Source of the DNA: Dyadobacter sp. Leaf189
Lineage (GTDB): Bacteria > Bacteroidota > Bacteroidia > Cytophagales > Spirosomataceae
Assembly: GCF_001424405.1 (NCBI RefSeq)
Contig: NZ_LMPS01000005.1
Coordinates: 310,001 to 374,000 of the forward strand
DNA: 64,000 nt
Direction of reading: 5' to 3'
This document shows positions 1 through 64,000 of the stretch, piece after piece (position 1 is the first letter of the stretch; every line of letters begins with the position of its first letter). The position numbers were made by a program, and so were the translations under genes. The notes under the pieces are model-generated. The model was not told where the DNA came from. It worked only from the letters and a program-made list of their open reading frames with translations, and made no database searches.

Positions 1-500
1 CTTACCGGCTGGACCGCAACAAGAAAATCCTGATCATTAACATCTCCAAAGAGATTGACAATTTCAACTACCAAAAAATAGAGGAAGGTTTCAGAGGCTA
101 CTTTGCCGACCGTGGACAGCCTATGGAGATTGTCAGGATTGATATCCGGGAAACCGACTACCAGTCCGTCGCCAGGCACCTTACCTATGTTTTTCATTTG
201 AATAAAGATATAGGCGCTGCATTCGTGACCAATTCACGCGTGCATACGGTCGCTTCTTTCCTGAAAAACAGTCACCGCACGCATGTATCGCTGATCGGCT
301 TTGATTTTGTGACGGAAAATGTATCCTATCTTGAAAACAATGTCATCGATTTCCTGATCTGCCACCGCCCCGAAGAGCAGGGGTATCGGGGTATTATGGC
401 CCTTTATCAGAAACTGGTTGTCAATGCGCCTGTGAGCAAGCTGAGCTATATGCCCATTGACATCGTTACCAAGGAAAACTACGAGTTTTACCAGAATTAG
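1..500 (+). CDS. LacI-family transcriptional regulator, 3' part
   Basis: The reading frame is open from base 3 and runs off the left edge, so only the C-terminal ~165 residues are present. They look like the periplasmic-binding-protein-like effector domain of LacI/GalR regulators: the segment 'FLICHRPEEQGYRG' and the final strand/helix order match the end of that domain in Bacteroidota members. The DNA-binding helix-turn-helix lies outside the window. The gene sits just upstream of, and in the same direction as, a carbohydrate locus, and a perfect palindrome of the LacI operator kind lies between it and the next gene. It is therefore the obvious candidate regulator of that locus; this is inferred from position. 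An internal ATG at 123 is not the true start. Confidence 0.8.
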   Translation, partial: YRLDRNKKILIINISKEIDNFNYQKIEEGFRGYFADRGQPMEIVRIDIRETDYQSVARHLTYVFHLNKDIGAAFVTNSRVHTVASFLKNSHRTHVSLIGFDFVTENVSYLENNVIDFLICHRPEEQGYRGIMALYQKLVVNAPVSKLSYMPIDIVTKENYEFYQN

Positions 501-619
501 CCTTTCAGTACTACATAATGCAATACGGTCTCTTCGCGCTAGAACATAGGCCGATCAAAAAAACTTGCAGAATTTTCTGGATATAAATCCTCTGAAATTA
601 GAATTATTAAATTCTTTTC

Positions 620-645
620 TATCTTTACGGGCACGTGCCCGTAAA
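620..645. promoter_or_regulatory. Perfect 22-bp palindromic operator overlapping a -7-like box
   Basis: Bases 624-645 form a perfect palindrome with half-site TTTACGGGCAC. A TATCTTTA box (620-627), one base from the Bacteroidota -7 consensus TAnnTTTG, overlaps its left edge, so a bound repressor would block transcription. A related site lies at 5564-5583. Binding by the adjacent LacI-type regulator is inferred. Confidence 0.65.
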
Positions 646-698
646 TTCTTTTAACAAGCCTGTGGACGTCTCTCAAAACACCTTTTGCCTCGAACAAT

Positions 699-1925
699 AT
701 GATGAAAGAACAAACCCTCAGGTGGCTCAAATCACTAGGCCCGGGAATGATCACTGCCGCATTGGTTTTCGGACCGAGCAAGATGACCATTACTTCGAAG
801 CTCGGCGCGGTTTACGGCTATTCCCTTTTATGGATCGTCGTGGTGGCAATCCTGTTCATGGCAGTATTCACCGCCATGTCGACCCGCATCGGGGTGGCTA
901 CCAATCAGTCTTTGCTGGCTTCGGTAAAGCATAAGTGGGGCAATGCGGCCTCCGTAGCAATGGGCCTGGGTGTTTTTCTGGTAGCCACTTCGTTTCAGGC
1001 GGGCAATTCGATCGGACTGGGTATTGCGCTGGGCGAGCTGTATGATACTTCACCGGTACCCTGGATCATTGTCTTCAATGGATTAGGCATCGGCCTGTTG
1101 TTCTTCCGAAGCTTTTATTCCGTTCTGGAACGGACCATGATCCTCCTGATCTTCTTAATGCTTTTTTCGTTTATTACGACACTGTTCTGGGCTGATCCTG
1201 ATCCTGTTAAGATCGTAAAAGGCTTTACAACACCCGTGATCCCGGAAGGTTCGCAGGGTTTGATCATTGCCTTTATGGCGTCCTGCTTTTCCATCGTGGG
1301 CGCCTTATACCAGTCGTACCTGATACAGGAAAGAATCCGTATCAATCCTGCATTGCGCAATGCCAGAAACGATAGTTCTACCGGGATTATCCTGTTGGGA
1401 GTGATGTGCAGCATTGTGATCATCTGCGCCGCAGCGATCCTGAACCCGAAAGGCATTGCAGTGAACTCGGCTTCGGATATGGCCAAGGCGCTGGAACCGA
1501 TTTTTGGTGAAAATGCGTCGACGGTATTTCTGGTGGGTTTGTTTGGTGCGGCGTTTTCGTCGCTGATCGGAAATGCTTCAGTGGGCGGGACTTTGTTAGG
1601 TGATGCACTTGGGCTGGGAAGTAATTTCAGTTCAAAGTCAGTACGTTACCTGGTTGCATTGGTCATGATCGTCGGAGCATTCATTGCGATCCGCTTCGGA
1701 AAGCTGCCGCTGGAACTCATCGTTTTTGCACAGAGCGTTACCATTTTCGTGGTTCCGTTCATAGGTACTGCCATTTATATGGTCGGCAATGACAGCAAGA
1801 TCATGGGCGACAAGGTCAATAGTCCGCTGGTAAAAGTTGTGGCAGGGATCGGCCTGCTGGTGATTTTCGGACTGGCGATCATCAATTCGAAAGAACTATT
1901 CTTTAATAATCCGCTTTTCAAATAA
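699..1925 (+). CDS. Nramp-like (LeuT-fold) transporter lacking canonical metal-binding motifs
   Basis: This is a 408-residue, strongly hydrophobic protein with about eleven membrane segments. The start 'SLGPGMITAALVFGPSKMT' aligns with Nramp TM1 (GPGFL..IGYMDPGN). The metal-binding DPGN is replaced by GPSK here, and the TM6 MPH motif is replaced by a GALYQ-type sequence near residue 200. Nramp proteins are inner-membrane proton-coupled Mn/Fe transporters, but the lost ligands argue against ordinary divalent metal transport. The gene leads an operon-like run of sugar-oxidation genes; the SDR follows 6 bp after its stop. It may have been repurposed to import an organic solute, perhaps a sugar acid (inference). 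The family is fairly secure; the substrate is unknown. It would usually be annotated as a divalent metal cation transporter. Confidence 0.8.
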   Translation: MMKEQTLRWLKSLGPGMITAALVFGPSKMTITSKLGAVYGYSLLWIVVVAILFMAVFTAMSTRIGVATNQSLLASVKHKWGNAASVAMGLGVFLVATSFQAGNSIGLGIALGELYDTSPVPWIIVFNGLGIGLLFFRSFYSVLERTMILLIFLMLFSFITTLFWADPDPVKIVKGFTTPVIPEGSQGLIIAFMASCFSIVGALYQSYLIQERIRINPALRNARNDSSTGIILLGVMCSIVIICAAAILNPKGIAVNSASDMAKALEPIFGENASTVFLVGLFGAAFSSLIGNASVGGTLLGDALGLGSNFSSKSVRYLVALVMIVGAFIAIRFGKLPLELIVFAQSVTIFVVPFIGTAIYMVGNDSKIMGDKVNSPLVKVVAGIGLLVIFGLAIINSKELFFNNPLFK

Positions 1926-1931
1926 CCTTTT

Positions 1932-2948
1932 ATGATTGACATCGCTTCACTGGAAGAAAAATGGCTGAGCCCGTCAGAGGCATTGATCGAGGATATCAAG
2001 CGCATCGACGGCGACATCATGGTGCTGGGTGCAGGAGGCAAAATCGGTCCGAGCATTTGCAGGCTCGCGAAACAGGCGATAGAACGCGCCGGTCTCGACA
2101 AGCGTGTGGTGGCAGTATCGCGTTTCAGCGAACCCGGCCTGGCCGCAGAACTGAATGCAGAGGGTATTGACACCATTTCTGCCAATATCCTGGATGATAC
2201 CCAGTTGCACGACCTCCCTGAAATCGAAAATGTCCTTTATCTGGCTGGTACCAAGTTTGGTACGTCTAACAACGAGCCTTATACCTGGGCCATGAACACC
2301 TACCTGCCTGGCCGTGTGGCTGAGAAGTTCCGCAGATCGCGCATTGTGGTGTATTCAACGGGCAATGTATATCCGTTTACGCCGGTGAACTCGGGTGGCG
2401 CTACCGAGGAGGTGCGTGCAAATCCGGTAGGAGAGTATGGACAGTCGTGTCTCGGCCGCGAGCGGTTATTCCAATACTTTTCATCCGTTTACGGTACACC
2501 GCTTTTGATCTACCGCCTTAACTACGCCATTGATTTCCGGTACGGCGTATTGCTTGAAATCGCCAAATCGGTACTGAATGGAAAGCCGATCGATGTAAGT
2601 ATGGGGCACGTGAATGTGATCTGGCAGGGCGACGCCAACGAAATGGCGATCCGTTCGCTGCTGCATTGTGAAGCGCCGGCGAAGCTTTTGAACATTACCG
2701 GACCGGAGACGGTTTCGCTCCGCTGGCTGGCTATGGAATTCGGACGTATATTCAATACCGAACCGACATTTTTGGGCGAGGAACAGTCCACTGCACTGCT
2801 GAGCAACGCTGCGGAATCATTCCGTTTATTCGGCTATCCGCGCACCACATTGAAAGAGATGATCGGCATTACTGCGCAGTGGCTTTTGGAAGGTGGCAAG
2901 ACCATCAATAAGCCCACCCATTTCCAGGAAAGAAAAGGACAGTTTTAG
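1932..2948 (+). CDS. NAD-dependent epimerase/dehydratase family protein (extended SDR), atypical active site
   Basis: This 338-residue protein has a Rossmann nucleotide-binding start, 'MVLGAGGKIGPSI' around residue 34. It also has the SDR 'YSTGNVYPF' strand carrying the Ser/Thr region and a catalytic-type Tyr169 in 'EYGQSCLGRE'. The YxxxK lysine expected at 173 is Cys. Extended SDRs act on sugars or sugar nucleotides in the cytoplasm. The gene is packed between the Nramp-like gene (6 bp) and the DHDPS-family gene (41 bp), so it probably handles an intermediate of the same pathway. The substrate cannot be read from sequence, and the missing lysine may mean altered chemistry or a binding-only role. 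Confidence 0.8.
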   Translation: MIDIASLEEKWLSPSEALIEDIKRIDGDIMVLGAGGKIGPSICRLAKQAIERAGLDKRVVAVSRFSEPGLAAELNAEGIDTISANILDDTQLHDLPEIENVLYLAGTKFGTSNNEPYTWAMNTYLPGRVAEKFRRSRIVVYSTGNVYPFTPVNSGGATEEVRANPVGEYGQSCLGRERLFQYFSSVYGTPLLIYRLNYAIDFRYGVLLEIAKSVLNGKPIDVSMGHVNVIWQGDANEMAIRSLLHCEAPAKLLNITGPETVSLRWLAMEFGRIFNTEPTFLGEEQSTALLSNAAESFRLFGYPRTTLKEMIGITAQWLLEGGKTINKPTHFQERKGQF

Positions 2949-2989
2949 GAAGAAAATAGAGTTGGTATATCAGTAAAATCGCATACAAA

Positions 2990-4051
2990 ATGTTGAACGA
3001 ACAGAAGAAAAAGCTGCTGTTTGAAGGAACGGTTATTCCGGCACACCCACTTGCATTGACACGTGAGCTTCAACTGGATGAGACCAGGCAGCGCGGATTG
3101 ACGCGGTATTACATGGCCAGTGGCGCGGGTGGAGTGGCGATCGGCGTGCACACGACGCAGTTCGAGATCCGTGATCCGGAGATCAATTTGTTTGAAAAAG
3201 TACTTGCGATGACGGCGGAAGAAATCGACAAGGCAGCGCTGGACAGACCATTTATCAAAGTGGCAGGGATTTGTGGTAAAACGGAGCAGGCGCTCAAAGA
3301 AGCGGACATCGCCATTCAATACGGCTACGATCTCGGACTCGTGAGCATGGCCGCATTCCGGACAGAGCCTGAGGATGAAATTATTGCACATGTAAAAAAG
3401 GTGGCTGAGAAGATTCCGGTGTTCGGGTTTTACCTGCAGGTAGCAGTCGGAGGCCGGGTTTTCAGCTACGAATTCTGGCAGAAATTTGCGGAGATACCGA
3501 ATGTGACTGCGATCAAAGTAGCTGCATTTAACCGGTACCAGACACTGGACGTGGTACGCGCGGTCGCCTGCTCTTCGAGGAAAGATGAGATTGCATTGTA
3601 TACCGGAAATGACGATAATATCGTGGCCGACCTGCTGACGCCGTTTGTGTTTGATGTGAATGGAGAGAAGGTAGAAAAACGGTTTGTAGGTGGTTTGCTC
3701 GGCCATTATGCTGTTTGGACAGAAAGATCAGTGCAGTTATTGGCAGATATTAAAACAGCCATAAACGGTACCAAAGAAGATATTGAAAAACTGCTCAGTG
3801 CCAATGTGGAGGTGACCGATATGAATGCCGCAATTTTCGACCCGGCGCACAACTTTCACGGCTGCATTACCGGTGTTCACGAAGTGCTCAGAAGGCAGGG
3901 GCTAATGGAAGGAATATGGACATTGAACCCCAAAGAAGACCTTTCACCAGGTCAGGCCGAGGAAATTACAAGGGTTACCGAGGCTTATCCGCATTTGGTG
4001 GACGATGAATTTGTAAGTGCATTTTTGGAGAAGGAAGTCAATCTGATCTAG
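2990..4051 (+). CDS. Dihydrodipicolinate synthase/N-acetylneuraminate lyase family protein
   Basis: This 353-residue protein belongs to the class I aldolase (TIM-barrel) family. The glycine-rich early motif 'ASGAGGVAIGVHTTQ' occupies the place of the GTTGE loop. The 'FGFYLQ' Tyr fits the family catalytic tyrosine, and 'TAIKVAAFNRY' carries the Schiff-base lysine, Lys176. It is longer than biosynthetic DapA (about 290 residues), with an added C-terminal segment. Position in a sugar-uptake and oxidation operon fits a catabolic aldolase or dehydratase acting on a 2-keto-3-deoxy sugar acid rather than lysine synthesis; this is inference. The next gene starts one base after its stop, so the two are probably co-translated. 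Confidence 0.85.
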   Translation: MLNEQKKKLLFEGTVIPAHPLALTRELQLDETRQRGLTRYYMASGAGGVAIGVHTTQFEIRDPEINLFEKVLAMTAEEIDKAALDRPFIKVAGICGKTEQALKEADIAIQYGYDLGLVSMAAFRTEPEDEIIAHVKKVAEKIPVFGFYLQVAVGGRVFSYEFWQKFAEIPNVTAIKVAAFNRYQTLDVVRAVACSSRKDEIALYTGNDDNIVADLLTPFVFDVNGEKVEKRFVGGLLGHYAVWTERSVQLLADIKTAINGTKEDIEKLLSANVEVTDMNAAIFDPAHNFHGCITGVHEVLRRQGLMEGIWTLNPKEDLSPGQAEEITRVTEAYPHLVDDEFVSAFLEKEVNLI

Positions 4052-4052
4052 T

Positions 4053-5549
4053 ATGACATTGGTGTATCGGTTAGCAGCAGGATTGATCCTGGCGGGCATG
4101 TGGCATTTCAGGGACAGTCAAAACGTACCGCAGCAGCGGGATGCATTTGTCGATACTCCATTGAAGGTTACTACCGTAGCTTCCGGTTTGAATGTGCCCT
4201 GGGAAATGAGCTGGGGACCTGACGATCAGCTTTGGCTGACGGAACAAAGCGGCACAATCAGCAAAGTGGATCCGAAAACAGGTGCGAAAACGCTGCTTTT
4301 GAAAATTGATGAAGTGTACCGGTATCGCTCGCTGGGATTGCTCGGAATGGCGATCCACCCCGATTTCAAGCACAAACCGTTTGTGTTCGTTGATTATATG
4401 TGTAAAAAGGATTCGCTGATTACAACGAAGCTGGTCCGGTTTACCTATAAAAACAATAAGCTAACCGATCCGAAAACGCTGCTTGAAATTCCGGCGCATA
4501 CCGGCCACAATGGATCCAGAATTGTTTTTGCACCCGATGGAAAACTGATGTTTGCGACCGGGGATGCGATCACGATCACCAATGCACAGAACACAAAGTC
4601 GCTGAATGGGAAGGTTTTGCGCATGAACATCGACGGTACTGCACCAGCAGATAATCCCATCAAAGGAAGCCTGGTATGGTCGTGGGGACACCGCAATATC
4701 CAGGGGCTGGTTTACGGGGTAAACGGAATGCTGTACGCCTCAGAACACGGCGACGCGCTGGAAGACGAGCTGAATATCATTCAGAAAGGCGGCAATTATG
4801 GCTGGCCCAAAGTAGAAGGTTTCTGTGATCAGCCTGCCGAGAAGCAGTTTTGTGATTCGGTTAAAGTCACTGAACCTGTAAAAGCCTGGACACCGACGAT
4901 TGCACCGGCAGGAATTGCTTTTTACAATAAAAGCCTGTTCCCGGAATGGAAGAATGCCATTTTGCTTACAACCTTAAAAGAAAGCGATCTGCGCATTCTC
5001 AAACTGGATAAAACGGGTAAAAAGATCGAATCGGAAACCATTGTACTGGACGCACAGTATGGCAGGCTGCGGGACATTTGTGTAGCTCCCGATGGCAGTA
5101 TCTATGTTTCCACAAGCAATCGCGACTGGAACCCGGCAACGGGATTTCCCAAGCCTGCAGACGATCAGATCCTGCGGATCACGCCCGGCATGAAGGGAGA
5201 TCCTGCACCGCAAACAGCCGCATTGCCCGAGGTACCCCAGGGACAGCGGCTGTATAATCAGTATTGCGCCTCTTGCCACAAACAAAATGGGGAAGGAGTA
5301 GCCGAGGTATTTCCTCCGCTAAAAGGAACCGGGCAGGTTAAGGATAAGGAGCAGCTTATCCATATCATGCTCAACGGACTTTCGGGCAAAATAGAAGTGA
5401 ATGGGAAATCTTACGACCAGCACATGCCCGCTATGTCATTTTTGACCGATGATGCGCTTGCAGGTATTGCAACCTATGTACGACAAAGCTTTGGCAACCA
5501 GCTTAGTGCAGTTTCCGGGAGTGAAGTCAAGACCGTGAGGTCCCGGTAA
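4053..5549 (+). CDS. PQQ-dependent soluble sugar dehydrogenase fused to a cytochrome c domain
   Basis: This 498-residue protein has a hydrophobic N-terminus (residues 1-18) that could act as a signal peptide. It is followed by a six-bladed propeller of the soluble glucose/aldose dehydrogenase family: 'GLNVPWEMSWGPDDQLWLTE', 'LGLLGMAIHPDF', 'HNGSRIVFAPDGKL' with the family His, and 'GHRNIQGL'. A C-terminal cytochrome c domain starts near residue 395 and has a CASCH haem-attachment motif (Cys405, Cys408, His409), with a likely Met ligand in 'HMPAMSFL'. The family oxidises aldoses to lactones in the periplasm; the fused haem would pass electrons to the respiratory chain. Its place between cytoplasmic enzymes and SusCD suggests oxidation of an imported sugar before it crosses the inner membrane. 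Confidence 0.88.
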   Translation: MTLVYRLAAGLILAGMWHFRDSQNVPQQRDAFVDTPLKVTTVASGLNVPWEMSWGPDDQLWLTEQSGTISKVDPKTGAKTLLLKIDEVYRYRSLGLLGMAIHPDFKHKPFVFVDYMCKKDSLITTKLVRFTYKNNKLTDPKTLLEIPAHTGHNGSRIVFAPDGKLMFATGDAITITNAQNTKSLNGKVLRMNIDGTAPADNPIKGSLVWSWGHRNIQGLVYGVNGMLYASEHGDALEDELNIIQKGGNYGWPKVEGFCDQPAEKQFCDSVKVTEPVKAWTPTIAPAGIAFYNKSLFPEWKNAILLTTLKESDLRILKLDKTGKKIESETIVLDAQYGRLRDICVAPDGSIYVSTSNRDWNPATGFPKPADDQILRITPGMKGDPAPQTAALPEVPQGQRLYNQYCASCHKQNGEGVAEVFPPLKGTGQVKDKEQLIHIMLNGLSGKIEVNGKSYDQHMPAMSFLTDDALAGIATYVRQSFGNQLSAVSGSEVKTVRSR

Positions 5550-5563
5550 ATTTTTTTCAAGTA

Positions 5564-5583
5564 TCCCGGGCACGTGCACGGGA
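5564..5583. promoter_or_regulatory. Second LacI-type operator, before susC
   Basis: Bases 5564-5583 form an imperfect palindrome around the same GCACGTGC core as 624-645, with half-sites TCCCGGGCAC and TCCCGTGCAC (one mismatched pair). It ends 36 bp before the susC start codon. Sharing a core with the first site suggests both belong to one LacI-type regulon and that susC has its own internal promoter. Confidence 0.5.
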
Positions 5584-5619
5584 CGGTGTTTTCTACATAA
5601 CCAATAAACCCAATTCCGT

Positions 5620-8600
5620 ATGAACAGATTGAAATTCTACAAAAAATGGACATTGCCGCAATTGAAATTGCCTGTCTTTTTGCTGGCGATGCTCCTGAGC
5701 GTCACCGGCTATGCGCAAAATGCCGGAGAGGTTTCCGGTATTGTTGTCGATAGTGTCGGCAATGTATCGCTGCCCGGTGTGAGCGTTGTGATCAAAGGCA
5801 CAAGCAAAGGGGTTACCACCGATGCGGATGGTAAGTACCGGATACAGGCAGGCGCGGGCGATGTGCTCACATTCTCGTTTATTGGCTATGAGAAAAACGA
5901 AGTGCCGGTAGGAAGCAAATCGGTTATCAATGTGACAATGCGCCAGAACAATACGGTTTTGGATGAACTCGTGGTAGTGGGTTACGGAGCTGTAAAGAAG
6001 AGCTCTGTCACGGCAGCAGTATCCAAAGTAGAAAACACCGTGCTCGACCAGATCCCCGTGGGCAGGCCTGAATCCGTGCTGGCAGGGCGACTTGCGGGTG
6101 TAAATGTTTCACAAACAAATACTTCGCCGGGCAGCGCGCCATTGATCAGGATCCGCGGAGCAAGCTCCATTGACGCAGGTAACGATCCGTTGGTGGTGAT
6201 CGACGGATTTCCGGGCGGTAGTCTGGGGAGCATCAGTACCAATGATATCGAGTCCATTGAAGTGTTGAAAGATGCCTCGGCGGCGGCGATTTACGGATCA
6301 CGCGGTGCAGGCGGGGTGATTATTGTCACGACCAAAAAAGGAAAATCAGGTAAAGCGAAATTCAATTTCAATGCATACGCAGGTGTCGCGAGTCCGAAAA
6401 AGCATGGCGACTGGCTGGTAGGGCAGGAGTACTACGATTATGCGGTACGCTACCAAAACAGGGAATACACCTGGATAGGCGGAGATCCTACTTTGCCCGT
6501 TTGGAACGACCCGCGCAGGCCCAATGCATACCAGGTGAGTGATGTTTTGAAAAACGGAAACAATGTGGTTTGGGAAGATGAGGTACTTGGCAGCGCCATG
6601 GTACAGAACTACAACCTGTCGGTAGGTGGTGGAACGGACCATGTGCGTTACTATGTGTCGGGTACGCTGAAAGATGAACAGGGAACTTTGAAAAACACCT
6701 GGTACAAAAACTACGGCGTGCGCGCCAATGTGGATGTGACCGTCAACTCGGTGGTGAGCCTGGGCTTTATGCTGAACCCTTCGTATTCCAAGCGTCGATT
6801 TGCTTCGACCGACATTAATAACTATATCAAGTTTCCAAGCTTTGTAGCGGTCCAGAATCCGGACGGTACTTATCCCAATTCCCGCTCTTACTGGGGCGCA
6901 GTGGTAAGCGGACAGGCCAATCCGATGGCGACACTGGAAGGTTCGCATTACTACGGAACCACGGTCAATAACCTGGGAGAAGCGTTCTTGAACCTGAACC
7001 TGGCGAAAGGACTCTCATTACGCTCGTCGATCAGTACCAACCTGGCTTCCAACCAGACAGACCGTTTCCAGGCTTCCTGGGCGCAAAGCACCAACCTTAA
7101 CTCGGGTTCGCTGGCGCAGAGCAACAGTTATAGCATCGCGAACGAAAACGTGTTGAGTTACAGCGCTACTTTCAAGGATGTGCACACATTAAGCGCAATC
7201 GCGGGTGCATCTTACCAGAAATTCAACTCGAATGCGTCAAATATGGCGGCGGTGAACGGATCGTTTAATAACGACATTATCCGCACGCTCAATAATGCGA
7301 TCATCAATCCTTCCGCGACGAATTCCACACGGTCGCAGTGGGGCCTGATCTCGTATTTCAGCCGCGTGAATTATGGTTTCAAAGACAAATACCTGCTATC
7401 TGCCTCGATCCGTACAGACGGCAGCTCGCGTTTCGGACCGGATAACAAATGGGGCTATTTCCCATCTGCTTCGGTAGCGTGGCGCGTGTCGCAGGAGGAA
7501 TTTATGAAGCGTATTTCGGCTGTCAGTGAACTGAAACTGCGTGCCAGCTACGGCGCGACGGGTAACTTCAACATCGGTGATTTTGAATACCTCGGGCAGA
7601 TCGGCGACGTGTATTATGCGCCAAATAACACCCTTACCAAAGGCCAGACGCAGGTTTCTTATGGTAACAACAGTCTGAGCTGGGAAAAAACGTCGAGCTA
7701 CGACGTGGGTCTTGAGTTAGGTTTGTTCAGAAACCGCATTAGTCTTGTCCTGGATTATTACGATAAGAAAACCAATGGTCTGCTTTACAATGTCTCCATC
7801 CCTTCCATTACCGGTTTTACAAGTTCTTTGTCCAATGTAGGAACCGTGCGTAACAAGGGTTTTGAAATTGAACTGACTACCAAAAACCTGACGGGTGCAT
7901 TCAAATGGGAAACTTCGTTCAATATGGCGAAGAATGTCAATACCGTGGAAGACCTCGGCGGCGTGCAGGAACGCATTACAACAGACACTTACGGAATGGG
8001 CTGGATCCTGCGTCTTGGCCAGCCGATGTTCTCTTACTTTGGCTACAAGGTAATTGGCGTGCTGCAAAACCAGGAAGAGGTGAACAATTCGCCAGTACTG
8101 TCAGGCTCCAAGCCGGGTAATCCCAAGTACCAGGATGTAGACGGCGACGGTAAGATCACTTCGGCCGACAAGGTGATTCTCGGTAATTTCCAACCCAAAG
8201 CCTATTTCGGTCTGATCAACAATTTTGCGTGGAAGAGCTTTGACCTGAGCATTGCCATGCAAGCTTCGGTAGGTGCCAAGATCTACAATTTTGAAAATGA
8301 ATATTACGAAGGTGCATTGCTGGGTGCTATGAGAAGGCCGCTGGTGGAGAGACAATGGTGGTCGCAAACGGAGACAGGAAATGGTATCACACCGGGCAGC
8401 TCGCTGAGCCAGCTTACCTACCAGTCTTCCTCCTCTGCCTACATTGAAGACGCCTCTTTCCTGGCTGTCAGGAACATCAATTTGGGCTATACCCTGCCGC
8501 TCGACCTGGTACAAAAAGCGCATCTGTCCAATTTCAGGATCTACGCTTCGCTGGCTAATCCATTCATGTTCACCAAAAAAGGATTTCACGGCTACAATCC

Positions 8601-8712
8601 CGAAGGATATACAAATGGTGAAATTGCGGGAACGGGCAGCAAGCCGGGTTTCAACAATGGAGCAGCGCCAATCAACCGGGTGTACACGCTGGGTATCAAC
8701 TTTAATTTTTAA
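5620..8712 (+). CDS. SusC/RagA-family TonB-linked outer membrane transporter
   Basis: This 1030-residue protein starts with a signal peptide (hydrophobic run ~18-31, cleavage near 'GYAQN'). A carboxypeptidase-regulatory-like domain follows (~38-115, 'VSLPGVSVVIKGTSKG'), then the TonB-box/plug start 'DELVVVGYGAVKKSSVT', plug motifs 'IRIRGASSI' and 'DPLVVIDGFPGG', and a long beta-barrel ending 'YTLGINFNF'. SusC proteins import oligosaccharides through the outer membrane with a SusD lid. There is no STN domain, so control is not by FecR/ECF, in keeping with the LacI-type operator upstream. The susD gene follows after 12 bp. The substrate is not readable, though the neighbours point to an oxidisable sugar or uronate-type glycan. 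Confidence 0.93.
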   Translation: MNRLKFYKKWTLPQLKLPVFLLAMLLSVTGYAQNAGEVSGIVVDSVGNVSLPGVSVVIKGTSKGVTTDADGKYRIQAGAGDVLTFSFIGYEKNEVPVGSKSVINVTMRQNNTVLDELVVVGYGAVKKSSVTAAVSKVENTVLDQIPVGRPESVLAGRLAGVNVSQTNTSPGSAPLIRIRGASSIDAGNDPLVVIDGFPGGSLGSISTNDIESIEVLKDASAAAIYGSRGAGGVIIVTTKKGKSGKAKFNFNAYAGVASPKKHGDWLVGQEYYDYAVRYQNREYTWIGGDPTLPVWNDPRRPNAYQVSDVLKNGNNVVWEDEVLGSAMVQNYNLSVGGGTDHVRYYVSGTLKDEQGTLKNTWYKNYGVRANVDVTVNSVVSLGFMLNPSYSKRRFASTDINNYIKFPSFVAVQNPDGTYPNSRSYWGAVVSGQANPMATLEGSHYYGTTVNNLGEAFLNLNLAKGLSLRSSISTNLASNQTDRFQASWAQSTNLNSGSLAQSNSYSIANENVLSYSATFKDVHTLSAIAGASYQKFNSNASNMAAVNGSFNNDIIRTLNNAIINPSATNSTRSQWGLISYFSRVNYGFKDKYLLSASIRTDGSSRFGPDNKWGYFPSASVAWRVSQEEFMKRISAVSELKLRASYGATGNFNIGDFEYLGQIGDVYYAPNNTLTKGQTQVSYGNNSLSWEKTSSYDVGLELGLFRNRISLVLDYYDKKTNGLLYNVSIPSITGFTSSLSNVGTVRNKGFEIELTTKNLTGAFKWETSFNMAKNVNTVEDLGGVQERITTDTYGMGWILRLGQPMFSYFGYKVIGVLQNQEEVNNSPVLSGSKPGNPKYQDVDGDGKITSADKVILGNFQPKAYFGLINNFAWKSFDLSIAMQASVGAKIYNFENEYYEGALLGAMRRPLVERQWWSQTETGNGITPGSSLSQLTYQSSSSAYIEDASFLAVRNINLGYTLPLDLVQKAHLSNFRIYASLANPFMFTKKGFHGYNPEGYTNGEIAGTGSKPGFNNGAAPINRVYTLGINFNF

Positions 8713-8724
8713 ACTGAACCGACC

Positions 8725-10185
8725 ATGCAAATCAGAAATAACCTCATCAAATGCTTTGCCGCGCTGGCATTGGGATTGGCCGGCTGCGAAGACAAGCTAC
8801 TTAACCCGACGCCCGAATCGGTACTGACAGCCAATAACTTTTACAAGACTGCCAACGATATCAACCAGGCGGTACTTGGGATTTACAACAATCTGCAAAC
8901 CCGCCGCTCGTCCGATTACCTGCTCATGGAAGTGCCGAGCGACAACCTGTATATGTCGACCAACACAACCATTGCCGGCTCCAACGACGTCGATTTCCTG
9001 ACATTGAACTCGGATAATGCATTGACAGCCGCGTTCTGGAACACGACTTACAACGGGATCTTCCGCGCAAACTCGGTATTGATGAATATCGACAACCCTA
9101 CGAATTATGCGGCGGGTGCCAAAGACCAGTACATCGGCGAAGCCAAGTTCATGCGCGCGCTGTACTACTTTGATCTGGTGCGTATTTTCGGCGGAGTACC
9201 CAAGGTGACCGAGAAAATCTCGATCCCCGAAGCGGCTGCATTGCCGAAAGCGAGCGAAGAAGAAATTTACGCACAGATTATCGCTGATCTGACAGACGCT
9301 GCAGCGAAATTGCCCTTGCGAAATGCGATTGCGACAGGGCGCGCGAGCAGGGGAGCGGCGGTAGGTTTGCTCGGCAAAGTGTATGTGTACCGGAAAGATT
9401 ATGCCAATGCAAAAACGCAGTTTGAGAAGCTGATCAAGGATTTTGATTATGCATTGGTGAACGATTTTGCCTCGCTCTGGCAGCTTGCGACCGAGGACAA
9501 CAGCGAAGTGCTTTTTACGGTAAAATACATTGACGGTACAAACGGACACAGCTTATCGACCAACTACGCACCGAATGGAGGGATCGTAGGCGTGACCGAC
9601 CGCGGTGCCGAAACGTCGCTGCCTTCGTGGAGCCTGATGAAGAAATATGAGGAAGGAGACAAGCGCAAAGCGGCTACGATTCAGGAATGGTGGGTGTCGC
9701 CCGCACAGCCCAACGCGCCGGCGATCTGGTATCCTTATGTGAGCAAATATGCCGTGAAGCATTCCTATGGTGCTTCCGGGATCGATATTCCGGTGTTGCG
9801 GTTTGCAGATGTAGTGCTTCTTTACGCCGAAACGCTCAATGCGCTGGGCGATAAAGCGGGTGCATTGACCCAGCTTAACCGCGTGCGCCAGCGTGCATTC
9901 GGCAATGCAACGCACAATTACAAAGGCACCGAAGCAGCAGACTTGATGGACCTGATCCTGCTGGAACGCCAGCTGGAACTGGCTTACGAGCACGAGCGCT
10001 GGTTTGACCTGGTACGCACCGGCAAATTCACCACGGTGATGAAGCAGGAAGAAAGGCTGTACAACTATGCTTCCAAAAGTCCGGTTGTGGTGAATCTCGC
10101 CCCGCAAGCCTATATGAGCGTATATCCGATCCCGCAGGCGCAGATCGATTTGTCGTCGGGTTTAAAACAAAATAACGGATACTAG
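8725..10185 (+). CDS. SusD/RagB-family surface glycan-binding lipoprotein
   Basis: This 486-residue protein has a lipoprotein signal 'LALGLAGC' (lipidated Cys about 21), then 'LNPTPESVLTANNFYKTANDI', typical of mature SusD starts. A TPR-like helical core is marked by 'EAKFMRALYYFDLVRIFGGVP' and 'RFADVVLLYAETLNALGD'. The C-terminal RagB/SusD region contains 'LLERQLELAYEHERWFDLVRTGKF'. It would sit on the cell surface as the lid of the SusC barrel encoded 12 bp upstream. It is followed by a strong intrinsic terminator, so it is the last gene of the main operon. Confidence 0.93.
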   Translation: MQIRNNLIKCFAALALGLAGCEDKLLNPTPESVLTANNFYKTANDINQAVLGIYNNLQTRRSSDYLLMEVPSDNLYMSTNTTIAGSNDVDFLTLNSDNALTAAFWNTTYNGIFRANSVLMNIDNPTNYAAGAKDQYIGEAKFMRALYYFDLVRIFGGVPKVTEKISIPEAAALPKASEEEIYAQIIADLTDAAAKLPLRNAIATGRASRGAAVGLLGKVYVYRKDYANAKTQFEKLIKDFDYALVNDFASLWQLATEDNSEVLFTVKYIDGTNGHSLSTNYAPNGGIVGVTDRGAETSLPSWSLMKKYEEGDKRKAATIQEWWVSPAQPNAPAIWYPYVSKYAVKHSYGASGIDIPVLRFADVVLLYAETLNALGDKAGALTQLNRVRQRAFGNATHNYKGTEAADLMDLILLERQLELAYEHERWFDLVRTGKFTTVMKQEERLYNYASKSPVVVNLAPQAYMSVYPIPQAQIDLSSGLKQNNGY

Positions 10186-10198
10186 TAGCTGTGAACCC

Positions 10199-10237
10199 AA
10201 GCGGCCTGCGCCTCAAAAACGTCAGGCCGCTTTTTTA
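10199..10237 (+). terminator. Intrinsic terminator after susD
   Basis: A 10-bp stem AAGCGGCCTG (10199-10208) pairs with CAGGCCGCTT (10223-10232) across a 14-nt loop and is followed by a T run. It ends the susC-susD transcript. Confidence 0.85.
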
Positions 10238-10302
10238 TTAAATAAACTTCATGTTTAAGCAAAATCCGGGAAACCGGCTGGCTTCATCTAAATTCTCTGC
10301 AA

Positions 10303-11490
10303 TTGAAATATTCATTCACTATCGCACTCAGCTTACTTCTTGTTCAATGTGTTTTCGGGCAAAAGGATATGACCAAAATGCTGCAAAATGGCATTGACAA
10401 AGCAGCTAAAAACGGCACAAACCGCTATGAGATCCCCGCAGGGCATTACCTTATTTCTGCGCCGCTGCTGATTCCCTCCAACTTCACATTGGTAGCGGAT
10501 CAGAAAGCGTATATCGAACTGAAAAAATCCTGCAATCAGTACCTGCTGCGAAACAGGGATATTGTGAACGGAAACGAGAATATCAAAGTACTGGGCGGCA
10601 AATGGAATGGAAATGCATTTACGCAAACACGCACGATCCGGGACAAGGTCGAAAACTCTGATTTCTGTTTCGGAATGTTTTTTTACAAGGTCAAAAACCT
10701 GGAAGTGGGCAGCATGCAGATCGATAGCACGCGCAGCTGGGGCATTGCTTATATGGAATGCGACGATGTGCATGTACACGATGTGCGCTTCCAACAAAAT
10801 CCTTTCCGGGACAGTAAACATACCAGTGCATTGACCCACAATGGCGACGGCGTGACCGGCGGAGGCAACAATGTACTGATCGAAAATATCTCAGGATTCA
10901 CCAATGACGACCTGATTGCATTCGCTTCTGGCGGCGCCAGCTTTCAGGGTAAGATGTCGCCTTTCCCGGCGCGGGATTACAGCAATGTAACGGTCAGGAA
11001 TATCTTTCCGGAGATGATCTACGATTCTATTCCGTCTTTGAAAGGTGTCGCATTTTATACATTTGAAAACACGCGCGTATCCAATGTCGTCATTGAAAAT
11101 GTAAAGGGAAATACCGCCATGGCGTCTGTGCTGTTTTACAGTTTGTTTGATAAAAAAGGAAGTTTTTCAAATGTGAAGATCTCGAATGTAGAAGGTACCA
11201 ATGTGTACAGTCGCGCGAGCCAACGCAACTTACCCCAGACCTATGCGGTACTGGCATTCAAGAATTCAGATTTCGACAAGCTGACGATCAGCAATGTAAA
11301 GCGTATTGAAAAGCGGTATTCGAACTCCACTTTTGGTTTTGATAAGGAAACGTCGGTGCAAAACCTGGAAATCAGGGACGTGAAGATTACCCATACCGGT
11401 TTTCGCGGCGAAATGTTCCTGAGCGCATCGCAGGCGGGTTTAGGCAATATTTCTATTTCCGGTATTGAAGTGGAGCGATCGGATTTGTAA
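10303..11490 (+). CDS. Secreted right-handed parallel beta-helix protein, GH28/pectate-lyase-like
   Basis: This 395-residue protein starts at a TTG codon. That start supplies a clear signal peptide (MKYSFTIALSLLLVQCVFGQ), and no in-frame ATG precedes it. The fold is a parallel beta-helix: repeated short strands such as 'NIKVLGGKWNGN', 'LEVGSMQID', 'NVLIENISG', 'NVTVRNI' and 'NVVIENV'. 'DGVTGGGNN...FTNDDLIAFAS' resembles the polygalacturonase NTD and DD motifs, but the GHG/RIK motifs of GH28 were not found, so catalysis is uncertain. It lies after the SusD terminator and probably belongs functionally to the same glycan locus as a periplasmic or surface depolymerase. An alternative is a non-catalytic beta-helix. 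Confidence 0.75.
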   Translation: MKYSFTIALSLLLVQCVFGQKDMTKMLQNGIDKAAKNGTNRYEIPAGHYLISAPLLIPSNFTLVADQKAYIELKKSCNQYLLRNRDIVNGNENIKVLGGKWNGNAFTQTRTIRDKVENSDFCFGMFFYKVKNLEVGSMQIDSTRSWGIAYMECDDVHVHDVRFQQNPFRDSKHTSALTHNGDGVTGGGNNVLIENISGFTNDDLIAFASGGASFQGKMSPFPARDYSNVTVRNIFPEMIYDSIPSLKGVAFYTFENTRVSNVVIENVKGNTAMASVLFYSLFDKKGSFSNVKISNVEGTNVYSRASQRNLPQTYAVLAFKNSDFDKLTISNVKRIEKRYSNSTFGFDKETSVQNLEIRDVKITHTGFRGEMFLSASQAGLGNISISGIEVERSDL

Positions 11491-11530
11491 ATTACCGGTA
11501 GTGTAAAATCAACTTTTAAAACGATTATTC

Positions 11531-11833
11531 ATGTATCTGTTACACGGAAAATTAACTGCAAAGCCAGGGCACGCAGATGAGCTTGCGGGCATTTTGTTAG
11601 AGGCAGCTCAACTGGTCTCTGATGCAAGAGGATGTAAGCTCTACGTAATCGGAAAAGATGCAGCCGAACTGAACTCGGTCTATGTCACCGAGATCTGGGA
11701 CAGTAAGGAAGATCATGACGATTCCCTCAAACATGATAATGTAAGAGCGCTGATATCGAGGGCAATGCCAATCCTGGACGGGTCGCCAAGCAGAGGACAG
11801 GAGCTGGAAATCCTGGGTGGAACAGGCGTGTAA
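11531..11833 (+). CDS. Antibiotic biosynthesis monooxygenase (ABM/YgiN-like) domain protein
   Basis: This 100-residue single-domain protein has the ferredoxin-like ABM pattern: 'LHGKLTAKPGHADELAGILLEAAQLV', a Cys-containing strand 'GCKLYVIGKDA', 'SVYVTEIWDSKEDHDDSL', and a final helix/strand. The family includes quinol monooxygenases (YgiN) and small haem or stress oxygenases that work as dimers in the cytoplasm. It stands 40 bp after the beta-helix gene on the same strand, but there is no sign that it takes part in glycan use. Substrate unknown. Confidence 0.8.
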   Translation: MYLLHGKLTAKPGHADELAGILLEAAQLVSDARGCKLYVIGKDAAELNSVYVTEIWDSKEDHDDSLKHDNVRALISRAMPILDGSPSRGQELEILGGTGV

Positions 11834-11922
11834 TTGGCTTAATTCAGCAGCGCTTCCAACTCATAGCATGTAGTTTTTGTCTTTCCTGCAGTTACCATAC
11901 TCACTTAACCTGGAAGAGCAAC

Positions 11923-12300
11923 ATGACAGCCAGATTACTTGCATTCGAATTGACCTTTTGTATTGCTGCTTCGCTACACGGTTGCTCCAAAAACGAGCCG
12001 GCTGTGATGTGCACCGAAGAATTCAGATCTGTAACGCTGCTGGTGCCTGGCGACTCGCTGACAACTGCCTACACCGTCAGGTTATCTAATTCTGATACAA
12101 TCCGCTATTCCCAGCGCTGGGGGCTGGGGGGTAATCATTACATTGTTCTGGACGACAGCTACCAACCAAAACTGAGTGGTGGCGTGGACAACTTCCGGTT
12201 CATCGGAACGCGGGCCGGTCAGGTGGTTGTCAGTGAAGATTACGTCATCAAAGCCGATCAATGCCATATTGAGAAAATCAGTGGCAAAACGGAGCTTTGA
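11923..12300 (+). CDS. Small hypothetical lipoprotein
   Basis: This 125-residue protein has a hydrophobic leader and a lipobox 'SLHGC' (Cys near residue 21), so it is probably a periplasmic or outer-membrane lipoprotein. The mature part is mostly beta-strand with two further Cys residues (in 'VMCTEEF' and 'ADQCHI') that could form a disulfide. No family is recognised. It is followed directly by a bidirectional terminator. Confidence 0.6.
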   Translation: MTARLLAFELTFCIAASLHGCSKNEPAVMCTEEFRSVTLLVPGDSLTTAYTVRLSNSDTIRYSQRWGLGGNHYIVLDDSYQPKLSGGVDNFRFIGTRAGQVVVSEDYVIKADQCHIEKISGKTEL

Positions 12301-12310
12301 TTTTGAAATA

Positions 12311-12342
12311 AAAAAGGTTATTCAAAGCGAATAACCTTTTTT
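12311..12342. terminator. Bidirectional intrinsic terminator
   Basis: A 13-bp stem, AAAAAGGTTATTC (12311-12323) with GAATAACCTTTTT (12329-12341), has a 5-nt loop and A/T runs on both sides. It lies between convergent genes ending at 12300 (+) and 12384 (-) and can serve both. Confidence 0.85.
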
Positions 12343-12383
12343 ATTGATTTGGCCGAAGTCGTGCCGCAACTGTTGTACTTGCC

Positions 12384-15377
12384 TTAACGCGCGAGTTTGA
12401 TGAATTTCTTCACCTCGTTCTTACCTTGCCCACTCAGCATCCGGATCGTGTAAATTCCCGCAGGTAGCGTCTCAATTTCCAGTGTAGAGGGTTCTTCGGA
12501 AAAAGTCATGTTTCTTGAGAGGACCATTTTGCCTGCTGCATTGTAAACCTGCACCTTGCCGGAAGTAACTGTTTTCTCCACCTCAACGGTCAGCTGGTCA
12601 GCTACCGGGTTTGGATAAACCAGAAATTCTTTCAGTCCGCCCATATTCACGGTACGAATGCTGCTGAATGCAAAACTATCGTCCAGATCGATCATTTTCA
12701 AGCGGTACAGATTTTCGCCTCTGGAAGGGTTAAGATGTATGAAATCATATTTTTTAACCTCAAAACTCTCCTTGCTCGCCTGTACCTCGCCGATCGTTTC
12801 CCACGACTGACCTGAATTGTCGCTGTGCTGAATATCGAACCGGCCGCTGTTGATCTCGCTGCTTGTAGACCAGCGCAGCTGCACCGAAGTTTCCTGCTTC
12901 ACGGCCGAGAAGTCAACCAATGTAACGGGCAGACTTGCGCAGGCAATTTTCACTTCATCTTCTGAATTACAGCCGGTGGCATTACCCGAAAACACTGCCG
13001 AACCCGGCGCATTATTTTCCAGATAGGCGCATATCCCCATTACCGCGCAGGTACTCAGCTCGGTGTTGTCTCTGACTTCAAGAGTGTTGCCAATGGAGGT
13101 CAGTGCGCTTAAACCACTGACGCTGGTAAGTACCACATTGGAATCCAGCGTGAAATAACCGCCTATTTGGGTCAAACTGCTCAATCCGGTAAGAGAGGTA
13201 AGCGCCTTGTTTCCTGCTATAGTAAGGTTGTTGATTACCGTACCTAAACTTTCAAGACCAGCAAGATTCGTTAAGGCGTCGTTCAGGATAATTTCCATAT
13301 CACTGACGCTCTCAAATATCCCGATGCCCGACAGGCTGGTCAAGGCGGGATTGCCTACAATTGACAAAGTACCATAAGGCCCGATAGCTTCCAGATTGCT
13401 CAGGCCCTGTACGCTCGTCAATGCACTATCGCCGAAAATGACCAACCCGCCGTCAATTCTGGTCAATGCCGAAAGATCGTCGATATTGGTCAGCCCGCTG
13501 TTATTAGCTAGCAGTAAGCTCACATCACCTAACCCGCCAATTTGGGTAAGTCCATTCAAACCTCTCAGACTGGTCAGTGCCGGATTATTCAAAATTGCAA
13601 GCTGCCCTGCAATCGTCTGCAAACCTTCAAGACCTTGCAAGTCAACCAAAGAGCTGTCTGATACAATGAATAATACGCCGGCTGTGGTAAGTTTTGACAG
13701 GCTGGTGATATCCGTTAAATCCCTGTTGTCCGCGAGTGCGAATCCTAAAGGTATTTCAGTGACGTTATCGAGCCCTTGCAGACTAGTCAGCTTTTTATTG
13801 CCGAGGATCAGCAGGTTATCAACAACTGTAACTGCTTCTAACCCTTGCAGTGTGGTCAGATTAGGGTTGTTTTCAATGTCGATGTAGCTCATTGTTGAAG
13901 ATAATGTCAAGCCTGACAGATCTACCAACGATTCATTTCCCAGGATATTCAGGTCAGTCACATCCGTAATGGTACCCAATCCGGTCAAATTGACCAGCAG
14001 ATTGTTGTAACTGATTCGGACATACGGAGCAGACGTAAGCGTCAAACCGTTAAGCGAGGTTAATGCATCGTTTCCATCAATGGTAAGTTCGCCAACGGAA
14101 GTGATCTGACCAAGCCCGTTCAGGTCTGTCAATAATGGGTTTTCCTCGATATTAAGTGTGCCAACGACCTGGGTAACACCTGATAGTGCCAAGACGTCAG
14201 CCAACAAATCATTGTCTTCAATATTAAGGTCCCCATTGTACACCGTGATTTGTCCGATACCGGTAAGTGATGTGAGCACCGGGTTATCATCAATATCAAT
14301 GGAATTCACCGAGGTGAGATTGGATAGTTCCTGAATGCTTGCCAGCAGATCGTTGTTTGAAAGTTCAAGTTCATCGCCTACTGTCGTGAGGTTTTCCAAT
14401 CCCTGCAGATTCGTAATCAGCGGGAGGCCGTTAATGTAAATGTTGCCTGCGCTGGTCAATGAAGAAAGGTTACTTAACGTGGTCAGTGCCGAGAGATCAT
14501 CCAGATCCAAATCCGCACCGACACTTGTTAATGCATCCAAACCGGCAAGCGTAGTCAGGGACGGATTGGCATAGATGTTCAATTCACCAGGAACGAAAGT
14601 AATGCCCGAAAGTGCCTGAATGCTGGCCAGCAGGTCATTGTCGCTCACTTGAAGCGTTCCGCCGATGGACGTGAGATTTTCCAGGCCTGCCAAACTCGTC
14701 AGCGAGGAATCCTCCTCAATATAGAGATCGCCGGCAATGCTCGTAAGCGCTGTTAGTCCCCCGATCGATGTCAGCAATTTGTTATTCATGATGACGAGAT
14801 GCCCGCCCACGCTGGTGAGGTTGGTCAGGCCAAGCAGGTTCGTCAGTGCGGGGTTGTTTTGGATAAGAATTTTTTCATTTGTGCTGGTGAGCGCCATCGT
14901 TCCCAGCGTAGTCAGTGCAGGGTTATTATCAATGGTCGTGATGCCGCCTACCGTCTGCACGTTCCCCAGTCCGGCCAGGGTTGTCAGCGAGGCATTGTTC
15001 TGCACCAGATACTCACCGGGAATAGCCGTGATGCCAGTGAGGGCAGCTACTTCGCTTAATTTTAAATTGTCGTAAATCTGAACATCCGTTCCCACGCTCA
15101 CAAGATTTTGTAACCCGGCCAGCGTAGTCAGCTCCTGGTTGTAGCTGATGACGAGCGCCGTCCCAATGGAGGTAATGCCGCTTAATGGAGTAAGGTCTGT
15201 AATGGGTGATCCAAACCCTCCTCCGATGATGACATAGTTCGGTATTGCGGTACATCCGGGATAGTTGGTGGGGAAGTCGTTAACCGAAGCCTGGTCCTGA
15301 AAATTCACTTCGTTGGGGCACTGTGCGAAAGACGCGAAAGGGAGCAAAAATGCAATGAAGCAGTAGAGTTTTTTCAT
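12384..15377 (-). CDS. Large leucine-rich (receptor-L-like) repeat protein with T9SS C-terminal sorting domain
   Basis: This 997-residue protein has a Sec signal peptide (ends near 'ASFAQC'). It is followed by roughly thirty ~23-residue repeats of the form 'LTSLxGLxxLTSIGGxLxIxxN' (~residues 55-790), a leucine-rich/receptor-L-domain-like solenoid. After a short Cys-containing stretch comes the module 'LPVTLVDFSAVKQ...RWSTSSEINSGRFDIQHS...LYRLKMIDLDDSFAFS'. It ends with a type A Por-secretion sorting domain ('VYPNPVADQLTVEV', 'AGIYTIRM', 'KKFIKLAR'). It should be exported by the type IX system and fixed to or released from the surface, perhaps for adhesion. It is monocistronic, with its own terminator. 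Function beyond a surface repeat scaffold is unknown. Confidence 0.88.
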   Translation of the reverse strand: MKKLYCFIAFLLPFASFAQCPNEVNFQDQASVNDFPTNYPGCTAIPNYVIIGGGFGSPITDLTPLSGITSIGTALVISYNQELTTLAGLQNLVSVGTDVQIYDNLKLSEVAALTGITAIPGEYLVQNNASLTTLAGLGNVQTVGGITTIDNNPALTTLGTMALTSTNEKILIQNNPALTNLLGLTNLTSVGGHLVIMNNKLLTSIGGLTALTSIAGDLYIEEDSSLTSLAGLENLTSIGGTLQVSDNDLLASIQALSGITFVPGELNIYANPSLTTLAGLDALTSVGADLDLDDLSALTTLSNLSSLTSAGNIYINGLPLITNLQGLENLTTVGDELELSNNDLLASIQELSNLTSVNSIDIDDNPVLTSLTGIGQITVYNGDLNIEDNDLLADVLALSGVTQVVGTLNIEENPLLTDLNGLGQITSVGELTIDGNDALTSLNGLTLTSAPYVRISYNNLLVNLTGLGTITDVTDLNILGNESLVDLSGLTLSSTMSYIDIENNPNLTTLQGLEAVTVVDNLLILGNKKLTSLQGLDNVTEIPLGFALADNRDLTDITSLSKLTTAGVLFIVSDSSLVDLQGLEGLQTIAGQLAILNNPALTSLRGLNGLTQIGGLGDVSLLLANNSGLTNIDDLSALTRIDGGLVIFGDSALTSVQGLSNLEAIGPYGTLSIVGNPALTSLSGIGIFESVSDMEIILNDALTNLAGLESLGTVINNLTIAGNKALTSLTGLSSLTQIGGYFTLDSNVVLTSVSGLSALTSIGNTLEVRDNTELSTCAVMGICAYLENNAPGSAVFSGNATGCNSEDEVKIACASLPVTLVDFSAVKQETSVQLRWSTSSEINSGRFDIQHSDNSGQSWETIGEVQASKESFEVKKYDFIHLNPSRGENLYRLKMIDLDDSFAFSSIRTVNMGGLKEFLVYPNPVADQLTVEVEKTVTSGKVQVYNAAGKMVLSRNMTFSEEPSTLEIETLPAGIYTIRMLSGQGKNEVKKFIKLAR

Positions 15378-15588
15378 GAAAACAGTTGAGTATAAATTTT
15401 ATTTTAGAAAAATACAAAACAATCTTCATATAAGTCAGAACTATTTGATCAGCGCACGTGCCGCCGGTTTCCTCAGCGCAACCTAATGACAAAGTAGCTG
15501 TTGGAAAGCCGCCGGAAAATGACAGCAAGGAGCTTCAACATTGTTCCTTGGCGCGATTTTTTATTTTGTAAATTAAAATTGATAAAAT

Positions 15589-16020
15589 ATGCAAAACGGA
15601 CCTATTCTGTACGTTGGGGGCGATGATGACGACCGGTACCTGGTGGCAGATGCACTGAAAGACAATGGATGTACCAGTCAGGTAATTAATTTTGAAAATG
15701 GCCAGGCGCTGATCGACTACCTGCGCGCTGCAACAGAAAGGCCTTTTATCATATTATGTGACCTGCATTTGCCACAGATGTCGGGCCTGGAACTGAAAGA
15801 GATCATTAACTCCGACGAGACGCTTAAAAGACGTTCGATCCCATTTATTTTCCTTTCGGATGCGGTGCATCCCCGCGATGTGGAAGATGCGTATATGTCA
15901 CTGGTTCAGGGATTTTATCTCAAAGCAAAAACTTACGAAGGCCTTAAAGACCAGCTCGCGGCTATTTGCGACTATTGGGAAAAAGCAACCTTACCAGGCG
16001 AACGCACCAGTTACAGCTGA
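15589..16020 (+). CDS. Single-domain response regulator (CheY-like receiver)
   Basis: This 143-residue protein is a receiver domain only. The acidic pocket is in 'YVGGDDDDRYL', the phospho-acceptor Asp in 'IILCDLHLPQMSG', the Ser/Thr switch in 'FIFLSDAV', and the conserved Lys in 'FYLKAKTY'. There is no output domain, so it probably acts by protein contact or in a phosphorelay. No kinase adjoins it; the GAF protein 104 bp downstream could be a partner, but this is only positional. Confidence 0.85.
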   Translation: MQNGPILYVGGDDDDRYLVADALKDNGCTSQVINFENGQALIDYLRAATERPFIILCDLHLPQMSGLELKEIINSDETLKRRSIPFIFLSDAVHPRDVEDAYMSLVQGFYLKAKTYEGLKDQLAAICDYWEKATLPGERTSYS

Positions 16021-16124
16021 GAAATACATTGTATTTTGAAGTAATACAGACACTTGGCTGTTGTTTTCCGCAACTGTTCACAAAAAGATTCAGATCTTGC
16101 ATTGAATCCAGAAAATGATTTAAA

Positions 16125-16817
16125 ATGGCAGAGCAGGAAAGGTTAAATGCATTGAAAGGCTATGATATCCTGGATACGCTGCACGAGAAGGAATACGACG
16201 ATATCACAGAACTGGCGTCGGAGATTTGCCAGACACCCATTTCCCTCATCAGTCTGGTGGACGATTCGCGGCAATGGTTCAAATCCAATTTCGGTTTGTC
16301 GGTGCGGGAGACGCCACGGGAGTACGCCTTTTGTACCCACACGATCCAGAACCCCTCACAGGTTTTCATCGTGCCCGACTCCCGCGATGATATCCGGTTT
16401 TCAGCAAATCCGCTGGTAACAGGGTACCCGAATGTGATATTTTATGCCGGAGCGCCGCTCATTGACAGCCGGGGCTTCGCGCTCGGTTCATTGTGCGTGA
16501 TCGACAATCAGCCGCGGGAGCTAACCGAAAAGCAGATATCGGCTTTGCAGGTATTGGCGCGGCACGTAGTCAATCTCATTGAACTCAAAAAGGCAGACCG
16601 TGCGATGAAGGCCATGCACAAGGCGTTAACGGAAAGAAACAATGACATTGAGCGGGTGCATTTATTGATGCGCGACCGATTTTGCCAGGACCTGGAAGTA
16701 GCCGTAGGAACGTTGCAGAATGAGAATTCCGGCACGCTTGTTGCCAATAACACCCACAAGCTCACTGAAATCTCGTTAACACTGAAAGAAATGCGTACGC
16801 TGCTTGAAAAGCTGTAA
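16125..16817 (+). CDS. GAF-domain protein with C-terminal coiled coil
   Basis: This 230-residue protein begins '[30 protein letters not shown]', the usual lead-in to the Bacteroidota/cyanobacterial-type GAF domain. The domain covers about residues 25-160 ('[19 protein letters not shown]', '[10 protein letters not shown]', 'FYAGAPLID...ALGSLCVID'). A predicted helical coiled coil (~165-230) follows instead of a kinase or cyclase domain. Such GAF proteins are usually the sensory half of signalling enzymes; here the output is missing, so it may be a scaffold or a partner of a separate kinase. No ligand can be inferred. Confidence 0.8.
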
Positions 16818-16871
16818 CCGCCATTCTTGGAGTTAACGGATTCTAAAGAAGTACCTCTAATTGCCGCAAAT

Positions 16872-17009
16872 ATGGCCATGACCAAAAAACAGGATCTGCC
16901 GCAAAAGAGCTGTGTGGTTTGTGGAAGGCCGTTTACCTGGCGTAAAAAGTGGGAAAAAGTTTGGGACGAGGTCAAGTACTGCAGTGAAAAATGCCGCCGC
17001 TCCAAATGA
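16872..17009 (+). CDS. DUF2256 small zinc-ribbon-like protein
   Basis: This is a roughly 45-residue protein. The ATG at 16872 is chosen over a TTG further upstream because the conserved family sequence starts right after it. The pattern '[29 protein letters not shown]' is characteristic of DUF2256, with two CxxC/CxxxC pairs that probably bind one zinc ion. Function is unknown; in other genomes the family often lies near photolyase/cryptochrome genes (established knowledge), none of which is seen here. It ends 33 bp before a convergent gene. Confidence 0.8.
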
Positions 17010-17018
17010 TCGGAAGAC

Positions 17019-17040
17019 AAGTTCCTTTTAAGCGGAACTT
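17019..17040. terminator. Short hairpin between convergent genes
   Basis: AAGTTCC (17019-17025) pairs with GGAACTT (17034-17040) around an 8-nt loop, between the ends of the DUF2256 and DUF2147 genes. Only a weak T tract follows on either strand, so terminator function is uncertain. Confidence 0.35.
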
Positions 17041-17042
17041 CG

Positions 17043-17444
17043 CTAGTTTGCCCGCGTCCAATGCATTGACTTCCCGAAAGTAGGCATACCCACCCAGCCG
17101 CGCACTTCCAGCCGACCGTCGCTCCCGACTTTCAGCCTGCCGCTATACCATTTGTCATTGCGCGGATCATAGATCTTGCCGCCTTCAAGCGTATGTTGAT
17201 CAGTGACCGTGAAGTCTTTAAAGATCACTGCGCCTACTTCCCCATTCTTGATTGCCTTGGAAGGGTCTTTGATCCACGTGATTGTACCGCAAAATTTATT
17301 GCCGCAAGGCGCTATCGTGACTTTGGAAGTTGTCCGTCCGGGATACCAGCTGCCTTCGGTAATGTGCTTTGCCCTTGGGTTCATGGACATGAAAACGGTA
17401 CTACTCAGTATAATAAGAGAATACAAAAATCTGGTACGCATCAT
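17043..17444 (-). CDS. DUF2147-family secreted protein
   Basis: This 133-residue protein has an N-terminal signal/anchor (~residues 5-21). The DUF2147 beta-barrel signature follows: 'GSWYPGRTTSKVTIAPCGNKFCGTITWIKDP', 'GKIYDPRNDKWYSGRLKVGSDGRLEVRGWVG'. The two Cys residues flanking 'GNKF' are conserved in the family and could form a disulfide. The protein is periplasmic or outer-membrane associated and its biochemical role is unknown. Single gene, convergent with its neighbour. Confidence 0.85.
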   Translation of the reverse strand: MMRTRFLYSLIILSSTVFMSMNPRAKHITEGSWYPGRTTSKVTIAPCGNKFCGTITWIKDPSKAIKNGEVGAVIFKDFTVTDQHTLEGGKIYDPRNDKWYSGRLKVGSDGRLEVRGWVGMPTFGKSMHWTRAN

Positions 17445-17721
17445 GGAAGTTCAGTGTCAGTTTGGTAATGAATTAACCAGCTATGTAGTTAACAAAAATT
17501 CTATACCTGATTAACGTTCTTTTCGGCTAAATGGAGGCGGCGCAGGTAAGGTAAGTTTTGCTTTGTACAGAAATTCGCCGGAATATTACGGAAAGTGAGC
17601 TGCCGGGAGCGCTGATATGATGTAAATACAGCTGCAGGCTTCAAGTAGATCAGCTGCGTTTTCAGCTATTTGTAGTAATTACTTTTCATTGGATCATTGT
17701 CTGTTTGTAGTCACGGTATAA

Positions 17722-18327
17722 ATGAGCACGAATTCCCGTCAATCCGAAGAGTCGCTTTGGAGGTCGTTTATAGCCGGTGATAATGAGGCTTTTGAGTCGC
17801 TCGTTAATCAGATCTATCCTTCCCTTTTTCACTACGGATCCAAGTTCAGCAGGGACAAAGAGCAGGTCCGCGACTGCATTCAGGATGTATTCTTAACGAT
17901 CTGGGAAAGCAGAAGCAAGCTCAACGACAGCATTCCGCCCGTTCCATATCTGTTCGCTGCTTTACGAAGGAGGATCCACCGGCAAACCGACCCGCACACA
18001 GATACCCTCGATACACAATGGGAAGACCATTATTTCCAGGCCGCATTCACTGTCGAGGAAGACATGATCCGGTCGGAAGCTGCCACTGAATTGGGGCTCC
18101 GCTTTGCAGCGTTGCTCAACAACCTCCCTTCCCGCCAGAAAGAGATCATTCTCCTGAAATACTTTGAAAATTTGTCCCGCGAGGAGATTGCCGAGATCAT
18201 GCAGATCAGCCCGCAATCGGTTTCCAACACCTTACAGAAGTCTTTGAAGTGGCTGAGAACCAACTGGTCGTCAGTCGTTTTTGTGATGCTGGCCGGCTTT
18301 TGTAAATATTTTTATAAAAATTTCTAA
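17722..18327 (+). CDS. ECF RNA polymerase sigma-70 factor, SusCD-linked
   Basis: This 201-residue protein has sigma region 2 ('LVNQIYPSLFHYGSKF...VRDCIQDVFLTIWE') and region 4 ('LPSRQKEIILLKYFENLSREEIAEIMQISPQSVSNTLQKSLKWLR'). The FecR-type anti-sigma gene follows after 60 bp, then SusC with an STN domain and SusD. This is the standard Bacteroidota trans-envelope arrangement: ligand binding to SusC is relayed through FecR to free the sigma factor, which switches on the susC-susD operon. A hydrophobic tail at the extreme C-terminus ('VVFVMLAGF') is common in this subgroup. Confidence 0.92.
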   Translation: MSTNSRQSEESLWRSFIAGDNEAFESLVNQIYPSLFHYGSKFSRDKEQVRDCIQDVFLTIWESRSKLNDSIPPVPYLFAALRRRIHRQTDPHTDTLDTQWEDHYFQAAFTVEEDMIRSEAATELGLRFAALLNNLPSRQKEIILLKYFENLSREEIAEIMQISPQSVSNTLQKSLKWLRTNWSSVVFVMLAGFCKYFYKNF

Positions 18328-18387
18328 TAAGCGAGGGTATCTGCCAGCAGGGTTTGTCTATAGTACGCCAAAAGCAAAAAAGCGTGC

Positions 18388-19440
18388 ATGGAAGAATACT
18401 ACCAACAGACGATTGAGGAACTGGTACTGAACGAATCTTTCCGCAATCTCATACTTCATCCGACCGGGCGCCAGCAAACCCAGTTTGAACAGTGGCTTGA
18501 AGCGCATCCTGCCGAAAGCCAGAAACTGATGGCTGCTGCGGATCTGGTCAGGGCTGTCCGCATTGAAAACAATGCACTTTCACCAGTCGACCATGCGGAA
18601 GCGGTTGAGCGTATTTTCGACCTGACAAGCCGGAAGAAGGAGACCGCCAAACTCCGTCCGCTCTACTACTGGGCATTCGGCGCAGCTGCTACATTGGCCG
18701 TTATCATCGGTTTTTATATGATACCTTCTCAAAAGCAGGCGGGCTTTGCCAGCGCGCAGCAGTCGCAGCAGGGTGCTGACCGGGAATGGATTGTCAATAA
18801 TACGCCCCGCTCGAAACTGATCCAGCTGGCTGACGGAAGTACCGTCTTTCTCAAACCCGGTGGCGCTGTCCGTTACCCTGCAAATTTCGGGCCTGATCGC
18901 CGCGATGTGGAGCTGCGGGGAGAGGCATTCTTCGAAGTTGCGCCCGATAAGTCAAAACCATTTTACGTAAGTGCAGGCGGAACCATCACCAAAGTGCTTG
19001 GTACCAGTTTCAGCGTGCGGGCACTGAATGCGGAAAGCGAAACGGTTGTAGCGGTAGTTTCCGGAAAGGTGAATGTATCACGGGCAGATCAGGATACGCC
19101 CGGCCAATCGGTTCAGGTGACGCCGGGGCAACAGGTAACCGTCGGCAAAAAGAACCGCAACGTGCTAAAAGCAACACAAGCCTCGGATGACGAGATCAGC
19201 GCATTCCTGAGGTCTGCCGCGGACGGTAAAAACATACAGGTTGTCCATTACCTTGAAATCGCCCGCAAGGCCTACGATATCGATATTTCCTTTGATCCAA
19301 AGCAATTGAAAACCTGCAAAATCCGCGCGAACTTTCAAGGAATGCACCTGATGGAACAGATCGACGCGATCTGCAAAGCGATCAACGCAAACTACACCCT
19401 GGGTAACGGAGGAATCCAGATCAAATCCCCCGGCTGCTAA
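18388..19440 (+). CDS. FecR-family anti-sigma factor
   Basis: This 350-residue protein has a cytoplasmic N-terminal sigma-binding part (~1-88), one membrane span (~91-110, 'WAFGAAATLAVIIGFYMI'), a periplasmic FecR domain (~135-240, 'LIQLADGSTVFLKPGGAVRYP', 'VELRGEAFFEVAPDKSKPFYV'), and a C-terminal DUF4974 domain (~270-345) that contacts the STN domain of the partner SusC. It holds the ECF sigma factor encoded upstream inactive until the transporter at 19504-22908 signals substrate. Confidence 0.93.
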   Translation: MEEYYQQTIEELVLNESFRNLILHPTGRQQTQFEQWLEAHPAESQKLMAAADLVRAVRIENNALSPVDHAEAVERIFDLTSRKKETAKLRPLYYWAFGAAATLAVIIGFYMIPSQKQAGFASAQQSQQGADREWIVNNTPRSKLIQLADGSTVFLKPGGAVRYPANFGPDRRDVELRGEAFFEVAPDKSKPFYVSAGGTITKVLGTSFSVRALNAESETVVAVVSGKVNVSRADQDTPGQSVQVTPGQQVTVGKKNRNVLKATQASDDEISAFLRSAADGKNIQVVHYLEIARKAYDIDISFDPKQLKTCKIRANFQGMHLMEQIDAICKAINANYTLGNGGIQIKSPGC

Positions 19441-19444
19441 CCCC

Positions 19445-19472
19445 AACTCATAAACTCTAAACTCATAAACTC
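19445..19472 (+). repeat. Tandem 13-bp direct repeat before susC
   Basis: AACTCATAAACTC occurs twice (19445-19457 and 19460-19472) with a 2-bp spacer, in the 63-bp gap between the FecR gene and susC, followed by a third degenerate AAACTC unit. It may be simple slippage or part of the susC promoter region; nothing decides between these. Confidence 0.5.
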
Positions 19473-19503
19473 AAAATTCCTAAACTCTTAACCACATCTA
19501 AGT

Positions 19504-22500
19504 ATGAAAAAATGCTACTCCAATTTTGTTTGGCTAATGAAAATCAGCGCCATTCCATTTCTAATCACATTGACGTGCACAGTCAGCGCCATCGCGCTGG
19601 ACGTCGACGCGCAGGACCTGCTGCGGAAAAGGATCAGTATCGAAATGAAAAACCGTTCTATCCAGTCTGTGCTGGATGCCATTGAACGGGGTTCCAATGT
19701 CAGGTTTGTATTCAGCCCGTCGATGATCGGGGCGCAGCGGATGATGTCGGTCGCAGCGCAAAACCAGACCGTACTCGATGTACTCGACAAGAATTTCAGG
19801 CCGCTCGGGATTACTTACCAGGCTACCGAAAAGGTCATTGTGCTCAGTCTTGACAAGTCGCTGGTCCAGCCGGACCACATTGTCCCAAAAACGCAGGCGC
19901 CGCCCGTTAAGAAAATTTCGGGAACGGTACTGGACGAAAAAGGTGCAGGCTTGCCCGGCGTGAGCATTCTGGTGAAAGGTACCGCTACCGGTACGACCAC
20001 GAATGTGGACGGGAGCTTTGCATTCGATGATGTGGACGATGCGGCTGTGCTCATCTTCTCGTTCGTCGGCTACATAGCGCAGGAAGTGGCAGTTGCCGGC
20101 CAGTCGGTGCTGAACATATCGCTGAAACCCGATCTCAAAGAACTGGAAGAGCTGGTGGTGGTAGGTTACGGCACACAGAAGAAAGTGAACCTCACCGGCG
20201 CGATCACGTCCATTGACTCCAAGGCAATAGAGAACCGCCCGATCACCAATTCGTCGCAGGCATTGCAGGGATTGCCCGGCGTTTATGTGAATATGAACCA
20301 GGGCCGCCCCGGCGCAGACGGCGCGAACATTACCATTCGTGGTGCGAGCTCCTACAACCTGGAAACCGGCACCGGTCCGCTCGTGCTTGTGGACGGGATC
20401 GAGTTTTCGCTGCGGGATGTCAATCCGAATGATATTGAAAAGATAACTGTGTTAAAAGATGCTGCTTCTGCTGCTATTTACGGTAGCCGCGCACAAAACG
20501 GCGTTGTGCTGATCACGACGAAAACGGGTATGAAGAACACCAAAGTGCGGGTAGATTATTCGGGTTACCTGGGTGTGCAGCAGGCGACAAGGCTTCCTGA
20601 TAATGTGGTTACCAATACTTTGGAATACATGGAAGGCAAGAACCGCGCCCTCGCCAATGAAGGCCGCGCCGCCGAATATTCCCCCGAGCTGATGCAGGAA
20701 TACCGGAATGGGACCGATCCTTATATTTACCCCAACACCGACTGGTTTAAGCTGATGTTCAGGAATGCGGCTATCCAGGAACACAATGTGCGGCTATCGG
20801 GCGGCAGCGAAAAATCCACCTATTCGGTTTCACTCGGTTACCTCAATCAAAAGGGGATATTGCCGGGAAGCGGGGCGCAGAAATATTCTTTCAGTACCAA
20901 TATCAACTCGGAGGTGACGCCCTGGCTGACCATCGGGAGCAATGTGATCGCCAACTGGTGGGACAATTACGAAGGTGCATACACGGTAAACGATGCTAAT
21001 GGTGAAGGCGGGATTATGGGGCTGATCTACCGCGGGCTTCCCATGCAGACCAACCTTACCGCCAGCGGTGCCTATGCCGACCAGTGGATCCGCGTGCCGG
21101 GCCACAATTTCTTTCGGAACCCGTATGCATTATCGCTGGAAGGCAGGCATACCAACAAGAGCCTGAGAGGAATAGCAAACCTGTACGCACAGGTGAACCT
21201 CCCTTTTGACATTAAATACAAAATCACGGTTGCGCCCAACATTTACTTTGAAAACGAGAAGTACAACTATCCAGTAATCCCGCTGACTAATACCAAAACG
21301 GGCGACATCGCAAATATGGGTAACATCCCGCCGCGGGGAGTGCGGCAGGGAAGCGGGCTGAATTTCTCGTTCACCAACTTTCACACACTCAACTGGGAAA
21401 AAACTTTAAAGGAAAAGCACTACTTGAATGTGCTGGGCGGGTTCAGTCTCGAACATTTCTCGATCAGCAGGTTTACAGCCGAAAACCAGGGGTATCTCGG
21501 CAATGAGATCACCGAGCTCAATGGCGGCAGTTTGAACCCGCTCGTGACGGGTACTTCAACCAAGTCGCGCATTATGTCCACTTTTGGGCGGGTTAATTAT
21601 GTTTTTAATGACAAATACCTGTTTGAGACCAATTTCCGGTTTGACGGCTCTTCCCGTTTTGATCAGTCGCGGCGCTGGGGATTCTTCCCTTCGTTCTCGG
21701 CAGGTTGGCGTATCAACGAAGAGAATTTCCTGAAAGATGTGCGCGCGATCACCAACCTGAAACTGCGCGCTTCGTGGGGCCAGCTGGGTAATCAGAACAT
21801 TCCATTGTTCAGCTATATCAATGCAGTGGAGCTGAACCAGTCCGGCTATAATACCAACTATTCATTCAATAACGTGATTTCCAGCGGAGCGGCTGTGAGA
21901 ACACTGGCTGACCCGACTGTCGGCTGGGAGTCGACCACCGCGAGTAATATCGGGATCGATGGGGGGCTTTTCAACAACAAGCTGACATTCGAATTCGACC
22001 TTTTTCGTAAATACACCGACGGCATTCTCGCCCGTGTAAACCTGCCTGCGCAGGTAGGAAACCTGCAAGGCCCGCTGAGTAACATAGGCTCCGTGTCCAA
22101 CAAAGGCTACGAGCTGACCCTGGGCTACCGCGACAGGATCGGCGGCGTGAATTACAATTTGGCAGGTAACATCACGCATCTGGTCAATAAGGTGGAAAAT
22201 ACCGACGGCGCTATTTTGTACAACACCAACCGGATCATCCAGGAAGGCTCGCCGATCAACTCGTTTTTTGGTCTGGAATCAACTGGTCTTTTCCAATCCA
22301 AGGAAGAAATTGACGCAGCGCCTTTTCAGAATAATGTGACCAATCCGGGCGATATCCGGTATAAAGACCAGAATGGCGACGGGAAAATTGACAGCGGCGA
22401 CCGGGTTGTGATCGGACAGTCTAACCCGGGCTACACTTACACATTCACCGCCGGGGCCGATTACAAAGGGTTTGATTTTGCGATGTTCTGGCAGGGTACC

Positions 22501-22908
22501 TTCAAGATTGACACCTATGTAACTGCCAATCTTGCGCAGCCCTACAAAAATGGCGCAGGCGTAACCCGCGATTGGCTGACCGACTCGTGGACACCGGAAA
22601 ATCCGAATGCGTCGCTGCCACGGCTGACTACCGCAAACGGGTATCCCCAGAATTTCCAGGTATCTGATTTCTGGCTGCAAAGCATTGCCTATCTGCGTTT
22701 GAAAAATGTTCAGCTGGGCTATTCGGTACCATTGGAGCTGGTGAAAAAACTGGGTCTGGGGAGGGTAAGATTGTACGTAAACGGGCAGAACCTGATCACC
22801 GTTTCCAAATTCCGCCTGGGCGATCCCGAGCGCGATCCTTCTGCTGCCGGCGTGGTTGCTTACCCGATCGCCAAAGTGGTTTCCTTCGGACTTAATGTTT
22901 CATTCTGA
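19504..22908 (+). CDS. SusC/RagA TonB-linked transducer with STN domain
   Basis: This 1134-residue protein has a signal peptide (~15-35). An STN (secretin/TonB N-terminal) domain covers ~45-115 ('ISIEMKNRSIQSVLDAIERGSNVRFVF', 'VLDKNFRPLGITY'). The carboxypeptidase-regulatory-like domain is at ~135-215 ('ISGTVLDEKGAGLPGVSILVKGT'), then the TonB box 'LEELVVVGYGTQKKVNLTGAI', plug and beta-barrel to 'VVSFGLNVSF'. The STN domain marks it as a signalling transporter that contacts the FecR protein encoded just upstream. The SusD gene follows after 20 bp and a sulfatase after that, so the ligand is probably a sulfated glycan fragment. Confidence 0.94.
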   Translation: MKKCYSNFVWLMKISAIPFLITLTCTVSAIALDVDAQDLLRKRISIEMKNRSIQSVLDAIERGSNVRFVFSPSMIGAQRMMSVAAQNQTVLDVLDKNFRPLGITYQATEKVIVLSLDKSLVQPDHIVPKTQAPPVKKISGTVLDEKGAGLPGVSILVKGTATGTTTNVDGSFAFDDVDDAAVLIFSFVGYIAQEVAVAGQSVLNISLKPDLKELEELVVVGYGTQKKVNLTGAITSIDSKAIENRPITNSSQALQGLPGVYVNMNQGRPGADGANITIRGASSYNLETGTGPLVLVDGIEFSLRDVNPNDIEKITVLKDAASAAIYGSRAQNGVVLITTKTGMKNTKVRVDYSGYLGVQQATRLPDNVVTNTLEYMEGKNRALANEGRAAEYSPELMQEYRNGTDPYIYPNTDWFKLMFRNAAIQEHNVRLSGGSEKSTYSVSLGYLNQKGILPGSGAQKYSFSTNINSEVTPWLTIGSNVIANWWDNYEGAYTVNDANGEGGIMGLIYRGLPMQTNLTASGAYADQWIRVPGHNFFRNPYALSLEGRHTNKSLRGIANLYAQVNLPFDIKYKITVAPNIYFENEKYNYPVIPLTNTKTGDIANMGNIPPRGVRQGSGLNFSFTNFHTLNWEKTLKEKHYLNVLGGFSLEHFSISRFTAENQGYLGNEITELNGGSLNPLVTGTSTKSRIMSTFGRVNYVFNDKYLFETNFRFDGSSRFDQSRRWGFFPSFSAGWRINEENFLKDVRAITNLKLRASWGQLGNQNIPLFSYINAVELNQSGYNTNYSFNNVISSGAAVRTLADPTVGWESTTASNIGIDGGLFNNKLTFEFDLFRKYTDGILARVNLPAQVGNLQGPLSNIGSVSNKGYELTLGYRDRIGGVNYNLAGNITHLVNKVENTDGAILYNTNRIIQEGSPINSFFGLESTGLFQSKEEIDAAPFQNNVTNPGDIRYKDQNGDGKIDSGDRVVIGQSNPGYTYTFTAGADYKGFDFAMFWQGTFKIDTYVTANLAQPYKNGAGVTRDWLTDSWTPENPNASLPRLTTANGYPQNFQVSDFWLQSIAYLRLKNVQLGYSVPLELVKKLGLGRVRLYVNGQNLITVSKFRLGDPERDPSAAGVVAYPIAKVVSFGLNVSF

Positions 22909-22928
22909 CCCTTTCAAAGCATTTATAT

Positions 22929-24428
22929 ATGAAATTATCTAAACTCGTTCTCGCCGCATTATTGCTTTCCGGCTGCTCCGATTACCTCGACGTAAATCCG
23001 ACAGACCGTTTTACAGAAACTACATTCTGGAAAACGGAGGAGCACGCAAATGCAGGATTAACAGCTGCTTACAGTTCTCTGATGTTGGTTTATGGAAACA
23101 ATATCCCTGCCACATTCGACGCGATCACGCCTAATTTTTACAGCTACGACAACCAGGCAGGAGCTGGTAACATTGCACGCGGCATTCACGATGCGGCAAA
23201 TACCGGAATCATTAATTCGCGCTGGGGCAATGCTTACCAGGGTATCGGTCGGGCGAATTCGGTCATTAACCGGGTGCCCGGCATTGCAATGGACGAAACG
23301 CGCAAAAAGCTCATTGTCGCCGAGGCGCAATTCCTGCGTGCATTTTATTATTTCAGTTTATGGTCGGTGTACGGCGGGGTACCATTGATCACCGATCCGC
23401 CGGTGAAAGAGCAGGGCGAGCTGCCCCGCAACTCAGCCGAAGAGATCGAAACCCACATGCTGGCCGACCTTGACGCCGCAGCTGCTGTGTTACCTGCAAC
23501 CGTTTCTGCCTCCAATAAAGGCCGCGTGAGCAAGGCGACTGCGCTTGCATTGAAGGCGCGTATTTTGTTGTACGGGGGCAAATGGGCTGCCGCCGCGCAA
23601 GCTTCCAAGGCAGTGATTGACCTGAAATCCAATGCATTGTTCCCCGATTACCGTGGGCTGTTTATGCTGGAAAATGAAGGGAACTCAGAGGTGATACTCG
23701 ACGTGCAATACAAGCAGCCCGAGTTTGTGCATAGCAATGATATTCAGTTTGACCAGTTCAATTCCTTTGCCCCGACCCAGAACCTGATCGACGAATACCA
23801 GCTTACCGACGGAAAGTCCATTAAAGACTCACCACTTTACGATCCTGCAAAGCCATTTGAAAACCGCGATCCCAGGTTGAAGAATACGGTCATATATATC
23901 GGAAGCCAGTTTAAAGGAAAACCGGTGGTCGCGACGACTTATCCGCAAACGGGTTATGGTCTGAAAAAAGGGACAACTTACAAGGACAATGAAGCTTCGC
24001 CCGCAGGAAAGGTCGATAATATCTCTGACCTGAATGTGATCCTGATCCGGTACGCGGAGGTGTTGCTTACGTACGCGGAGGCGCAGAACGAGGCAGCTGG
24101 TCCCGAGGCGTCCGTTTACGAGGCGGTGAACCTGGTTCGGAAACGTGCAGGTATGCCTGAGTTACCGGCGGGACTGACACAGGCGGCAATGCGCGAGCGC
24201 CTTCGGCACGAAAGAAGGATCGAGTTTGTAGGAGAGGGGCTTTATTATTTTGACGTAAAAAGATGGAAAACGGCCGATACGGAGCTGAATGTCGATGTAA
24301 CTAATTACCTCGGAAAAGTAGTGGATAACCGTTCTTTCAATCCGCAGCGCGACTATCTTTGGCCTGTTCCAACCACCGCATTGCAGACTAACCCGAACCT
24401 CGACCAAAACCCGAACTACAACCGGTAA
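22929..24428 (+). CDS. SusD/RagB-family lipoprotein
   Basis: This 499-residue protein has the lipobox 'LLLSGC' (Cys about 16) and mature start 'SDYLDVNPTDRFTETTFWKTEE'. SusD hallmarks include 'AEAQFLRAFYYFSLWSVYGGVPLI', 'LIRYAEVLLTYAEAQNEA' and 'RLRHERRIEFVGEGLYYFDVKRW'. It forms the surface lid of the SusC transducer encoded 20 bp upstream; the sulfatase gene starts 14 bp after its stop. No insertion or truncation was seen compared with the usual ~500 residues. Confidence 0.93.
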   Translation: MKLSKLVLAALLLSGCSDYLDVNPTDRFTETTFWKTEEHANAGLTAAYSSLMLVYGNNIPATFDAITPNFYSYDNQAGAGNIARGIHDAANTGIINSRWGNAYQGIGRANSVINRVPGIAMDETRKKLIVAEAQFLRAFYYFSLWSVYGGVPLITDPPVKEQGELPRNSAEEIETHMLADLDAAAAVLPATVSASNKGRVSKATALALKARILLYGGKWAAAAQASKAVIDLKSNALFPDYRGLFMLENEGNSEVILDVQYKQPEFVHSNDIQFDQFNSFAPTQNLIDEYQLTDGKSIKDSPLYDPAKPFENRDPRLKNTVIYIGSQFKGKPVVATTYPQTGYGLKKGTTYKDNEASPAGKVDNISDLNVILIRYAEVLLTYAEAQNEAAGPEASVYEAVNLVRKRAGMPELPAGLTQAAMRERLRHERRIEFVGEGLYYFDVKRWKTADTELNVDVTNYLGKVVDNRSFNPQRDYLWPVPTTALQTNPNLDQNPNYNR

Positions 24429-24442
24429 AAAAATCAAGTATA

Positions 24443-26542
24443 ATGGATGGATTTAAAATGAGATCAGTAGTAAGTAAATGTTTGCTGGTGCTTGCTGTGC
24501 TGGCGGTTCTTCCTGCTGATGCACAAAAGAAGAAGGCCGCAAAGCCAAACATCATTTTCATTCTCGTCGACGATATGGGCTGGGGTGATGTGGGGGCTTT
24601 CTGGCAAAATCAGCGGAATAAAAAGAATGACCGCAGCGAACCCTGGCAGTTTACACCCAGCCTGGACGCGATGGCGAAAGGGGGGGCGATGCTCACCAAC
24701 CATTATTGCGCCGCGCCGGTTTGCGCGCCTTCCCGGGCGTCGATCATGCTTGGGGTAAGTCAGGGTCACGCGAATGTGCGCGACAACCAGTTTGACAAGG
24801 AACTGCAGAACACATTTACGATTGGAAACGTATTGCAAAAGGCCGGGTACAAAACGGGACTGGTGGGCAAATGGGGACTGCAGGGTTTAAAAGCTACCGA
24901 GCCCGAGTGGCCCGCTCACCCGCTTAACCGTGGTTTTGACTATTCCTATGCTTATATCAAGCACGTGGACGGTCACGAGCATTATCCGAAAGAGGGGATT
25001 TACAGAGGCAAAAAGAAGGTTTGGGAAAATAAAACCGAAGTGTCCGACGGACTGGATAAATGCTTTACAACAGACCTGTGGACTGCGGCTGCCAAGAACT
25101 GGATCGTAAAAGAAACGAATGCCGGCAAAAAGGACCAGCCGTTCTTCCTGTACCTCGCCTATGACGTGCCCCACGCAGTGCTGGAACTTCCGACCCAGCA
25201 ATATCCGGCAGGTGGTGGATTGAAAGGGGGACTTCAATGGCTGGGAACGCCGGGTAAAATGATCAATACAGCCAGCGGCACGCCGGATTCGTACATTCAT
25301 CCCGATTACGCCAATGCGACTTACGACGATGATAAAAATCCCTCAACCCCGGAAAAACCCTGGCCCGATACTTACAAAAGGTATGCAACACTTTGCCGCC
25401 GCATTGACGATGGTATCGGTGATATTTTCAGGTTGCTCAAAGACCTGAAAATTGACGAGAATACCATGGTCGTATTTACTTCGGACAATGGACCTTCAAT
25501 CGAATCGTATCTTCCCAAAGAGCACGTGGATTACAGTCCGGAGTTTTTCAACAGTTTTGGTCCTTTCGACGGGATCAAGCGGGATGTTTGGGAGGGCGGC
25601 GTGCGTGTTCCTACCATCGTGAGCTGGCCCGGGCAGATCCCGGCCAACCAGGTGATCGATACCCCAAGTGCCTCCCACGACTGGCTCTCCACCTTCGCCG
25701 ACGCAGCCCACATACCCGCTCCCGCGCGCGTGGATGGCGTGACCTTATTGCCGCATCTGACAGGAAAAGGCAGGAAAAACGAGAGTCTGGTTTACATTGA
25801 ATATGACCAGAATGGCAAAACGCCCGACTTCGAAGAGTTCTCTGCCAACCACAGATCGCGGCAGCGAAACCAGATGCAGAAGATCCGGAAAGGGGATTAT
25901 GCAGGCGTAAGATACAGGATCAAATCGGCAGAGGATGATTTTGAGATTTACAACGTTGCAAAGGACCCACAGGAAACGAGGAACCTGGCGTCAGATCCGG
26001 CATTCAAACAAATGCAGCAGGATTTCAAAGCACAGGTACTGCAAGTCCGGCGACCTGATGAAGAAGCGCCCCGCCCGTACGACAATGCGCTGATCCCGCC
26101 CGTATCGCAGAAAGGAGCGAAGCCGGGTTTGAAGTTCAGGGTTTATGAAGGTGATTTTCCGTGGATCGCGGATTTAAAAGACACAAAGCCTGCCCGCGAG
26201 GGTACCCTTTCTTCTTTGGACTTCTCTGACTTCAAGACAAAGAAAGGTTTGATTGTGATCGAAGGTTTGATACATATTGAAAAAGATGGTACCTACGAAA
26301 TGGCGATGTCGGGCAGCAGCGGTTTCCTGCTAAAACTGCACCAGGCGAATGTACTGGATGGAAGTTTTGATGCGCAGAAAGACCAGCGGGTTACAGGTTC
26401 AGTGCATTTGAAAGCGGGTGAGCATCCTGTCAGGATCTTCTACCAGTTAAAAGAGGGTATTACGCCAAAGCTTTCGCTGGAATGCAACTTTGCAGGAGGT
26501 AAAGGCAGTTCCATGCCGGTTGAGACACTTTTCCGTTACTAA
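24443..26542 (+). CDS. Sulfatase (arylsulfatase A-like) with C-terminal PA14-like region
   Basis: This 699-residue protein has a signal peptide (ends near 'PADAQ') and the sulfatase core. 'PNIIFILVDDMGWGDVG' supplies the metal-binding Asp pair. 'CAPSRASIMLG' is the formylglycine signature CxPSR, with Cys94 as the residue to be converted, and 'GLVGKWGLQG' is a later core motif. The metal/sulfate site is completed by 'FTSDNGPSIE'. Residues ~590-695 ('IEGLIHIEKDGTYEMAMSGSSGFLL') look like a PA14-type carbohydrate-binding domain. It would remove sulfate esters in the periplasm or at the surface from the ligand taken up by the neighbouring SusCD pair. The maturase (FGE or anSME) is not in the window. 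Confidence 0.92.
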   Translation: MDGFKMRSVVSKCLLVLAVLAVLPADAQKKKAAKPNIIFILVDDMGWGDVGAFWQNQRNKKNDRSEPWQFTPSLDAMAKGGAMLTNHYCAAPVCAPSRASIMLGVSQGHANVRDNQFDKELQNTFTIGNVLQKAGYKTGLVGKWGLQGLKATEPEWPAHPLNRGFDYSYAYIKHVDGHEHYPKEGIYRGKKKVWENKTEVSDGLDKCFTTDLWTAAAKNWIVKETNAGKKDQPFFLYLAYDVPHAVLELPTQQYPAGGGLKGGLQWLGTPGKMINTASGTPDSYIHPDYANATYDDDKNPSTPEKPWPDTYKRYATLCRRIDDGIGDIFRLLKDLKIDENTMVVFTSDNGPSIESYLPKEHVDYSPEFFNSFGPFDGIKRDVWEGGVRVPTIVSWPGQIPANQVIDTPSASHDWLSTFADAAHIPAPARVDGVTLLPHLTGKGRKNESLVYIEYDQNGKTPDFEEFSANHRSRQRNQMQKIRKGDYAGVRYRIKSAEDDFEIYNVAKDPQETRNLASDPAFKQMQQDFKAQVLQVRRPDEEAPRPYDNALIPPVSQKGAKPGLKFRVYEGDFPWIADLKDTKPAREGTLSSLDFSDFKTKKGLIVIEGLIHIEKDGTYEMAMSGSSGFLLKLHQANVLDGSFDAQKDQRVTGSVHLKAGEHPVRIFYQLKEGITPKLSLECNFAGGKGSSMPVETLFRY

Positions 26543-26585
26543 ACGAGCTGTTTGTAACAACAACTCCAATCACCTTTAAGAAAAT

Positions 26586-26628
26586 ATGCTGCGCAGTCAT
26601 AGACCATGATTGCGCAGCATTCTTTTTT
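26586..26628 (+). terminator. Intrinsic terminator after the sulfatase operon
   Basis: A 15-bp stem (26586-26600 with 26606-26620, one G-T wobble, core GCTGCGCA/TGCGCAGC) has a 5-nt loop and is followed by TCTTTTTTA. It closes the sigma/FecR/SusCD/sulfatase run. Confidence 0.88.
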
Positions 26629-26658
26629 ATAGCTGTTTCAGTAGGTGTGGTTTGATTA

Positions 26659-26688
26659 TTGTGTTCTGAATGATGTAACACATCTTTG
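26659..26688 (+). promoter_or_regulatory. Candidate Bacteroidota-type promoter for the flavin reductase gene
   Basis: TTG (26659-26661), 19 bp, then CATCTTTG (26681-26688), close to the -33 TTG / -7 TAnnTTTG pattern, 32 bp before the ATG at 26721. Based on pattern only. Confidence 0.35.
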
Positions 26689-26720
26689 AAGAAGGCATTT
26701 CTAAAAACAACCACATTTAC

Positions 26721-27362
26721 ATGGAACATCTTAACCGCGAGCAGATTGACGGAATGGAGAAATTTTACCGTATCAATCTGATCAATAGCCTGGTAGGGTT
26801 TAAATCACTGAACCTGCTGGGCACGGCGGGTGAAGATAAAGTGACTAATCTTTGCGTTGTAAGTTCGGCTTTTCACCTGGGCGCAAATCCGCCGCTGGTC
26901 GGTTTGGTCATGCGGCCCCAGCGGGAGCATAATGATACTTTGAAAAATATCAGGGCAACTGGCGAATATACATTAAACAATGTGCTGCCCGACTGGTACA
27001 AACAAGCGCATCAGACCAGCGCCAGCTATCCTTCCGGGATTTCGGAATTCGATGCCTGCGGGTTTGAACCTTTTTATTCCGAAGGCTTTTCGGCTCCGTT
27101 TGTAAAACAATCCACCGTGCGCATTGGTCTGAAATTACGGCAGATGATGGACGTAGAGCTGAATGGTACCACCATTGTAATCGGTGAAATTGTGCGGATC
27201 GTTGCGGAGGATATGATGATAGGGGAGGACGGGACGATCGATCACGAGAAAGCAAGTACCATGACAGTTGCCGGACTGGACGCCTACTTCATCCCTCAGC
27301 CGGTAGGCAGGCTCGCTTACGCCAAGCCGGGAACCGAGCCAAGGGAAATCCCCATGCATTAA
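26721..27362 (+). CDS. Flavin reductase family (FMN-binding split barrel) protein
   Basis: This 213-residue protein shows the flavin-reductase-like FMN-binding fold: 'FYRINLINSLVGFKSLNLLGTAGEDKVTNLCVVSSAFHLGANPPLVGLVMRP' is the isoalloxazine-binding core, followed by 'NIRATGEYTLNNV'. Members reduce or bind FMN using NAD(P)H, some serving partner monooxygenases. The next gene (NmrA-like SDR) starts 21 bp later, so they are probably co-transcribed; the partner reaction is unknown. Confidence 0.85.
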   Translation: MEHLNREQIDGMEKFYRINLINSLVGFKSLNLLGTAGEDKVTNLCVVSSAFHLGANPPLVGLVMRPQREHNDTLKNIRATGEYTLNNVLPDWYKQAHQTSASYPSGISEFDACGFEPFYSEGFSAPFVKQSTVRIGLKLRQMMDVELNGTTIVIGEIVRIVAEDMMIGEDGTIDHEKASTMTVAGLDAYFIPQPVGRLAYAKPGTEPREIPMH

Positions 27363-27383
27363 TTCTCTTTTACTCCGACTGAC

Positions 27384-28802
27384 ATGAAAATTTTACTGAC
27401 AGGTGCGACAGGGTATATAGGACAGCGTTTGCTGCCTGTACTGCTGGAACAAGGGCACGAGATTGTGTGTGCAGTCCGGGATGCATCCAGGTTTGACAAG
27501 GGCCGGTTCGAGAACGGGGAGTCGCTGCATGTGATCGAAGTGGATCTGCTGCGGGAAGCGACATTGGATGCCATTCCCAGGGATATCGATGCCGCATATT
27601 ATCTGGTGCATTCCATGTCCACTGCAGGTGCATTTTCAAGCAGCGAAGAGCAGTCAGCCAGAAATTTCATCAAAGCGCTGGATAAGACAACTGCCCGGCA
27701 GTGTATATTCCTGGGCGGGATCATCAATGACAGTAAATTGTCCGTGCACCTTTCGTCGAGGAAAAATGTCGAAGAGATCCTGGGCGCGGGACGCGTGCCG
27801 CTCACCAGCTTGCGTGCAGGTATCATCGTTGGTTCCGGCAGCGCCTCTTTCGAAATTATCCGGGACCTGGTAGAAAAGCTTCCCGTCATGATCGCTCCAA
27901 AGTGGCTTCACACGCGCTGTCAGCCCATTTCCATAAGAAATGTGATTGAGCTGTTGTCGGGTGTGTTAATGAAAGAATTTACCTTCAACCGGCATTTTGA
28001 CATTTACGGTCCTGATATCCTCACTTACAAAGGAATGCTGCTCGGCTTTGCGAACGCGCGTGGCTTGCGACGGTCGATCTATACTGTGCCGGTGATGACG
28101 CCGAAATTGTCTTCGTACTGGTTGTATCTCGTTACATCCACTTCCTATGTGCTGGCGAAAAACCTGGTGGCGAGTATGAGCGTGGATGTGGTGGCGCGGG
28201 AGAATGAACTGTGCGAGAAACTTGGGGTCACGCCGGTGAGCTATCAGCAGGCGATACGCATTGCATTTGACAAAATAGAACAGAACCTGGTACTGTCCAG
28301 CTGGAAGGATGCCTGGGGAGGTACCTACTCCAAAAAGATGGTCGACAAGCAGCTGAGTCCGCCTAAATACGGCGTTTTTCAGGATAAGAAAACGCGCACC
28401 GCCACCGACGTTTCCCGCTCTACAGATCGCATCTTTGCTATCGGCGGCAAGTCGGGCTGGTACTACGCCGATTGGCTGTGGCGTTTCCGCGGCTTTCTGG
28501 ATAAGCTGTTCGGCGGCGTTGGACTGAGTCGCGGGCGAAAAAACAGGAACCAGGTAGTGATCGGGGATACGCTTGACTTCTGGCGGGTGATTTACGCGAA
28601 CCGGGAAGAACGGCGCCTGCTATTGTATGCAGAAATGAAGCTACCGGGAGAAGCCTGGCTGGAATTTTGCATTGAAGGCGATCAGATCAGGCAAACGGCC
28701 ACATTCCGGCCGCTGGGACTGGGAGGCAGGCTTTACTGGTACGCCGTACTGCCATTTCATTATTTTATTTTCAATGGAATGATCGACAGGATTGCAGAAT
28801 AA
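27384..28802 (+). CDS. NmrA/YbjT-like SDR with C-terminal DUF2867
   Basis: This 472-residue protein starts with the atypical-SDR Rossmann motif 'ILLTGATGYIGQRLLPVLLEQGHEIVCAVRD' and continues with 'AAYYLVHSM' and 'CIFLGGI' strands (~1-290). The C-terminal ~150 residues ('GDTLDFWRVIYANREERRLLLYAEMKLPGEAWLEF', 'FRPLGLGGRLYWY') match DUF2867, a START-like domain often fused to such SDRs. It probably binds NAD(P)H plus a hydrophobic ligand, perhaps as a ubiquinone- or membrane-associated oxidoreductase. Likely in an operon with the flavin reductase. The substrate is unknown. Confidence 0.85.
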   Translation: MKILLTGATGYIGQRLLPVLLEQGHEIVCAVRDASRFDKGRFENGESLHVIEVDLLREATLDAIPRDIDAAYYLVHSMSTAGAFSSSEEQSARNFIKALDKTTARQCIFLGGIINDSKLSVHLSSRKNVEEILGAGRVPLTSLRAGIIVGSGSASFEIIRDLVEKLPVMIAPKWLHTRCQPISIRNVIELLSGVLMKEFTFNRHFDIYGPDILTYKGMLLGFANARGLRRSIYTVPVMTPKLSSYWLYLVTSTSYVLAKNLVASMSVDVVARENELCEKLGVTPVSYQQAIRIAFDKIEQNLVLSSWKDAWGGTYSKKMVDKQLSPPKYGVFQDKKTRTATDVSRSTDRIFAIGGKSGWYYADWLWRFRGFLDKLFGGVGLSRGRKNRNQVVIGDTLDFWRVIYANREERRLLLYAEMKLPGEAWLEFCIEGDQIRQTATFRPLGLGGRLYWYAVLPFHYFIFNGMIDRIAE

Positions 28803-28829
28803 GGCAGCTGTTTCGCAGACCTGAGTTAC

Positions 28830-29210
28830 CTATACACTTTGCATCAGATACCAGATCAACAGAATGCTTATCACGAAAATAACCGCAGTAAGCAGTTTTA
28901 CCAGGAGCGTGGAGTGATAATACTGCCCGGCTTCCAGCTGGCGTTTGGTGTCGATGTACCTGATGTAGGAGAATAGTGTTGTAAGTGCGCCCATTCCCAC
29001 CAGCAAAATCCCTATCAAAGGCGAGTATCCCGTGGAAGGTACTTCCGCTTTGTGGCCCAGTACGGCTGTGATCTGCCGCACGAAAAGTGAAAATTTCACG
29101 ACCACAAAACCAAATCCCATAATACCGATGCTTGTCCTGATCCAGGCAAGGAAGGTGCGCTCATTGGCGAGATGGTCGTTTGGGTTATGCTTTTTAGCTT
29201 GCTGCTCCAT
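28830..29210 (-). CDS. DUF202 (YidH-type) inner-membrane protein
   Basis: This 126-residue protein has the DUF202 signature 'LANERTFLAWIRTSIGIMGFGFVVVKF' and three predicted membrane spans (~28-48, ~65-85, ~103-123). It is a small inner-membrane protein of unknown function, convergent with the SDR gene and transcribed alone. Confidence 0.88.
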   Translation of the reverse strand: MEQQAKKHNPNDHLANERTFLAWIRTSIGIMGFGFVVVKFSLFVRQITAVLGHKAEVPSTGYSPLIGILLVGMGALTTLFSYIRYIDTKRQLEAGQYYHSTLLVKLLTAVIFVISILLIWYLMQSV

Positions 29211-29324
29211 TGTTAAAGATTTTTCACAAATTGCTAATATAGCCGCTCTGTCAATCGATTGCTATAAACAGGTTGCTCCTGCGACTTTGCGCGGCTTACA
29301 TAAATGCTGGAACAACCCTCATTC

Positions 29325-29355
29325 TGGCTACAAATCACCCTGATTTGGCTACAAA
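29325..29355 (+). promoter_or_regulatory. Direct-repeat AraC-type operator before the SDR gene
   Basis: TGGCTACAAA occurs at 29325-29334 and again at 29346-29355, a 21-bp period (two helical turns). A GAAATTTG box (29374-29381), near the -7 consensus, follows 18 bp after the second copy, and the ATG is at 29410. The layout is that of an AraC-family activator site, with the AraC gene at 30248 as the natural candidate. Confidence 0.55.
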
Positions 29356-29409
29356 CGCAGTGCTGCATCACCCGAAATTTGCTTTCTCAAATTCAAAGCA
29401 GATACAAAA

Positions 29410-30168
29410 ATGCAAGCACAGGAAAGTAAAGTAGCACTGGTTACCGGTGCCAATCAGGGAGTAGGATTTCAGGTTGCCAAAGCCCTCGCAGAGAACGGCT
29501 ATATCGTTTATGTTGGCTCACGTAACCTGCAAAATGGCCTCGCCGCTGCCGAACAGATCGGCGGCAATGCACGGGCAATTCAAATAGATGTGACAGACAG
29601 GAAGTCTGTTGAAAATGCGGCTGCGACGGTGCAGCAAGACTTTGGCCGGCTGAACCTGCTGGTCAATAATGCAGCCATTTCAAATGCCGGAGCGCCCGGA
29701 AGAACGTTGGCAGAAATCATGGCCAGCAACCGCCCAAGCATTTCGTCGGTAGATGAAATGCGCAGCGTTTGGGAAACCAATGTGTTTGGAGTAGTCGTGG
29801 TCACGCAGATATTCCTGCCACTGCTTCGCGAAGCCACAGTGCCGCGCATTGTGAATGTATCGAGCATACTGGGTTCGCTTACCCTGGCGAGAGACCCGGA
29901 AAATCCGTACGAGTCGAACTTTGAAATGACTTATGGCGCATCCAAAACAGCCCTCAATGCAGTTACAGTGGCATTTGCCAATGAACTGGAAAAAAGCGGA
30001 ATCAAGGTAAGTGCAGTAAGCCCGGGCTTTACGGCCACTGCCCTCAACAACTTCGAAGGAACGGATTCAGTGGAAGTAGGTTCCCTCGAACCGATCCGGG
30101 TAGCTCTGGAAGAAGACGGCCCCACCGCACTCTTTACAGGACCAAACCAGGAAGTTTATCCCTGGTAA
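29410..30168 (+). CDS. Classical short-chain dehydrogenase/reductase
   Basis: This 252-residue protein is a classical SDR: the cofactor motif 'VTGANQGVGFQVAKAL' (TGxxxGxG), 'LLVNNAAIS' (NNAG-like), the active-site Ser in 'IVNVSSILGSL', and YxxxK as 'YGASKTALN'. It is probably NADPH-dependent, because 'VGSRN' puts an Arg after the second strand. A strong terminator follows, then an AraC regulator that probably controls it. The substrate (aldehyde or ketone) is unknown. Confidence 0.9.
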   Translation: MQAQESKVALVTGANQGVGFQVAKALAENGYIVYVGSRNLQNGLAAAEQIGGNARAIQIDVTDRKSVENAAATVQQDFGRLNLLVNNAAISNAGAPGRTLAEIMASNRPSISSVDEMRSVWETNVFGVVVVTQIFLPLLREATVPRIVNVSSILGSLTLARDPENPYESNFEMTYGASKTALNAVTVAFANELEKSGIKVSAVSPGFTATALNNFEGTDSVEVGSLEPIRVALEEDGPTALFTGPNQEVYPW

Positions 30169-30193
30169 ACTTAATTGCTAGTAAGAAATGCGC

Positions 30194-30229
30194 ATCTGCG
30201 GCGATCAATTCGCCGCAGATTTTGTTTTT
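30194..30229 (+). terminator. Intrinsic terminator after the SDR gene
   Basis: A perfect 11-bp stem ATCTGCGGCGA (30194-30204) with TCGCCGCAGAT (30210-30220) has a 5-nt loop, followed by TTTGTTTTT. Confidence 0.88.
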
Positions 30230-30247
30230 CAATTTTAAACGCCAACA

Positions 30248-31168
30248 ATGAAAAAGTCAGATCTCCTCCGGTTTCGCTCCATTTCTTCTATACATCAGGC
30301 ACTTGGGTTGCCAAAGCCGCAGCATCCGTTGATCAGCCTCACACATTTCAATGAGAACAATCAATTCCCTATGGGAAGGGCGCCTGTTTATGACGTACTG
30401 GATTTTTACAAAATCAAATTCAATGCACAAAATAGCGGCAGGCTCAAATACGGGCAGCATTACTACGATTTTGAAGAGGGGAGTATGATGTTTATGGCAC
30501 CGCAGCAGCTGGTAGGTGCCGCCGACGATCAGGCTGGTGGCGAATCTTATGTGCTGCTCATTCATCCCGATTTTCTGCTGGGTTATCCTTTGGCGCAGAA
30601 GATCAGGCAGTACAGCTATTTTTCTTATTCGGTCAATGAGGCTTTGCATTTGTCCGATCAGGAAAAAGAGATCGTGCTTTCGATATACCATATCATTGAA
30701 CGTGAGCTGAATAGTCGCGTCGATGAATTCAGTCAGGAGATCGTCGTGGCCCAGCTTGAACTACTGCTGAGCTACGCCAGCCGGTTTTACAAAAGACAAT
30801 TCGTGACACGCAGAGCCACCTGCAATACCATTCTGGAAAGAACAGAATGCGTGATCAATGACTATCTCAACAACCAGAAGGCGCTCGATAATGGACTGCC
30901 TACTGTGCAGTACCTGTCGGAACAACTGAATGTTTCTTCTGGCTATCTGAGCGATATACTTCGTTCGCTGATCGGCCAGAATGCACAGCAATACATTCAT
31001 GAAAAACTCGTGGAAAAAGCCAAGGAAAGACTCTCGACAACAGATCTGACCGTGAGCGCGATCGGTTATGAGCTCGGCTTTGAGCACTCGCAGAGTTTCA
31101 ACAAGTTTTTCAAGAACAAAACGCGGCAATCTCCCCTGGAATTCAGGCAATCTTTTATGAATGTTTAA
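30248..31168 (+). CDS. AraC-family transcriptional regulator
   Basis: This 306-residue protein has an N-terminal cupin-like sensing domain (~20-170, 'KYGQHYYDFEEGSMMFMAPQQLV', 'LIHPDFLLGYPLAQKI') and a C-terminal double helix-turn-helix AraC domain (~205-303, 'YLSEQLNVSSGYLSDILRSLIGQNAQQYI', 'LTVSAIGYELGFEHSQSFNKFFKNKTRQSPLEFR'). It is a clear paralogue of the regulator at 33891-34796, with the same length and the same 'FSY...EALHLSDQE' segment. It lies just downstream of an SDR gene whose promoter carries 21-bp-spaced direct repeats, suggesting it controls that enzyme. Confidence 0.92.
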   Translation: MKKSDLLRFRSISSIHQALGLPKPQHPLISLTHFNENNQFPMGRAPVYDVLDFYKIKFNAQNSGRLKYGQHYYDFEEGSMMFMAPQQLVGAADDQAGGESYVLLIHPDFLLGYPLAQKIRQYSYFSYSVNEALHLSDQEKEIVLSIYHIIERELNSRVDEFSQEIVVAQLELLLSYASRFYKRQFVTRRATCNTILERTECVINDYLNNQKALDNGLPTVQYLSEQLNVSSGYLSDILRSLIGQNAQQYIHEKLVEKAKERLSTTDLTVSAIGYELGFEHSQSFNKFFKNKTRQSPLEFRQSFMNV

Positions 31169-31351
31169 ATCGGTAGGAAGAAAATCTTACAACTATTAAG
31201 TTGATTTTAGAATCGTTGCGGTTGTTATTCTACTTTGAAGAACACTATATACGTATTGCTACGGTAGGAAACCAGTGATACCGGCTTTTCGACTGCCGGA
31301 CTACGCAGTGGCATGGAATTAATAAATTTCTGATAGTTATGGTTTGAAGCC

Positions 31352-33826
31352 TTGTGGAAGGCGGGCCAAAAACACAAACATTTTTATCAGAAGCTGCAGT
31401 TGATTTCACTTAACATTCCCGGCCTGGCGCAGGCAAGACACGATCACCATTCGTTTGTAGAAGCCCTGCGCTTGAAGATCAACGGGCAAGCCGAAAAACC
31501 TGTCAATGCAGCCGCGCTGACCCAATATGCGCACGGACTTGGTCCATGGTTGTATGCACACGCAATGGTAGCCTATGCTGAAATTGACCAGCTTCGGGAC
31601 ATTGAAGAACTGCATGCAGGTATCCACAAACTCGCCGCGCAAATAAACCTGCTTATTTCTGAGCAAAAGAATAATGAAGCCAAAGCTGTATATGAACAGG
31701 TCGTTGCGCTGGATAAAGAGCTCACCCGCAAACTGGACGAAATACTTCAGCTCCCTGCACTGCATCAGGAAGTTTTGAATGTCACCCCCGAAACGTTGAA
31801 AATCGACAGACGGGCATTGTTTGAAGCAATTATTGAGAATGCGCCTGTTGCCATGATGGTGATGACAGGCCCCGATCATATCATATCGATTGCCAATGAG
31901 CGTATGATCGAAATGCTCGGGAAAGATGCTTCCATACTCGGCAAACCTGCAAGCGTGGCGGTTCCGGAGATTGCTGTACAGCCTTATCTGGATATCCTTA
32001 CTTCGGTATTAAAGACCAAAGAAAGCTACAAGGCCAAGGGAATGCCGGGTTACCTGACGAAAGATGGCGTAACCACGAATCACTACTTTGATTTTACCTA
32101 TAAACCTTTGTTGGACGCTAATGGTGATGCTTACGGCATTATGGCCATTTCGGTGGACGTGACCGAAACCGTAGAGGCAGAGCTGGCTGCAAAAAGAAGT
32201 GCAGCCGCGCTATGGGAGTCGGAGGTGAACAGCCAGATTAAAACTTCGGTGCTGGAATACTGCGAGCTGATCATCGGTATCAGCCATTTGGAACCCATGC
32301 CGGAGCCGCTGTATAACAATCAATATACACTTGACAGGCTGGGCTGGAAGCATAATAAAGGCAGGACGCTCATTGATGCGGTCTATCCCGAAGACCGTGA
32401 TTTTGTGCTGAAAGTTCTTCCTGAGATTTATGCCCGAAAAGGCGGTAGCTATGAAATCCGATTATGGAATGAGGTTACCAAAGAGCCGTTTTGGGTACAA
32501 TGGAATGTGATGGTCATCGATGATCCTTCCACGGGTTTGCCAGCTATCCTGGCGACTGTAAGCCCTGACATTACCGAACGCAAACAGCAGCAGATACTAA
32601 TGCAGCAGCAGCAACAATCGTTGCTGGATGCCATTGAAGTGGCGCAACTCGGTACCTGGAGCATGGATATTGCGACGCAAAAAGCAACTTTCTCCCAGCG
32701 CCACCTGAGTATGTTTGGCGTGACCGCACGGGATATGGACCTCGAAACCGCTATCAACCACGTCGTCGAAAGTGAAAGGGCACAATTGGTCAATGCATTT
32801 TTCGATGCGCTAAAACCGGGCAGCGACGGGAAGTTTGAAGCCGAATACACGATTATTCACGGCAAAACGGGCAAAGCGCACATTATTCATACGAAGGGAC
32901 AAACGAACTATGATCCTTCCGGAAAAGCCGTAAGTATCTCAGGCATTGCGCAGGATGTGACGATGCTACGGACACAGCAGCAGTCGCTTGAAGCGCTGGT
33001 GGAGCTGCGTACCAAGGAGCTTGACGCCAGTAACAAGAAGCTTGCGGAAGGTAATCAGAGATTGCAGCAGGCTAATTTGCTGCTGCGCCGTTCCAATGAG
33101 GATCTGAACCGGTTTGCATACGTAGCTTCACACGATTTGCAGGAGCCGCTCCGGAAAATACAGCAATTCGGAAGCAGGTTAATGGCCGAGTTTGAAACGA
33201 CATCACCGAAAGGACAGGACTACCTGAGCAGGATGAGTGCAGCCGCAGGTAGAATGTCGTCATTAATCAACGACCTGCTTACCTTCTCGCGCGTTTCTAC
33301 CAGCGACAGCCCCGCAGGGCGTGCATCCCTGAAACACATTGTTGAGCAGGTAATTACAGACCTGGAAGTGCAGATCAGTCAGGCAGACGCTACGTTCGAG
33401 ATTGGACCGTTACCGGACGTGCCGGGAAACACAACGCATTTAACGCAGCTTTTTCAAAACCTGGTGAGCAATGCGATCAAATTTCGTAAAGTTGATCCCG
33501 ATGGGAACTTCATACCTCCAACCGTGAAAATCCATTCGCAGCGGATCGCCCACGAGGAACTGCCGGAAGCGCAACAATCGCTTGCGGCGGACATGCATTA
33601 TTACCGCATTGATATTTCCGATGATGGTATCGGCTTTGATACGGTTTATCTTGACCGCATCTTTCAGGTTTTTCAGCGACTGCACGGCCGCAGTGAATAC
33701 ACGGGAACGGGTATCGGCCTTGCCATTTGTGAGCGCATTGTGGTCAATATGGGCGGGATGATCACGGCGATCAGCAGCCCCGGGAATGGATCAACTTTTC
33801 AGATATACCTTCCGGATAGTCAGTAA
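31352..33826 (+). CDS. CZB-PAS-PAS-PAS sensor histidine kinase
   Basis: This 824-residue protein starts at a TTG, because an in-frame stop lies just upstream and no ATG is suitable. Residues ~27-100 resemble a chemoreceptor zinc-binding (CZB) domain: HxxF with His32, 'HGLGPWLY' with His61 where the family normally has Cys, and 'ELHAGIHKLA' with His88/His92. Three PAS-type segments follow (~155-280, ~285-410, ~425-545), then a short coiled coil, HisKA ('FAYVASHDLQEPLRK') and HATPase ('NAIKFRK', 'DDGIGFD', 'GTGIGLAICERI'). No membrane span is evident, so it is probably a cytoplasmic redox/zinc or ligand sensor. No cognate regulator adjoins it. Confidence 0.88.
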   Translation: MWKAGQKHKHFYQKLQLISLNIPGLAQARHDHHSFVEALRLKINGQAEKPVNAAALTQYAHGLGPWLYAHAMVAYAEIDQLRDIEELHAGIHKLAAQINLLISEQKNNEAKAVYEQVVALDKELTRKLDEILQLPALHQEVLNVTPETLKIDRRALFEAIIENAPVAMMVMTGPDHIISIANERMIEMLGKDASILGKPASVAVPEIAVQPYLDILTSVLKTKESYKAKGMPGYLTKDGVTTNHYFDFTYKPLLDANGDAYGIMAISVDVTETVEAELAAKRSAAALWESEVNSQIKTSVLEYCELIIGISHLEPMPEPLYNNQYTLDRLGWKHNKGRTLIDAVYPEDRDFVLKVLPEIYARKGGSYEIRLWNEVTKEPFWVQWNVMVIDDPSTGLPAILATVSPDITERKQQQILMQQQQQSLLDAIEVAQLGTWSMDIATQKATFSQRHLSMFGVTARDMDLETAINHVVESERAQLVNAFFDALKPGSDGKFEAEYTIIHGKTGKAHIIHTKGQTNYDPSGKAVSISGIAQDVTMLRTQQQSLEALVELRTKELDASNKKLAEGNQRLQQANLLLRRSNEDLNRFAYVASHDLQEPLRKIQQFGSRLMAEFETTSPKGQDYLSRMSAAAGRMSSLINDLLTFSRVSTSDSPAGRASLKHIVEQVITDLEVQISQADATFEIGPLPDVPGNTTHLTQLFQNLVSNAIKFRKVDPDGNFIPPTVKIHSQRIAHEELPEAQQSLAADMHYYRIDISDDGIGFDTVYLDRIFQVFQRLHGRSEYTGTGIGLAICERIVVNMGGMITAISSPGNGSTFQIYLPDSQ

Positions 33827-33890
33827 GTAAAGCTCTTTGCGCCAATATTGATTTTTGCAAATGCTGATGTTCGACTTCCGGTCGGGTACT

Positions 33891-34796
33891 TCAATTGGGG
33901 TGCGTCAATGCCCTGAACTGATTGGGCGTCTGACCTACGCGTTGTTTGAAGAGTCTGGTAAAATGCTGCGGATATTTGAAGCCCAGTTCAAATGCAACCT
34001 CATTGACCGTTTTGTTCCTGTCGAAAATTTTCTCTTTCGCAGTGTCTATTACCTTCGCCTGAATGTATTCCTGCGCCGTTTGTCCGGTCTCTTTTTTGAT
34101 CAGATCACCGAAATACTTGGCAGAAAGGTTTAGCGCTGTTGCGAAATACCCGACGGATGGAAGGCCGTTCAATACCGGCTTATCCGAAAGAAAATAATCT
34201 TTAAGCAGCGACTCAAAGCGTTCCAGAATGCCCGAATGCGCGGTTTGTCTCGTGAGAAACTGCCGGTCGTAAAAGCGGGAACAGTAATCCAGAAAAAGCT
34301 CGATGTTGGAGACGATCAGTTTTCTGCTGTGCTTGTCAATCGCATGTTCGAGCTCGTACCGGATTTTGCCCAGGCAGTCCAGAACAATCTGCCTTTCCCT
34401 TTCCGAGATATGAAGCGACTCGCTGTTCTGATAACTGAAAAAATTATAATCGTGTATGTGCTGGTTGAGTGAAGTCCCGTGCAGCAGGTCGGGGTGGAAA
34501 ACGAGCGCGTAGCCTTTGGGCTGATAGAGCTCGCCATTATTCTCAATCTGTACCACCTGACCGGGCCCGAAGAATACCAATGTTCCTTCCTGGTAGTCGT
34601 AAAGCTGTTTTCCATACCGGAGGTCACCGCAATGGACCTCTTTCAAAAACACAAAGTACATACCGAGGTACATATTGCTGTTCCCGCGCTTATTGGCCTT
34701 GGAGAGATCAATTACGGTAACCAGCGGATGCAGTGTTTCCTGTTGGTTAAATGAATTGTATTGACTCACGGAGTCAAACCGGATCAGCTTTTCCAT
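33891..34796 (-). CDS. AraC-family transcriptional regulator
   Basis: This 301-residue protein has an N-terminal cupin-like domain (~20-165, 'RYGKQLYDYQEGTLVFFGPGQVV', 'VFHPDLLHGTSLNQHI') and a C-terminal AraC HTH pair (~200-298, 'YFATALNLSAKYFGDLIKKETGQTAQEYI', 'KTVNEVAFELGFKYPQHFTRLFKQRVGQTPNQFR'). It is a paralogue of the regulator at 30248. It is transcribed divergently from the aldo/keto reductase at 35019 with 222 bp between them, which contain a 10-bp inverted repeat, so regulation of that enzyme is likely. Confidence 0.92.
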   Translation of the reverse strand: MEKLIRFDSVSQYNSFNQQETLHPLVTVIDLSKANKRGNSNMYLGMYFVFLKEVHCGDLRYGKQLYDYQEGTLVFFGPGQVVQIENNGELYQPKGYALVFHPDLLHGTSLNQHIHDYNFFSYQNSESLHISERERQIVLDCLGKIRYELEHAIDKHSRKLIVSNIELFLDYCSRFYDRQFLTRQTAHSGILERFESLLKDYFLSDKPVLNGLPSVGYFATALNLSAKYFGDLIKKETGQTAQEYIQAKVIDTAKEKIFDRNKTVNEVAFELGFKYPQHFTRLFKQRVGQTPNQFRALTHPN

Positions 34797-34925
34797 ATCA
34801 CTTTGTTTTTTAACTGATTCAAATTTAATGGATTCGTAAGATGGCGTTTCAATTGCGCGTGCAAATCAGGAATAATGGTAGACATTTCAGGAATCTGTAT
34901 ACCAGCTGCGCCCGGGAAGTGTATG

Positions 34926-34976
34926 ACATTTGCATTGTTTAAGTAGCATCAACACTGACGCCGGGCATGCAAATGT
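34926..34976. promoter_or_regulatory. Widely spaced inverted repeat in the AraC/aldo-keto reductase divergent region
   Basis: ACATTTGCAT (34926-34935) and its exact reverse complement ATGCAAATGT (34967-34976) are 41 bp apart centre to centre, about four helical turns. They lie 43-93 bp before the reductase start. A looped AraC-type site is possible. Confidence 0.4.
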
Positions 34977-35012
34977 TAGCATGTTGAGCGGAATAAGTGG
35001 CGCGATTTGTAA

Positions 35013-36008
<996 letters not shown>

Positions 36009-36026
36009 ATCGGGAACCAACGCGTG

Positions 36027-38456
36027 TCAATCTCCCCGCAAGCTCCTTACGGGATTCATCAGCGCGGCTCTGATACTTTGAAAACTGACTGTTATCAGGG
36101 CAATCGCAATCGCCAGCAGACCGGCTGCTGCAAAGGTCCACAACGGAATGTCCGTCCTGTATGCAAAGTCCTGTAACCACCAGGTCATTGCGTACCAGGA
36201 CAGGGGAGAAGCCAGGAGAATGGCGATACCGACCGGTTTAAGAAAATCCCTCGAAAGCAGCACGACAACACTGCCGACACTGGCGCCAAGTACTTTCCGG
36301 ATGCCGATTTCTTTCGTCCGGTTTTTAGCCGTAAACATCGCCAGACCTAATAAGCCCAGGCACGCAATACTGATAGCTACCACTGCGAACCAGCTGAAAA
36401 GTGTTGCCACCCGCTCGTCGGATTCGTACTGCTGCTGAAAGTGATCATCGAGAAAGAAGAACTCAAATGCATTGCCGGGAAAGGCTTCTTCATAGGTTGC
36501 TTCCAGCGTTTTAACGGTCTGCATTGCATTTTTGCTGCCTAGCGCAACCGTCAAGAAGCTGCTGTTCCAGGGGATATGCTGGAAAATGATGGGGCGGTTG
36601 GCTGTTTTCAGCGATTGCTGGTGAAAGTCATCGACTACGCCGACTATCTTTCTGGGTATCGTGTTGCCAATTTCCTGATCAATCGCCTGTGCTGCACTTG
36701 CAAAGCCGAAAGCCTTTAATGCACTTTCATTGATGATCACGGATCCGTCGTCCAGCGACAGATCTTTGTGGAAGTTTCGTCCTGCCAATAACCTGATCTG
36801 ATAGGCAGGGATAAAATCCTCGTCGATCGCCAGCATACTGCACAGCTTATACTCGGAAGCAGGCTGATGGAATCTTTGCCACTCGTCTGTCCAGAAAATC
36901 TCCTGTCCCGGCACTTCCGACGAGGCTGTTACCCGGCGGAAACCGGTATGTGCCAGTGCCTGGTCTTTGAAAAAACGGATATCATTGGTAAAGCTGTCGG
37001 TGCGCAGCACTTTCGGAGCTTTGATGATCAGTTTCTGATTGATGTTCATTCCAAGATCCTGCGCCTGCATGAAAGTGAGCTGCTGGTTAATAACGAGCGT
37101 GGCGATGATCAGGAATACCGAGATCGTGAATTGAAATACCACCAAAGCTTTACGAAAGGATTCGCCACCGGCTTTCTTCGGCAGATATCCTTTCAGAATG
37201 GCAATCGGTTTGAAGGACGAAAGCACAAAAGCAGGATAGAATGCGGAAAGGAAGAAACCCAGGCAGATTACCGTCAGGGATACCAGCCAGAGTCCCGGGC
37301 TGAGCAGCATGGAGAAGCCGTTTGTCGCCTGTATCCAGTCTGCAAAGAACATCAGTCCGAGCGCGAAGAAACCTACTCCGATAAGCACGGACAGCAGGTT
37401 AAATCCCAAAGATTCAACCAGGAATTGCTGGACCAGCTGCCGTTTTTCAGAACCCAGCGCTTTGCGGATACCAACTTCCTGCGCGCGTTCAATTCCTTTT
37501 GCCGTGGATAAGTTGATGTAATTAAGCCAGCCGATTGCCAGAATAAGGAATGCGACCAGGATCAGCACATAAACGATGACGATCTTTCCATTCGCTTCTA
37601 CTTCTGAGGCAGTTTGCGAATGCAGGTGAATGGAACGCAGGGGTTGTAAAACGAATGCCTGCCGGATATTGTACCTGTTCAGCCGCTTACCGATATTCTT
37701 CTCGATCACACCGGAGAGCCGGGCTTCCAGTGCGGCAGGAGCGGTGCCCGGTTTCAGGAGCAGATAGGTATAGAAATTGGTCCAGTACCAGCCTCCCGTG
37801 GCAAACTGCTTATTTTTAAGCAGGTTTTGAATGGAAAATACGAAGTCGAAGTGAATGTGACTGTTTGAAGGGATATCTGCAAAAATGCCTTCCACTACGT
37901 AATCCCCTCCCTGCCACTCGGAGCTTAACCGGAGCGTTTTGCCAACCGGATCTTCCTGTCCGAAGTATTTCCGCGCCATTGTTTCCGAGATCACAACAGA
38001 CTCAGGTCGACGCAGCACCTGGCCCGCGTTGCCTTTCAGCAGCGGAAATGAGAACACGTTGAATAAAGAAGAGTCGGCGTAAAAGGCTCTTTTCTCGTGG
38101 TAGCTGACAAGGTCGCCTGTCGGTTTTCGGTAACTGATCATGCCGTCGGCCCTGTGTAGCCGCACAAAATCTTCCATCTCCGGAAATGCCTCTTTGATCG
38201 CGGGCGCTTCGGCGTAGTAGCTGATTACACTGCTGTTCGTCAGAACATCCTGTTTATAATCATCAAGCCGGATGCGGTAAATGCGATCTGCTCTGGAGTG
38301 GAATGCATCATAGCTCAGCTCGGAGAAAACATACTGCGTGATCAGTAGAAAAGCAGCTATGCCGGACGCTAACCCGAAAATCATGATAAACGAAATTGAT
38401 TTATCCTTTAACAGATTTCGCCAGGCAATTTTGATGTAATTGTAGAGCATAGCCAA
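36027..38456 (-). CDS. ABC transporter permease of the MacB/FtsX type
   Basis: This 809-residue protein has the Bacteroidota double-FtsX layout: an N-terminal span (~22-42), a MacB-type periplasmic domain (~45-270), three spans (~290-430), a second periplasmic domain (~450-680) and three final spans (~685-800). Core phrases 'IKIAWRNLLKDKS', 'EVGIRKALGSEKRQLVQQFLVES' and 'KEIGIRKVLGASVGSVVVLLSRDF' are FtsX coupling-helix motifs. Such permeases do mechanical or export work with a separate ATPase; none is adjacent, so it is an orphan subunit. An operator-like repeat lies ~40 bp before its start. Confidence 0.9.
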   Translation of the reverse strand: MAMLYNYIKIAWRNLLKDKSISFIMIFGLASGIAAFLLITQYVFSELSYDAFHSRADRIYRIRLDDYKQDVLTNSSVISYYAEAPAIKEAFPEMEDFVRLHRADGMISYRKPTGDLVSYHEKRAFYADSSLFNVFSFPLLKGNAGQVLRRPESVVISETMARKYFGQEDPVGKTLRLSSEWQGGDYVVEGIFADIPSNSHIHFDFVFSIQNLLKNKQFATGGWYWTNFYTYLLLKPGTAPAALEARLSGVIEKNIGKRLNRYNIRQAFVLQPLRSIHLHSQTASEVEANGKIVIVYVLILVAFLILAIGWLNYINLSTAKGIERAQEVGIRKALGSEKRQLVQQFLVESLGFNLLSVLIGVGFFALGLMFFADWIQATNGFSMLLSPGLWLVSLTVICLGFFLSAFYPAFVLSSFKPIAILKGYLPKKAGGESFRKALVVFQFTISVFLIIATLVINQQLTFMQAQDLGMNINQKLIIKAPKVLRTDSFTNDIRFFKDQALAHTGFRRVTASSEVPGQEIFWTDEWQRFHQPASEYKLCSMLAIDEDFIPAYQIRLLAGRNFHKDLSLDDGSVIINESALKAFGFASAAQAIDQEIGNTIPRKIVGVVDDFHQQSLKTANRPIIFQHIPWNSSFLTVALGSKNAMQTVKTLEATYEEAFPGNAFEFFFLDDHFQQQYESDERVATLFSWFAVVAISIACLGLLGLAMFTAKNRTKEIGIRKVLGASVGSVVVLLSRDFLKPVGIAILLASPLSWYAMTWWLQDFAYRTDIPLWTFAAAGLLAIAIALITVSFQSIRAALMNPVRSLRGD

Positions 38457-38496
38457 CGGAATGAATGCGGATGTTGGCTAAATGTATAACTTCTTT

Positions 38497-38526
38497 GTTA
38501 GTTTAAAAACTAAATAGTTAGTTTAA
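38497..38526. promoter_or_regulatory. Repeated TTAGTTT operator before the permease gene
   Basis: TTAGTTT (38498-38504), AA, AAACTAA (38507-38513) form a perfect inverted repeat. The ten bases GTTAGTTTAA (38497-38506) recur directly at 38517-38526. The cluster is 41-70 bp upstream of the permease start on the minus strand and fits a dimeric repressor of the PadR/TetR kind, though no such gene is nearby. Confidence 0.45.
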
Positions 38527-38554
38527 TGAAGAAAGTGGACGGAAAACGCGTTTT

Positions 38555-38953
38555 TTAGCCTCCTAAAAGTGCTTTCAACATCTCCCTGTTCAACGGTTTG
38601 GAGAAGTATCCGCTGACCAGCGGGTGGCTTTCAGCACTTTTCTTATCCTTTGGATCAATAGACGAAGAAAGGATGAAAATAGAAATGCGGGCTGTCAGCT
38701 CTGCGGGGAACAGGCTGATCTGGTCCAGGAACTCCCAGCCACTCATGGTTGGCATATTGATGTCCAGAAAGAGCACCGTATCCGGGTAGTCTGAATCAGC
38801 ATTAAACTCGTTTTTAATAGAGGCCAGAGCCTGGTCGGGATCGTCGAAAAGCTGAATGCGCGCGCCGGGAGCCACATTGGCGATCATATATTTACTGACC
38901 ATGTTATTGACAGGGTCGTCGTCTACAACGATGAATTGAGAGTATAACTTCAT
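38555..38953 (-). CDS. Single-domain response regulator paired with the upstream kinase
   Basis: This 132-residue receiver domain has the acidic pair in 'FIVVDDDPVNN', acceptor Asp in 'VLFLDINMPTMSGWEFL', switch Ser in 'IFILSSSID' and Lys in 'GYFSKPLNRE'. Its ATG overlaps the last four bases of the kinase gene at 38950-41751, so the two are translationally coupled and most likely form one phosphotransfer pair. There is no output domain. Confidence 0.9.
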   Translation of the reverse strand: MKLYSQFIVVDDDPVNNMVSKYMIANVAPGARIQLFDDPDQALASIKNEFNADSDYPDTVLFLDINMPTMSGWEFLDQISLFPAELTARISIFILSSSIDPKDKKSAESHPLVSGYFSKPLNREMLKALLGG

Positions 38954-41751
38954 AGGACAGGATTGTGGAACAAATCTGAGCCAAACTCAATATTGAATTC
39001 GGTACCCTCATTAACACGACTGCTTATACTGATCTTCCCTCCGAGCATTTCCACCTGTGTTTTCACCATGAATAATCCTAACCCTTTACCCTCAACGTGG
39101 TTATGAAAACGCTTGTATAAGCCAAAAATCTGGGCGCCTTTCCTGTCCATGTCAATTCCCATGCCATTATCCCGGAAGGAAATTTTCAGCCTGCCTTCTT
39201 CTACTCTGCTGGTAATGTGGATCACGGGCGACCGATCGGGGCTGCGGTACTTTATACTGTTGGTAATCAGATTGTAGAAGATGCTATACAGGTATGTTTT
39301 CAGGGTAAACAGTTCGTTGCTCGCACTGAAATCGGTGACGATGCTGACCTGCTCTTTTTCAATAATATTCAGCAGGCTCGACCTGATATTCTCGGTCAGG
39401 TTTTGCAGATTCACCAGCTCCTTGTTCTCGCCGACGCCCTGTTTTACCTGCAAAATGGCATTAAGGTCTGAAATGACGTTGTCCAGTCTTTTTACATTCA
39501 CTACAATCCCTTCCAGAAACTGTTCTTTCACCTCCGGAGGATAGTCAGTTTGCGTAATAAGCTCGCCCAACCCGATGATATTGGCGACCGGTGCCCGCAG
39601 GTTATGTGATACGATATAGGCAAACTGGTCGAGTCCCTTGTTCGATTCAGTCAGTTCATTCGCGTAATTTCTCAGGCTTTCATTCAGCTCCGTGAGCTGT
39701 GCTTCTGACCGTTTCCGCTGTGTAATGTCCTTGAAATATGCGGACAAGCCATTTGCAGAAGGGTAGGCGGTAATCTCGAACCAGGTCCGGTCACTTTCGT
39801 AGTAATATTCAAAATGATGGATTGCATTGTTCTCCACTGCCCGCTGGTAGGAGTGATAAATGGCAGTATTGACAATATCCGGAAACGCTTCCCACAGATT
39901 CCGCCCGAGTACGGACTCTTTCGGGCGGTTCAGCAGTATTTCGGCTTTCTTGTTCCAGTAAGTTACCACCCAGTTTTTGTCAAGTGCGTAAAACCCGTCG
40001 CCGATACTTTCCAGAATGATGTTTCTTTCCTGAAGTGCCTTGATCGCCTTTTCGTCTGCCAGCTTTTGCTCGGTAACATCATTCAAAACGCCGAACAAAC
40101 TCACGGGTTCGCCCAGATGATTAAGTTCCAAATGCGTTTGCACGTGCAAGTGCCTGATCTGACCGTCGCGCCGGACAATGCGATGGTGATAGTCGGCGGG
40201 CTGCATGGAGGCAAAAACCTGCTGGTTCTTTTCAACTACGTGTTCCAGGTCGTCGGAATGGACGAACGACAGCCAGGATCCGATAGACTGGATGTTGTCG
40301 CCTTCCGGCAAACCGTAAATCTTGCAGGCTTCGTCGGACCATAAGCTCATATTCGTCACCAGGTCTGTTTCCCAGCTGCCTAAATGTGCGATAGCCTGGG
40401 CCTGACGTAATCTTCTTTCTTTATGTCTGAGCTGTTCGTCCGCGATCAATTTCAATCTTTCCGTTTCAAAAAGGTCCAGTGAAAATGATATTCCCAATGC
40501 AGCTTCTTTCAGCAATGTGATATCAGCATCGGTGAAAGTATCCGTTTCAGAACCGTACAGGTTAAACGTGCCTGTGACAATACCGGATTTTTTAATGGGC
40601 AGGATCATGCAGGATTGGTACCCGGCATTAGCCGCAAGTGCTTTCCAGCTTTCGGATATAAAACTTTCCCGGATGTTGTTGCTAACATAATACGGCCGGG
40701 AATCGAGCATTGTACGGAGCAGATGCTGTTCCTCTGTGGCGCTGGTGAAGCCCAGCAGGCACTCGGCAGAGATATGCTGTTGCTCTACCACATTGATTGT
40801 ATCGTTATGATCGACAAACATGCCGATCCACGCAGCTTCAAACTTCCCCGTCTCGCAGGCAATGCGGCACACCTCTGCGAAAACGGTCTGGGCGTCGGGC
40901 GCGTGTACAAGTGTGTGGTTAACCTGGCTCAGGAATGCATAAAGCCTGTTCAGGTGCAGGAGGTTTTCCTCGCTGACCTTCTGTTTGGTGACATCACGAA
41001 AATTATCTACGATCCCATTGATGGTAGGTTCGTGTAAAAGGTTGGTTACTGTTGCTTCGATCCAGCGCCAGGTACCATCCTTGTGAAGCATCCTGCCGGT
41101 ATGTCCCGGGATTGCCTGGCCCGGGTTGGCGAACACTTTGGCCATGATTTCGTACAGACTGTTCAGATCATCGGGATGCGCCTTGGTGAAAATGTCCATA
41201 CTCATCACTTCCTCGGGCGTATATCCCAGCACGTTTTTCACGGCCAGGGAAGCGAAAGTCGACTTGGCATTTTTGTCGAGTATCACAACGGCATCGGTAC
41301 TATGTTCGATAAGGGTGCGGAATTGCTTTTCGCGGTTGCTTAATTGCTGCAGCAGCGCCTGCTGTTCCCGTTTTACGCCATATGCTTCCAGCGCCCTGTG
41401 AATAGCAAACGGCAGCCTGCCTGCCTGTGACTTGGTTACGTAATCTTCAACGCCCATTAACAGCAACTCCCCGGCCATTTCGTCGCCTACGGCGTCAGAA
41501 AAGACAATAAAGGGGATTATAACCTGGTGCTCCCGCAGTATTTCCATTGCGTGAGAGCAGTCAATGCCGGGTAGCTTGTATTCCGAGATTACAATATCCG
41601 GGGGTGATTCCGAGATGGTGCCGACGAATTCATCACGGGTCGTAACTACGTGTATCTCGGCGTGCAGTTGAGCTTTTAATAGTAACTGTCTGACAATATC
41701 CTCCTGCTCCTCTGAATTTTCCAGTAATACTACTCTCAACATACGCTTCAT
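38950..41751 (-). CDS. Receiver-PAS-GAF-PAS-PAS sensor histidine kinase
   Basis: This ~933-residue protein is taken from the ATG at 41751, because the receiver fold begins right there; an open extension to 41922 has no domain content. Order: receiver-like domain (~4-125), PAS (~150-270, 'VLGYTPEEVMSMDIF'), GAF (~285-440), PAS (~460-570), PAS (~590-690), HisKA ('FAYIVSHNLRAPVANIIGLGELI') and HATPase ('NLITNSIKYRS', 'FRDNGMGID', 'GKGLGLFMVKT'). The receiver has Glu57 in place of the acceptor Asp ('IVISEYKLPG'), so it cannot be phosphorylated in the normal way. It is coupled to the response regulator downstream. Confidence 0.88.
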   Translation of the reverse strand: MKRMLRVVLLENSEEQEDIVRQLLLKAQLHAEIHVVTTRDEFVGTISESPPDIVISEYKLPGIDCSHAMEILREHQVIIPFIVFSDAVGDEMAGELLLMGVEDYVTKSQAGRLPFAIHRALEAYGVKREQQALLQQLSNREKQFRTLIEHSTDAVVILDKNAKSTFASLAVKNVLGYTPEEVMSMDIFTKAHPDDLNSLYEIMAKVFANPGQAIPGHTGRMLHKDGTWRWIEATVTNLLHEPTINGIVDNFRDVTKQKVSEENLLHLNRLYAFLSQVNHTLVHAPDAQTVFAEVCRIACETGKFEAAWIGMFVDHNDTINVVEQQHISAECLLGFTSATEEQHLLRTMLDSRPYYVSNNIRESFISESWKALAANAGYQSCMILPIKKSGIVTGTFNLYGSETDTFTDADITLLKEAALGISFSLDLFETERLKLIADEQLRHKERRLRQAQAIAHLGSWETDLVTNMSLWSDEACKIYGLPEGDNIQSIGSWLSFVHSDDLEHVVEKNQQVFASMQPADYHHRIVRRDGQIRHLHVQTHLELNHLGEPVSLFGVLNDVTEQKLADEKAIKALQERNIILESIGDGFYALDKNWVVTYWNKKAEILLNRPKESVLGRNLWEAFPDIVNTAIYHSYQRAVENNAIHHFEYYYESDRTWFEITAYPSANGLSAYFKDITQRKRSEAQLTELNESLRNYANELTESNKGLDQFAYIVSHNLRAPVANIIGLGELITQTDYPPEVKEQFLEGIVVNVKRLDNVISDLNAILQVKQGVGENKELVNLQNLTENIRSSLLNIIEKEQVSIVTDFSASNELFTLKTYLYSIFYNLITNSIKYRSPDRSPVIHITSRVEEGRLKISFRDNGMGIDMDRKGAQIFGLYKRFHNHVEGKGLGLFMVKTQVEMLGGKISISSRVNEGTEFNIEFGSDLFHNPVL

Positions 41752-42001
41752 TTCAAATGCATTGGATATTGTGACAAATAGCCAGAACCCGGACGATCTC
41801 AGATTTGCGCAACGGATCATTCTACAATGTAATAGTCGGCTAAGTTTTACTCTAATGCAAATGTTGAACCGTTCCGGTTTTAATATAGTAGTGCTGGTGG
41901 TACAGGATCCTGATAAAAGCACAATGCCGCCTGAGGGTCAAGCTGGTTGCGGGTATTTTAAAGGATTAAACCCGGCAGCATTCCACGCATTTGTTTCAGA
42001 T

Positions 42002-42033
42002 AAAAAAAGGCGCCCAGTGTTTGCTGAACGCCC
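42002..42033 (-). terminator. Intrinsic terminator of the T9SS gene remnant
   Basis: On the minus strand a hairpin, GGCG-TT-CAG / CTG-GG-CGCC with a 6-nt loop and a 2x2 internal loop, is followed by TTTTTTTA. It lies 22 bp after the remnant's stop codon. Confidence 0.6.
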
Positions 42034-42054
42034 TTTCTTGAACTCATTAAAATT

Positions 42055-42228
42055 CTATTTAATCACCACAGCCTTCTTGATCTGCTGTCCGTTCTCCCGA
42101 AGGATTCTCACGAGGTAAGTCCCGGATGAATTGTTGGAAAGCGAAATTTTCTCTTTGTGGTTGCCGCGGCCGGCTACTTTCCGCTCCTGTACAACCAATC
42201 CCTTCATATCTATCGGCCTATTTTTTTT
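42055..42228 (-). pseudogene. Remnant of a T9SS-secreted protein (C-terminal sorting domain only)
   Basis: The minus-strand frame ending at TAG (42055-42057) encodes about 57 residues, including 'DMKGLVVQERKVAG', 'SLSNNSSGTYLVRILRENG' and 'IKKAVVIK'. This is the last part of a type A Por-secretion (T9SS) sorting domain, comparable with the ends of the genes at 12384 and 59299. Upstream, the frame is broken by a stop within a run of ten A's (42221-42230 on the complementary strand), and no further cargo sequence was recognised before the LytTR gene. The intact terminator suggests a recently decayed or deleted cargo gene. Confidence 0.7.
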
Positions 42229-42417
42229 TTAGACGAACGTGTCCGGGTTTTCGACGAAATCGTTTTTTTGGTTACAAATGCTTGCTGTCGGGACGACGGC
42301 CGTGCGCAAAAGCCGCCTTGGATGCGACTTTGGGGCGTGCAGGATTTAGCTCATGTGGTGCTTTCGATGAATGAACGTATCTTGCGCGGCAAGTTTTTTT
42401 CTCAACGATAGCGTATA

Positions 42418-43182
42418 ATGGAGATTGATCAGTTGAAGTGCATTATTGCAGACGATGAAAAACCGGCAAGGGAAATCCTTGAAAAGCATGTTCAAAAAAT
42501 CCCTTATCTGAAACTTACCGGGCAATGTGCGAACGCAATGGACGCGCTGATACAGATTCGTGCACAAAAGCCGGATCTTGTTTTTCTGGATATTCAGATG
42601 CCCGGACTAAGCGGAATGGAACTGATTTCTTTGCTTCCCGAGCCCCGTCCGAAGATCATCATTGTTACCGGCGATCCCCAGTTTGCCATCGAAGGGTTTA
42701 ATTCCCAGGTGACCGATTATATCCTGAAGCCGATCTCATTCGAAAGGTTTGCGCGCGCAGTCCTGAAAGCGTATGGCGAGCTTCGGCATCAGGTTTCCGG
42801 CCAGAGTGAACCTCAGCCAGAAACCAAATATGCGAATAACCAGAAAATCAATGTAGAGGAAGACGATTATCTTCTGGTGCGGGATAGTAAGCGGCTTGTG
42901 AGGATCGATATCGAGAAGATTCAGGTTGTTGAAGCCATGAAAGACTACCTCAAAATCTATTGGTCGAACGGCGTGACGGTGTTGCACCAGACGATGACAA
43001 GGATAGAGGAAAAGCTGCCCGGTCAGGTTTTCCTGCGCGTTCACAGGTCATTTATTGTCAGCAGGAAAATCATAGCGGAAATCAACGGCAGCGAAATGAT
43101 CCTGACCACCGGAAAAGTAATCCCGATCGGATCCACCTACCGGGATAATATCCTGAGAGGTCTGGGCGATAATATTTTGTAA
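42418..43182 (+). CDS. LytTR-family response regulator
   Basis: This 254-residue protein has an N-terminal receiver ('CIIADDEKPAREIL', acceptor Asp in 'LVFLDIQMPGLSGMEL', 'YILKPISFERF') and a C-terminal LytTR DNA-binding domain (~145-250, 'YLLVRDSKRLVRIDIEKIQVVEAMKDYLKI', 'FLRVHRSFIVSRK', 'IPIGSTYRDNI'). It is normally paired with a LytS/YehU-type histidine kinase, but none adjoins; the orphan may answer one of the other kinases in the window. Confidence 0.93.
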   Translation: MEIDQLKCIIADDEKPAREILEKHVQKIPYLKLTGQCANAMDALIQIRAQKPDLVFLDIQMPGLSGMELISLLPEPRPKIIIVTGDPQFAIEGFNSQVTDYILKPISFERFARAVLKAYGELRHQVSGQSEPQPETKYANNQKINVEEDDYLLVRDSKRLVRIDIEKIQVVEAMKDYLKIYWSNGVTVLHQTMTRIEEKLPGQVFLRVHRSFIVSRKIIAEINGSEMILTTGKVIPIGSTYRDNILRGLGDNIL

Positions 43183-43249
43183 TGGGGTCGCATTCAGGAT
43201 TCTGAAACAAAGGCTTATTATTCGGGATTTTGTGTAAAACAGCATTACA

Positions 43250-43996
43250 ATGAAGGGTATCAGCTTTGAAACGGTACAGCCCGTGGCAGCATTGGAAGAT
43301 TTGGTGGAAAGCTTTTGGATTCTGACGAATGAGTCGGACGAGCAGAAACCTGCTATTGTATTGCCCGATGGCCGGCTGGATGTGAGCTTTCATTTTGATA
43401 ACCGGCAGTACCTGGGTTTGCATGGACTGGAAACCGGTCCGTCGCAGGTGGAAATTGCGCCGCATTTCAGCATGTTCTGCATCAGCTTCCGGCCTCTGGC
43501 AGCGGAATATCTATTCAAAGCCCATTTGCCGGTGCTACCCGATAGCGTCACCTTATTACCCGCAGACTTTTTCAATGCTACAATCGGGCAATTCGACGAT
43601 GTCAGGCAGTTTGCAGCGCTGTTGACGAATGCACTTTTGGTTTTGATAAAGTCAGATATTGACCCACGCAAAAAAAGGCTTTTCGATCTGATATATGAAT
43701 CTCACGGCGCTATGAGCGTTGCAGAACTTGCTGATCAGGCGGGTTGGAGCAGCAGGCAGATCAACCGCTATTTTCAGGATACATTTGGTTTGTCGCTCAA
43801 AACATATTGCAACGTACTGCGTTTCAAGTCTTCTTTCGGGCATATAAAAGCCGGCAAGCTCTTCCCGGAGGAAAATTATACTGACCAATCTCATTTCATC
43901 CGTGAGATCCGGAAATATGCGGGTGTTATCCCAAAAGAGCTGGCCAGGAACCGGGAAGACCGATTTATACAATTTTCCACTCTTCCTCCCCCATAG
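43250..43996 (+). CDS. AraC-family regulator with DUF6597-type N-terminus
   Basis: This 248-residue protein starts 'FETVQPVAALEDLVESFWILTNE...PAIVLPDGRLDVSFHF', the N-terminal domain typical of a large Bacteroidota AraC subgroup, and ends with an AraC HTH ('MSVAELADQAGWSSRQINRYFQDTFGLSLKTYCNVLRFKSSF', 'YTDQSHFIREIRKYAGVIPKEL'). The TetX-like monooxygenase gene starts 31 bp downstream on the same strand, so the two are probably co-transcribed and the regulator may respond to its substrate. Confidence 0.9.
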   Translation: MKGISFETVQPVAALEDLVESFWILTNESDEQKPAIVLPDGRLDVSFHFDNRQYLGLHGLETGPSQVEIAPHFSMFCISFRPLAAEYLFKAHLPVLPDSVTLLPADFFNATIGQFDDVRQFAALLTNALLVLIKSDIDPRKKRLFDLIYESHGAMSVAELADQAGWSSRQINRYFQDTFGLSLKTYCNVLRFKSSFGHIKAGKLFPEENYTDQSHFIREIRKYAGVIPKELARNREDRFIQFSTLPPP

Positions 43997-44027
43997 TTTT
44001 GTCTTGTTAAATCAAACAAGACAAATC

Positions 44028-45194
44028 ATGGTCATTGAAAATAAAACAATTGCAATCGTCGGCGGCGGGCCCGGTGGTTTAACATTAGCCCGCTTGCTTC
44101 AAATGCGCGGCGCTCAGGTAAAAGTGTATGAGCGTGATATCAATAAAGATGTGCGCGTGCAAGGCGCTACACTCGACCTTCACCAGGAATCGGGTCTCGC
44201 GGCATTAGGCCAGGCAGGACTGCTCGAAGCATTCTTCGCGAACTATCGGCCAGACGCCGGCAAACTGCGCGTTACTGATCAGCACGCGCGCATTCAGTTA
44301 GATGACCACACATCAGAATCGGTGACCGAAGACCGCCCCGAGATCGATCGCGGCCCATTGCGGCGTTTACTCATTGACTCGCTAAATGATGAAACGATCG
44401 TTTGGAACAGTCACTTCCTGTCTATGGACAAAAGCGGGTCGGGCTGGCTGCTGCATTTTAAAAACGGCACCAGTGCCTACGCCGATATCGTGATCGCAGC
44501 CGACGGGGCTAACTCCAAAATACGACCTTATATCACCGACATTCAGCCGATCTATTCGGGCATTACAATCGTGGAAGGCAATGTGTACCATGCCGAGAAA
44601 AATGCGCCGCATTTGCACCAGCTGACGAAAGGAGGGAAGGTTTTTGCATTCGGTCATGAACAATCGCTGATACTGAGCGCAAAAGGTGACGGTAGCCTGT
44701 CATTTTACACGGGCTGCAAGTCGCCTGAGTATTGGGTGAAAGAAAGCGGGATTGACTTTGCAAACAAGCAGGAGGTACTGCATTGGTTTAAAGAAGCGTT
44801 CGGCTCGTGGGACGAGATCTGGCAGGAGCTATTTGCGGGTGACGAGCTATGGTTTGTGCCGCGGCCGCAGTATCATTATCCGACAGATCAGCAATGGGAA
44901 CCGCTCGCTAACCTCACGATGATCGGCGATGCTGCACACCGGATGCCGCCTTACGCCGGCGAGGGCGTCAATATGGCCATGCAGGACGCGATGGAACTGG
45001 CGTCGCATTTAGTAAGTGATGCGTATGTCACAATTCAAGAGGCTATTGCCAGTTTCGAACAGCAAATGTGTAAGCGCGGCGGTATCGTTACCCAAATAAC
45101 GCTTGAATCCACGGAGATGCTGCATTCGGAAGGTGCTGTAAGCAAGCTGTTAGGTATGTTTGAAAATGCCGGGCAGCACGATATTGAACATTAA
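44028..45194 (+). CDS. TetX-like FAD-dependent monooxygenase
   Basis: This 388-residue protein is taken from the ATG at 44028, directly before the FAD motif. It is a class A flavoprotein monooxygenase: 'IAIVGGGPGGLTLARLLQMRG' (GxGxxG), 'VYERDINKDVRVQGATLDLH', the second FAD motif 'MIGDAAHRMPPYAGEGVNMAMQDA', and a C-terminal helix. The phrase order and length closely follow the tetracycline-inactivating Tet(X) family (VYERD...GTLDLH...GL.A...AGLL), though it is clearly divergent. It probably hydroxylates an aromatic compound using NADPH and O2. Whether it acts on tetracyclines cannot be told. A 13-bp-stem hairpin overlaps its stop codon. Confidence 0.88.
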   Translation: MVIENKTIAIVGGGPGGLTLARLLQMRGAQVKVYERDINKDVRVQGATLDLHQESGLAALGQAGLLEAFFANYRPDAGKLRVTDQHARIQLDDHTSESVTEDRPEIDRGPLRRLLIDSLNDETIVWNSHFLSMDKSGSGWLLHFKNGTSAYADIVIAADGANSKIRPYITDIQPIYSGITIVEGNVYHAEKNAPHLHQLTKGGKVFAFGHEQSLILSAKGDGSLSFYTGCKSPEYWVKESGIDFANKQEVLHWFKEAFGSWDEIWQELFAGDELWFVPRPQYHYPTDQQWEPLANLTMIGDAAHRMPPYAGEGVNMAMQDAMELASHLVSDAYVTIQEAIASFEQQMCKRGGIVTQITLESTEMLHSEGAVSKLLGMFENAGQHDIEH

Positions 45195-45207
45195 CGTGCT
45201 GCCCGGC
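45168..45207. terminator. Strong hairpin spanning the stop codon of the TetX-like gene
   Basis: GCCGGGCAGCACG (45168-45180) pairs perfectly with CGTGCTGCCCGGC (45195-45207) around a 14-nt loop that includes the stop codon. No T run follows on either strand, so it may be a Rho-assisted terminator, an RNA 3'-end stabiliser or a barrier to the convergent gene ending at 45224. Confidence 0.5.
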
Positions 45208-45223
45208 AGAGTCGGGATTTCCA

Positions 45224-46162
45224 TCAAATTTCCACTGCTACCTTCCCGGTGAAGCTTTCCTCTTCCACCATTTGATGCGCCAGTCCCAGGTCTTCCAATG
45301 CAAACGTTTTGGAGACCTGGGGTTTGATCACACCTGCTTCAATGAGCTTGGCCAGTTGAAAGAGGTCTTCGGAATTTGGTTTCACTCCGACCATTTTCAT
45401 GCGTTTCTGAAATACCATATCGATAGCCGCATCAACTACGCCACCCAGACTGTCTGCTCCGCCGCGGGTTGTAACAAAAAGGCCCGTGTCGGTGAGACTG
45501 TCTTTGAGATCGGAGATCGTAAAATGGCCACTGGCATCAAAAATGAGGTCGAATTGCTTATCTGCCGGGATTTCTTCTTTGTCGTATATAATGATGTGGT
45601 CTGCGCCGATCTGCTTTGCAAAATCAGCGTGGGCTTCGCTGCAGGTACCGGTTACCGTATTGCCGAAATGCTTGGCGATCTGAACAGCTATGTAACCAAC
45701 TCCGCCGGTACATCCGGTGATCAGAACATGCTGTCTTGACTGCATTTTTCCGTCGACCATTAATCCCTGCCAGGCTGTTAAACCTACCAGCGGAATGGAG
45801 GCGGCTTCTACGAAAGAGATGTTTGCAGGCTTGAAGTGCATATTATCTTCCTCAGCCACGAGCATTTCAGCATAAGCGCCGCCTTTCACTGCACTCAGCA
45901 TTCCGTACACTTCTGAGCCGACATTGAATGCGGGATTTTTGGATTTGATAACAATACCGGCGAAATCGGCGCCCAGAACGTGCTTGCCGAACAAACCGGT
46001 GATGAGCCTCGTTTTACCTTGCCGCACAAGCGTATCCACGGGGTTTACAGAGGATGCCTTGTTCTGGATCAATACCTGGCCGTCTTCAATCTCGGGCGTG
46101 GGCAGATCTGCTATTTTGAAAACTTCCGGGGAACCATATTCGCTGATAATTGCGGCTTTCAT
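45224..46162 (-). CDS. Quinone oxidoreductase / zinc-free MDR-type alcohol dehydrogenase
   Basis: This 312-residue medium-chain dehydrogenase/reductase has 'VLIQNKASSVNPVDTLVRQGKTR' (quinone oxidoreductase hallmark), 'VLGADFAGIVIKS', and the cofactor motif 'VLITGCTGGVGYIAVQIAKHFGN' (GxxGGVG). No structural or catalytic zinc-binding residues are seen. It reduces quinones or enones with NADPH. Similar to the gene at 51565-52572 in type, though not closely alike in sequence. Convergent with the TetX-like gene. Confidence 0.9.
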   Translation of the reverse strand: MKAAIISEYGSPEVFKIADLPTPEIEDGQVLIQNKASSVNPVDTLVRQGKTRLITGLFGKHVLGADFAGIVIKSKNPAFNVGSEVYGMLSAVKGGAYAEMLVAEEDNMHFKPANISFVEAASIPLVGLTAWQGLMVDGKMQSRQHVLITGCTGGVGYIAVQIAKHFGNTVTGTCSEAHADFAKQIGADHIIIYDKEEIPADKQFDLIFDASGHFTISDLKDSLTDTGLFVTTRGGADSLGGVVDAAIDMVFQKRMKMVGVKPNSEDLFQLAKLIEAGVIKPQVSKTFALEDLGLAHQMVEEESFTGKVAVEI

Positions 46163-46251
46163 GATTTTGGATGAAATGTTTAGGTACAGGACCTAAAAAG
46201 TTGTGCCCTGGCGCAAACTCAAAACCGCAAATGATAAGAGGAATGATTACA

Positions 46252-46752
46252 TCAATGCGGAAGCGTCTCCCGAAAATAGCCGTAAACCCAGGTGCCCGCT
46301 ATGGCGCTGAGCAGCGGCACGATCACGACGGTGGCCCCAAACCCGATCTGCGCAAACAACGGCCCCGGACAAGCGCCTGTTAGTGCCCAGCCTAGCCCGA
46401 ACAGCAAACCGCCATAAATCTGCCCTTTGTTAAATTGCTTTTTGGCAAAAGTGATCTGCTCGCCGTTCACCGTTTTGACGTTGAATGCTTTGATCAGCCA
46501 TACGGACAACATTCCCACGGCCACGGCGCTTCCGATCACGCCGTACATGTGGAAAGATTCGAGGCGAAACATTTCCTGTATCCTGAACCAGCTGATTACC
46601 TCGGCTTTGATAAAGACGATCCCGAACAGGATGCCGGTTATCAGGTATTTAATGTTACCATACCAGGCGTGATTCTGTTCACTTTCGTTGATGCAAATGG
46701 CATCTGTCGCGCGGATGGCGTATTCGTTTTCTTCTTCTACAATGGGTTGCAT
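46252..46752 (-). CDS. YeeE/YedE-family half-transporter (DUF6691 type)
   Basis: The start at 46752 is chosen over 46866 because the extra residues are the antisense of the neighbour and carry no membrane pattern. The ~166-residue protein has four predicted spans and the conserved Cys in 'GLGWALTGACPGPLFAQIG'. It is the C-terminal half of the YeeE/YedE sulfur-compound channel fold; the other half is encoded 20 bp upstream. The pair is expected to pass thiosulfate- or sulfide-related species through the inner membrane by cysteine relay. It is part of the sulfur island 46.2-50.5 kb. Confidence 0.88.
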   Translation of the reverse strand: MQPIVEEENEYAIRATDAICINESEQNHAWYGNIKYLITGILFGIVFIKAEVISWFRIQEMFRLESFHMYGVIGSAVAVGMLSVWLIKAFNVKTVNGEQITFAKKQFNKGQIYGGLLFGLGWALTGACPGPLFAQIGFGATVVIVPLLSAIAGTWVYGYFRETLPH

Positions 46753-46772
46753 ATTCAAATGTATTACCTGTT

Positions 46773-47336
46773 TTATAAACTTAAAATCACGGGTAAAATC
46801 CAGTTCGCCATGATAAACCCGCCGATCATGAAGCAGATTGTGGCGACCAGCGAGGGCCACTGCCATGTGGAAAGGCCCGTAATGGAATGACCACTCGTGC
46901 AGCCCCCGGCGTAACGCGCCCCGAAGCCAACCAGAAATCCACCGCCAACCAGCATGATTATGCCGCGTAAGGTCAGAAGGCTTTCCCAGCTCACGATATC
47001 GACAGGTACCTGGGACGAAAAGTCCGTGATACCATACCCTGCAAGTTCTTTTGTGAGATTTTCCGTGACCTGGATTCCGTTGGGGTTAACCAGAAAGTTC
47101 GAGGCAATTACACCTCCCAGAAAAATGCCGAGCACGAAAACGAGGTTCCAGGTCTCTTTTTTCCATTCGTATTGAAAAAAGGGAACCTTGGCGGGAAGAC
47201 AGGCCGCGCACGCGTGACGCAGCGATGACGAAATCCCGAACGATTTATTTCCTGCTATGAGCAAGGCAGGTACCGTGAGCCCGATCAGCGGCCCGGCAAT
47301 GTACCAGGGCCACGGCTGTTTAATTAAGTCCAGCAT
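46773..47336 (-). CDS. YeeE/YedE-family half-transporter
   Basis: This 187-residue protein has spans near 12-32, 65-85, 115-138 and 160-182. The family cysteine motif is 'GFGARYAGGCTSGHSITGLS', and additional cysteines lie in 'HACAACLP'. It pairs with the half-transporter encoded immediately downstream, as in other Bacteroidota where the two halves always neighbour a persulfide dioxygenase. It lies 80 bp downstream of the CstB-like gene with no terminator seen between, so it is probably in the same transcript. Confidence 0.88.
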   Translation of the reverse strand: MLDLIKQPWPWYIAGPLIGLTVPALLIAGNKSFGISSSLRHACAACLPAKVPFFQYEWKKETWNLVFVLGIFLGGVIASNFLVNPNGIQVTENLTKELAGYGITDFSSQVPVDIVSWESLLTLRGIIMLVGGGFLVGFGARYAGGCTSGHSITGLSTWQWPSLVATICFMIGGFIMANWILPVILSL

Positions 47337-47416
47337 GAATGTATTTTATGTTTGAAATTCCTGTTCAGCATAACCGGAATACGTGAAAAATTTAACTCGA
47401 CAAAATGAGAGGCGGG

Positions 47417-48838
47417 CTATAACATGGTACTCGGGCAGACGTAATTGCTGATCTGAAAGAGTCCTGATTCTTTCATTGTCTTGAAGCCGCCCGTTACATT
47501 GATTACGCGATCGTATCCTCTCGATTTCAGAATGGAGTTGAAAATCATCGACCGGTAACCGGACGCGCAATGCACCAGATAGGTTTTGTTTTTATCAATT
47601 TCAGAAAGACGATCATTCAGGTAATCCAATGGGATATTCCCGGAACCAATCATATGTTCGGAGAAATGCTCGCTGGCTTTCCTTACATCGAGCACGGTTA
47701 ATGCCGGATCCTCTTGAAGTCGTTGCGCCATTTCGCCCGCAGTAATGGATTCAATCTGATCGGTTTCTTTGCCGGCTTCTTTCCAGGCTTCAAAGCCGCC
47801 GTTTAAATAGCCGATCGTATAATCATACCCGACACGCGCGAGGCGGGTGATCACTTCTTCTTCTCTGCCTTGTTCGGTAACAATCAGGATCTTCTGTCTG
47901 ATATCGGGGATCATTGCACCTACCCACGGTGCAAAACTTCCGTCAATGCCGATATTGATCGCATTCGGGATAAAACCTTTGGCAAAAACCCCGGCATCAC
48001 GCGTGTCGAGCAGAATGGCGTCGGTTTCGTTGGCAGCTGCTTCAAATGCATCGGGATCAAGCGCACGATTTCCACGCTGCATCACGGTATCGATGCGATC
48101 GTACCCCTGGATGTTCATCATCACATTTTCGGGGAAATAAGCTGGGGGAGGTGTTAGTCCGTCGGTAACTTCTTTTACAAACTCTTCCTCTGTCATGTCC
48201 GCGCGCAGCGCATAGTTAAAGCGCTTTTGATTGCCCAGCGTGTCGGTCGTTTCCTTACTCATATTTTTACCGCACGCACTGCCGGCACCGTGTGCGGGAT
48301 ATACCACAATGTCGTCCGCCAGTGGCATGATCTTCGTCCGCAACGAGTTGAATAAATGTCTGGCCAGCTTGTCCTGCGTGAGGTCAGCCACTACTTTTTG
48401 CGCCAGGTCAGGGCGGCCTACATCCCCGATAAACAGGGTATCTCCGGTGAAAATGGCGAGGTCTTTGCCGGCTGCATCGCTGAGCAGATAGCACGTACTT
48501 TCCATCGTGTGGCCCGGCGTGTGCAGAACTTTGATTGTTGCATTGCCGACGGTCAGTACTTCGCCGTCTACTGCAATATGTGCTTCAAATCCCGGCTGCG
48601 CAGTTGGTCCGAACACGATCCTTGCGCCTGTTTTTTCCGACAGATCCAGGTGCCCGGAGACAAAGTCGGCGTGGAAGTGCGTTTCCAGCACATATTTGAT
48701 TTTTGCGTCGCTCTTTTCTGCGCGACTGATGTAGGGCTCCACTTCTCTGAGCGGGTCAATTACCACAGCTTCGCCATTACTTTCGATATAATAGGCACCC
48801 TGGGCAAGACACCCGGTATAGATCTGTTCGATTTTCAT
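47417..48838 (-). CDS. CstB-like persulfide dioxygenase with two rhodanese domains
   Basis: The ~473-residue protein is taken from 48838, where the family sequence starts ('MKIEQIYTGCLAQGAYYIES'). Residues ~1-235 are an ETHE1-type metallo-beta-lactamase fold with the iron-site motif 'THFHADFVSGH' and 'TPGHTMES'. A first rhodanese domain (~255-360) lacks the active cysteine ('IVTEQGREEEV'). The second (~370-470) keeps it, as Cys424 in 'LVHCASGYRS'. This dioxygenase/pseudo-rhodanese/rhodanese order is that of staphylococcal CstB, which turns persulfides into thiosulfate to relieve sulfide stress. An operator shared with the facing Crp/Fnr gene lies 60 bp before the start. Confidence 0.9.
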   Translation of the reverse strand: MKIEQIYTGCLAQGAYYIESNGEAVVIDPLREVEPYISRAEKSDAKIKYVLETHFHADFVSGHLDLSEKTGARIVFGPTAQPGFEAHIAVDGEVLTVGNATIKVLHTPGHTMESTCYLLSDAAGKDLAIFTGDTLFIGDVGRPDLAQKVVADLTQDKLARHLFNSLRTKIMPLADDIVVYPAHGAGSACGKNMSKETTDTLGNQKRFNYALRADMTEEEFVKEVTDGLTPPPAYFPENVMMNIQGYDRIDTVMQRGNRALDPDAFEAAANETDAILLDTRDAGVFAKGFIPNAINIGIDGSFAPWVGAMIPDIRQKILIVTEQGREEEVITRLARVGYDYTIGYLNGGFEAWKEAGKETDQIESITAGEMAQRLQEDPALTVLDVRKASEHFSEHMIGSGNIPLDYLNDRLSEIDKNKTYLVHCASGYRSMIFNSILKSRGYDRVINVTGGFKTMKESGLFQISNYVCPSTML

Positions 48839-48867
48839 AATTCTATTGAGTTGATTCATTGTATGTG

Positions 48868-48911
48868 CAAATTTCGGCCTTGCAGCTTGCCGGGTCAGTG
48901 ACATTTGTCAC
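48868..48911 (-). promoter_or_regulatory. Crp/Fnr-type operator and -7 box of the CstB-like gene
   Basis: GTGACATTTGTCAC (48898-48911) is a GTGACA-N2-TGTCAC inverted repeat. On the minus strand GAAATTTG (48868-48875, close to TAnnTTTG) follows with its centre exactly 33 bp from the operator centre. The same spacing occurs at 49803-49846 and at 49773-49816. Confidence 0.65.
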
Positions 48912-48929
48912 CCAGCTGTAAATTTTTTG

Positions 48930-49751
48930 TCAGACAGGAGAAAAGCCTCCTAGCAACGGCCAGACCAGTTCTTTTGTAATGATAAATAGCCCCATTGCCA
49001 GCACAAACCAGCCAAAACCCTTTTTCAACTGACTGGATGCTACACGCTTGCCGAGCCACGTACCGATCACAATTCCACCCATAGCAATGCTGGTGACTTT
49101 GATAAGAAATAGCCAGTCGATCGCAAAATGCCCGAGGTCGCCGAGGAAGCCGATCAGGGAATTGAGCGCGATAATCAGTAAGGAAGTGCCGACGGCCTCG
49201 CGCATGGGCATTCCCATGATCAAAACTAAAGTGGGAATCAACAGAAAACCGCCTCCTGCTCCGAGCAGCCCGGTAGTAAGCCCGATCCCGATGCTGCTCA
49301 GCACCAACCGGATTACATTGCTTTTCAAGTCGCAAGTCAGGCAGCCCGGCGTTTTTTCTTTGTCTCTGATCATACCCAGAGAGGCAGCCACCATCAGTAC
49401 TGCAAAAAGGATCATCGTGAGCAGCGCCTCGGTGATCGTGAAATTGCCTATTTGAAACAAATTATCAGGAACGATCGGCATCAGGAATTTCCTGGTCAGG
49501 TAGACCGTCGTGATGGATATTGTCCCGAAAAATGCAGCTGTTCGAAGGTTGATCTGACTATTGCGGTAATAAGTAAATGCACCCGCCAGACTGGTTGACC
49601 CAACAATAAAAAGCGAATAGGATGTGGAAACCAATGGGTTAATCCCAAACAGATAGACCAGTACAGGAACTGTCAGAATGGAGCCTCCGCCGCCAATCAG
49701 TCCCAGCGATACGCCGATCAGGATGGAGGCCAGGTATGCAAAAGTTTCCAT
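48930..49751 (-). CDS. TauE/SafE-family sulfite/sulfur-anion exporter
   Basis: The ~273-residue protein is taken from the ATG at 49751, where the first membrane span begins ('METFAYLASILIGVSLGLIGGGGSILTVPVLVYLFG'). It has eight or so spans, with the paired TauE repeats 'GLIGGGGSILTVP' and 'GLLGAGGGFLLIPTLVLIMGMPMREAVGTSL'. It would export sulfite or a related anion made by persulfide oxidation. It lies 91 bp upstream of the CstB-like gene on the same strand, with that gene's own operator in the gap, and is divergent from the Crp/Fnr regulator. Confidence 0.9.
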   Translation of the reverse strand: METFAYLASILIGVSLGLIGGGGSILTVPVLVYLFGINPLVSTSYSLFIVGSTSLAGAFTYYRNSQINLRTAAFFGTISITTVYLTRKFLMPIVPDNLFQIGNFTITEALLTMILFAVLMVAASLGMIRDKEKTPGCLTCDLKSNVIRLVLSSIGIGLTTGLLGAGGGFLLIPTLVLIMGMPMREAVGTSLLIIALNSLIGFLGDLGHFAIDWLFLIKVTSIAMGGIVIGTWLGKRVASSQLKKGFGWFVLAMGLFIITKELVWPLLGGFSPV

Positions 49752-49772
49752 GTCAATGTGTTTTGTCGGACA

Positions 49773-49846
49773 CAAAATTGGTAACCTGGAATTTACCGGT
49801 CAGTGATAAATGTCACATAGCAGTGAACGAATTGATCCTATCTTTG
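49773..49846. promoter_or_regulatory. Divergent Crp/Fnr-type operator with two flanking -7 boxes
   Basis: GTGATAAATGTCAC (49803-49816) differs from the 48898 site at one half-site base plus the spacer. To the right, TATCTTTG (49839-49846, exact TAnnTTTG) serves the Crp/Fnr gene. To the left, minus-strand CAATTTTG (49773-49780) serves the TauE gene. Both box centres are exactly 33 bp from the operator centre, so one dimer could activate both promoters. Confidence 0.65.
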
Positions 49847-49865
49847 GAATGTAAAAAGCGATCTT

Positions 49866-50501
49866 ATGAATGCGGATATAGTACATTACCTGGACACGGT
49901 TTTCTCCGATTTTGAGCCGGAATTAAAAGCAAGGCTTGCAGCGGAATCGTCGCTGAAAAAGATCCCTGCGGGCGAAGTGATCATGCGCACGGGCCAGTAC
50001 TTTAAGTATACATTGTTGATAGCCAGCGGGAAAGTGAAGCTATACCGCGAGGGTGACGATGGGGAGGAAGCCTACATTTATACCTTGCAAGCCGGGAATG
50101 CCTGTGCACTTTCGATGATCTGTAACACCCGCCAGCAGACGAGCGAGATCACGGCCGTCACCCTTGAAGATACCGTCGCCATTATGGTGCCCATTCAGCT
50201 GATGGACAATCTGATGCAGGAGTACAAGAGCTGGTATTACTTTGTGATCGATAATTACCGGTCAAGATTTGAAGAACTATTAACGGTTTTAGACAGTGTA
50301 GTTTTCAAAGGAATGGATGAGCGGCTGGAATTTTACCTTAAAAATCAGGTGAAGAACCGGGGGACAAAGGAGCTTTTTATGACCCATTCTGAAATAGCAA
50401 ATGACCTCAACACGTCGCGCGAGGTGGTTTCCAGGTTGTTGAAAAAGATGGAGCAAAATAAAAAGATACAGCTCTTTCGTAGCCACATTGCGTGGCTGTA
50501 A
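49866..50501 (+). CDS. Crp/Fnr-family regulator with C-x5-C motif
   Basis: This 211-residue protein has a cyclic-nucleotide-binding-like beta-barrel (~25-115, 'IPAGEVIMRTGQYFKYTLLIASGKVKLYREGDDGEEAYIYTLQAGNACALSMIC'), a long dimer helix, and a Crp-type winged HTH ('MTHSEIANDLNTSREVVSRLLKKMEQNKKIQL'). The phosphate-binding cassette of true cAMP receptors is absent; instead Cys80 and Cys86 ('CALSMIC') sit where the effector site would be. It faces the sulfur genes across a shared operator, so a persulfide- or sulfide-responsive role is plausible (inference). Confidence 0.9.
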   Translation: MNADIVHYLDTVFSDFEPELKARLAAESSLKKIPAGEVIMRTGQYFKYTLLIASGKVKLYREGDDGEEAYIYTLQAGNACALSMICNTRQQTSEITAVTLEDTVAIMVPIQLMDNLMQEYKSWYYFVIDNYRSRFEELLTVLDSVVFKGMDERLEFYLKNQVKNRGTKELFMTHSEIANDLNTSREVVSRLLKKMEQNKKIQLFRSHIAWL

Positions 50502-50512
50502 TGGATTCTAAA

Positions 50513-51058
50513 TCAGTTTGATACCTTGCTTTGTTGATATAACTTCCTGATCATGCTGATCTGGCCGCGATGGTAAATTTCGTCTTCGATCATATGATAT
50601 AGTGCCCACGCAAGGTTGCAGCCTCCTTCCGGGTCGTAGCCCTCGATTTTTCTGCTGAAATCATGAAAGCTGATATTTTCAACAGCCGCTATCAGCATCT
50701 TCCGGGAAGCATGCAATGCGTCGATATAGCTTTGCACCGGTTGCCTTAACAGCAGCTTCGGGATATGCTCGCCCATATCCAGGGCTGGCAAAAGTTCGTC
50801 ATTTTCTTCGGCTGTCAGCGGCCTGCCTTCTACGAATTCAATGCGGAAGTAATGTTCTATGGCGATGATGTGGGATAGCAGCGCGCCAACCGTATTCCAG
50901 TTCTGACTATACTGCCAGTCGATCAGCTCATCGGGTAATTTTTCGATACTCTGGATCGTCGTAAGCCGCGCATCTTTGAGTATTCCCAAGAGGTAATCAA
51001 TGGAATGGTCCGGCGCGTTCCCGAATCTGATGTGGAAATCTCGTTTTAGTATCATCAA
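50513..51058 (-). CDS. DinB-family putative metal-dependent enzyme
   Basis: This 181-residue four-helix-bundle protein has 'SIEKLPDELIDWQYSQNWNTVGALLSHIIAIEHYFRIEF' and the later His-containing helix 'WALYHMIEDEIYHRGQISMIRKL'. The three histidines typical of the DinB/YfiT metal site are visible in LLSH, and in the YHMIEDEIYHRGQ segment. Members include thiol transferases using bacillithiol or mycothiol, but many are uncharacterised. It ends 11 bp from the convergent Crp/Fnr gene. Confidence 0.85.
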   Translation of the reverse strand: MMILKRDFHIRFGNAPDHSIDYLLGILKDARLTTIQSIEKLPDELIDWQYSQNWNTVGALLSHIIAIEHYFRIEFVEGRPLTAEENDELLPALDMGEHIPKLLLRQPVQSYIDALHASRKMLIAAVENISFHDFSRKIEGYDPEGGCNLAWALYHMIEDEIYHRGQISMIRKLYQQSKVSN

Positions 51059-51102
51059 GCTGTTAGACTTTAAGCGGGTACCTCTGCAAGTTCAATCGGG
51101 CA

Positions 51103-51552
51103 TTAACAACCGGAGCCAAGCCGTAAATGGAGGATAGGGAACGGATTTCCGCTCGGATCTGTGGCAGAGCGGCCCGCAATCCCGAAGCCCATTTTTTTAT
51201 AAAATTCAAATGCACCCGGATTATCCTCATTAACATCAACCTTGGAGATGCCGAGCTCCCGGATCGCAAAGTGACATAAGCTCTTGCCCAGACCTTTTCC
51301 AAAATCGTCTGGATGAATAAAAAGCATTCCGATTTCATCGCCAGCAATGCCGATAAATCCAGCCAGCGTTTCAGGCTCCTTGTAAATGCCAAACAGTGAA
51401 ACAGACGGGAGATATTCTTTCAATATCAGCGGCTTATAAAACTGAATGTCAGCCTCCGAAAGAAAATGATGTGTGGCGCGCACAGAAGCTTCCCATACCG
51501 ATATTATTGAGTGATAGTCTTTTTCAGATAATGGCAGAATTTCCATTTGCAT
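51103..51552 (-). CDS. GNAT-family N-acetyltransferase
   Basis: This 149-residue protein shows the GNAT acetyl-CoA motif A 'GMLFIHPDDFGKGLGKSLCHFAI' (Q/RxxGxG/A variant GKGLGK), with motif B 'GISKVDVNEDNPGAFEFYKKMGFGIAGRSATD'. It is likely to acetylate a small molecule or a protein N-terminus. No antibiotic-resistance subgroup could be recognised. Between the DinB gene and the quinone oxidoreductase on the same strand. Confidence 0.88.
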   Translation of the reverse strand: MQMEILPLSEKDYHSIISVWEASVRATHHFLSEADIQFYKPLILKEYLPSVSLFGIYKEPETLAGFIGIAGDEIGMLFIHPDDFGKGLGKSLCHFAIRELGISKVDVNEDNPGAFEFYKKMGFGIAGRSATDPSGNPFPILHLRLGSGC

Positions 51553-51564
51553 CTATTTTTTCGA

Positions 51565-52572
51565 TTACTTTCCAGCGTTTAAATTACTGTTACGAATAAC
51601 AATTTTCCCCATCGTGTGCCCGGTTTCCATCTCCTCATGTGCTTTCGCCAATTCTTCCAGCGGATACACTTTGGATACTTGCGGCTGCAATGTTCCGGTT
51701 TCAACCATTTCTACCAGCCTTTTCAGGATAATGCTCTGCCGGTTTTGAGAAGGATTTTGTAAAGGCCCGCCCATGAACTGGTAGCTCAATGTAATATTCT
51801 TCAAGAGCAGCCGGTAACCTTCCTGAGCGTCGACCGAAACAGGCAGTATCGAGCAGATATGTCCGTTGTACGCAGCATAATCAATGCATTGACTGAATGT
51901 GGAACCTCCTACCGTGTCCAGGATCAGAGCGGCACCTTGTCCATTGGTTAAATCCATAACCGCGGCTTTTACGTTCTCATCCCTGTAGTTCAAAACATAG
52001 TCTGCACCGAGCGTGGTGGCGCAATACTCCATTGATTCCTCCCGGCTGGCCGTGGTAACCACTTTACAGCCCACGTATTTGGCAAGCTGTACGGCCAGAT
52101 GTCCGACTCCGCCTGCGCCTGCATGAATAACGACCAGGTCTCCACTCCGGATATGCAGCCGGTCAAGCAACGCTTCAAACGCCGTTATGCCAACAAGCGG
52201 AATGGCGGCTGCTATCTCATCGGAAAGATTGCCTGCCAAAGCGCAGGAGGGGTAATCCACGGCCACATACTCCGCATTCGCGCCGTTTCGAAATGGGGTA
52301 GGAGACCCGATTACCCTGTCTCCCATCCTGAAACCTTTTACATTGCTTCCCATTTCAACCACCACACCGCAAACGTCAAAACCCAGGATCAGCGGAAAAT
52401 TGCGCGGGACGGAAGCCTTGTTCCGAATCCGGCAGTCGAGCGGATTTACACTTGTTGTCAAAACTCTTATAACCAGGTCATCGGCCATTGCAACGGGCTC
52501 CGGCATTTCACAAAGCTCAAAAACTGTCGCTGCCGGACCGTGCGCTGTAATTACATTTGCTTTCATGCTCAT
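51565..52572 (-). CDS. MDR-type NADPH:quinone/enone oxidoreductase
   Basis: This 335-residue protein of the zinc-binding-dehydrogenase superfamily has 'LTTSVNPLDCRIRNKASVPRNFPLILGFDVCGVVVEMG' and the nucleotide motif 'VVIHAGAGGVGHLAVQLAKYVGCKVV'. Zinc ligands of alcohol dehydrogenases are not evident, which fits the quinone oxidoreductase-like branch. An AraC regulator is encoded 57 bp upstream on the same strand, so an inducible electrophile- or quinone-detoxifying role is likely. The GNAT gene follows 12 bp downstream. Confidence 0.9.
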   Translation of the reverse strand: MSMKANVITAHGPAATVFELCEMPEPVAMADDLVIRVLTTSVNPLDCRIRNKASVPRNFPLILGFDVCGVVVEMGSNVKGFRMGDRVIGSPTPFRNGANAEYVAVDYPSCALAGNLSDEIAAAIPLVGITAFEALLDRLHIRSGDLVVIHAGAGGVGHLAVQLAKYVGCKVVTTASREESMEYCATTLGADYVLNYRDENVKAAVMDLTNGQGAALILDTVGGSTFSQCIDYAAYNGHICSILPVSVDAQEGYRLLLKNITLSYQFMGGPLQNPSQNRQSIILKRLVEMVETGTLQPQVSKVYPLEELAKAHEEMETGHTMGKIVIRNSNLNAGK

Positions 52573-52628
52573 TGTTTTTGAGCAAATCTAGCATTCGTAT
52601 GGCAGCCGGGTTTGTCAGATCGGGAGCG

Positions 52629-53516
52629 TTATTTGCGCGATCGGGCGTTTCTGAAATCCATTGGCCGCACACCATATTTTCGTGCAAATGCATTGGAAAA
52701 AGCGGCAGCGCTCTCATAGCCGCATTGCAGACTTACCTCAGAGACCGTCAAAGCAGTATCCAGCAGCAGCTGCGCCGACCGCTCTATTTGCAGATCATAT
52801 TGATACTGAAAAACAGAACTGCCCAGCTGCTCACGAAAAAGTTGTTTGAGCCGGAAGCTGTTTGTACCGCATTGTCTGGCCAGTTCTGCAATCGTCAGGT
52901 AGCGGCCTGCCTGGTGAATGTGCCAGATTGCTTCCTGCAAAATGTCCTTTCTGTCGCTGCGAGGCAACGTTTGCGAAGCCAGATGAAACAGCTGGTCAGA
53001 GATCAGCTTTTCCTCGAACAGGCGCAGCAAGCCAGGGTTTTCCTTTGAAATTACCTTTAACCGGACAAACTCGGCGGCACAATCCGCAGAGAGGCTCATC
53101 GCCTGGACTGGCTTTTCAAAAAGCTGCGGCAATTCGTTATGGAGCAATGCGAGATGCGGGTCTGACAAATGAATGTGGATCACTTTAAACGCCGTATCGG
53201 CAGGCAGCAGCGAAGTGTAGGGGTCTTCTTCTGTTTTGTAAAAAAGTGCTTTTCCGGTAGTGAAACCATATTCCCCGGACGTTTTAGGCACCGATCTTGA
53301 ATTCCCTGCAACGCAAAGCACCAGTTTGTAAAGTGGCCCAGGATAACTGACACTCAACTGATGCGCGCGGCGCGTTTTGAAGTCAAACCAATGGACGTGC
53401 GAAGCCAGCGAACCAGTAACCGGTGACTGCTCATAGTGCCGGTAAAGCTGGTTTGCCGCTACTATATCCGTGCGCTGGTGGGGGTAGAGCAGTTCATTCT
53501 GATAAGATATGCGCAT
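52629..53516 (-). CDS. AraC-family transcriptional regulator
   Basis: This 295-residue protein has a variable N-terminal ligand domain (~20-180) and an AraC HTH pair at the end ('LTIAELARQCGTNSFRLKQLFREQLGSSVFQYQYDLQIERSAQLLLDT', 'LTVSEVSLQCGYESAAAFSNAFARKYGVRPMDFR'). It is followed 57 bp later by the quinone oxidoreductase gene on the same strand, its probable target. Less similar to the two AraC paralogues at 30 and 34 kb. Confidence 0.9.
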   Translation of the reverse strand: MRISYQNELLYPHQRTDIVAANQLYRHYEQSPVTGSLASHVHWFDFKTRRAHQLSVSYPGPLYKLVLCVAGNSRSVPKTSGEYGFTTGKALFYKTEEDPYTSLLPADTAFKVIHIHLSDPHLALLHNELPQLFEKPVQAMSLSADCAAEFVRLKVISKENPGLLRLFEEKLISDQLFHLASQTLPRSDRKDILQEAIWHIHQAGRYLTIAELARQCGTNSFRLKQLFREQLGSSVFQYQYDLQIERSAQLLLDTALTVSEVSLQCGYESAAAFSNAFARKYGVRPMDFRNARSRK

Positions 53517-53693
53517 TGTTATTGATCTTTCACCCGCATTTTCAATGGCACAAAGTTGAGAAACAGGTGCATTCGGGTAAATACTGAGTTATTTCAAATG
53601 CTTGGAATCAGCTATGAAATGTTAGTTATGCGGGTTGAATTGATGCCGGGTTTAGGTTAGGGAAGCTTTGTGTTACGGAGGCAATGTAGAAAC

Positions 53694-54128
53694 CTACAAT
53701 GCGTCTTGCACAATTTGCATGAACAATGCCATTGTTAAAATTCTTGTTTTTTGATATTCCTTCAAAACCAATAAATCCTGATCACCGGTTATCAGGAAAT
53801 CAGCTTTGCAGTTTCCGCAAATACCCAGCAGGTAATTATCATCCACATCGCGAACCAGTTCAGGTATTATCCCGACTTTTGTTCTTTTCAGAAACTTCAA
53901 TGCGATGAGCTTGAAGCGGTTTACCTGCTTGTGTGTGATGTATTTTGAGAATTTTGGCCGTTCGATTACGTGACTGAACTCAGCCATTAACTCAGCGGAA
54001 TAGAAAACCTGAAAGTCTGGGTTTTTGAAGATATTATAATATAGAAATCGTCGGGATTTTCGACTGATACAGGCAGATACGTACCAATTAGCATCAAGGA
54101 CGATGCTGCGCTTTTTGTTTCTTTTCAT
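53694..54128 (-). CDS. PIN-domain putative toxin
   Basis: The ~144-residue protein is taken from the ATG at 54128, because the PIN fold begins at 'SIVLDANWYVSA'. Acidic residues of the nuclease site are in 'VLDAN', 'RDVDDNYLLGIC' and 'LITGDQDLL'. It belongs to the putative toxin-antitoxin PIN subgroup with a central 'FSAELMAEFSHVIERPKFSKYI'-type helix. Its start overlaps the end of the small upstream gene by 35 bp, the usual antitoxin-toxin coupling. Predicted to cleave RNA when not neutralised. Confidence 0.85.
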   Translation of the reverse strand: MKRNKKRSIVLDANWYVSACISRKSRRFLYYNIFKNPDFQVFYSAELMAEFSHVIERPKFSKYITHKQVNRFKLIALKFLKRTKVGIIPELVRDVDDNYLLGICGNCKADFLITGDQDLLVLKEYQKTRILTMALFMQIVQDAL

Positions 54129-54324
54129 TCCGGTACGCATTGATTTCGTCTTGAATCTCCTGGGCAGACATTTCGACATCGGGAAGCTCTGCGTCGAGTT
54201 CTTCGAAGAGTTGATCAATCATGCGATCCTGAATCTTTTTAGCAATAGCCAAACGCGCCCTTGCCGGAAAGGTTTCAAAGGTCTTTATGAATTCAGTCTG
54301 TGTCATTGCATTACTTGCGCTCAT
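54094..54324 (-). CDS. Putative antitoxin of the PIN module
   Basis: This ~76-residue, acidic and helical protein ('TQTEFIKTFETFPARARLAIAKKIQDRMIDQLFEELDAELPD') has no recognisable DNA-binding motif in its N-terminus. Three nearby ATGs (54333, 54324, 54306) could start it; the choice is arbitrary. It overlaps the PIN gene by 35 bp and precedes it, which is the standard gene order of such modules. Assignment rests mainly on context. Confidence 0.7.
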   Translation of the reverse strand: MSASNAMTQTEFIKTFETFPARARLAIAKKIQDRMIDQLFEELDAELPDVEMSAQEIQDEINAYRNEKKQKAQHRP

Positions 54325-54410
54325 TTTTCTCAATTTTAAAACAATTTAATCATTTTACCTGAAAGCCTGATGCGGTTTATGAAAGATTCGAACTGATGCA
54401 ATGCCGAAAT

Positions 54411-55355
54411 TTATTTACGCTTAAATGACTTCGTTATCGATTTAAACGTTTGCAGGTTATTTGCGAAATCGTTGTTTGAAGAGCCGATTATTATATAGTA
54501 CATATTGTCGCTAAACAGGACAGCCTGGTAAACTTGCTCCTCCTGACCCGTGTTTTTGTTTTTGGCAATACCGCTCAATTCATAGCCTTCGATTCCATCA
54601 ATGATTACCGCATTCACCGAATCTACGCTGAGCTCAGGGTATAGTTGTCTGGCCCGGCCTAAACAGAAAAGCTTCTTGTCTGGAATGTCCAGTCTGGACA
54701 TAGACTTTGAGAGAATGAAAGATGTTTTGTCTGTGGACTGGGTCGGTACTTTTCCGTCCATATTATAAACCAGCGCATTCGCTACATTCTTGGCGAAAAC
54801 CAGCTTGCTTCCTGTGGTGCTGATTTCGAAATCAACTGTTTCAAAAGGATTGACTTTTTTCCCGGCATCAAAATATGCGCCGAGAATTGCTTCCTTAATC
54901 TGTTTTCCAACTTCCGGTAAATCTTGCGGGTAAGCTCCATTGATCATCACGCTCTCATCGTCTTTGCCGAAACAGAGAATTAATTTGGCGTACACGTTTC
55001 CATACGCACTTTGTGTGCCGGTCAGGAAAGCGGCGGGCATACCATTCAGCGTGAGTGGTTCAATGCTGCTGATCTCGACACCCTTAGAGAGAAATGCTTC
55101 CTTTGTTAATCCTGCCCGAAGTTTTTCAAACTGTGCGGGAATGCTCATTACGAGGATACTTGATCCGCTCTGGGTTTGCTGGAAGCCGAGGAAATTCTCG
55201 GCCTTTTCAAAACCTTTCGGCGGTACAAGACTCACTTTTGTTCCGGTAACGGGCAAATGTTCTGGTGTGGAAACGTTGTTAATCACATTCTGCGCGTAAG
55301 CAATGCGGGTTGCCAGAAGCAGGATAAGCGAGAATGCAAGCCGGAGAATCATCAT
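54411..55355 (-). CDS. Secreted hypothetical protein with two similar halves
   Basis: This 314-residue protein has a signal peptide (ends near 'IAYAQN'). Residues ~35-165 ('TGTKVSLVPPKGFEKAENFLGFQ...SIEPLTLNGMPAAFLTGTQSA') and ~180-312 ('GSKLVFAKNVANALVYNMDGK...VDSVNAVIIDGIEGYELSGIAKN') have the same order of elements, each like the PsbP/DcrB-type fold seen in small stress lipoproteins. No catalytic residues are recognised. It is probably periplasmic. The fold suggestion is by eye only. Confidence 0.6.
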   Translation of the reverse strand: MMILRLAFSLILLLATRIAYAQNVINNVSTPEHLPVTGTKVSLVPPKGFEKAENFLGFQQTQSGSSILVMSIPAQFEKLRAGLTKEAFLSKGVEISSIEPLTLNGMPAAFLTGTQSAYGNVYAKLILCFGKDDESVMINGAYPQDLPEVGKQIKEAILGAYFDAGKKVNPFETVDFEISTTGSKLVFAKNVANALVYNMDGKVPTQSTDKTSFILSKSMSRLDIPDKKLFCLGRARQLYPELSVDSVNAVIIDGIEGYELSGIAKNKNTGQEEQVYQAVLFSDNMYYIIIGSSNNDFANNLQTFKSITKSFKRK

Positions 55356-55672
55356 ATTTTAATATAGTAGCGAGAGTTGTAGCAGGTCAATAAACTGACT
55401 GCGATGTTCACGCCAATTTAGCACTTTTTCTTCCATCCAGCGATTACTGCCCATGAATGAGGAACCGCTCGCCGCGTTCAAACTTGCGCTCGAATCTTTA
55501 ACGAAATTCGATCGCCTTGTAGAAATAGATTGATATTGCTTGTGGGAACGCGTAAATTGCATTATAAATCACAAACAGGATTGCGCTGATCGCAACGAAT
55601 ATTCCTGAAATTTTTGCACATTAACATTTGCGCTGACGCCCGAATACAGTACACGATCTCGCCCTCCCACTA
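55356..55672. other. 317-bp gap without a recognised gene
   Basis: The stretch holds the promoter regions of the divergent genes on either side. A minus-strand frame (55359-55562, ending in 'WMEEKVLNWREHRSQFIDLL') is open but matches nothing I recognise; it could be a decayed gene end. No hairpin or operator stands out. Confidence 0.4.
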
Positions 55673-58600
55673 ATGCCAGATAAACAATCGATTTCAGACT
55701 TTTACCAGCTCTTCTTTGAGCATTCTCACGACCTGATGTGTATGCACGATAGCAAGGGTGTTTTGCTGTCTGTCAATCCCTCAGGTGCAGAAAGCCTGGG
55801 CTACGAGCCCAGCCAGCTGGAAGGTAAGCTGTTGGTAGATCTGATGCCAAAAGGTTCCGGACCTGCTTTCGAGGATTATCTTCAGAGGGTTCACCAGAAC
55901 CGGTATGCCGAAGGCGTTATGCCCATCCTGCATAAAAATGGCAGACAAATGGTATGGCGGTACCGGAACAACCTGATCCGTCAGCAGGGCCAGGAGGACG
56001 TTGTGATCGGCAATGCCGTCGATATCACAGACTCGCATAGAATGGCCGTGCAGATGGAGAGACTGCAGGAGCTGTTGGCAGAAACAAACAAGACTGCCAG
56101 GGTAGGCGGCTGGGAAGTGCATTTAAAGAACAACAGAGTTTTCTGGACGGAGGTCACCAGGGAAATTCATGAAGTTGGGCCGGATTTTGCCCCTGATATT
56201 GAAAAGGGACTTTCCTTTTACAAAGAGGGTTACAGCAAAGAGCTCATCCAGGCTTGCGTGCACGACGCCATCACTGAAGGGAAGGGATATGATGTGGAGC
56301 TGGAGTTGATCACAGCGAAAGGTAACCACTTATGGGTAAGGTCTATCGGCAAGACTGAATTTGTGAATGGAAAGTGTGTCAGGCTTTTCGGTACTTTTCA
56401 GGATATCAATGAAAGAAAAAAACGGGAGATGGAAATTTCCAGATCGCGTAAACTGCTGCAGGATGTACTCGATTCAGCCTCGAAAATCAGCATTATAGCA
56501 ACGGACCCGCAGGGAACGATCACCATTTTTAACAAGGGTGCGGAGAACATGCTGGGCTACAAAGCCGAAGAACTCGTCGGCATTCACTCACCGGAATTGG
56601 TCCATCTCGGGAATGAGCTCGAACACAGGGCTGTGCAGCTTTCCGGTGAATACAACATTCCCATTTCAGGTTTCCGCACATTTGTACACCACGCCGAACG
56701 GCATGGTTCTGACGTGCGCGACTGGACTTACAAAAGAAAGGACGGGTCTCTGATACCCGTCAACCTGACAGTGACTGTGATCCGCTCGGAGGATGGTGAA
56801 ATAGCTGGTTACCTGGGTATTGCGACGGATATGACCGAAATTCAGACAACCCAAAATGAGTTGTTACTGGAAAAAGCAAGGCTGTCGGCTTTTGTCACAC
56901 ACGCGCCGGCGGCAGTGGCTATGTTCGATACCAATATCTGTTACCTGGCCACCAGCCAGAAATGGATTGAAGATTACCGTCTGGAAAATCAACAGGTAAT
57001 GGGCCGGTCACATTATGAAGTATTCCCGAATATCAGCGAGCAATGGCGGGCAATTCACCAGCGCTGTCTAAAAGGCGAGATTGTAAAAAGTCACGAAGAA
57101 TGCTGGCGACCACCCGGATGGGATCATGATCAATACCTGAGCTGGGAGGTAAGACCCTGGTTTTTACATGATAACCAGATAGGCGGGATTATGATGTTCA
57201 CAAGCGACGTAACCTCCGATGTAGCGCAACGACAGGAGCTCAATGCTGCGAAGCTGGCTGCCGAGCAGGCAAGTGTAGCCAAATCGGAGTTTTTAGCAAG
57301 CATGAGCCATGAAATCCGTACGCCGCTGAATGGAATCATAGGTTTTACTGATCTACTTCTAAAAACGGAAATATCCGCGCTGCAAAGCCAGTATCTCAAC
57401 ATCGTCAACCAGTCGGCAGCCGCATTAATGGCGGTGATCAATGACATTCTTGATTTCTCGAAGATCGAAGCGGGAAAGCTGGAACTGGACATCGCGAGGT
57501 GCGACCTGATTGAAGTTGTGTCACAGGCAACTGATATCGTTTCTTACTCCATTCAGAAAAAAGGCGTTGAATTCCTTCTCAATCTGGCGCCTTCGCTGCC
57601 GAGGTTTGCCTGGGTGGATGAGATCAGATTGAAACAGGTTCTGCTAAATCTGCTCAGCAATGCGGCCAAATTTACGGACCGCGGCGAAATCGAACTAAGT
57701 GTTACCCCGGTTGGACTGGCCGGACCTATGCATCAGGCAATCCGGTTTTCGGTCAGGGACACCGGTATCGGCATCAGGGCGGATAGAATGGAGAAAATAT
57801 TTTCAGCCTTCGCCCAGGAAGACGGAAGCGTGGCCAAGAAGTACGGCGGAACAGGATTGGGCCTGACAATTTCCAACCGGCTGCTGGGAATGATGGGAAG
57901 CCGCCTGCAACTGAGCAGCCAAGTTGGCCAGGGAAGTACTTTTTCGTTCGATATTGAGGTGAAGATCGACGATTCTCACCCATTTGCATTTGAAAAAGTG
58001 GAAGAAGTCCGCCATGTGCTGATTGTCGATGACAATGAGCATAACCGGATGATCCTGGCTTCTATTTTCGATCTGTTTCACATCAGCACGGATTCCGCTC
58101 CGTCCGGTGAAGAGGGTTTGGAACTGCTCAGAACACGCAATTATGATGCGGCGGTGGTTGATTTTCACATGCCAGAGATGGATGGAATTGAGATGATAGA
58201 GCAGGTGCGGGAGCAGCTTGATCCGGGTAAGTTGCCAATCCTGCTTCTGCACAGTTCTGCAGACGATGTACTTGTCAATGAAGCGGTAAACCGCCTGAGT
58301 ATCATGGAACATCTGAGCAAGCCGGTTAAGATTGACGATATCGTTGGTTTTGTTAACAGGGTTTCCAGGAAAACAATCGCTTCTGTTTTTGAGCAAAAAA
58401 CAAAATTGCCCACACCAGTTTCCGGTGCGAAGCTGCAGGTGCTGATTGCCGACGATAACGATGCCAACCTTTTCCTGACAAACATCCTGGTGAAAAGGCT
58501 TTTACCAAATTCCATTATTTCACAAGCCAGAGATGGGGCACAAGCTCTTGGCATTTGTACCACCAGCATGCCGGACCTGATCCTGATGGATATTCAAATG

Positions 58601-59203
58601 CCGGAAATGGACGGATACGAGGCGACCAGGCAGATCAGAAAACTGGCAGGAGCCGGTCAACTTCCGATTATCGCACTCAGCGCGGGTAGTTTTATAGAGG
58701 ACCGGGAGAAAAGTGTCCTGGCAGGGATGAGTGCATATTTGACCAAACCCATTAATGAGCAGGCTCTCAGACAGGTTCTATCCGAACAGCTGAACGGTAC
58801 AGCGGCCGCGGCTGTGAGCAGTCCGGCATACCAGTCCGGCAATGTTACCGCTGAACAACCCGCCGATTTTGATCTCGACCGATTGACAGAAATATTTCTG
58901 GGTGATAAAGATTTTGTTCAGGAATACCTGATCGTGACCAGAACTTCGCTTTTAACCACTATGAAAGAACTGGAAGAGCATGTAAGAGCTCGAAATCTTC
59001 CATCCGGCAAGTTTGTCGCGCATAAACTGAAAGGGATAGCGGGTTACGCATGCTTACCAAATGTAAATCGCCTGTCAGCAGAATTGGAACATGTTCAGCA
59101 AGACGATCCTCAGGTATTTACCAGCATTTTTGAGAATCTGCAAGCTGCTGTTGTTAAGGCTATTATTTTGATTGAAGGTGTAATTGCGCAGGCTGATAAG
59201 TAA
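55673..59203 (+). CDS. Hybrid histidine kinase: four PAS, HisKA, HATPase, two receivers and HPt
   Basis: This 1176-residue cytoplasmic protein has PAS domains at ~10-125, ~130-250, ~255-385 and ~395-515, and HisKA with His546 in 'FLASMSHEIRTPLNGIIGFTDLL'. HATPase_c is at ~590-765 ('NLLSNAAKFTDRGE', 'DTGIGI', 'GTGLGLTI'). Receiver 1 has Asp830 ('AVVDFHMPEMDG'), receiver 2 has Asp973 ('ILMDIQMPEMDG'), and the C-terminal HPt has His1117 ('VAHKLKGIAGYA'). All phosphotransfer residues are intact, so a full internal phosphorelay is possible. No output regulator is adjacent. Confidence 0.93.
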   Translation: MPDKQSISDFYQLFFEHSHDLMCMHDSKGVLLSVNPSGAESLGYEPSQLEGKLLVDLMPKGSGPAFEDYLQRVHQNRYAEGVMPILHKNGRQMVWRYRNNLIRQQGQEDVVIGNAVDITDSHRMAVQMERLQELLAETNKTARVGGWEVHLKNNRVFWTEVTREIHEVGPDFAPDIEKGLSFYKEGYSKELIQACVHDAITEGKGYDVELELITAKGNHLWVRSIGKTEFVNGKCVRLFGTFQDINERKKREMEISRSRKLLQDVLDSASKISIIATDPQGTITIFNKGAENMLGYKAEELVGIHSPELVHLGNELEHRAVQLSGEYNIPISGFRTFVHHAERHGSDVRDWTYKRKDGSLIPVNLTVTVIRSEDGEIAGYLGIATDMTEIQTTQNELLLEKARLSAFVTHAPAAVAMFDTNICYLATSQKWIEDYRLENQQVMGRSHYEVFPNISEQWRAIHQRCLKGEIVKSHEECWRPPGWDHDQYLSWEVRPWFLHDNQIGGIMMFTSDVTSDVAQRQELNAAKLAAEQASVAKSEFLASMSHEIRTPLNGIIGFTDLLLKTEISALQSQYLNIVNQSAAALMAVINDILDFSKIEAGKLELDIARCDLIEVVSQATDIVSYSIQKKGVEFLLNLAPSLPRFAWVDEIRLKQVLLNLLSNAAKFTDRGEIELSVTPVGLAGPMHQAIRFSVRDTGIGIRADRMEKIFSAFAQEDGSVAKKYGGTGLGLTISNRLLGMMGSRLQLSSQVGQGSTFSFDIEVKIDDSHPFAFEKVEEVRHVLIVDDNEHNRMILASIFDLFHISTDSAPSGEEGLELLRTRNYDAAVVDFHMPEMDGIEMIEQVREQLDPGKLPILLLHSSADDVLVNEAVNRLSIMEHLSKPVKIDDIVGFVNRVSRKTIASVFEQKTKLPTPVSGAKLQVLIADDNDANLFLTNILVKRLLPNSIISQARDGAQALGICTTSMPDLILMDIQMPEMDGYEATRQIRKLAGAGQLPIIALSAGSFIEDREKSVLAGMSAYLTKPINEQALRQVLSEQLNGTAAAAVSSPAYQSGNVTAEQPADFDLDRLTEIFLGDKDFVQEYLIVTRTSLLTTMKELEEHVRARNLPSGKFVAHKLKGIAGYACLPNVNRLSAELEHVQQDDPQVFTSIFENLQAAVVKAIILIEGVIAQADK

Positions 59204-59298
59204 AATATCGCATTCACTATTTTCCGGTTAGTAAGTTTATTAGAACTAGTTGGAATTATGTAGTAGTTTGTGGGATTAAATCATCTAAATACTATCTA

Positions 59299-59940
59299 AT
59301 GCGTACACTTTACCTTACCTCAGTTCTTTGTTCGTTATTTTTTGCTGCAAGAGCCCAAGGCCCAGAAGGGATTTTAGCAACAAGTCAGGAGCAATCACCA
59401 TCTCTGCCGGTGTCACTTATCTCATTTGATGTTCGGAGTGAAGAAAATGGAATCAGGCTAATCTGGAAAACAAGTGAAGAGATTAACAGCAAGTATTTTG
59501 AGATGCAGCATAGTGCTGATGGAAAGGGCTGGTTATCATTCGGGACTGTTACCAGTGCAGGGGAAAGTTCGATCGGCCGCCCTTACGAGTTTTTTCACGA
59601 TAAGCCGGTAAGCGGAAGCAATTACTACCGGCTAAAAATGGTCGATAACGATGGGAGCTTTGCTTATAGCGACATCAAACAGATCAAGATTTCCAGTCCA
59701 ACTCACGGTAGGCTGTTCCCGAATCCTAACGCAGGTTTGCTCTCGTTAGATCATCAAACTACAAGTGATGCGGCGAGTATCGAAGTCTTCACGCTCACCG
59801 GTCGATCTATTTTTGTGACTTCCATGATTTCAAGTGATGGTATCAGGCTCAACAATGTACCTGACGGGTCGTATGTTGTTAAAGTAGTCAAGAAAGACAG
59901 CTCCTCCTTCACCCGAAAGTTGCTAGTCGAAAGACATTGA
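59299..59940 (+). CDS. Short secreted protein consisting of a T9SS sorting module
   Basis: This 213-residue protein has a signal peptide (ends near 'FFAARAQG') and then almost directly the module 'LPVSLISFDVRSEENGIRLIWKTSEEINSKYFEMQHSADG...YYRLKMVDNDGSFAYSDIK'. The Por-secretion C-terminal domain follows ('LFPNPNAGLLSLDHQ', 'VPDGSYVVKVVKK', 'RKLLVERH'). The same two-part module ends the 997-residue protein at 12384. There is no cargo domain, so this is either a trimmed cargo gene or a protein whose function lies in the fibronectin-like linker itself. Exported by T9SS in principle. Confidence 0.8.
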   Translation: MRTLYLTSVLCSLFFAARAQGPEGILATSQEQSPSLPVSLISFDVRSEENGIRLIWKTSEEINSKYFEMQHSADGKGWLSFGTVTSAGESSIGRPYEFFHDKPVSGSNYYRLKMVDNDGSFAYSDIKQIKISSPTHGRLFPNPNAGLLSLDHQTTSDAASIEVFTLTGRSIFVTSMISSDGIRLNNVPDGSYVVKVVKKDSSSFTRKLLVERH

Positions 59941-59973
59941 ACTGAAAAAGCTTTTACTGCTCTTCGAAAGCAA

Positions 59974-60014
59974 ACAAAACCCTGCACATCAACAATTTGC
60001 AGGGTTTTGTTTTA
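59974..60014. terminator. Bidirectional intrinsic terminator
   Basis: A perfect 13-bp stem ACAAAACCCTGCA (59974-59986) with TGCAGGGTTTTGT (59998-60010) has an 11-nt loop and T/A-rich flanks. It lies between the converging genes ending at 59940 (+) and 60064 (-). Confidence 0.85.
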
Positions 60015-60063
60015 GTATTTAATGAATGAATCCGTCCACGCTCGTGGGCTTTTAACCTGACAG

Positions 60064-60366
60064 CTATTTTCTGGGAGAGGCACTTACATATGCATTTTTG
60101 CTTGTTTCTTCGAGGTCATTGTAAAATTTGGTCATGTGCTTGATATACAGCTTCCGTTCCCGGGGTGATAGCCTGTTTAACACAGAATCCATTGATTTCG
60201 GTATATCAGACAAGAGGTGAGTTACCTTCGTATTTGGAGAGAAAGGTGGTTGAGCGTATAAGCCGATACTGTCGGTAAGAAGGACAGTATCATTGTCAAT
60301 AGGCTTTTCCGATCCGGTACAGCAGCAAAGTGCGAGTGCACCGAGCGCGATAAAAAGCTTAATCAT
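60064..60366 (-). CDS. Small hypothetical lipoprotein
   Basis: This 100-residue protein has a lipoprotein signal 'ALGALALCCC' (one of Cys14-16 lipidated). The mature part is charged and helical ('LSPRERKLYIKHMTKFYNDLEETSKN'). No family is recognised. It is a single gene convergent with the T9SS module gene and separated from it by a bidirectional terminator. Confidence 0.6.
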   Translation of the reverse strand: MIKLFIALGALALCCCTGSEKPIDNDTVLLTDSIGLYAQPPFSPNTKVTHLLSDIPKSMDSVLNRLSPRERKLYIKHMTKFYNDLEETSKNAYVSASPRK

Positions 60367-60522
60367 TTCAAGGAGGGTATATCGTGTAAAACTAGTTCGT
60401 AAATCTAGTAAGTTCGAGGCTATTATTAACTACTCAGATGAAGTTATTATAGCCTTAAATTCAGGATATAATCTTGCTTGTTGAGCCGGGGCGGCTTTGA
60501 TAATTTGTGCCCTAAGTTCTTG

Positions 60523-62277
60523 CTATGTAACTAATTGTAGTAGCCTTGAATACAACAACTCAGGTTGGAAAGGCTTGGACATCCAGTCGTCAAAGAGTGC
60601 CAGGTCGTCGCTGAATTCAAACATCTTTTTGTTGGCCGCCGTCAGGGCAATGATAGCTACCTTGCTTTTGGGGCTATCGAGCGCACGGATTTGCCGGCTT
60701 GCCTCAACTCCGTCCATGACAGGCATGTTGATGTCCATTAGTACAACATCATAATGTTTGCTTTTCATTAATTCCACAGCCAATAATCCATTCTCTGCAA
60801 TATCGAAATTGAGATTCCACTTTTTGAGCGAATGAGAAAGGACCAAGATGTTCATCTTGTCGTCTTCTGCAACCAGTACATTCAATTTCAATGGCTCCGA
60901 TTTGCCGACCGGGTCTGCGCCTCGCTGCATTGTAACGCCGGGCAAAGGGTAAGCGACAGTAAAATAAAATGAGGTGCCGACCCCTTCCACACTGTCGAAT
61001 TCAATTACTCCACCTAACAGGCCTACGAGTTTTTTAACAAGCGGTAAGCCAAATCCTGTGCCGTGGTACTGCTTACGGGAAGTTGACTGGATTATCTTAA
61101 AGGGCTCGAAAATATCAGCTTTGAATTCCTCAGGAATGCCGATTCCGGTATCGGACACTTTGAAGGTGATATTTACCATTGTATCGCTGCTTCGCCTGGT
61201 GCTGATATCGATCTCGATCCGGCCAGCTTCGGTATATCGGATGGAATTGCTGGTCAGGTTCATCAGGATTTGTGAAAGACGTACCGGATCTCCAATCACC
61301 GACAAGTCAGACAGCTCGGGCGAACTGGTGATGTTTAAAGAAAGATGCTTCCTGGCCGCTTGTGCACGAAGAACCTGACCAATGTCCGTAACAATGGAAA
61401 GTGGTTTGAACTGTTCCTTTCGCAGTGTTATCTTGCTTACTTCAAGTTCATTGAGATTTAAAACATCTTCTACGACCGAGTCGAGTACAGCGGCAGAAAG
61501 TCTGATCGATTCAAGCGACTGGTCGCGACGCGCCTGAGGATTTTCGGTCATGAAGATATCAATGCCTCCGACAATGGCGTGCAGTGGAGTACGGATCTCA
61601 TGTGAAATCATCATCAGAAAATTGGACTTATAATCCGCCATGTCATGCGCGTCTGCTGCCGCGACCTTTAATTCTCCCAAAAGAACCTTTTCCTTCGCAT
61701 CTGACAATTCAGAATCCTTGAAATAGCGGAAATGAATGTAGAGGAGCATTGCGCAATTGTAAATCACACCGAAAAACAGGGTAGGAGGCTCCACAGAGAA
61801 TGGATGATCGACAACCGGTACAAAATGATAAGCTTGACCGAGCATGATCCCGCAGGTAACCACAACATTGGTAACGGAATAGATCAGTCCCCACCTGGCG
61901 CCCAAAAGGTAAAAACTTGCACTCAGCAGGACGAAAATGTATTGAAGCGTAGCAACATGGTTTCCTGGCTCGAAAAGCAGGGAGGTTGAAATAATGGCGA
62001 CACTCAGGCTGACCAATGCGAAATGTGCCACCTTTTGCATGGGTACACCTTTGCGAAGCATTACCACAGCAAGCAGGGACAAGCTTACAAAGAATAGCAC
62101 AACCTCGATCAGGAGCAGTTTGTGTTCAAAATAATGCATGACGGATAAACATATACCCAAAACGCAATAAGCAATAAGTAAAAACTCCAGTGTTCTTGTC
62201 CTGATGTCAGTAATGTCGTCTCGCTGACTCCAGTAATTGGGATACTTTTTCTCTAAAAGGTTGAGTAATTCCGGCAT
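60523..62277 (-). CDS. Membrane-bound hybrid histidine kinase (6TM-HisKA-HATPase-REC)
   Basis: The ~584-residue protein is taken from the ATG at 62277; the longer frame would run through a palindromic control site. It has six membrane spans (~30-190) with short loops. HisKA has its His in 'FLMMISHEIRTPLHAIVGGIDIF'. The HATPase carries 'NLTSNSIRYTEAGR', 'DTGIGIPEEF' and 'GTGFGLPLVKKLVG'. The C-terminal receiver has 'LVAEDDKMN', Asp in 'VVLMDINMPVMDG' and Lys in 'WMSKPFQPE'. The sensor may detect a hydrophobic or membrane-state signal. No partner regulator is adjacent, so the attached receiver probably passes phosphate on. Confidence 0.9.
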   Translation of the reverse strand: MPELLNLLEKKYPNYWSQRDDITDIRTRTLEFLLIAYCVLGICLSVMHYFEHKLLLIEVVLFFVSLSLLAVVMLRKGVPMQKVAHFALVSLSVAIISTSLLFEPGNHVATLQYIFVLLSASFYLLGARWGLIYSVTNVVVTCGIMLGQAYHFVPVVDHPFSVEPPTLFFGVIYNCAMLLYIHFRYFKDSELSDAKEKVLLGELKVAAADAHDMADYKSNFLMMISHEIRTPLHAIVGGIDIFMTENPQARRDQSLESIRLSAAVLDSVVEDVLNLNELEVSKITLRKEQFKPLSIVTDIGQVLRAQAARKHLSLNITSSPELSDLSVIGDPVRLSQILMNLTSNSIRYTEAGRIEIDISTRRSSDTMVNITFKVSDTGIGIPEEFKADIFEPFKIIQSTSRKQYHGTGFGLPLVKKLVGLLGGVIEFDSVEGVGTSFYFTVAYPLPGVTMQRGADPVGKSEPLKLNVLVAEDDKMNILVLSHSLKKWNLNFDIAENGLLAVELMKSKHYDVVLMDINMPVMDGVEASRQIRALDSPKSKVAIIALTAANKKMFEFSDDLALFDDWMSKPFQPELLYSRLLQLVT

Positions 62278-62286
62278 GTTAACCAC

Positions 62287-62311
62287 AGTATACAACTTTA
62301 AGTTGTATACT
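62287..62311. promoter_or_regulatory. Inverted repeat with 12-bp arms before the hybrid kinase gene
   Basis: AGTATACAACTT (62287-62298), a single central T, and AAGTTGTATACT (62300-62311) form a perfect inverted repeat. It starts 10 bp before the kinase ATG on the minus strand, in the 166-bp region shared with the divergent namZ-like gene. The size and symmetry suit a dimeric repressor site; a 5'-UTR hairpin is less likely with a one-base centre. Confidence 0.55.
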
Positions 62312-62443
62312 ACTAAAATTATTGTTCCCGGGCGCATTAACGCCATATTAAGTTTGTGGGTGGCGTTTGGTGGAGCTTTAAATGCTGACTTTTTGATATC
62401 TTACCAAACGTTAATGGTAATGCGAAATGATAGTCCTGTATAG

Positions 62444-63673
62444 ATGATCAAATATATTTCTATTCTCTTCTTCACGGCCCTGGTAATCAGAAGCACTGCA
62501 TGTACCGCACAACTGGCATTGCCAAGCCATGGTAAATCCGGTAAGCAGGGAATCATTACAGGTGCGGATCAAACTGAGAGATACCTACCATATCTGAAAG
62601 GAAAACGCATTGGTATGGTGGCCAATCAGAGCTCGCTGATCGGTTCAATAAGCAGTGTGGACAGCTTACTGAGCCTTGGAATTAACATTGTAAAGGTATT
62701 TGGACCTGAGCACGGTTTCAGAGGTAATGCCAGTAATGGGGCTGCGGTAAGCAATGAGGTCGATGCGAAGACCGGAATCCCAATCATATCATTATATGGT
62801 AAAAATCAGAAACCAACAAAAGAGCAGCTGGCGGATGTCGACCTGATGGTCTTTGATATTCAGGATGTGGGCTGTCGCTACTATACCAATATCAATACGC
62901 TGGAATATGTAATGGAAGCCTGTGCCGAAAACAAGAAAGAACTACTCATTCTAGACAGGCCTAATCCCAATGCATATGTAATTGACGGACCTGTGATGAC
63001 CGATGATAAATTCAAATCAGCGATCGGGATCCACTATATCCCCATGACGCACGGCATGACGATCGGTGAATTTGCCCAATACCTGAATGGGGAAGGATAT
63101 CTGAATGAGCCGTGTAAAATACAGGTCATCAAGGTTGCCAATTATAATCACGACATGCCCTATGTACCACCGGTCAATCCCTCTCCGAATTTAAATACAC
63201 GGCAAGCCGTAATGCTTTTCCCTAGCTTATGCATGTTTGAAGGAACTGCGATCAATGAAGGGCGGGGGACTCATATGCCGTTTACTGTTTTGGGAGCGCC
63301 CGCACTGAAAGGCAAGTATCCATTCTCATACAAACCTGTAAGTATTCCCGGAATGAGCGAACGCCCCAATCACAAAGACTCGGTTTGTTACGGCTTGGAC
63401 CTCCGTGATTTTGATATTGAAAAACTTCGCAACAGCCGCCAGATCAATCTTTCCTGGTTAATTGAACTATACAATGCCTATCCTGACAAAGCTCACTTCT
63501 TTACTCCCGGAAGAGCGAACCAGGACATATCAGCATTCGATCTGCGCATTGGCACCGATCAGTTAAGAAAACAGATCATCGCAGGCGTCCCGGAAGCCGA
63601 TATCAGGAAAAGCTGGGAGCCCGGATTGCAGAAGTTTAAGGCAATCCGGATGAAGTATCTTCTATATCCGTAA
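62444..63673 (+). CDS. namZ: NamZ-family (DUF1343) exo-beta-N-acetylmuramidase
   Basis: This 409-residue protein has an N-terminal signal/lipoprotein-like leader (Cys20 in 'RSTACTAQ'). The NamZ/DUF1343 core is 'GKRIGMVANQSSLI', 'VKVFGPEHGFRG', 'PIISLYGKNQKPTKEQLADVDLMVFDIQDVGCRYYTNINTL', 'LDRPNPN' and 'LFPSLCMFEGTAINEGRGTHMPF'. Characterised members remove terminal N-acetylmuramic acid from peptidoglycan fragments, for cell-wall recycling or scavenging. It is divergent from the membrane hybrid kinase and shares the palindromic site region. The catalytic glutamate is probably in 'FEGTAINEGRG' (inference). Confidence 0.9.
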   Translation: MIKYISILFFTALVIRSTACTAQLALPSHGKSGKQGIITGADQTERYLPYLKGKRIGMVANQSSLIGSISSVDSLLSLGINIVKVFGPEHGFRGNASNGAAVSNEVDAKTGIPIISLYGKNQKPTKEQLADVDLMVFDIQDVGCRYYTNINTLEYVMEACAENKKELLILDRPNPNAYVIDGPVMTDDKFKSAIGIHYIPMTHGMTIGEFAQYLNGEGYLNEPCKIQVIKVANYNHDMPYVPPVNPSPNLNTRQAVMLFPSLCMFEGTAINEGRGTHMPFTVLGAPALKGKYPFSYKPVSIPGMSERPNHKDSVCYGLDLRDFDIEKLRNSRQINLSWLIELYNAYPDKAHFFTPGRANQDISAFDLRIGTDQLRKQIIAGVPEADIRKSWEPGLQKFKAIRMKYLLYP

Positions 63674-64000
63674 TGAGTAGATTAACGTCGCGGTAAATTC
63701 CCCATACTTCACTTTCCTGTCGCATCATGCTCAGGAACGCCGGCGCGAAGCCCGGAACAATTCATTATCATTCCATCATTCAGGTTTAGAAAACAACGGG
63801 TACCTCTTTGAATTGTAAGTACTTCGCGTGCTTTTCGATCTCGCTTCATCAATGCAGCCATAGCTTTCATCGAAGCCGATGTTGCGTTCGTCGAATGTCC
63901 GTCCTTAATGGTCGATTTTTTTTTAAAGGGAGCTTAATGTTGAAGTACCTTTCTTCCAAGTTAAACATCGCACAGTTGTAGTTGCTCCTACGCACTATTC
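63674..64000. other. 327-bp right-edge region without a supported gene
   Basis: No frame on either strand gives a protein I recognise. Two minus-strand frames are open on either side of a run of nine A's near 63917-63925, which could mean a frameshifted gene remnant continuing beyond the window. There is no terminator after namZ in this stretch. Confidence 0.35.

Follow-up and report, generated by a model that had tools for sequence, protein, structure and literature searches.

Metal carriers of the Nramp-related families carry the signatures DxxN-A/CxxM (NRAMP), DxxG-TxxA/T (NRMT) and DxxN-AxxT (NRAT) (PMC8806188). Nramp-related proteins that are free of the metal ligands are reported to be paraphyletic to the canonical Nramps, in which the metal site evolved (PMC12873925), and an Nramp 'outgroup' without DPGN and MPH has already been described (PMC9606685, PMC4072509); the absence of these motifs alone is not new. 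There is a real dispute over what such ligand-free proteins carry, since Corynebacterium glutamicum needs PxpT to grow on 5-oxoproline (PMC13274462), whereas the Bacillus subtilis homologue of this protein, YcsG, is claimed to import Mn (PMC10448178) and a rise in cellular Mn is reported for MumT of Acinetobacter baumannii (PMC5050338). Here we describe a further ligand-free Nramp-fold transporter, for which PxpT is the nearest functional precedent. It is encoded in a 64,000-nucleotide stretch of the Dyadobacter sp. Leaf189 genome, the whole of which we refer to as the window.

The transporter is a full-length protein of 408 aa with the Nramp (PF01566, LeuT) fold and matches the Nramp profile at 4.1e-65 (220.6 bits against a curated cut-off of 29.8). 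Site residues were mapped by alignment with DraNramp (8e6i chain), EleNRMT and BfraNramp. As had been read from the DNA beforehand, TM1 carries GPSK in place of DPGN: the motif falls exactly on DPGN and is gap-free in the alignment with the solved Nramps, with DraNramp D56, P57, G58 and N59 corresponding to G25, P26, S27 and K28, and it is present in all 80 loci that we compared (73 directly and seven with slightly different flanks). The reported lack of MPH in TM6 was borne out as well, because M230, P231 and H232 align with S198, I199 and V200, while A227 aligns with S195. Q378, matched by Q345, is the sole side-chain metal ligand of DraNramp that is kept. In the same alignment, the proton-path positions D131, E134, E124, R353 and R352 are occupied by Q100, N103, F93, S314 and K313, and H237 is replaced by glutamine. 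Among 43 orthologues G25, P26, S27, K28, S195, S198, V200, Q205 and Q345 are invariant, and in the cores of TM1, 3, 6, 8 and 10 no charged residue other than Lys28 is conserved. We searched the same cores for ligands that might have been retained elsewhere in the pocket and found no acidic residue conserved in at least 70% of the orthologues. The AlphaFold model of the transporter (pLDDT 83, pTM 0.84) breaks TM1 at residues 24-25 and TM6 at residues 197-198, which is where the Nramp site lies, and superimposes on Nramp and NRMT structures with Z scores of 35-47, the next APC folds reaching about 30. Profile and model thus agree on a PF01566 protein that has the LeuT fold, is interrupted in TM1 and TM6 and most closely resembles the Nramps. 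The alignment of GPSK on DPGN, its invariance, the lack of a conserved acid, the helix breaks and the fold match together confirm the altered site, and chance or sequencing error is excluded as the origin of the motif.

Table 1. Features of the transporter locus, with coordinates counted from the first nucleotide of the window
Feature	Coordinates	Strand	Basis
LacI-family regulator, C-terminal part	3..500	+	Peripla_BP_4
Perfect 22-bp palindrome, probable LacI-family operator	624..645	.	unique, conserved
Nramp-fold transporter, GxxK / SxxS replacing the metal site	699..1925	+	PF01566, ligand map, AlphaFold model
SDR/epimerase-like protein of the conserved module	1932..2948	+	PF01370 5.7e-8
DHDPS/NAL-fold class I aldolase	2990..4051	+	model, fold matches, Schiff-base lysine K176
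Glucose/sorbosone-type PQQ dehydrogenase fused to cytochrome c	4053..5549	+	PF07995 2.4e-82
SusC-type TonB-dependent outer-membrane transporter	5620..8712	+	Plug and TonB barrel
SusD-type surface glycan-binding lipoprotein	8725..10185	+	PF07980 / PF14322
Pectate-lyase-like / GH28-type protein	10303..11490	+	PF12708 and PF00295, both weak

With GxxK-SxxS at its site, the transporter fails the NRAMP, NRMT and NRAT signatures alike. In a tree of 41 rows, which was rebuilt after leaving out three very long rows, the GPSK proteins form one clade (100/99) nested in a lineage that also holds GPGS and GPGN proteins, haloarchaeal and rhizobial members included (100/99). This lineage stands apart from the canonical Nramps, from the NRMT magnesium transporters and from the GPGT group of PxpT and YcsG. 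As far as the open-access literature shows, the GPSK clade is a separate and undescribed variant, and our search of that literature returned nothing relevant on Nramp proteins linked to sugar-acid operons. The original prediction had spoken of a change of substrate class. The tree gives no support to the word 'change': it favours no one branching order of the four groups, with AU p = 0.30 for a grouping of the transporter lineage with the canonical Nramps, so that the ligands may have been lost or may never have been present.

Comparison with the individual relatives places the transporter more precisely. It shares with the canonical Nramp/MntH proteins of SLC11 (DraNramp and the clade B protein BfraNramp) the fold, at Z of about 38-47 and 18-23% identity, but has neither DxxN-A/CxxM nor the proton-path residues. 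EleNRMT is its top match by Foldseek and by profile, and both proteins are without the methionine and most of the proton-path residues; NRMT, however, keeps the TM1 aspartate (DxxG-TxxA/T, PMC8806188), and EleNRMT and the transporter fall into separate clades supported at 100/99 each. PxpT and YcsG resemble it in combining the Nramp fold with a catabolic operon, the pxp-linked relatives aligned here likewise have glycine for the TM1 aspartate, and for PxpT growth genetics point to an organic acid, 5-oxoproline (PMC13274462). Nevertheless, this group belongs to another clade and has GPGT, VPY and a TM3 glutamate where the transporter has GPSK, SIV and glutamine. The genes pxpA/pxpB adjoin the Nramp gene in 21 of 31 loci of a set that is nearly all GPGT-type, whereas pxpABC was found near GPSK genes in 0 of 80 loci. 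MumT, too, is a divergent Nramp-family protein within a catabolic operon (PMC5050338), but it is linked to urea carboxylase and to the reported Mn effect; it was compared by its published description. The haloarchaeal GPGS proteins encoded with Gfo/Idh/MocA genes belong to the same clade and share the TM6 pattern FSI, but carry serine at the position of Lys28, and their plasmids gave no match to the aldolase in a search that had no positive control.

Several other arrangements of Nramp genes came to light during this survey. The Leaf189 genome itself holds a third PF01566 paralogue (L183:7557-8750, minus strand; TM1 SAVGPGFLTQ) beside a gene for an 1110-aa fused hydantoinase A/B (oxoprolinase) protein (L183:8789-12118, minus strand), another case of a ligand-free Nramp with a catabolic partner. 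Plasmids of Haloferax and Haloarcula (L156, L157) carry a GPGT-type Nramp gene followed by nearly overlapping hyuA-hyuB, and a Bacteroidota locus (L042:8827-12391) has Nramp, pxpA, pxpB and pxpC in a single run, the PxpT arrangement. A very divergent Nramp-like protein of 575 aa (SGPGWLQSAL) is encoded between Gfo/Idh genes at L176:11837-13561, close to a GPGS-type Nramp gene, and a Ketogulonicigenium plasmid (L160) has an Nramp type with GVGAADL in TM1 alongside LacI, amino-acid ABC and sugar-kinase genes.

The genes that travel with the transporter were identified by comparing 80 loci from genera of Cytophagales, Sphingobacteriales and Chitinophagales. The SDR-like gene accompanies it in 79 loci (cluster 1), with a median gap of 18 bp between the two, and the gene of the DHDPS-fold aldolase in 75 (cluster 2). 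Transporter and aldolase occur in an identical set of 17 of the 291 genomes of the order and of 6 of its 116 genera; were genera independent, an assumption that holds only partly, the two genus sets would coincide by chance with a naive probability of about 3e-10. Among 48 Dyadobacter genomes the transporter is present in 35, the SDR-like gene in 35 and the aldolase in 34, the single mismatch being an 81% complete genome with a contig ending at that point, and the remaining 13 genomes have none of the three. In Dyadobacter G022 the transporter (L185) is unlinked from the SDR/aldolase pair (L181), yet all are kept, and L146 is a further case in which the transporter and its partners are retained together without linkage. 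Mirror-tree correlations of the transporter are 0.77-0.80 with the module genes and 0.72 with GSDH/SusC, values that are too close to tell co-evolution from shared descent. A search for loci in which another transporter had taken its place brought up genome G227: there one contig carries the SDR/aldolase pair by itself, with a different PQQ dehydrogenase in the position of the usual one, and the sole transporter gene belonging to the clade is found on a separate contig. The split module of G461 (SDR, aldolase and SusC in two pieces) looks like the product of sequencing frameshifts and was set aside.

Both partner enzymes are remote from characterised ones. The Schiff-base lysine of the aldolase, K176, is invariant, and its model (pLDDT 91) matches DHDPS folds at Z 32-33, with NAL and 4-hydroxy-2-oxoglutarate aldolase among the Foldseek matches. 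In at least 97% of the rows the SDR-like protein has YGQSC in place of the customary YxxxK, which makes its chemistry unsure; with an invariant cysteine at the position expected for the catalytic lysine it is possibly an unusual enzyme. Neither the Schiff-base aldolase family nor the SDR family is known to depend on a metal.

Upstream of the transporter, the window begins within a LacI-family gene that is a complete ORF of 352 aa in its own genome (L034:4442-5497), and the LacI helix-turn-helix is found in a full-length orthologue; a LacI-family gene is present in 26 of the 80 loci. Between this gene and the transporter gene lies the palindrome TTTACGGGCACGTGCCCGTAAA, whose chance expectation in the window is 0.01. 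When up to two mismatches are allowed, its 16-bp core occurs nowhere else in the 6.07 Mb genome. In Dyadobacter the palindrome stands upstream of the transporter gene in 16 loci, and the LacI gene is adjacent in 14 of these; in this genus the transporter gene is the first to follow it. We regard the palindrome as the probable operator through which the LacI-family regulator would control the transporter operon. A search of the upstream region against Rfam matched no RNA family, metal riboswitches such as the M-box included. Leaf189 also has a canonical MntH gene of the DPGN type, which serves as an internal control and lies divergent to a gene for a DtxR/MntR-type regulator.

The sugar-operon location that had been claimed for the gene was upheld. 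The PQQ aldose dehydrogenase is an accessory member found in 38 of the 80 loci, as is SusC (cluster 4; 38 loci), with SusD (cluster 5) in 34. The pectate-lyase-like gene, the true start of which may be the ATG at 10369, would belong to the same operon as judged from gene order and strand. Other neighbours among the 80 loci include enolase-like (20), BNR_4 (15), M20 (13) and GH20 (9) genes, and a NagP-like MFS or an SSF transporter is encoded in or near 14 and 6 loci, respectively. In G022 the transporter gene stands between LacI and Gfo/Idh genes and SusCD, GH20 and sulfatase genes, surroundings that hint at sulfated amino-sugar glycans. A GPGN relative in Neorhizobium is arranged as LacI, DHDPS-family gene and Nramp, and its plasmid gave no match to the aldolase of the window in a search run without a positive control; this seems to be another partnership between proteins of these types.

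From the residues of the site, the linkage and co-occurrence of the module, the operator-like palindrome and the properties of the partner enzymes we infer that the transporter likely imports a small organic molecule derived from a sugar, probably an anion and most likely a sugar acid, that is passed to the aldolase. SusC/SusD would bring a glycan fragment into the periplasm, where hydrolases and, in about half of the loci, the PQQ aldose dehydrogenase could turn it into a sugar or an aldonate. The Nramp-fold protein would then move the acid across the inner membrane via the site at the TM1 and TM6 breaks, and Lys28, which occupies the position of the metal ligand Asn59, may neutralise the carboxylate of the substrate and would be repulsive to divalent cations. 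Presumably encoded with the transporter in one LacI-controlled operon, the SDR-like protein and the aldolase would cleave the product to pyruvate and an aldehyde. This chemistry is a guess, given that neither enzyme is closely related to a characterised one and the SDR-like protein is without the catalytic lysine. Lys28 is not essential to the partnership within the module, since GPGS orthologues in G214 and G218 carry serine in its place within the same module. The suggestion of the original prediction that the substrate might be an organic anion is thus plausible and now much better, if partly, supported: the strict linkage to the aldolase, the LacI-type operator, the lack of an acidic ligand and the invariant lysine make a non-metal, probably organic-anion substrate the best supported reading of the sequences.

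A transporter of this descent could instead still carry a divalent cation, Mn or Mg, through a rebuilt site and supply the metal to the enzymes of the operon. Its membership of PF01566 and the retained Q345 are consistent with such a role, the GPGT relatives YcsG and MumT are reported Mn importers (PMC10448178, PMC5050338), and EcoDMT tolerates the conversion of several ligands to NRMT residues (PMC8806188). The signatures of the characterised SLC11 metal carriers nevertheless all keep the TM1 aspartate (DxxN and DxxG in PMC8806188), whereas here glycine stands in its place, followed three residues on by an invariant lysine, in a core with no conserved acid; a divalent metal at such a site is unlikely. 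The conserved partners, moreover, are a Schiff-base aldolase and an SDR-like protein, the regulator is of the LacI type, no Rfam family matched upstream of the transporter gene, and the genome already has a canonical MntH, so we regard metal supply as improbable.

The substrate could also be a neutral sugar or amino sugar, as a mono- or small oligosaccharide, given the SusCD, GH20, NagP-like MFS, NagA/NagB-like and Gfo/Idh neighbours and the Gfo/Idh genes next to the haloarchaeal GPGS relatives. Lys28, the PQQ dehydrogenase and an aldolase whose family is one of 2-keto-acid enzymes speak for an acid, however, and the NagP-like MFS beside the transporter in 14 loci would already serve GlcNAc, which leaves a neutral substrate with a small chance. 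As import itself is read from the gene context and second transporters do occur occasionally in the locus, the protein might conversely export a toxic intermediate or product of the pathway, such as a short aldehyde or acid. This is very improbable, because in 74 of the 80 loci no protein of the run other than the transporter has at least six predicted TM segments, so that a second polytopic protein that could act as importer is missing, and because in Dyadobacter no gene stands between the palindrome and the transporter gene. Import of a sugar-derived acid is the reading we prefer. Extending it, we tentatively propose, on rather less secure ground, that the GPSK/GPGS/GPGN branch of bacteria and archaea may carry carbohydrate-derived organic acids and no metals, and that in Bacteroidota the invariant lysine, standing where the metal used to be held, may serve as a built-in cation and bind the carboxylate of a substrate feeding an undescribed aldolase pathway.

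These genes are annotated as 'Nramp family divalent metal transporter', and through this annotation a wrong metal function spreads in the databases. YcsG and PxpT are the subject of a dispute over whether ligand-free Nramps move metals or organic acids, and with its lysine site and its strict aldolase partner the GPSK clade offers a cleaner test case. The clade would also bear on the origin of the metal site within the APC/LeuT fold of amino-acid transporters.
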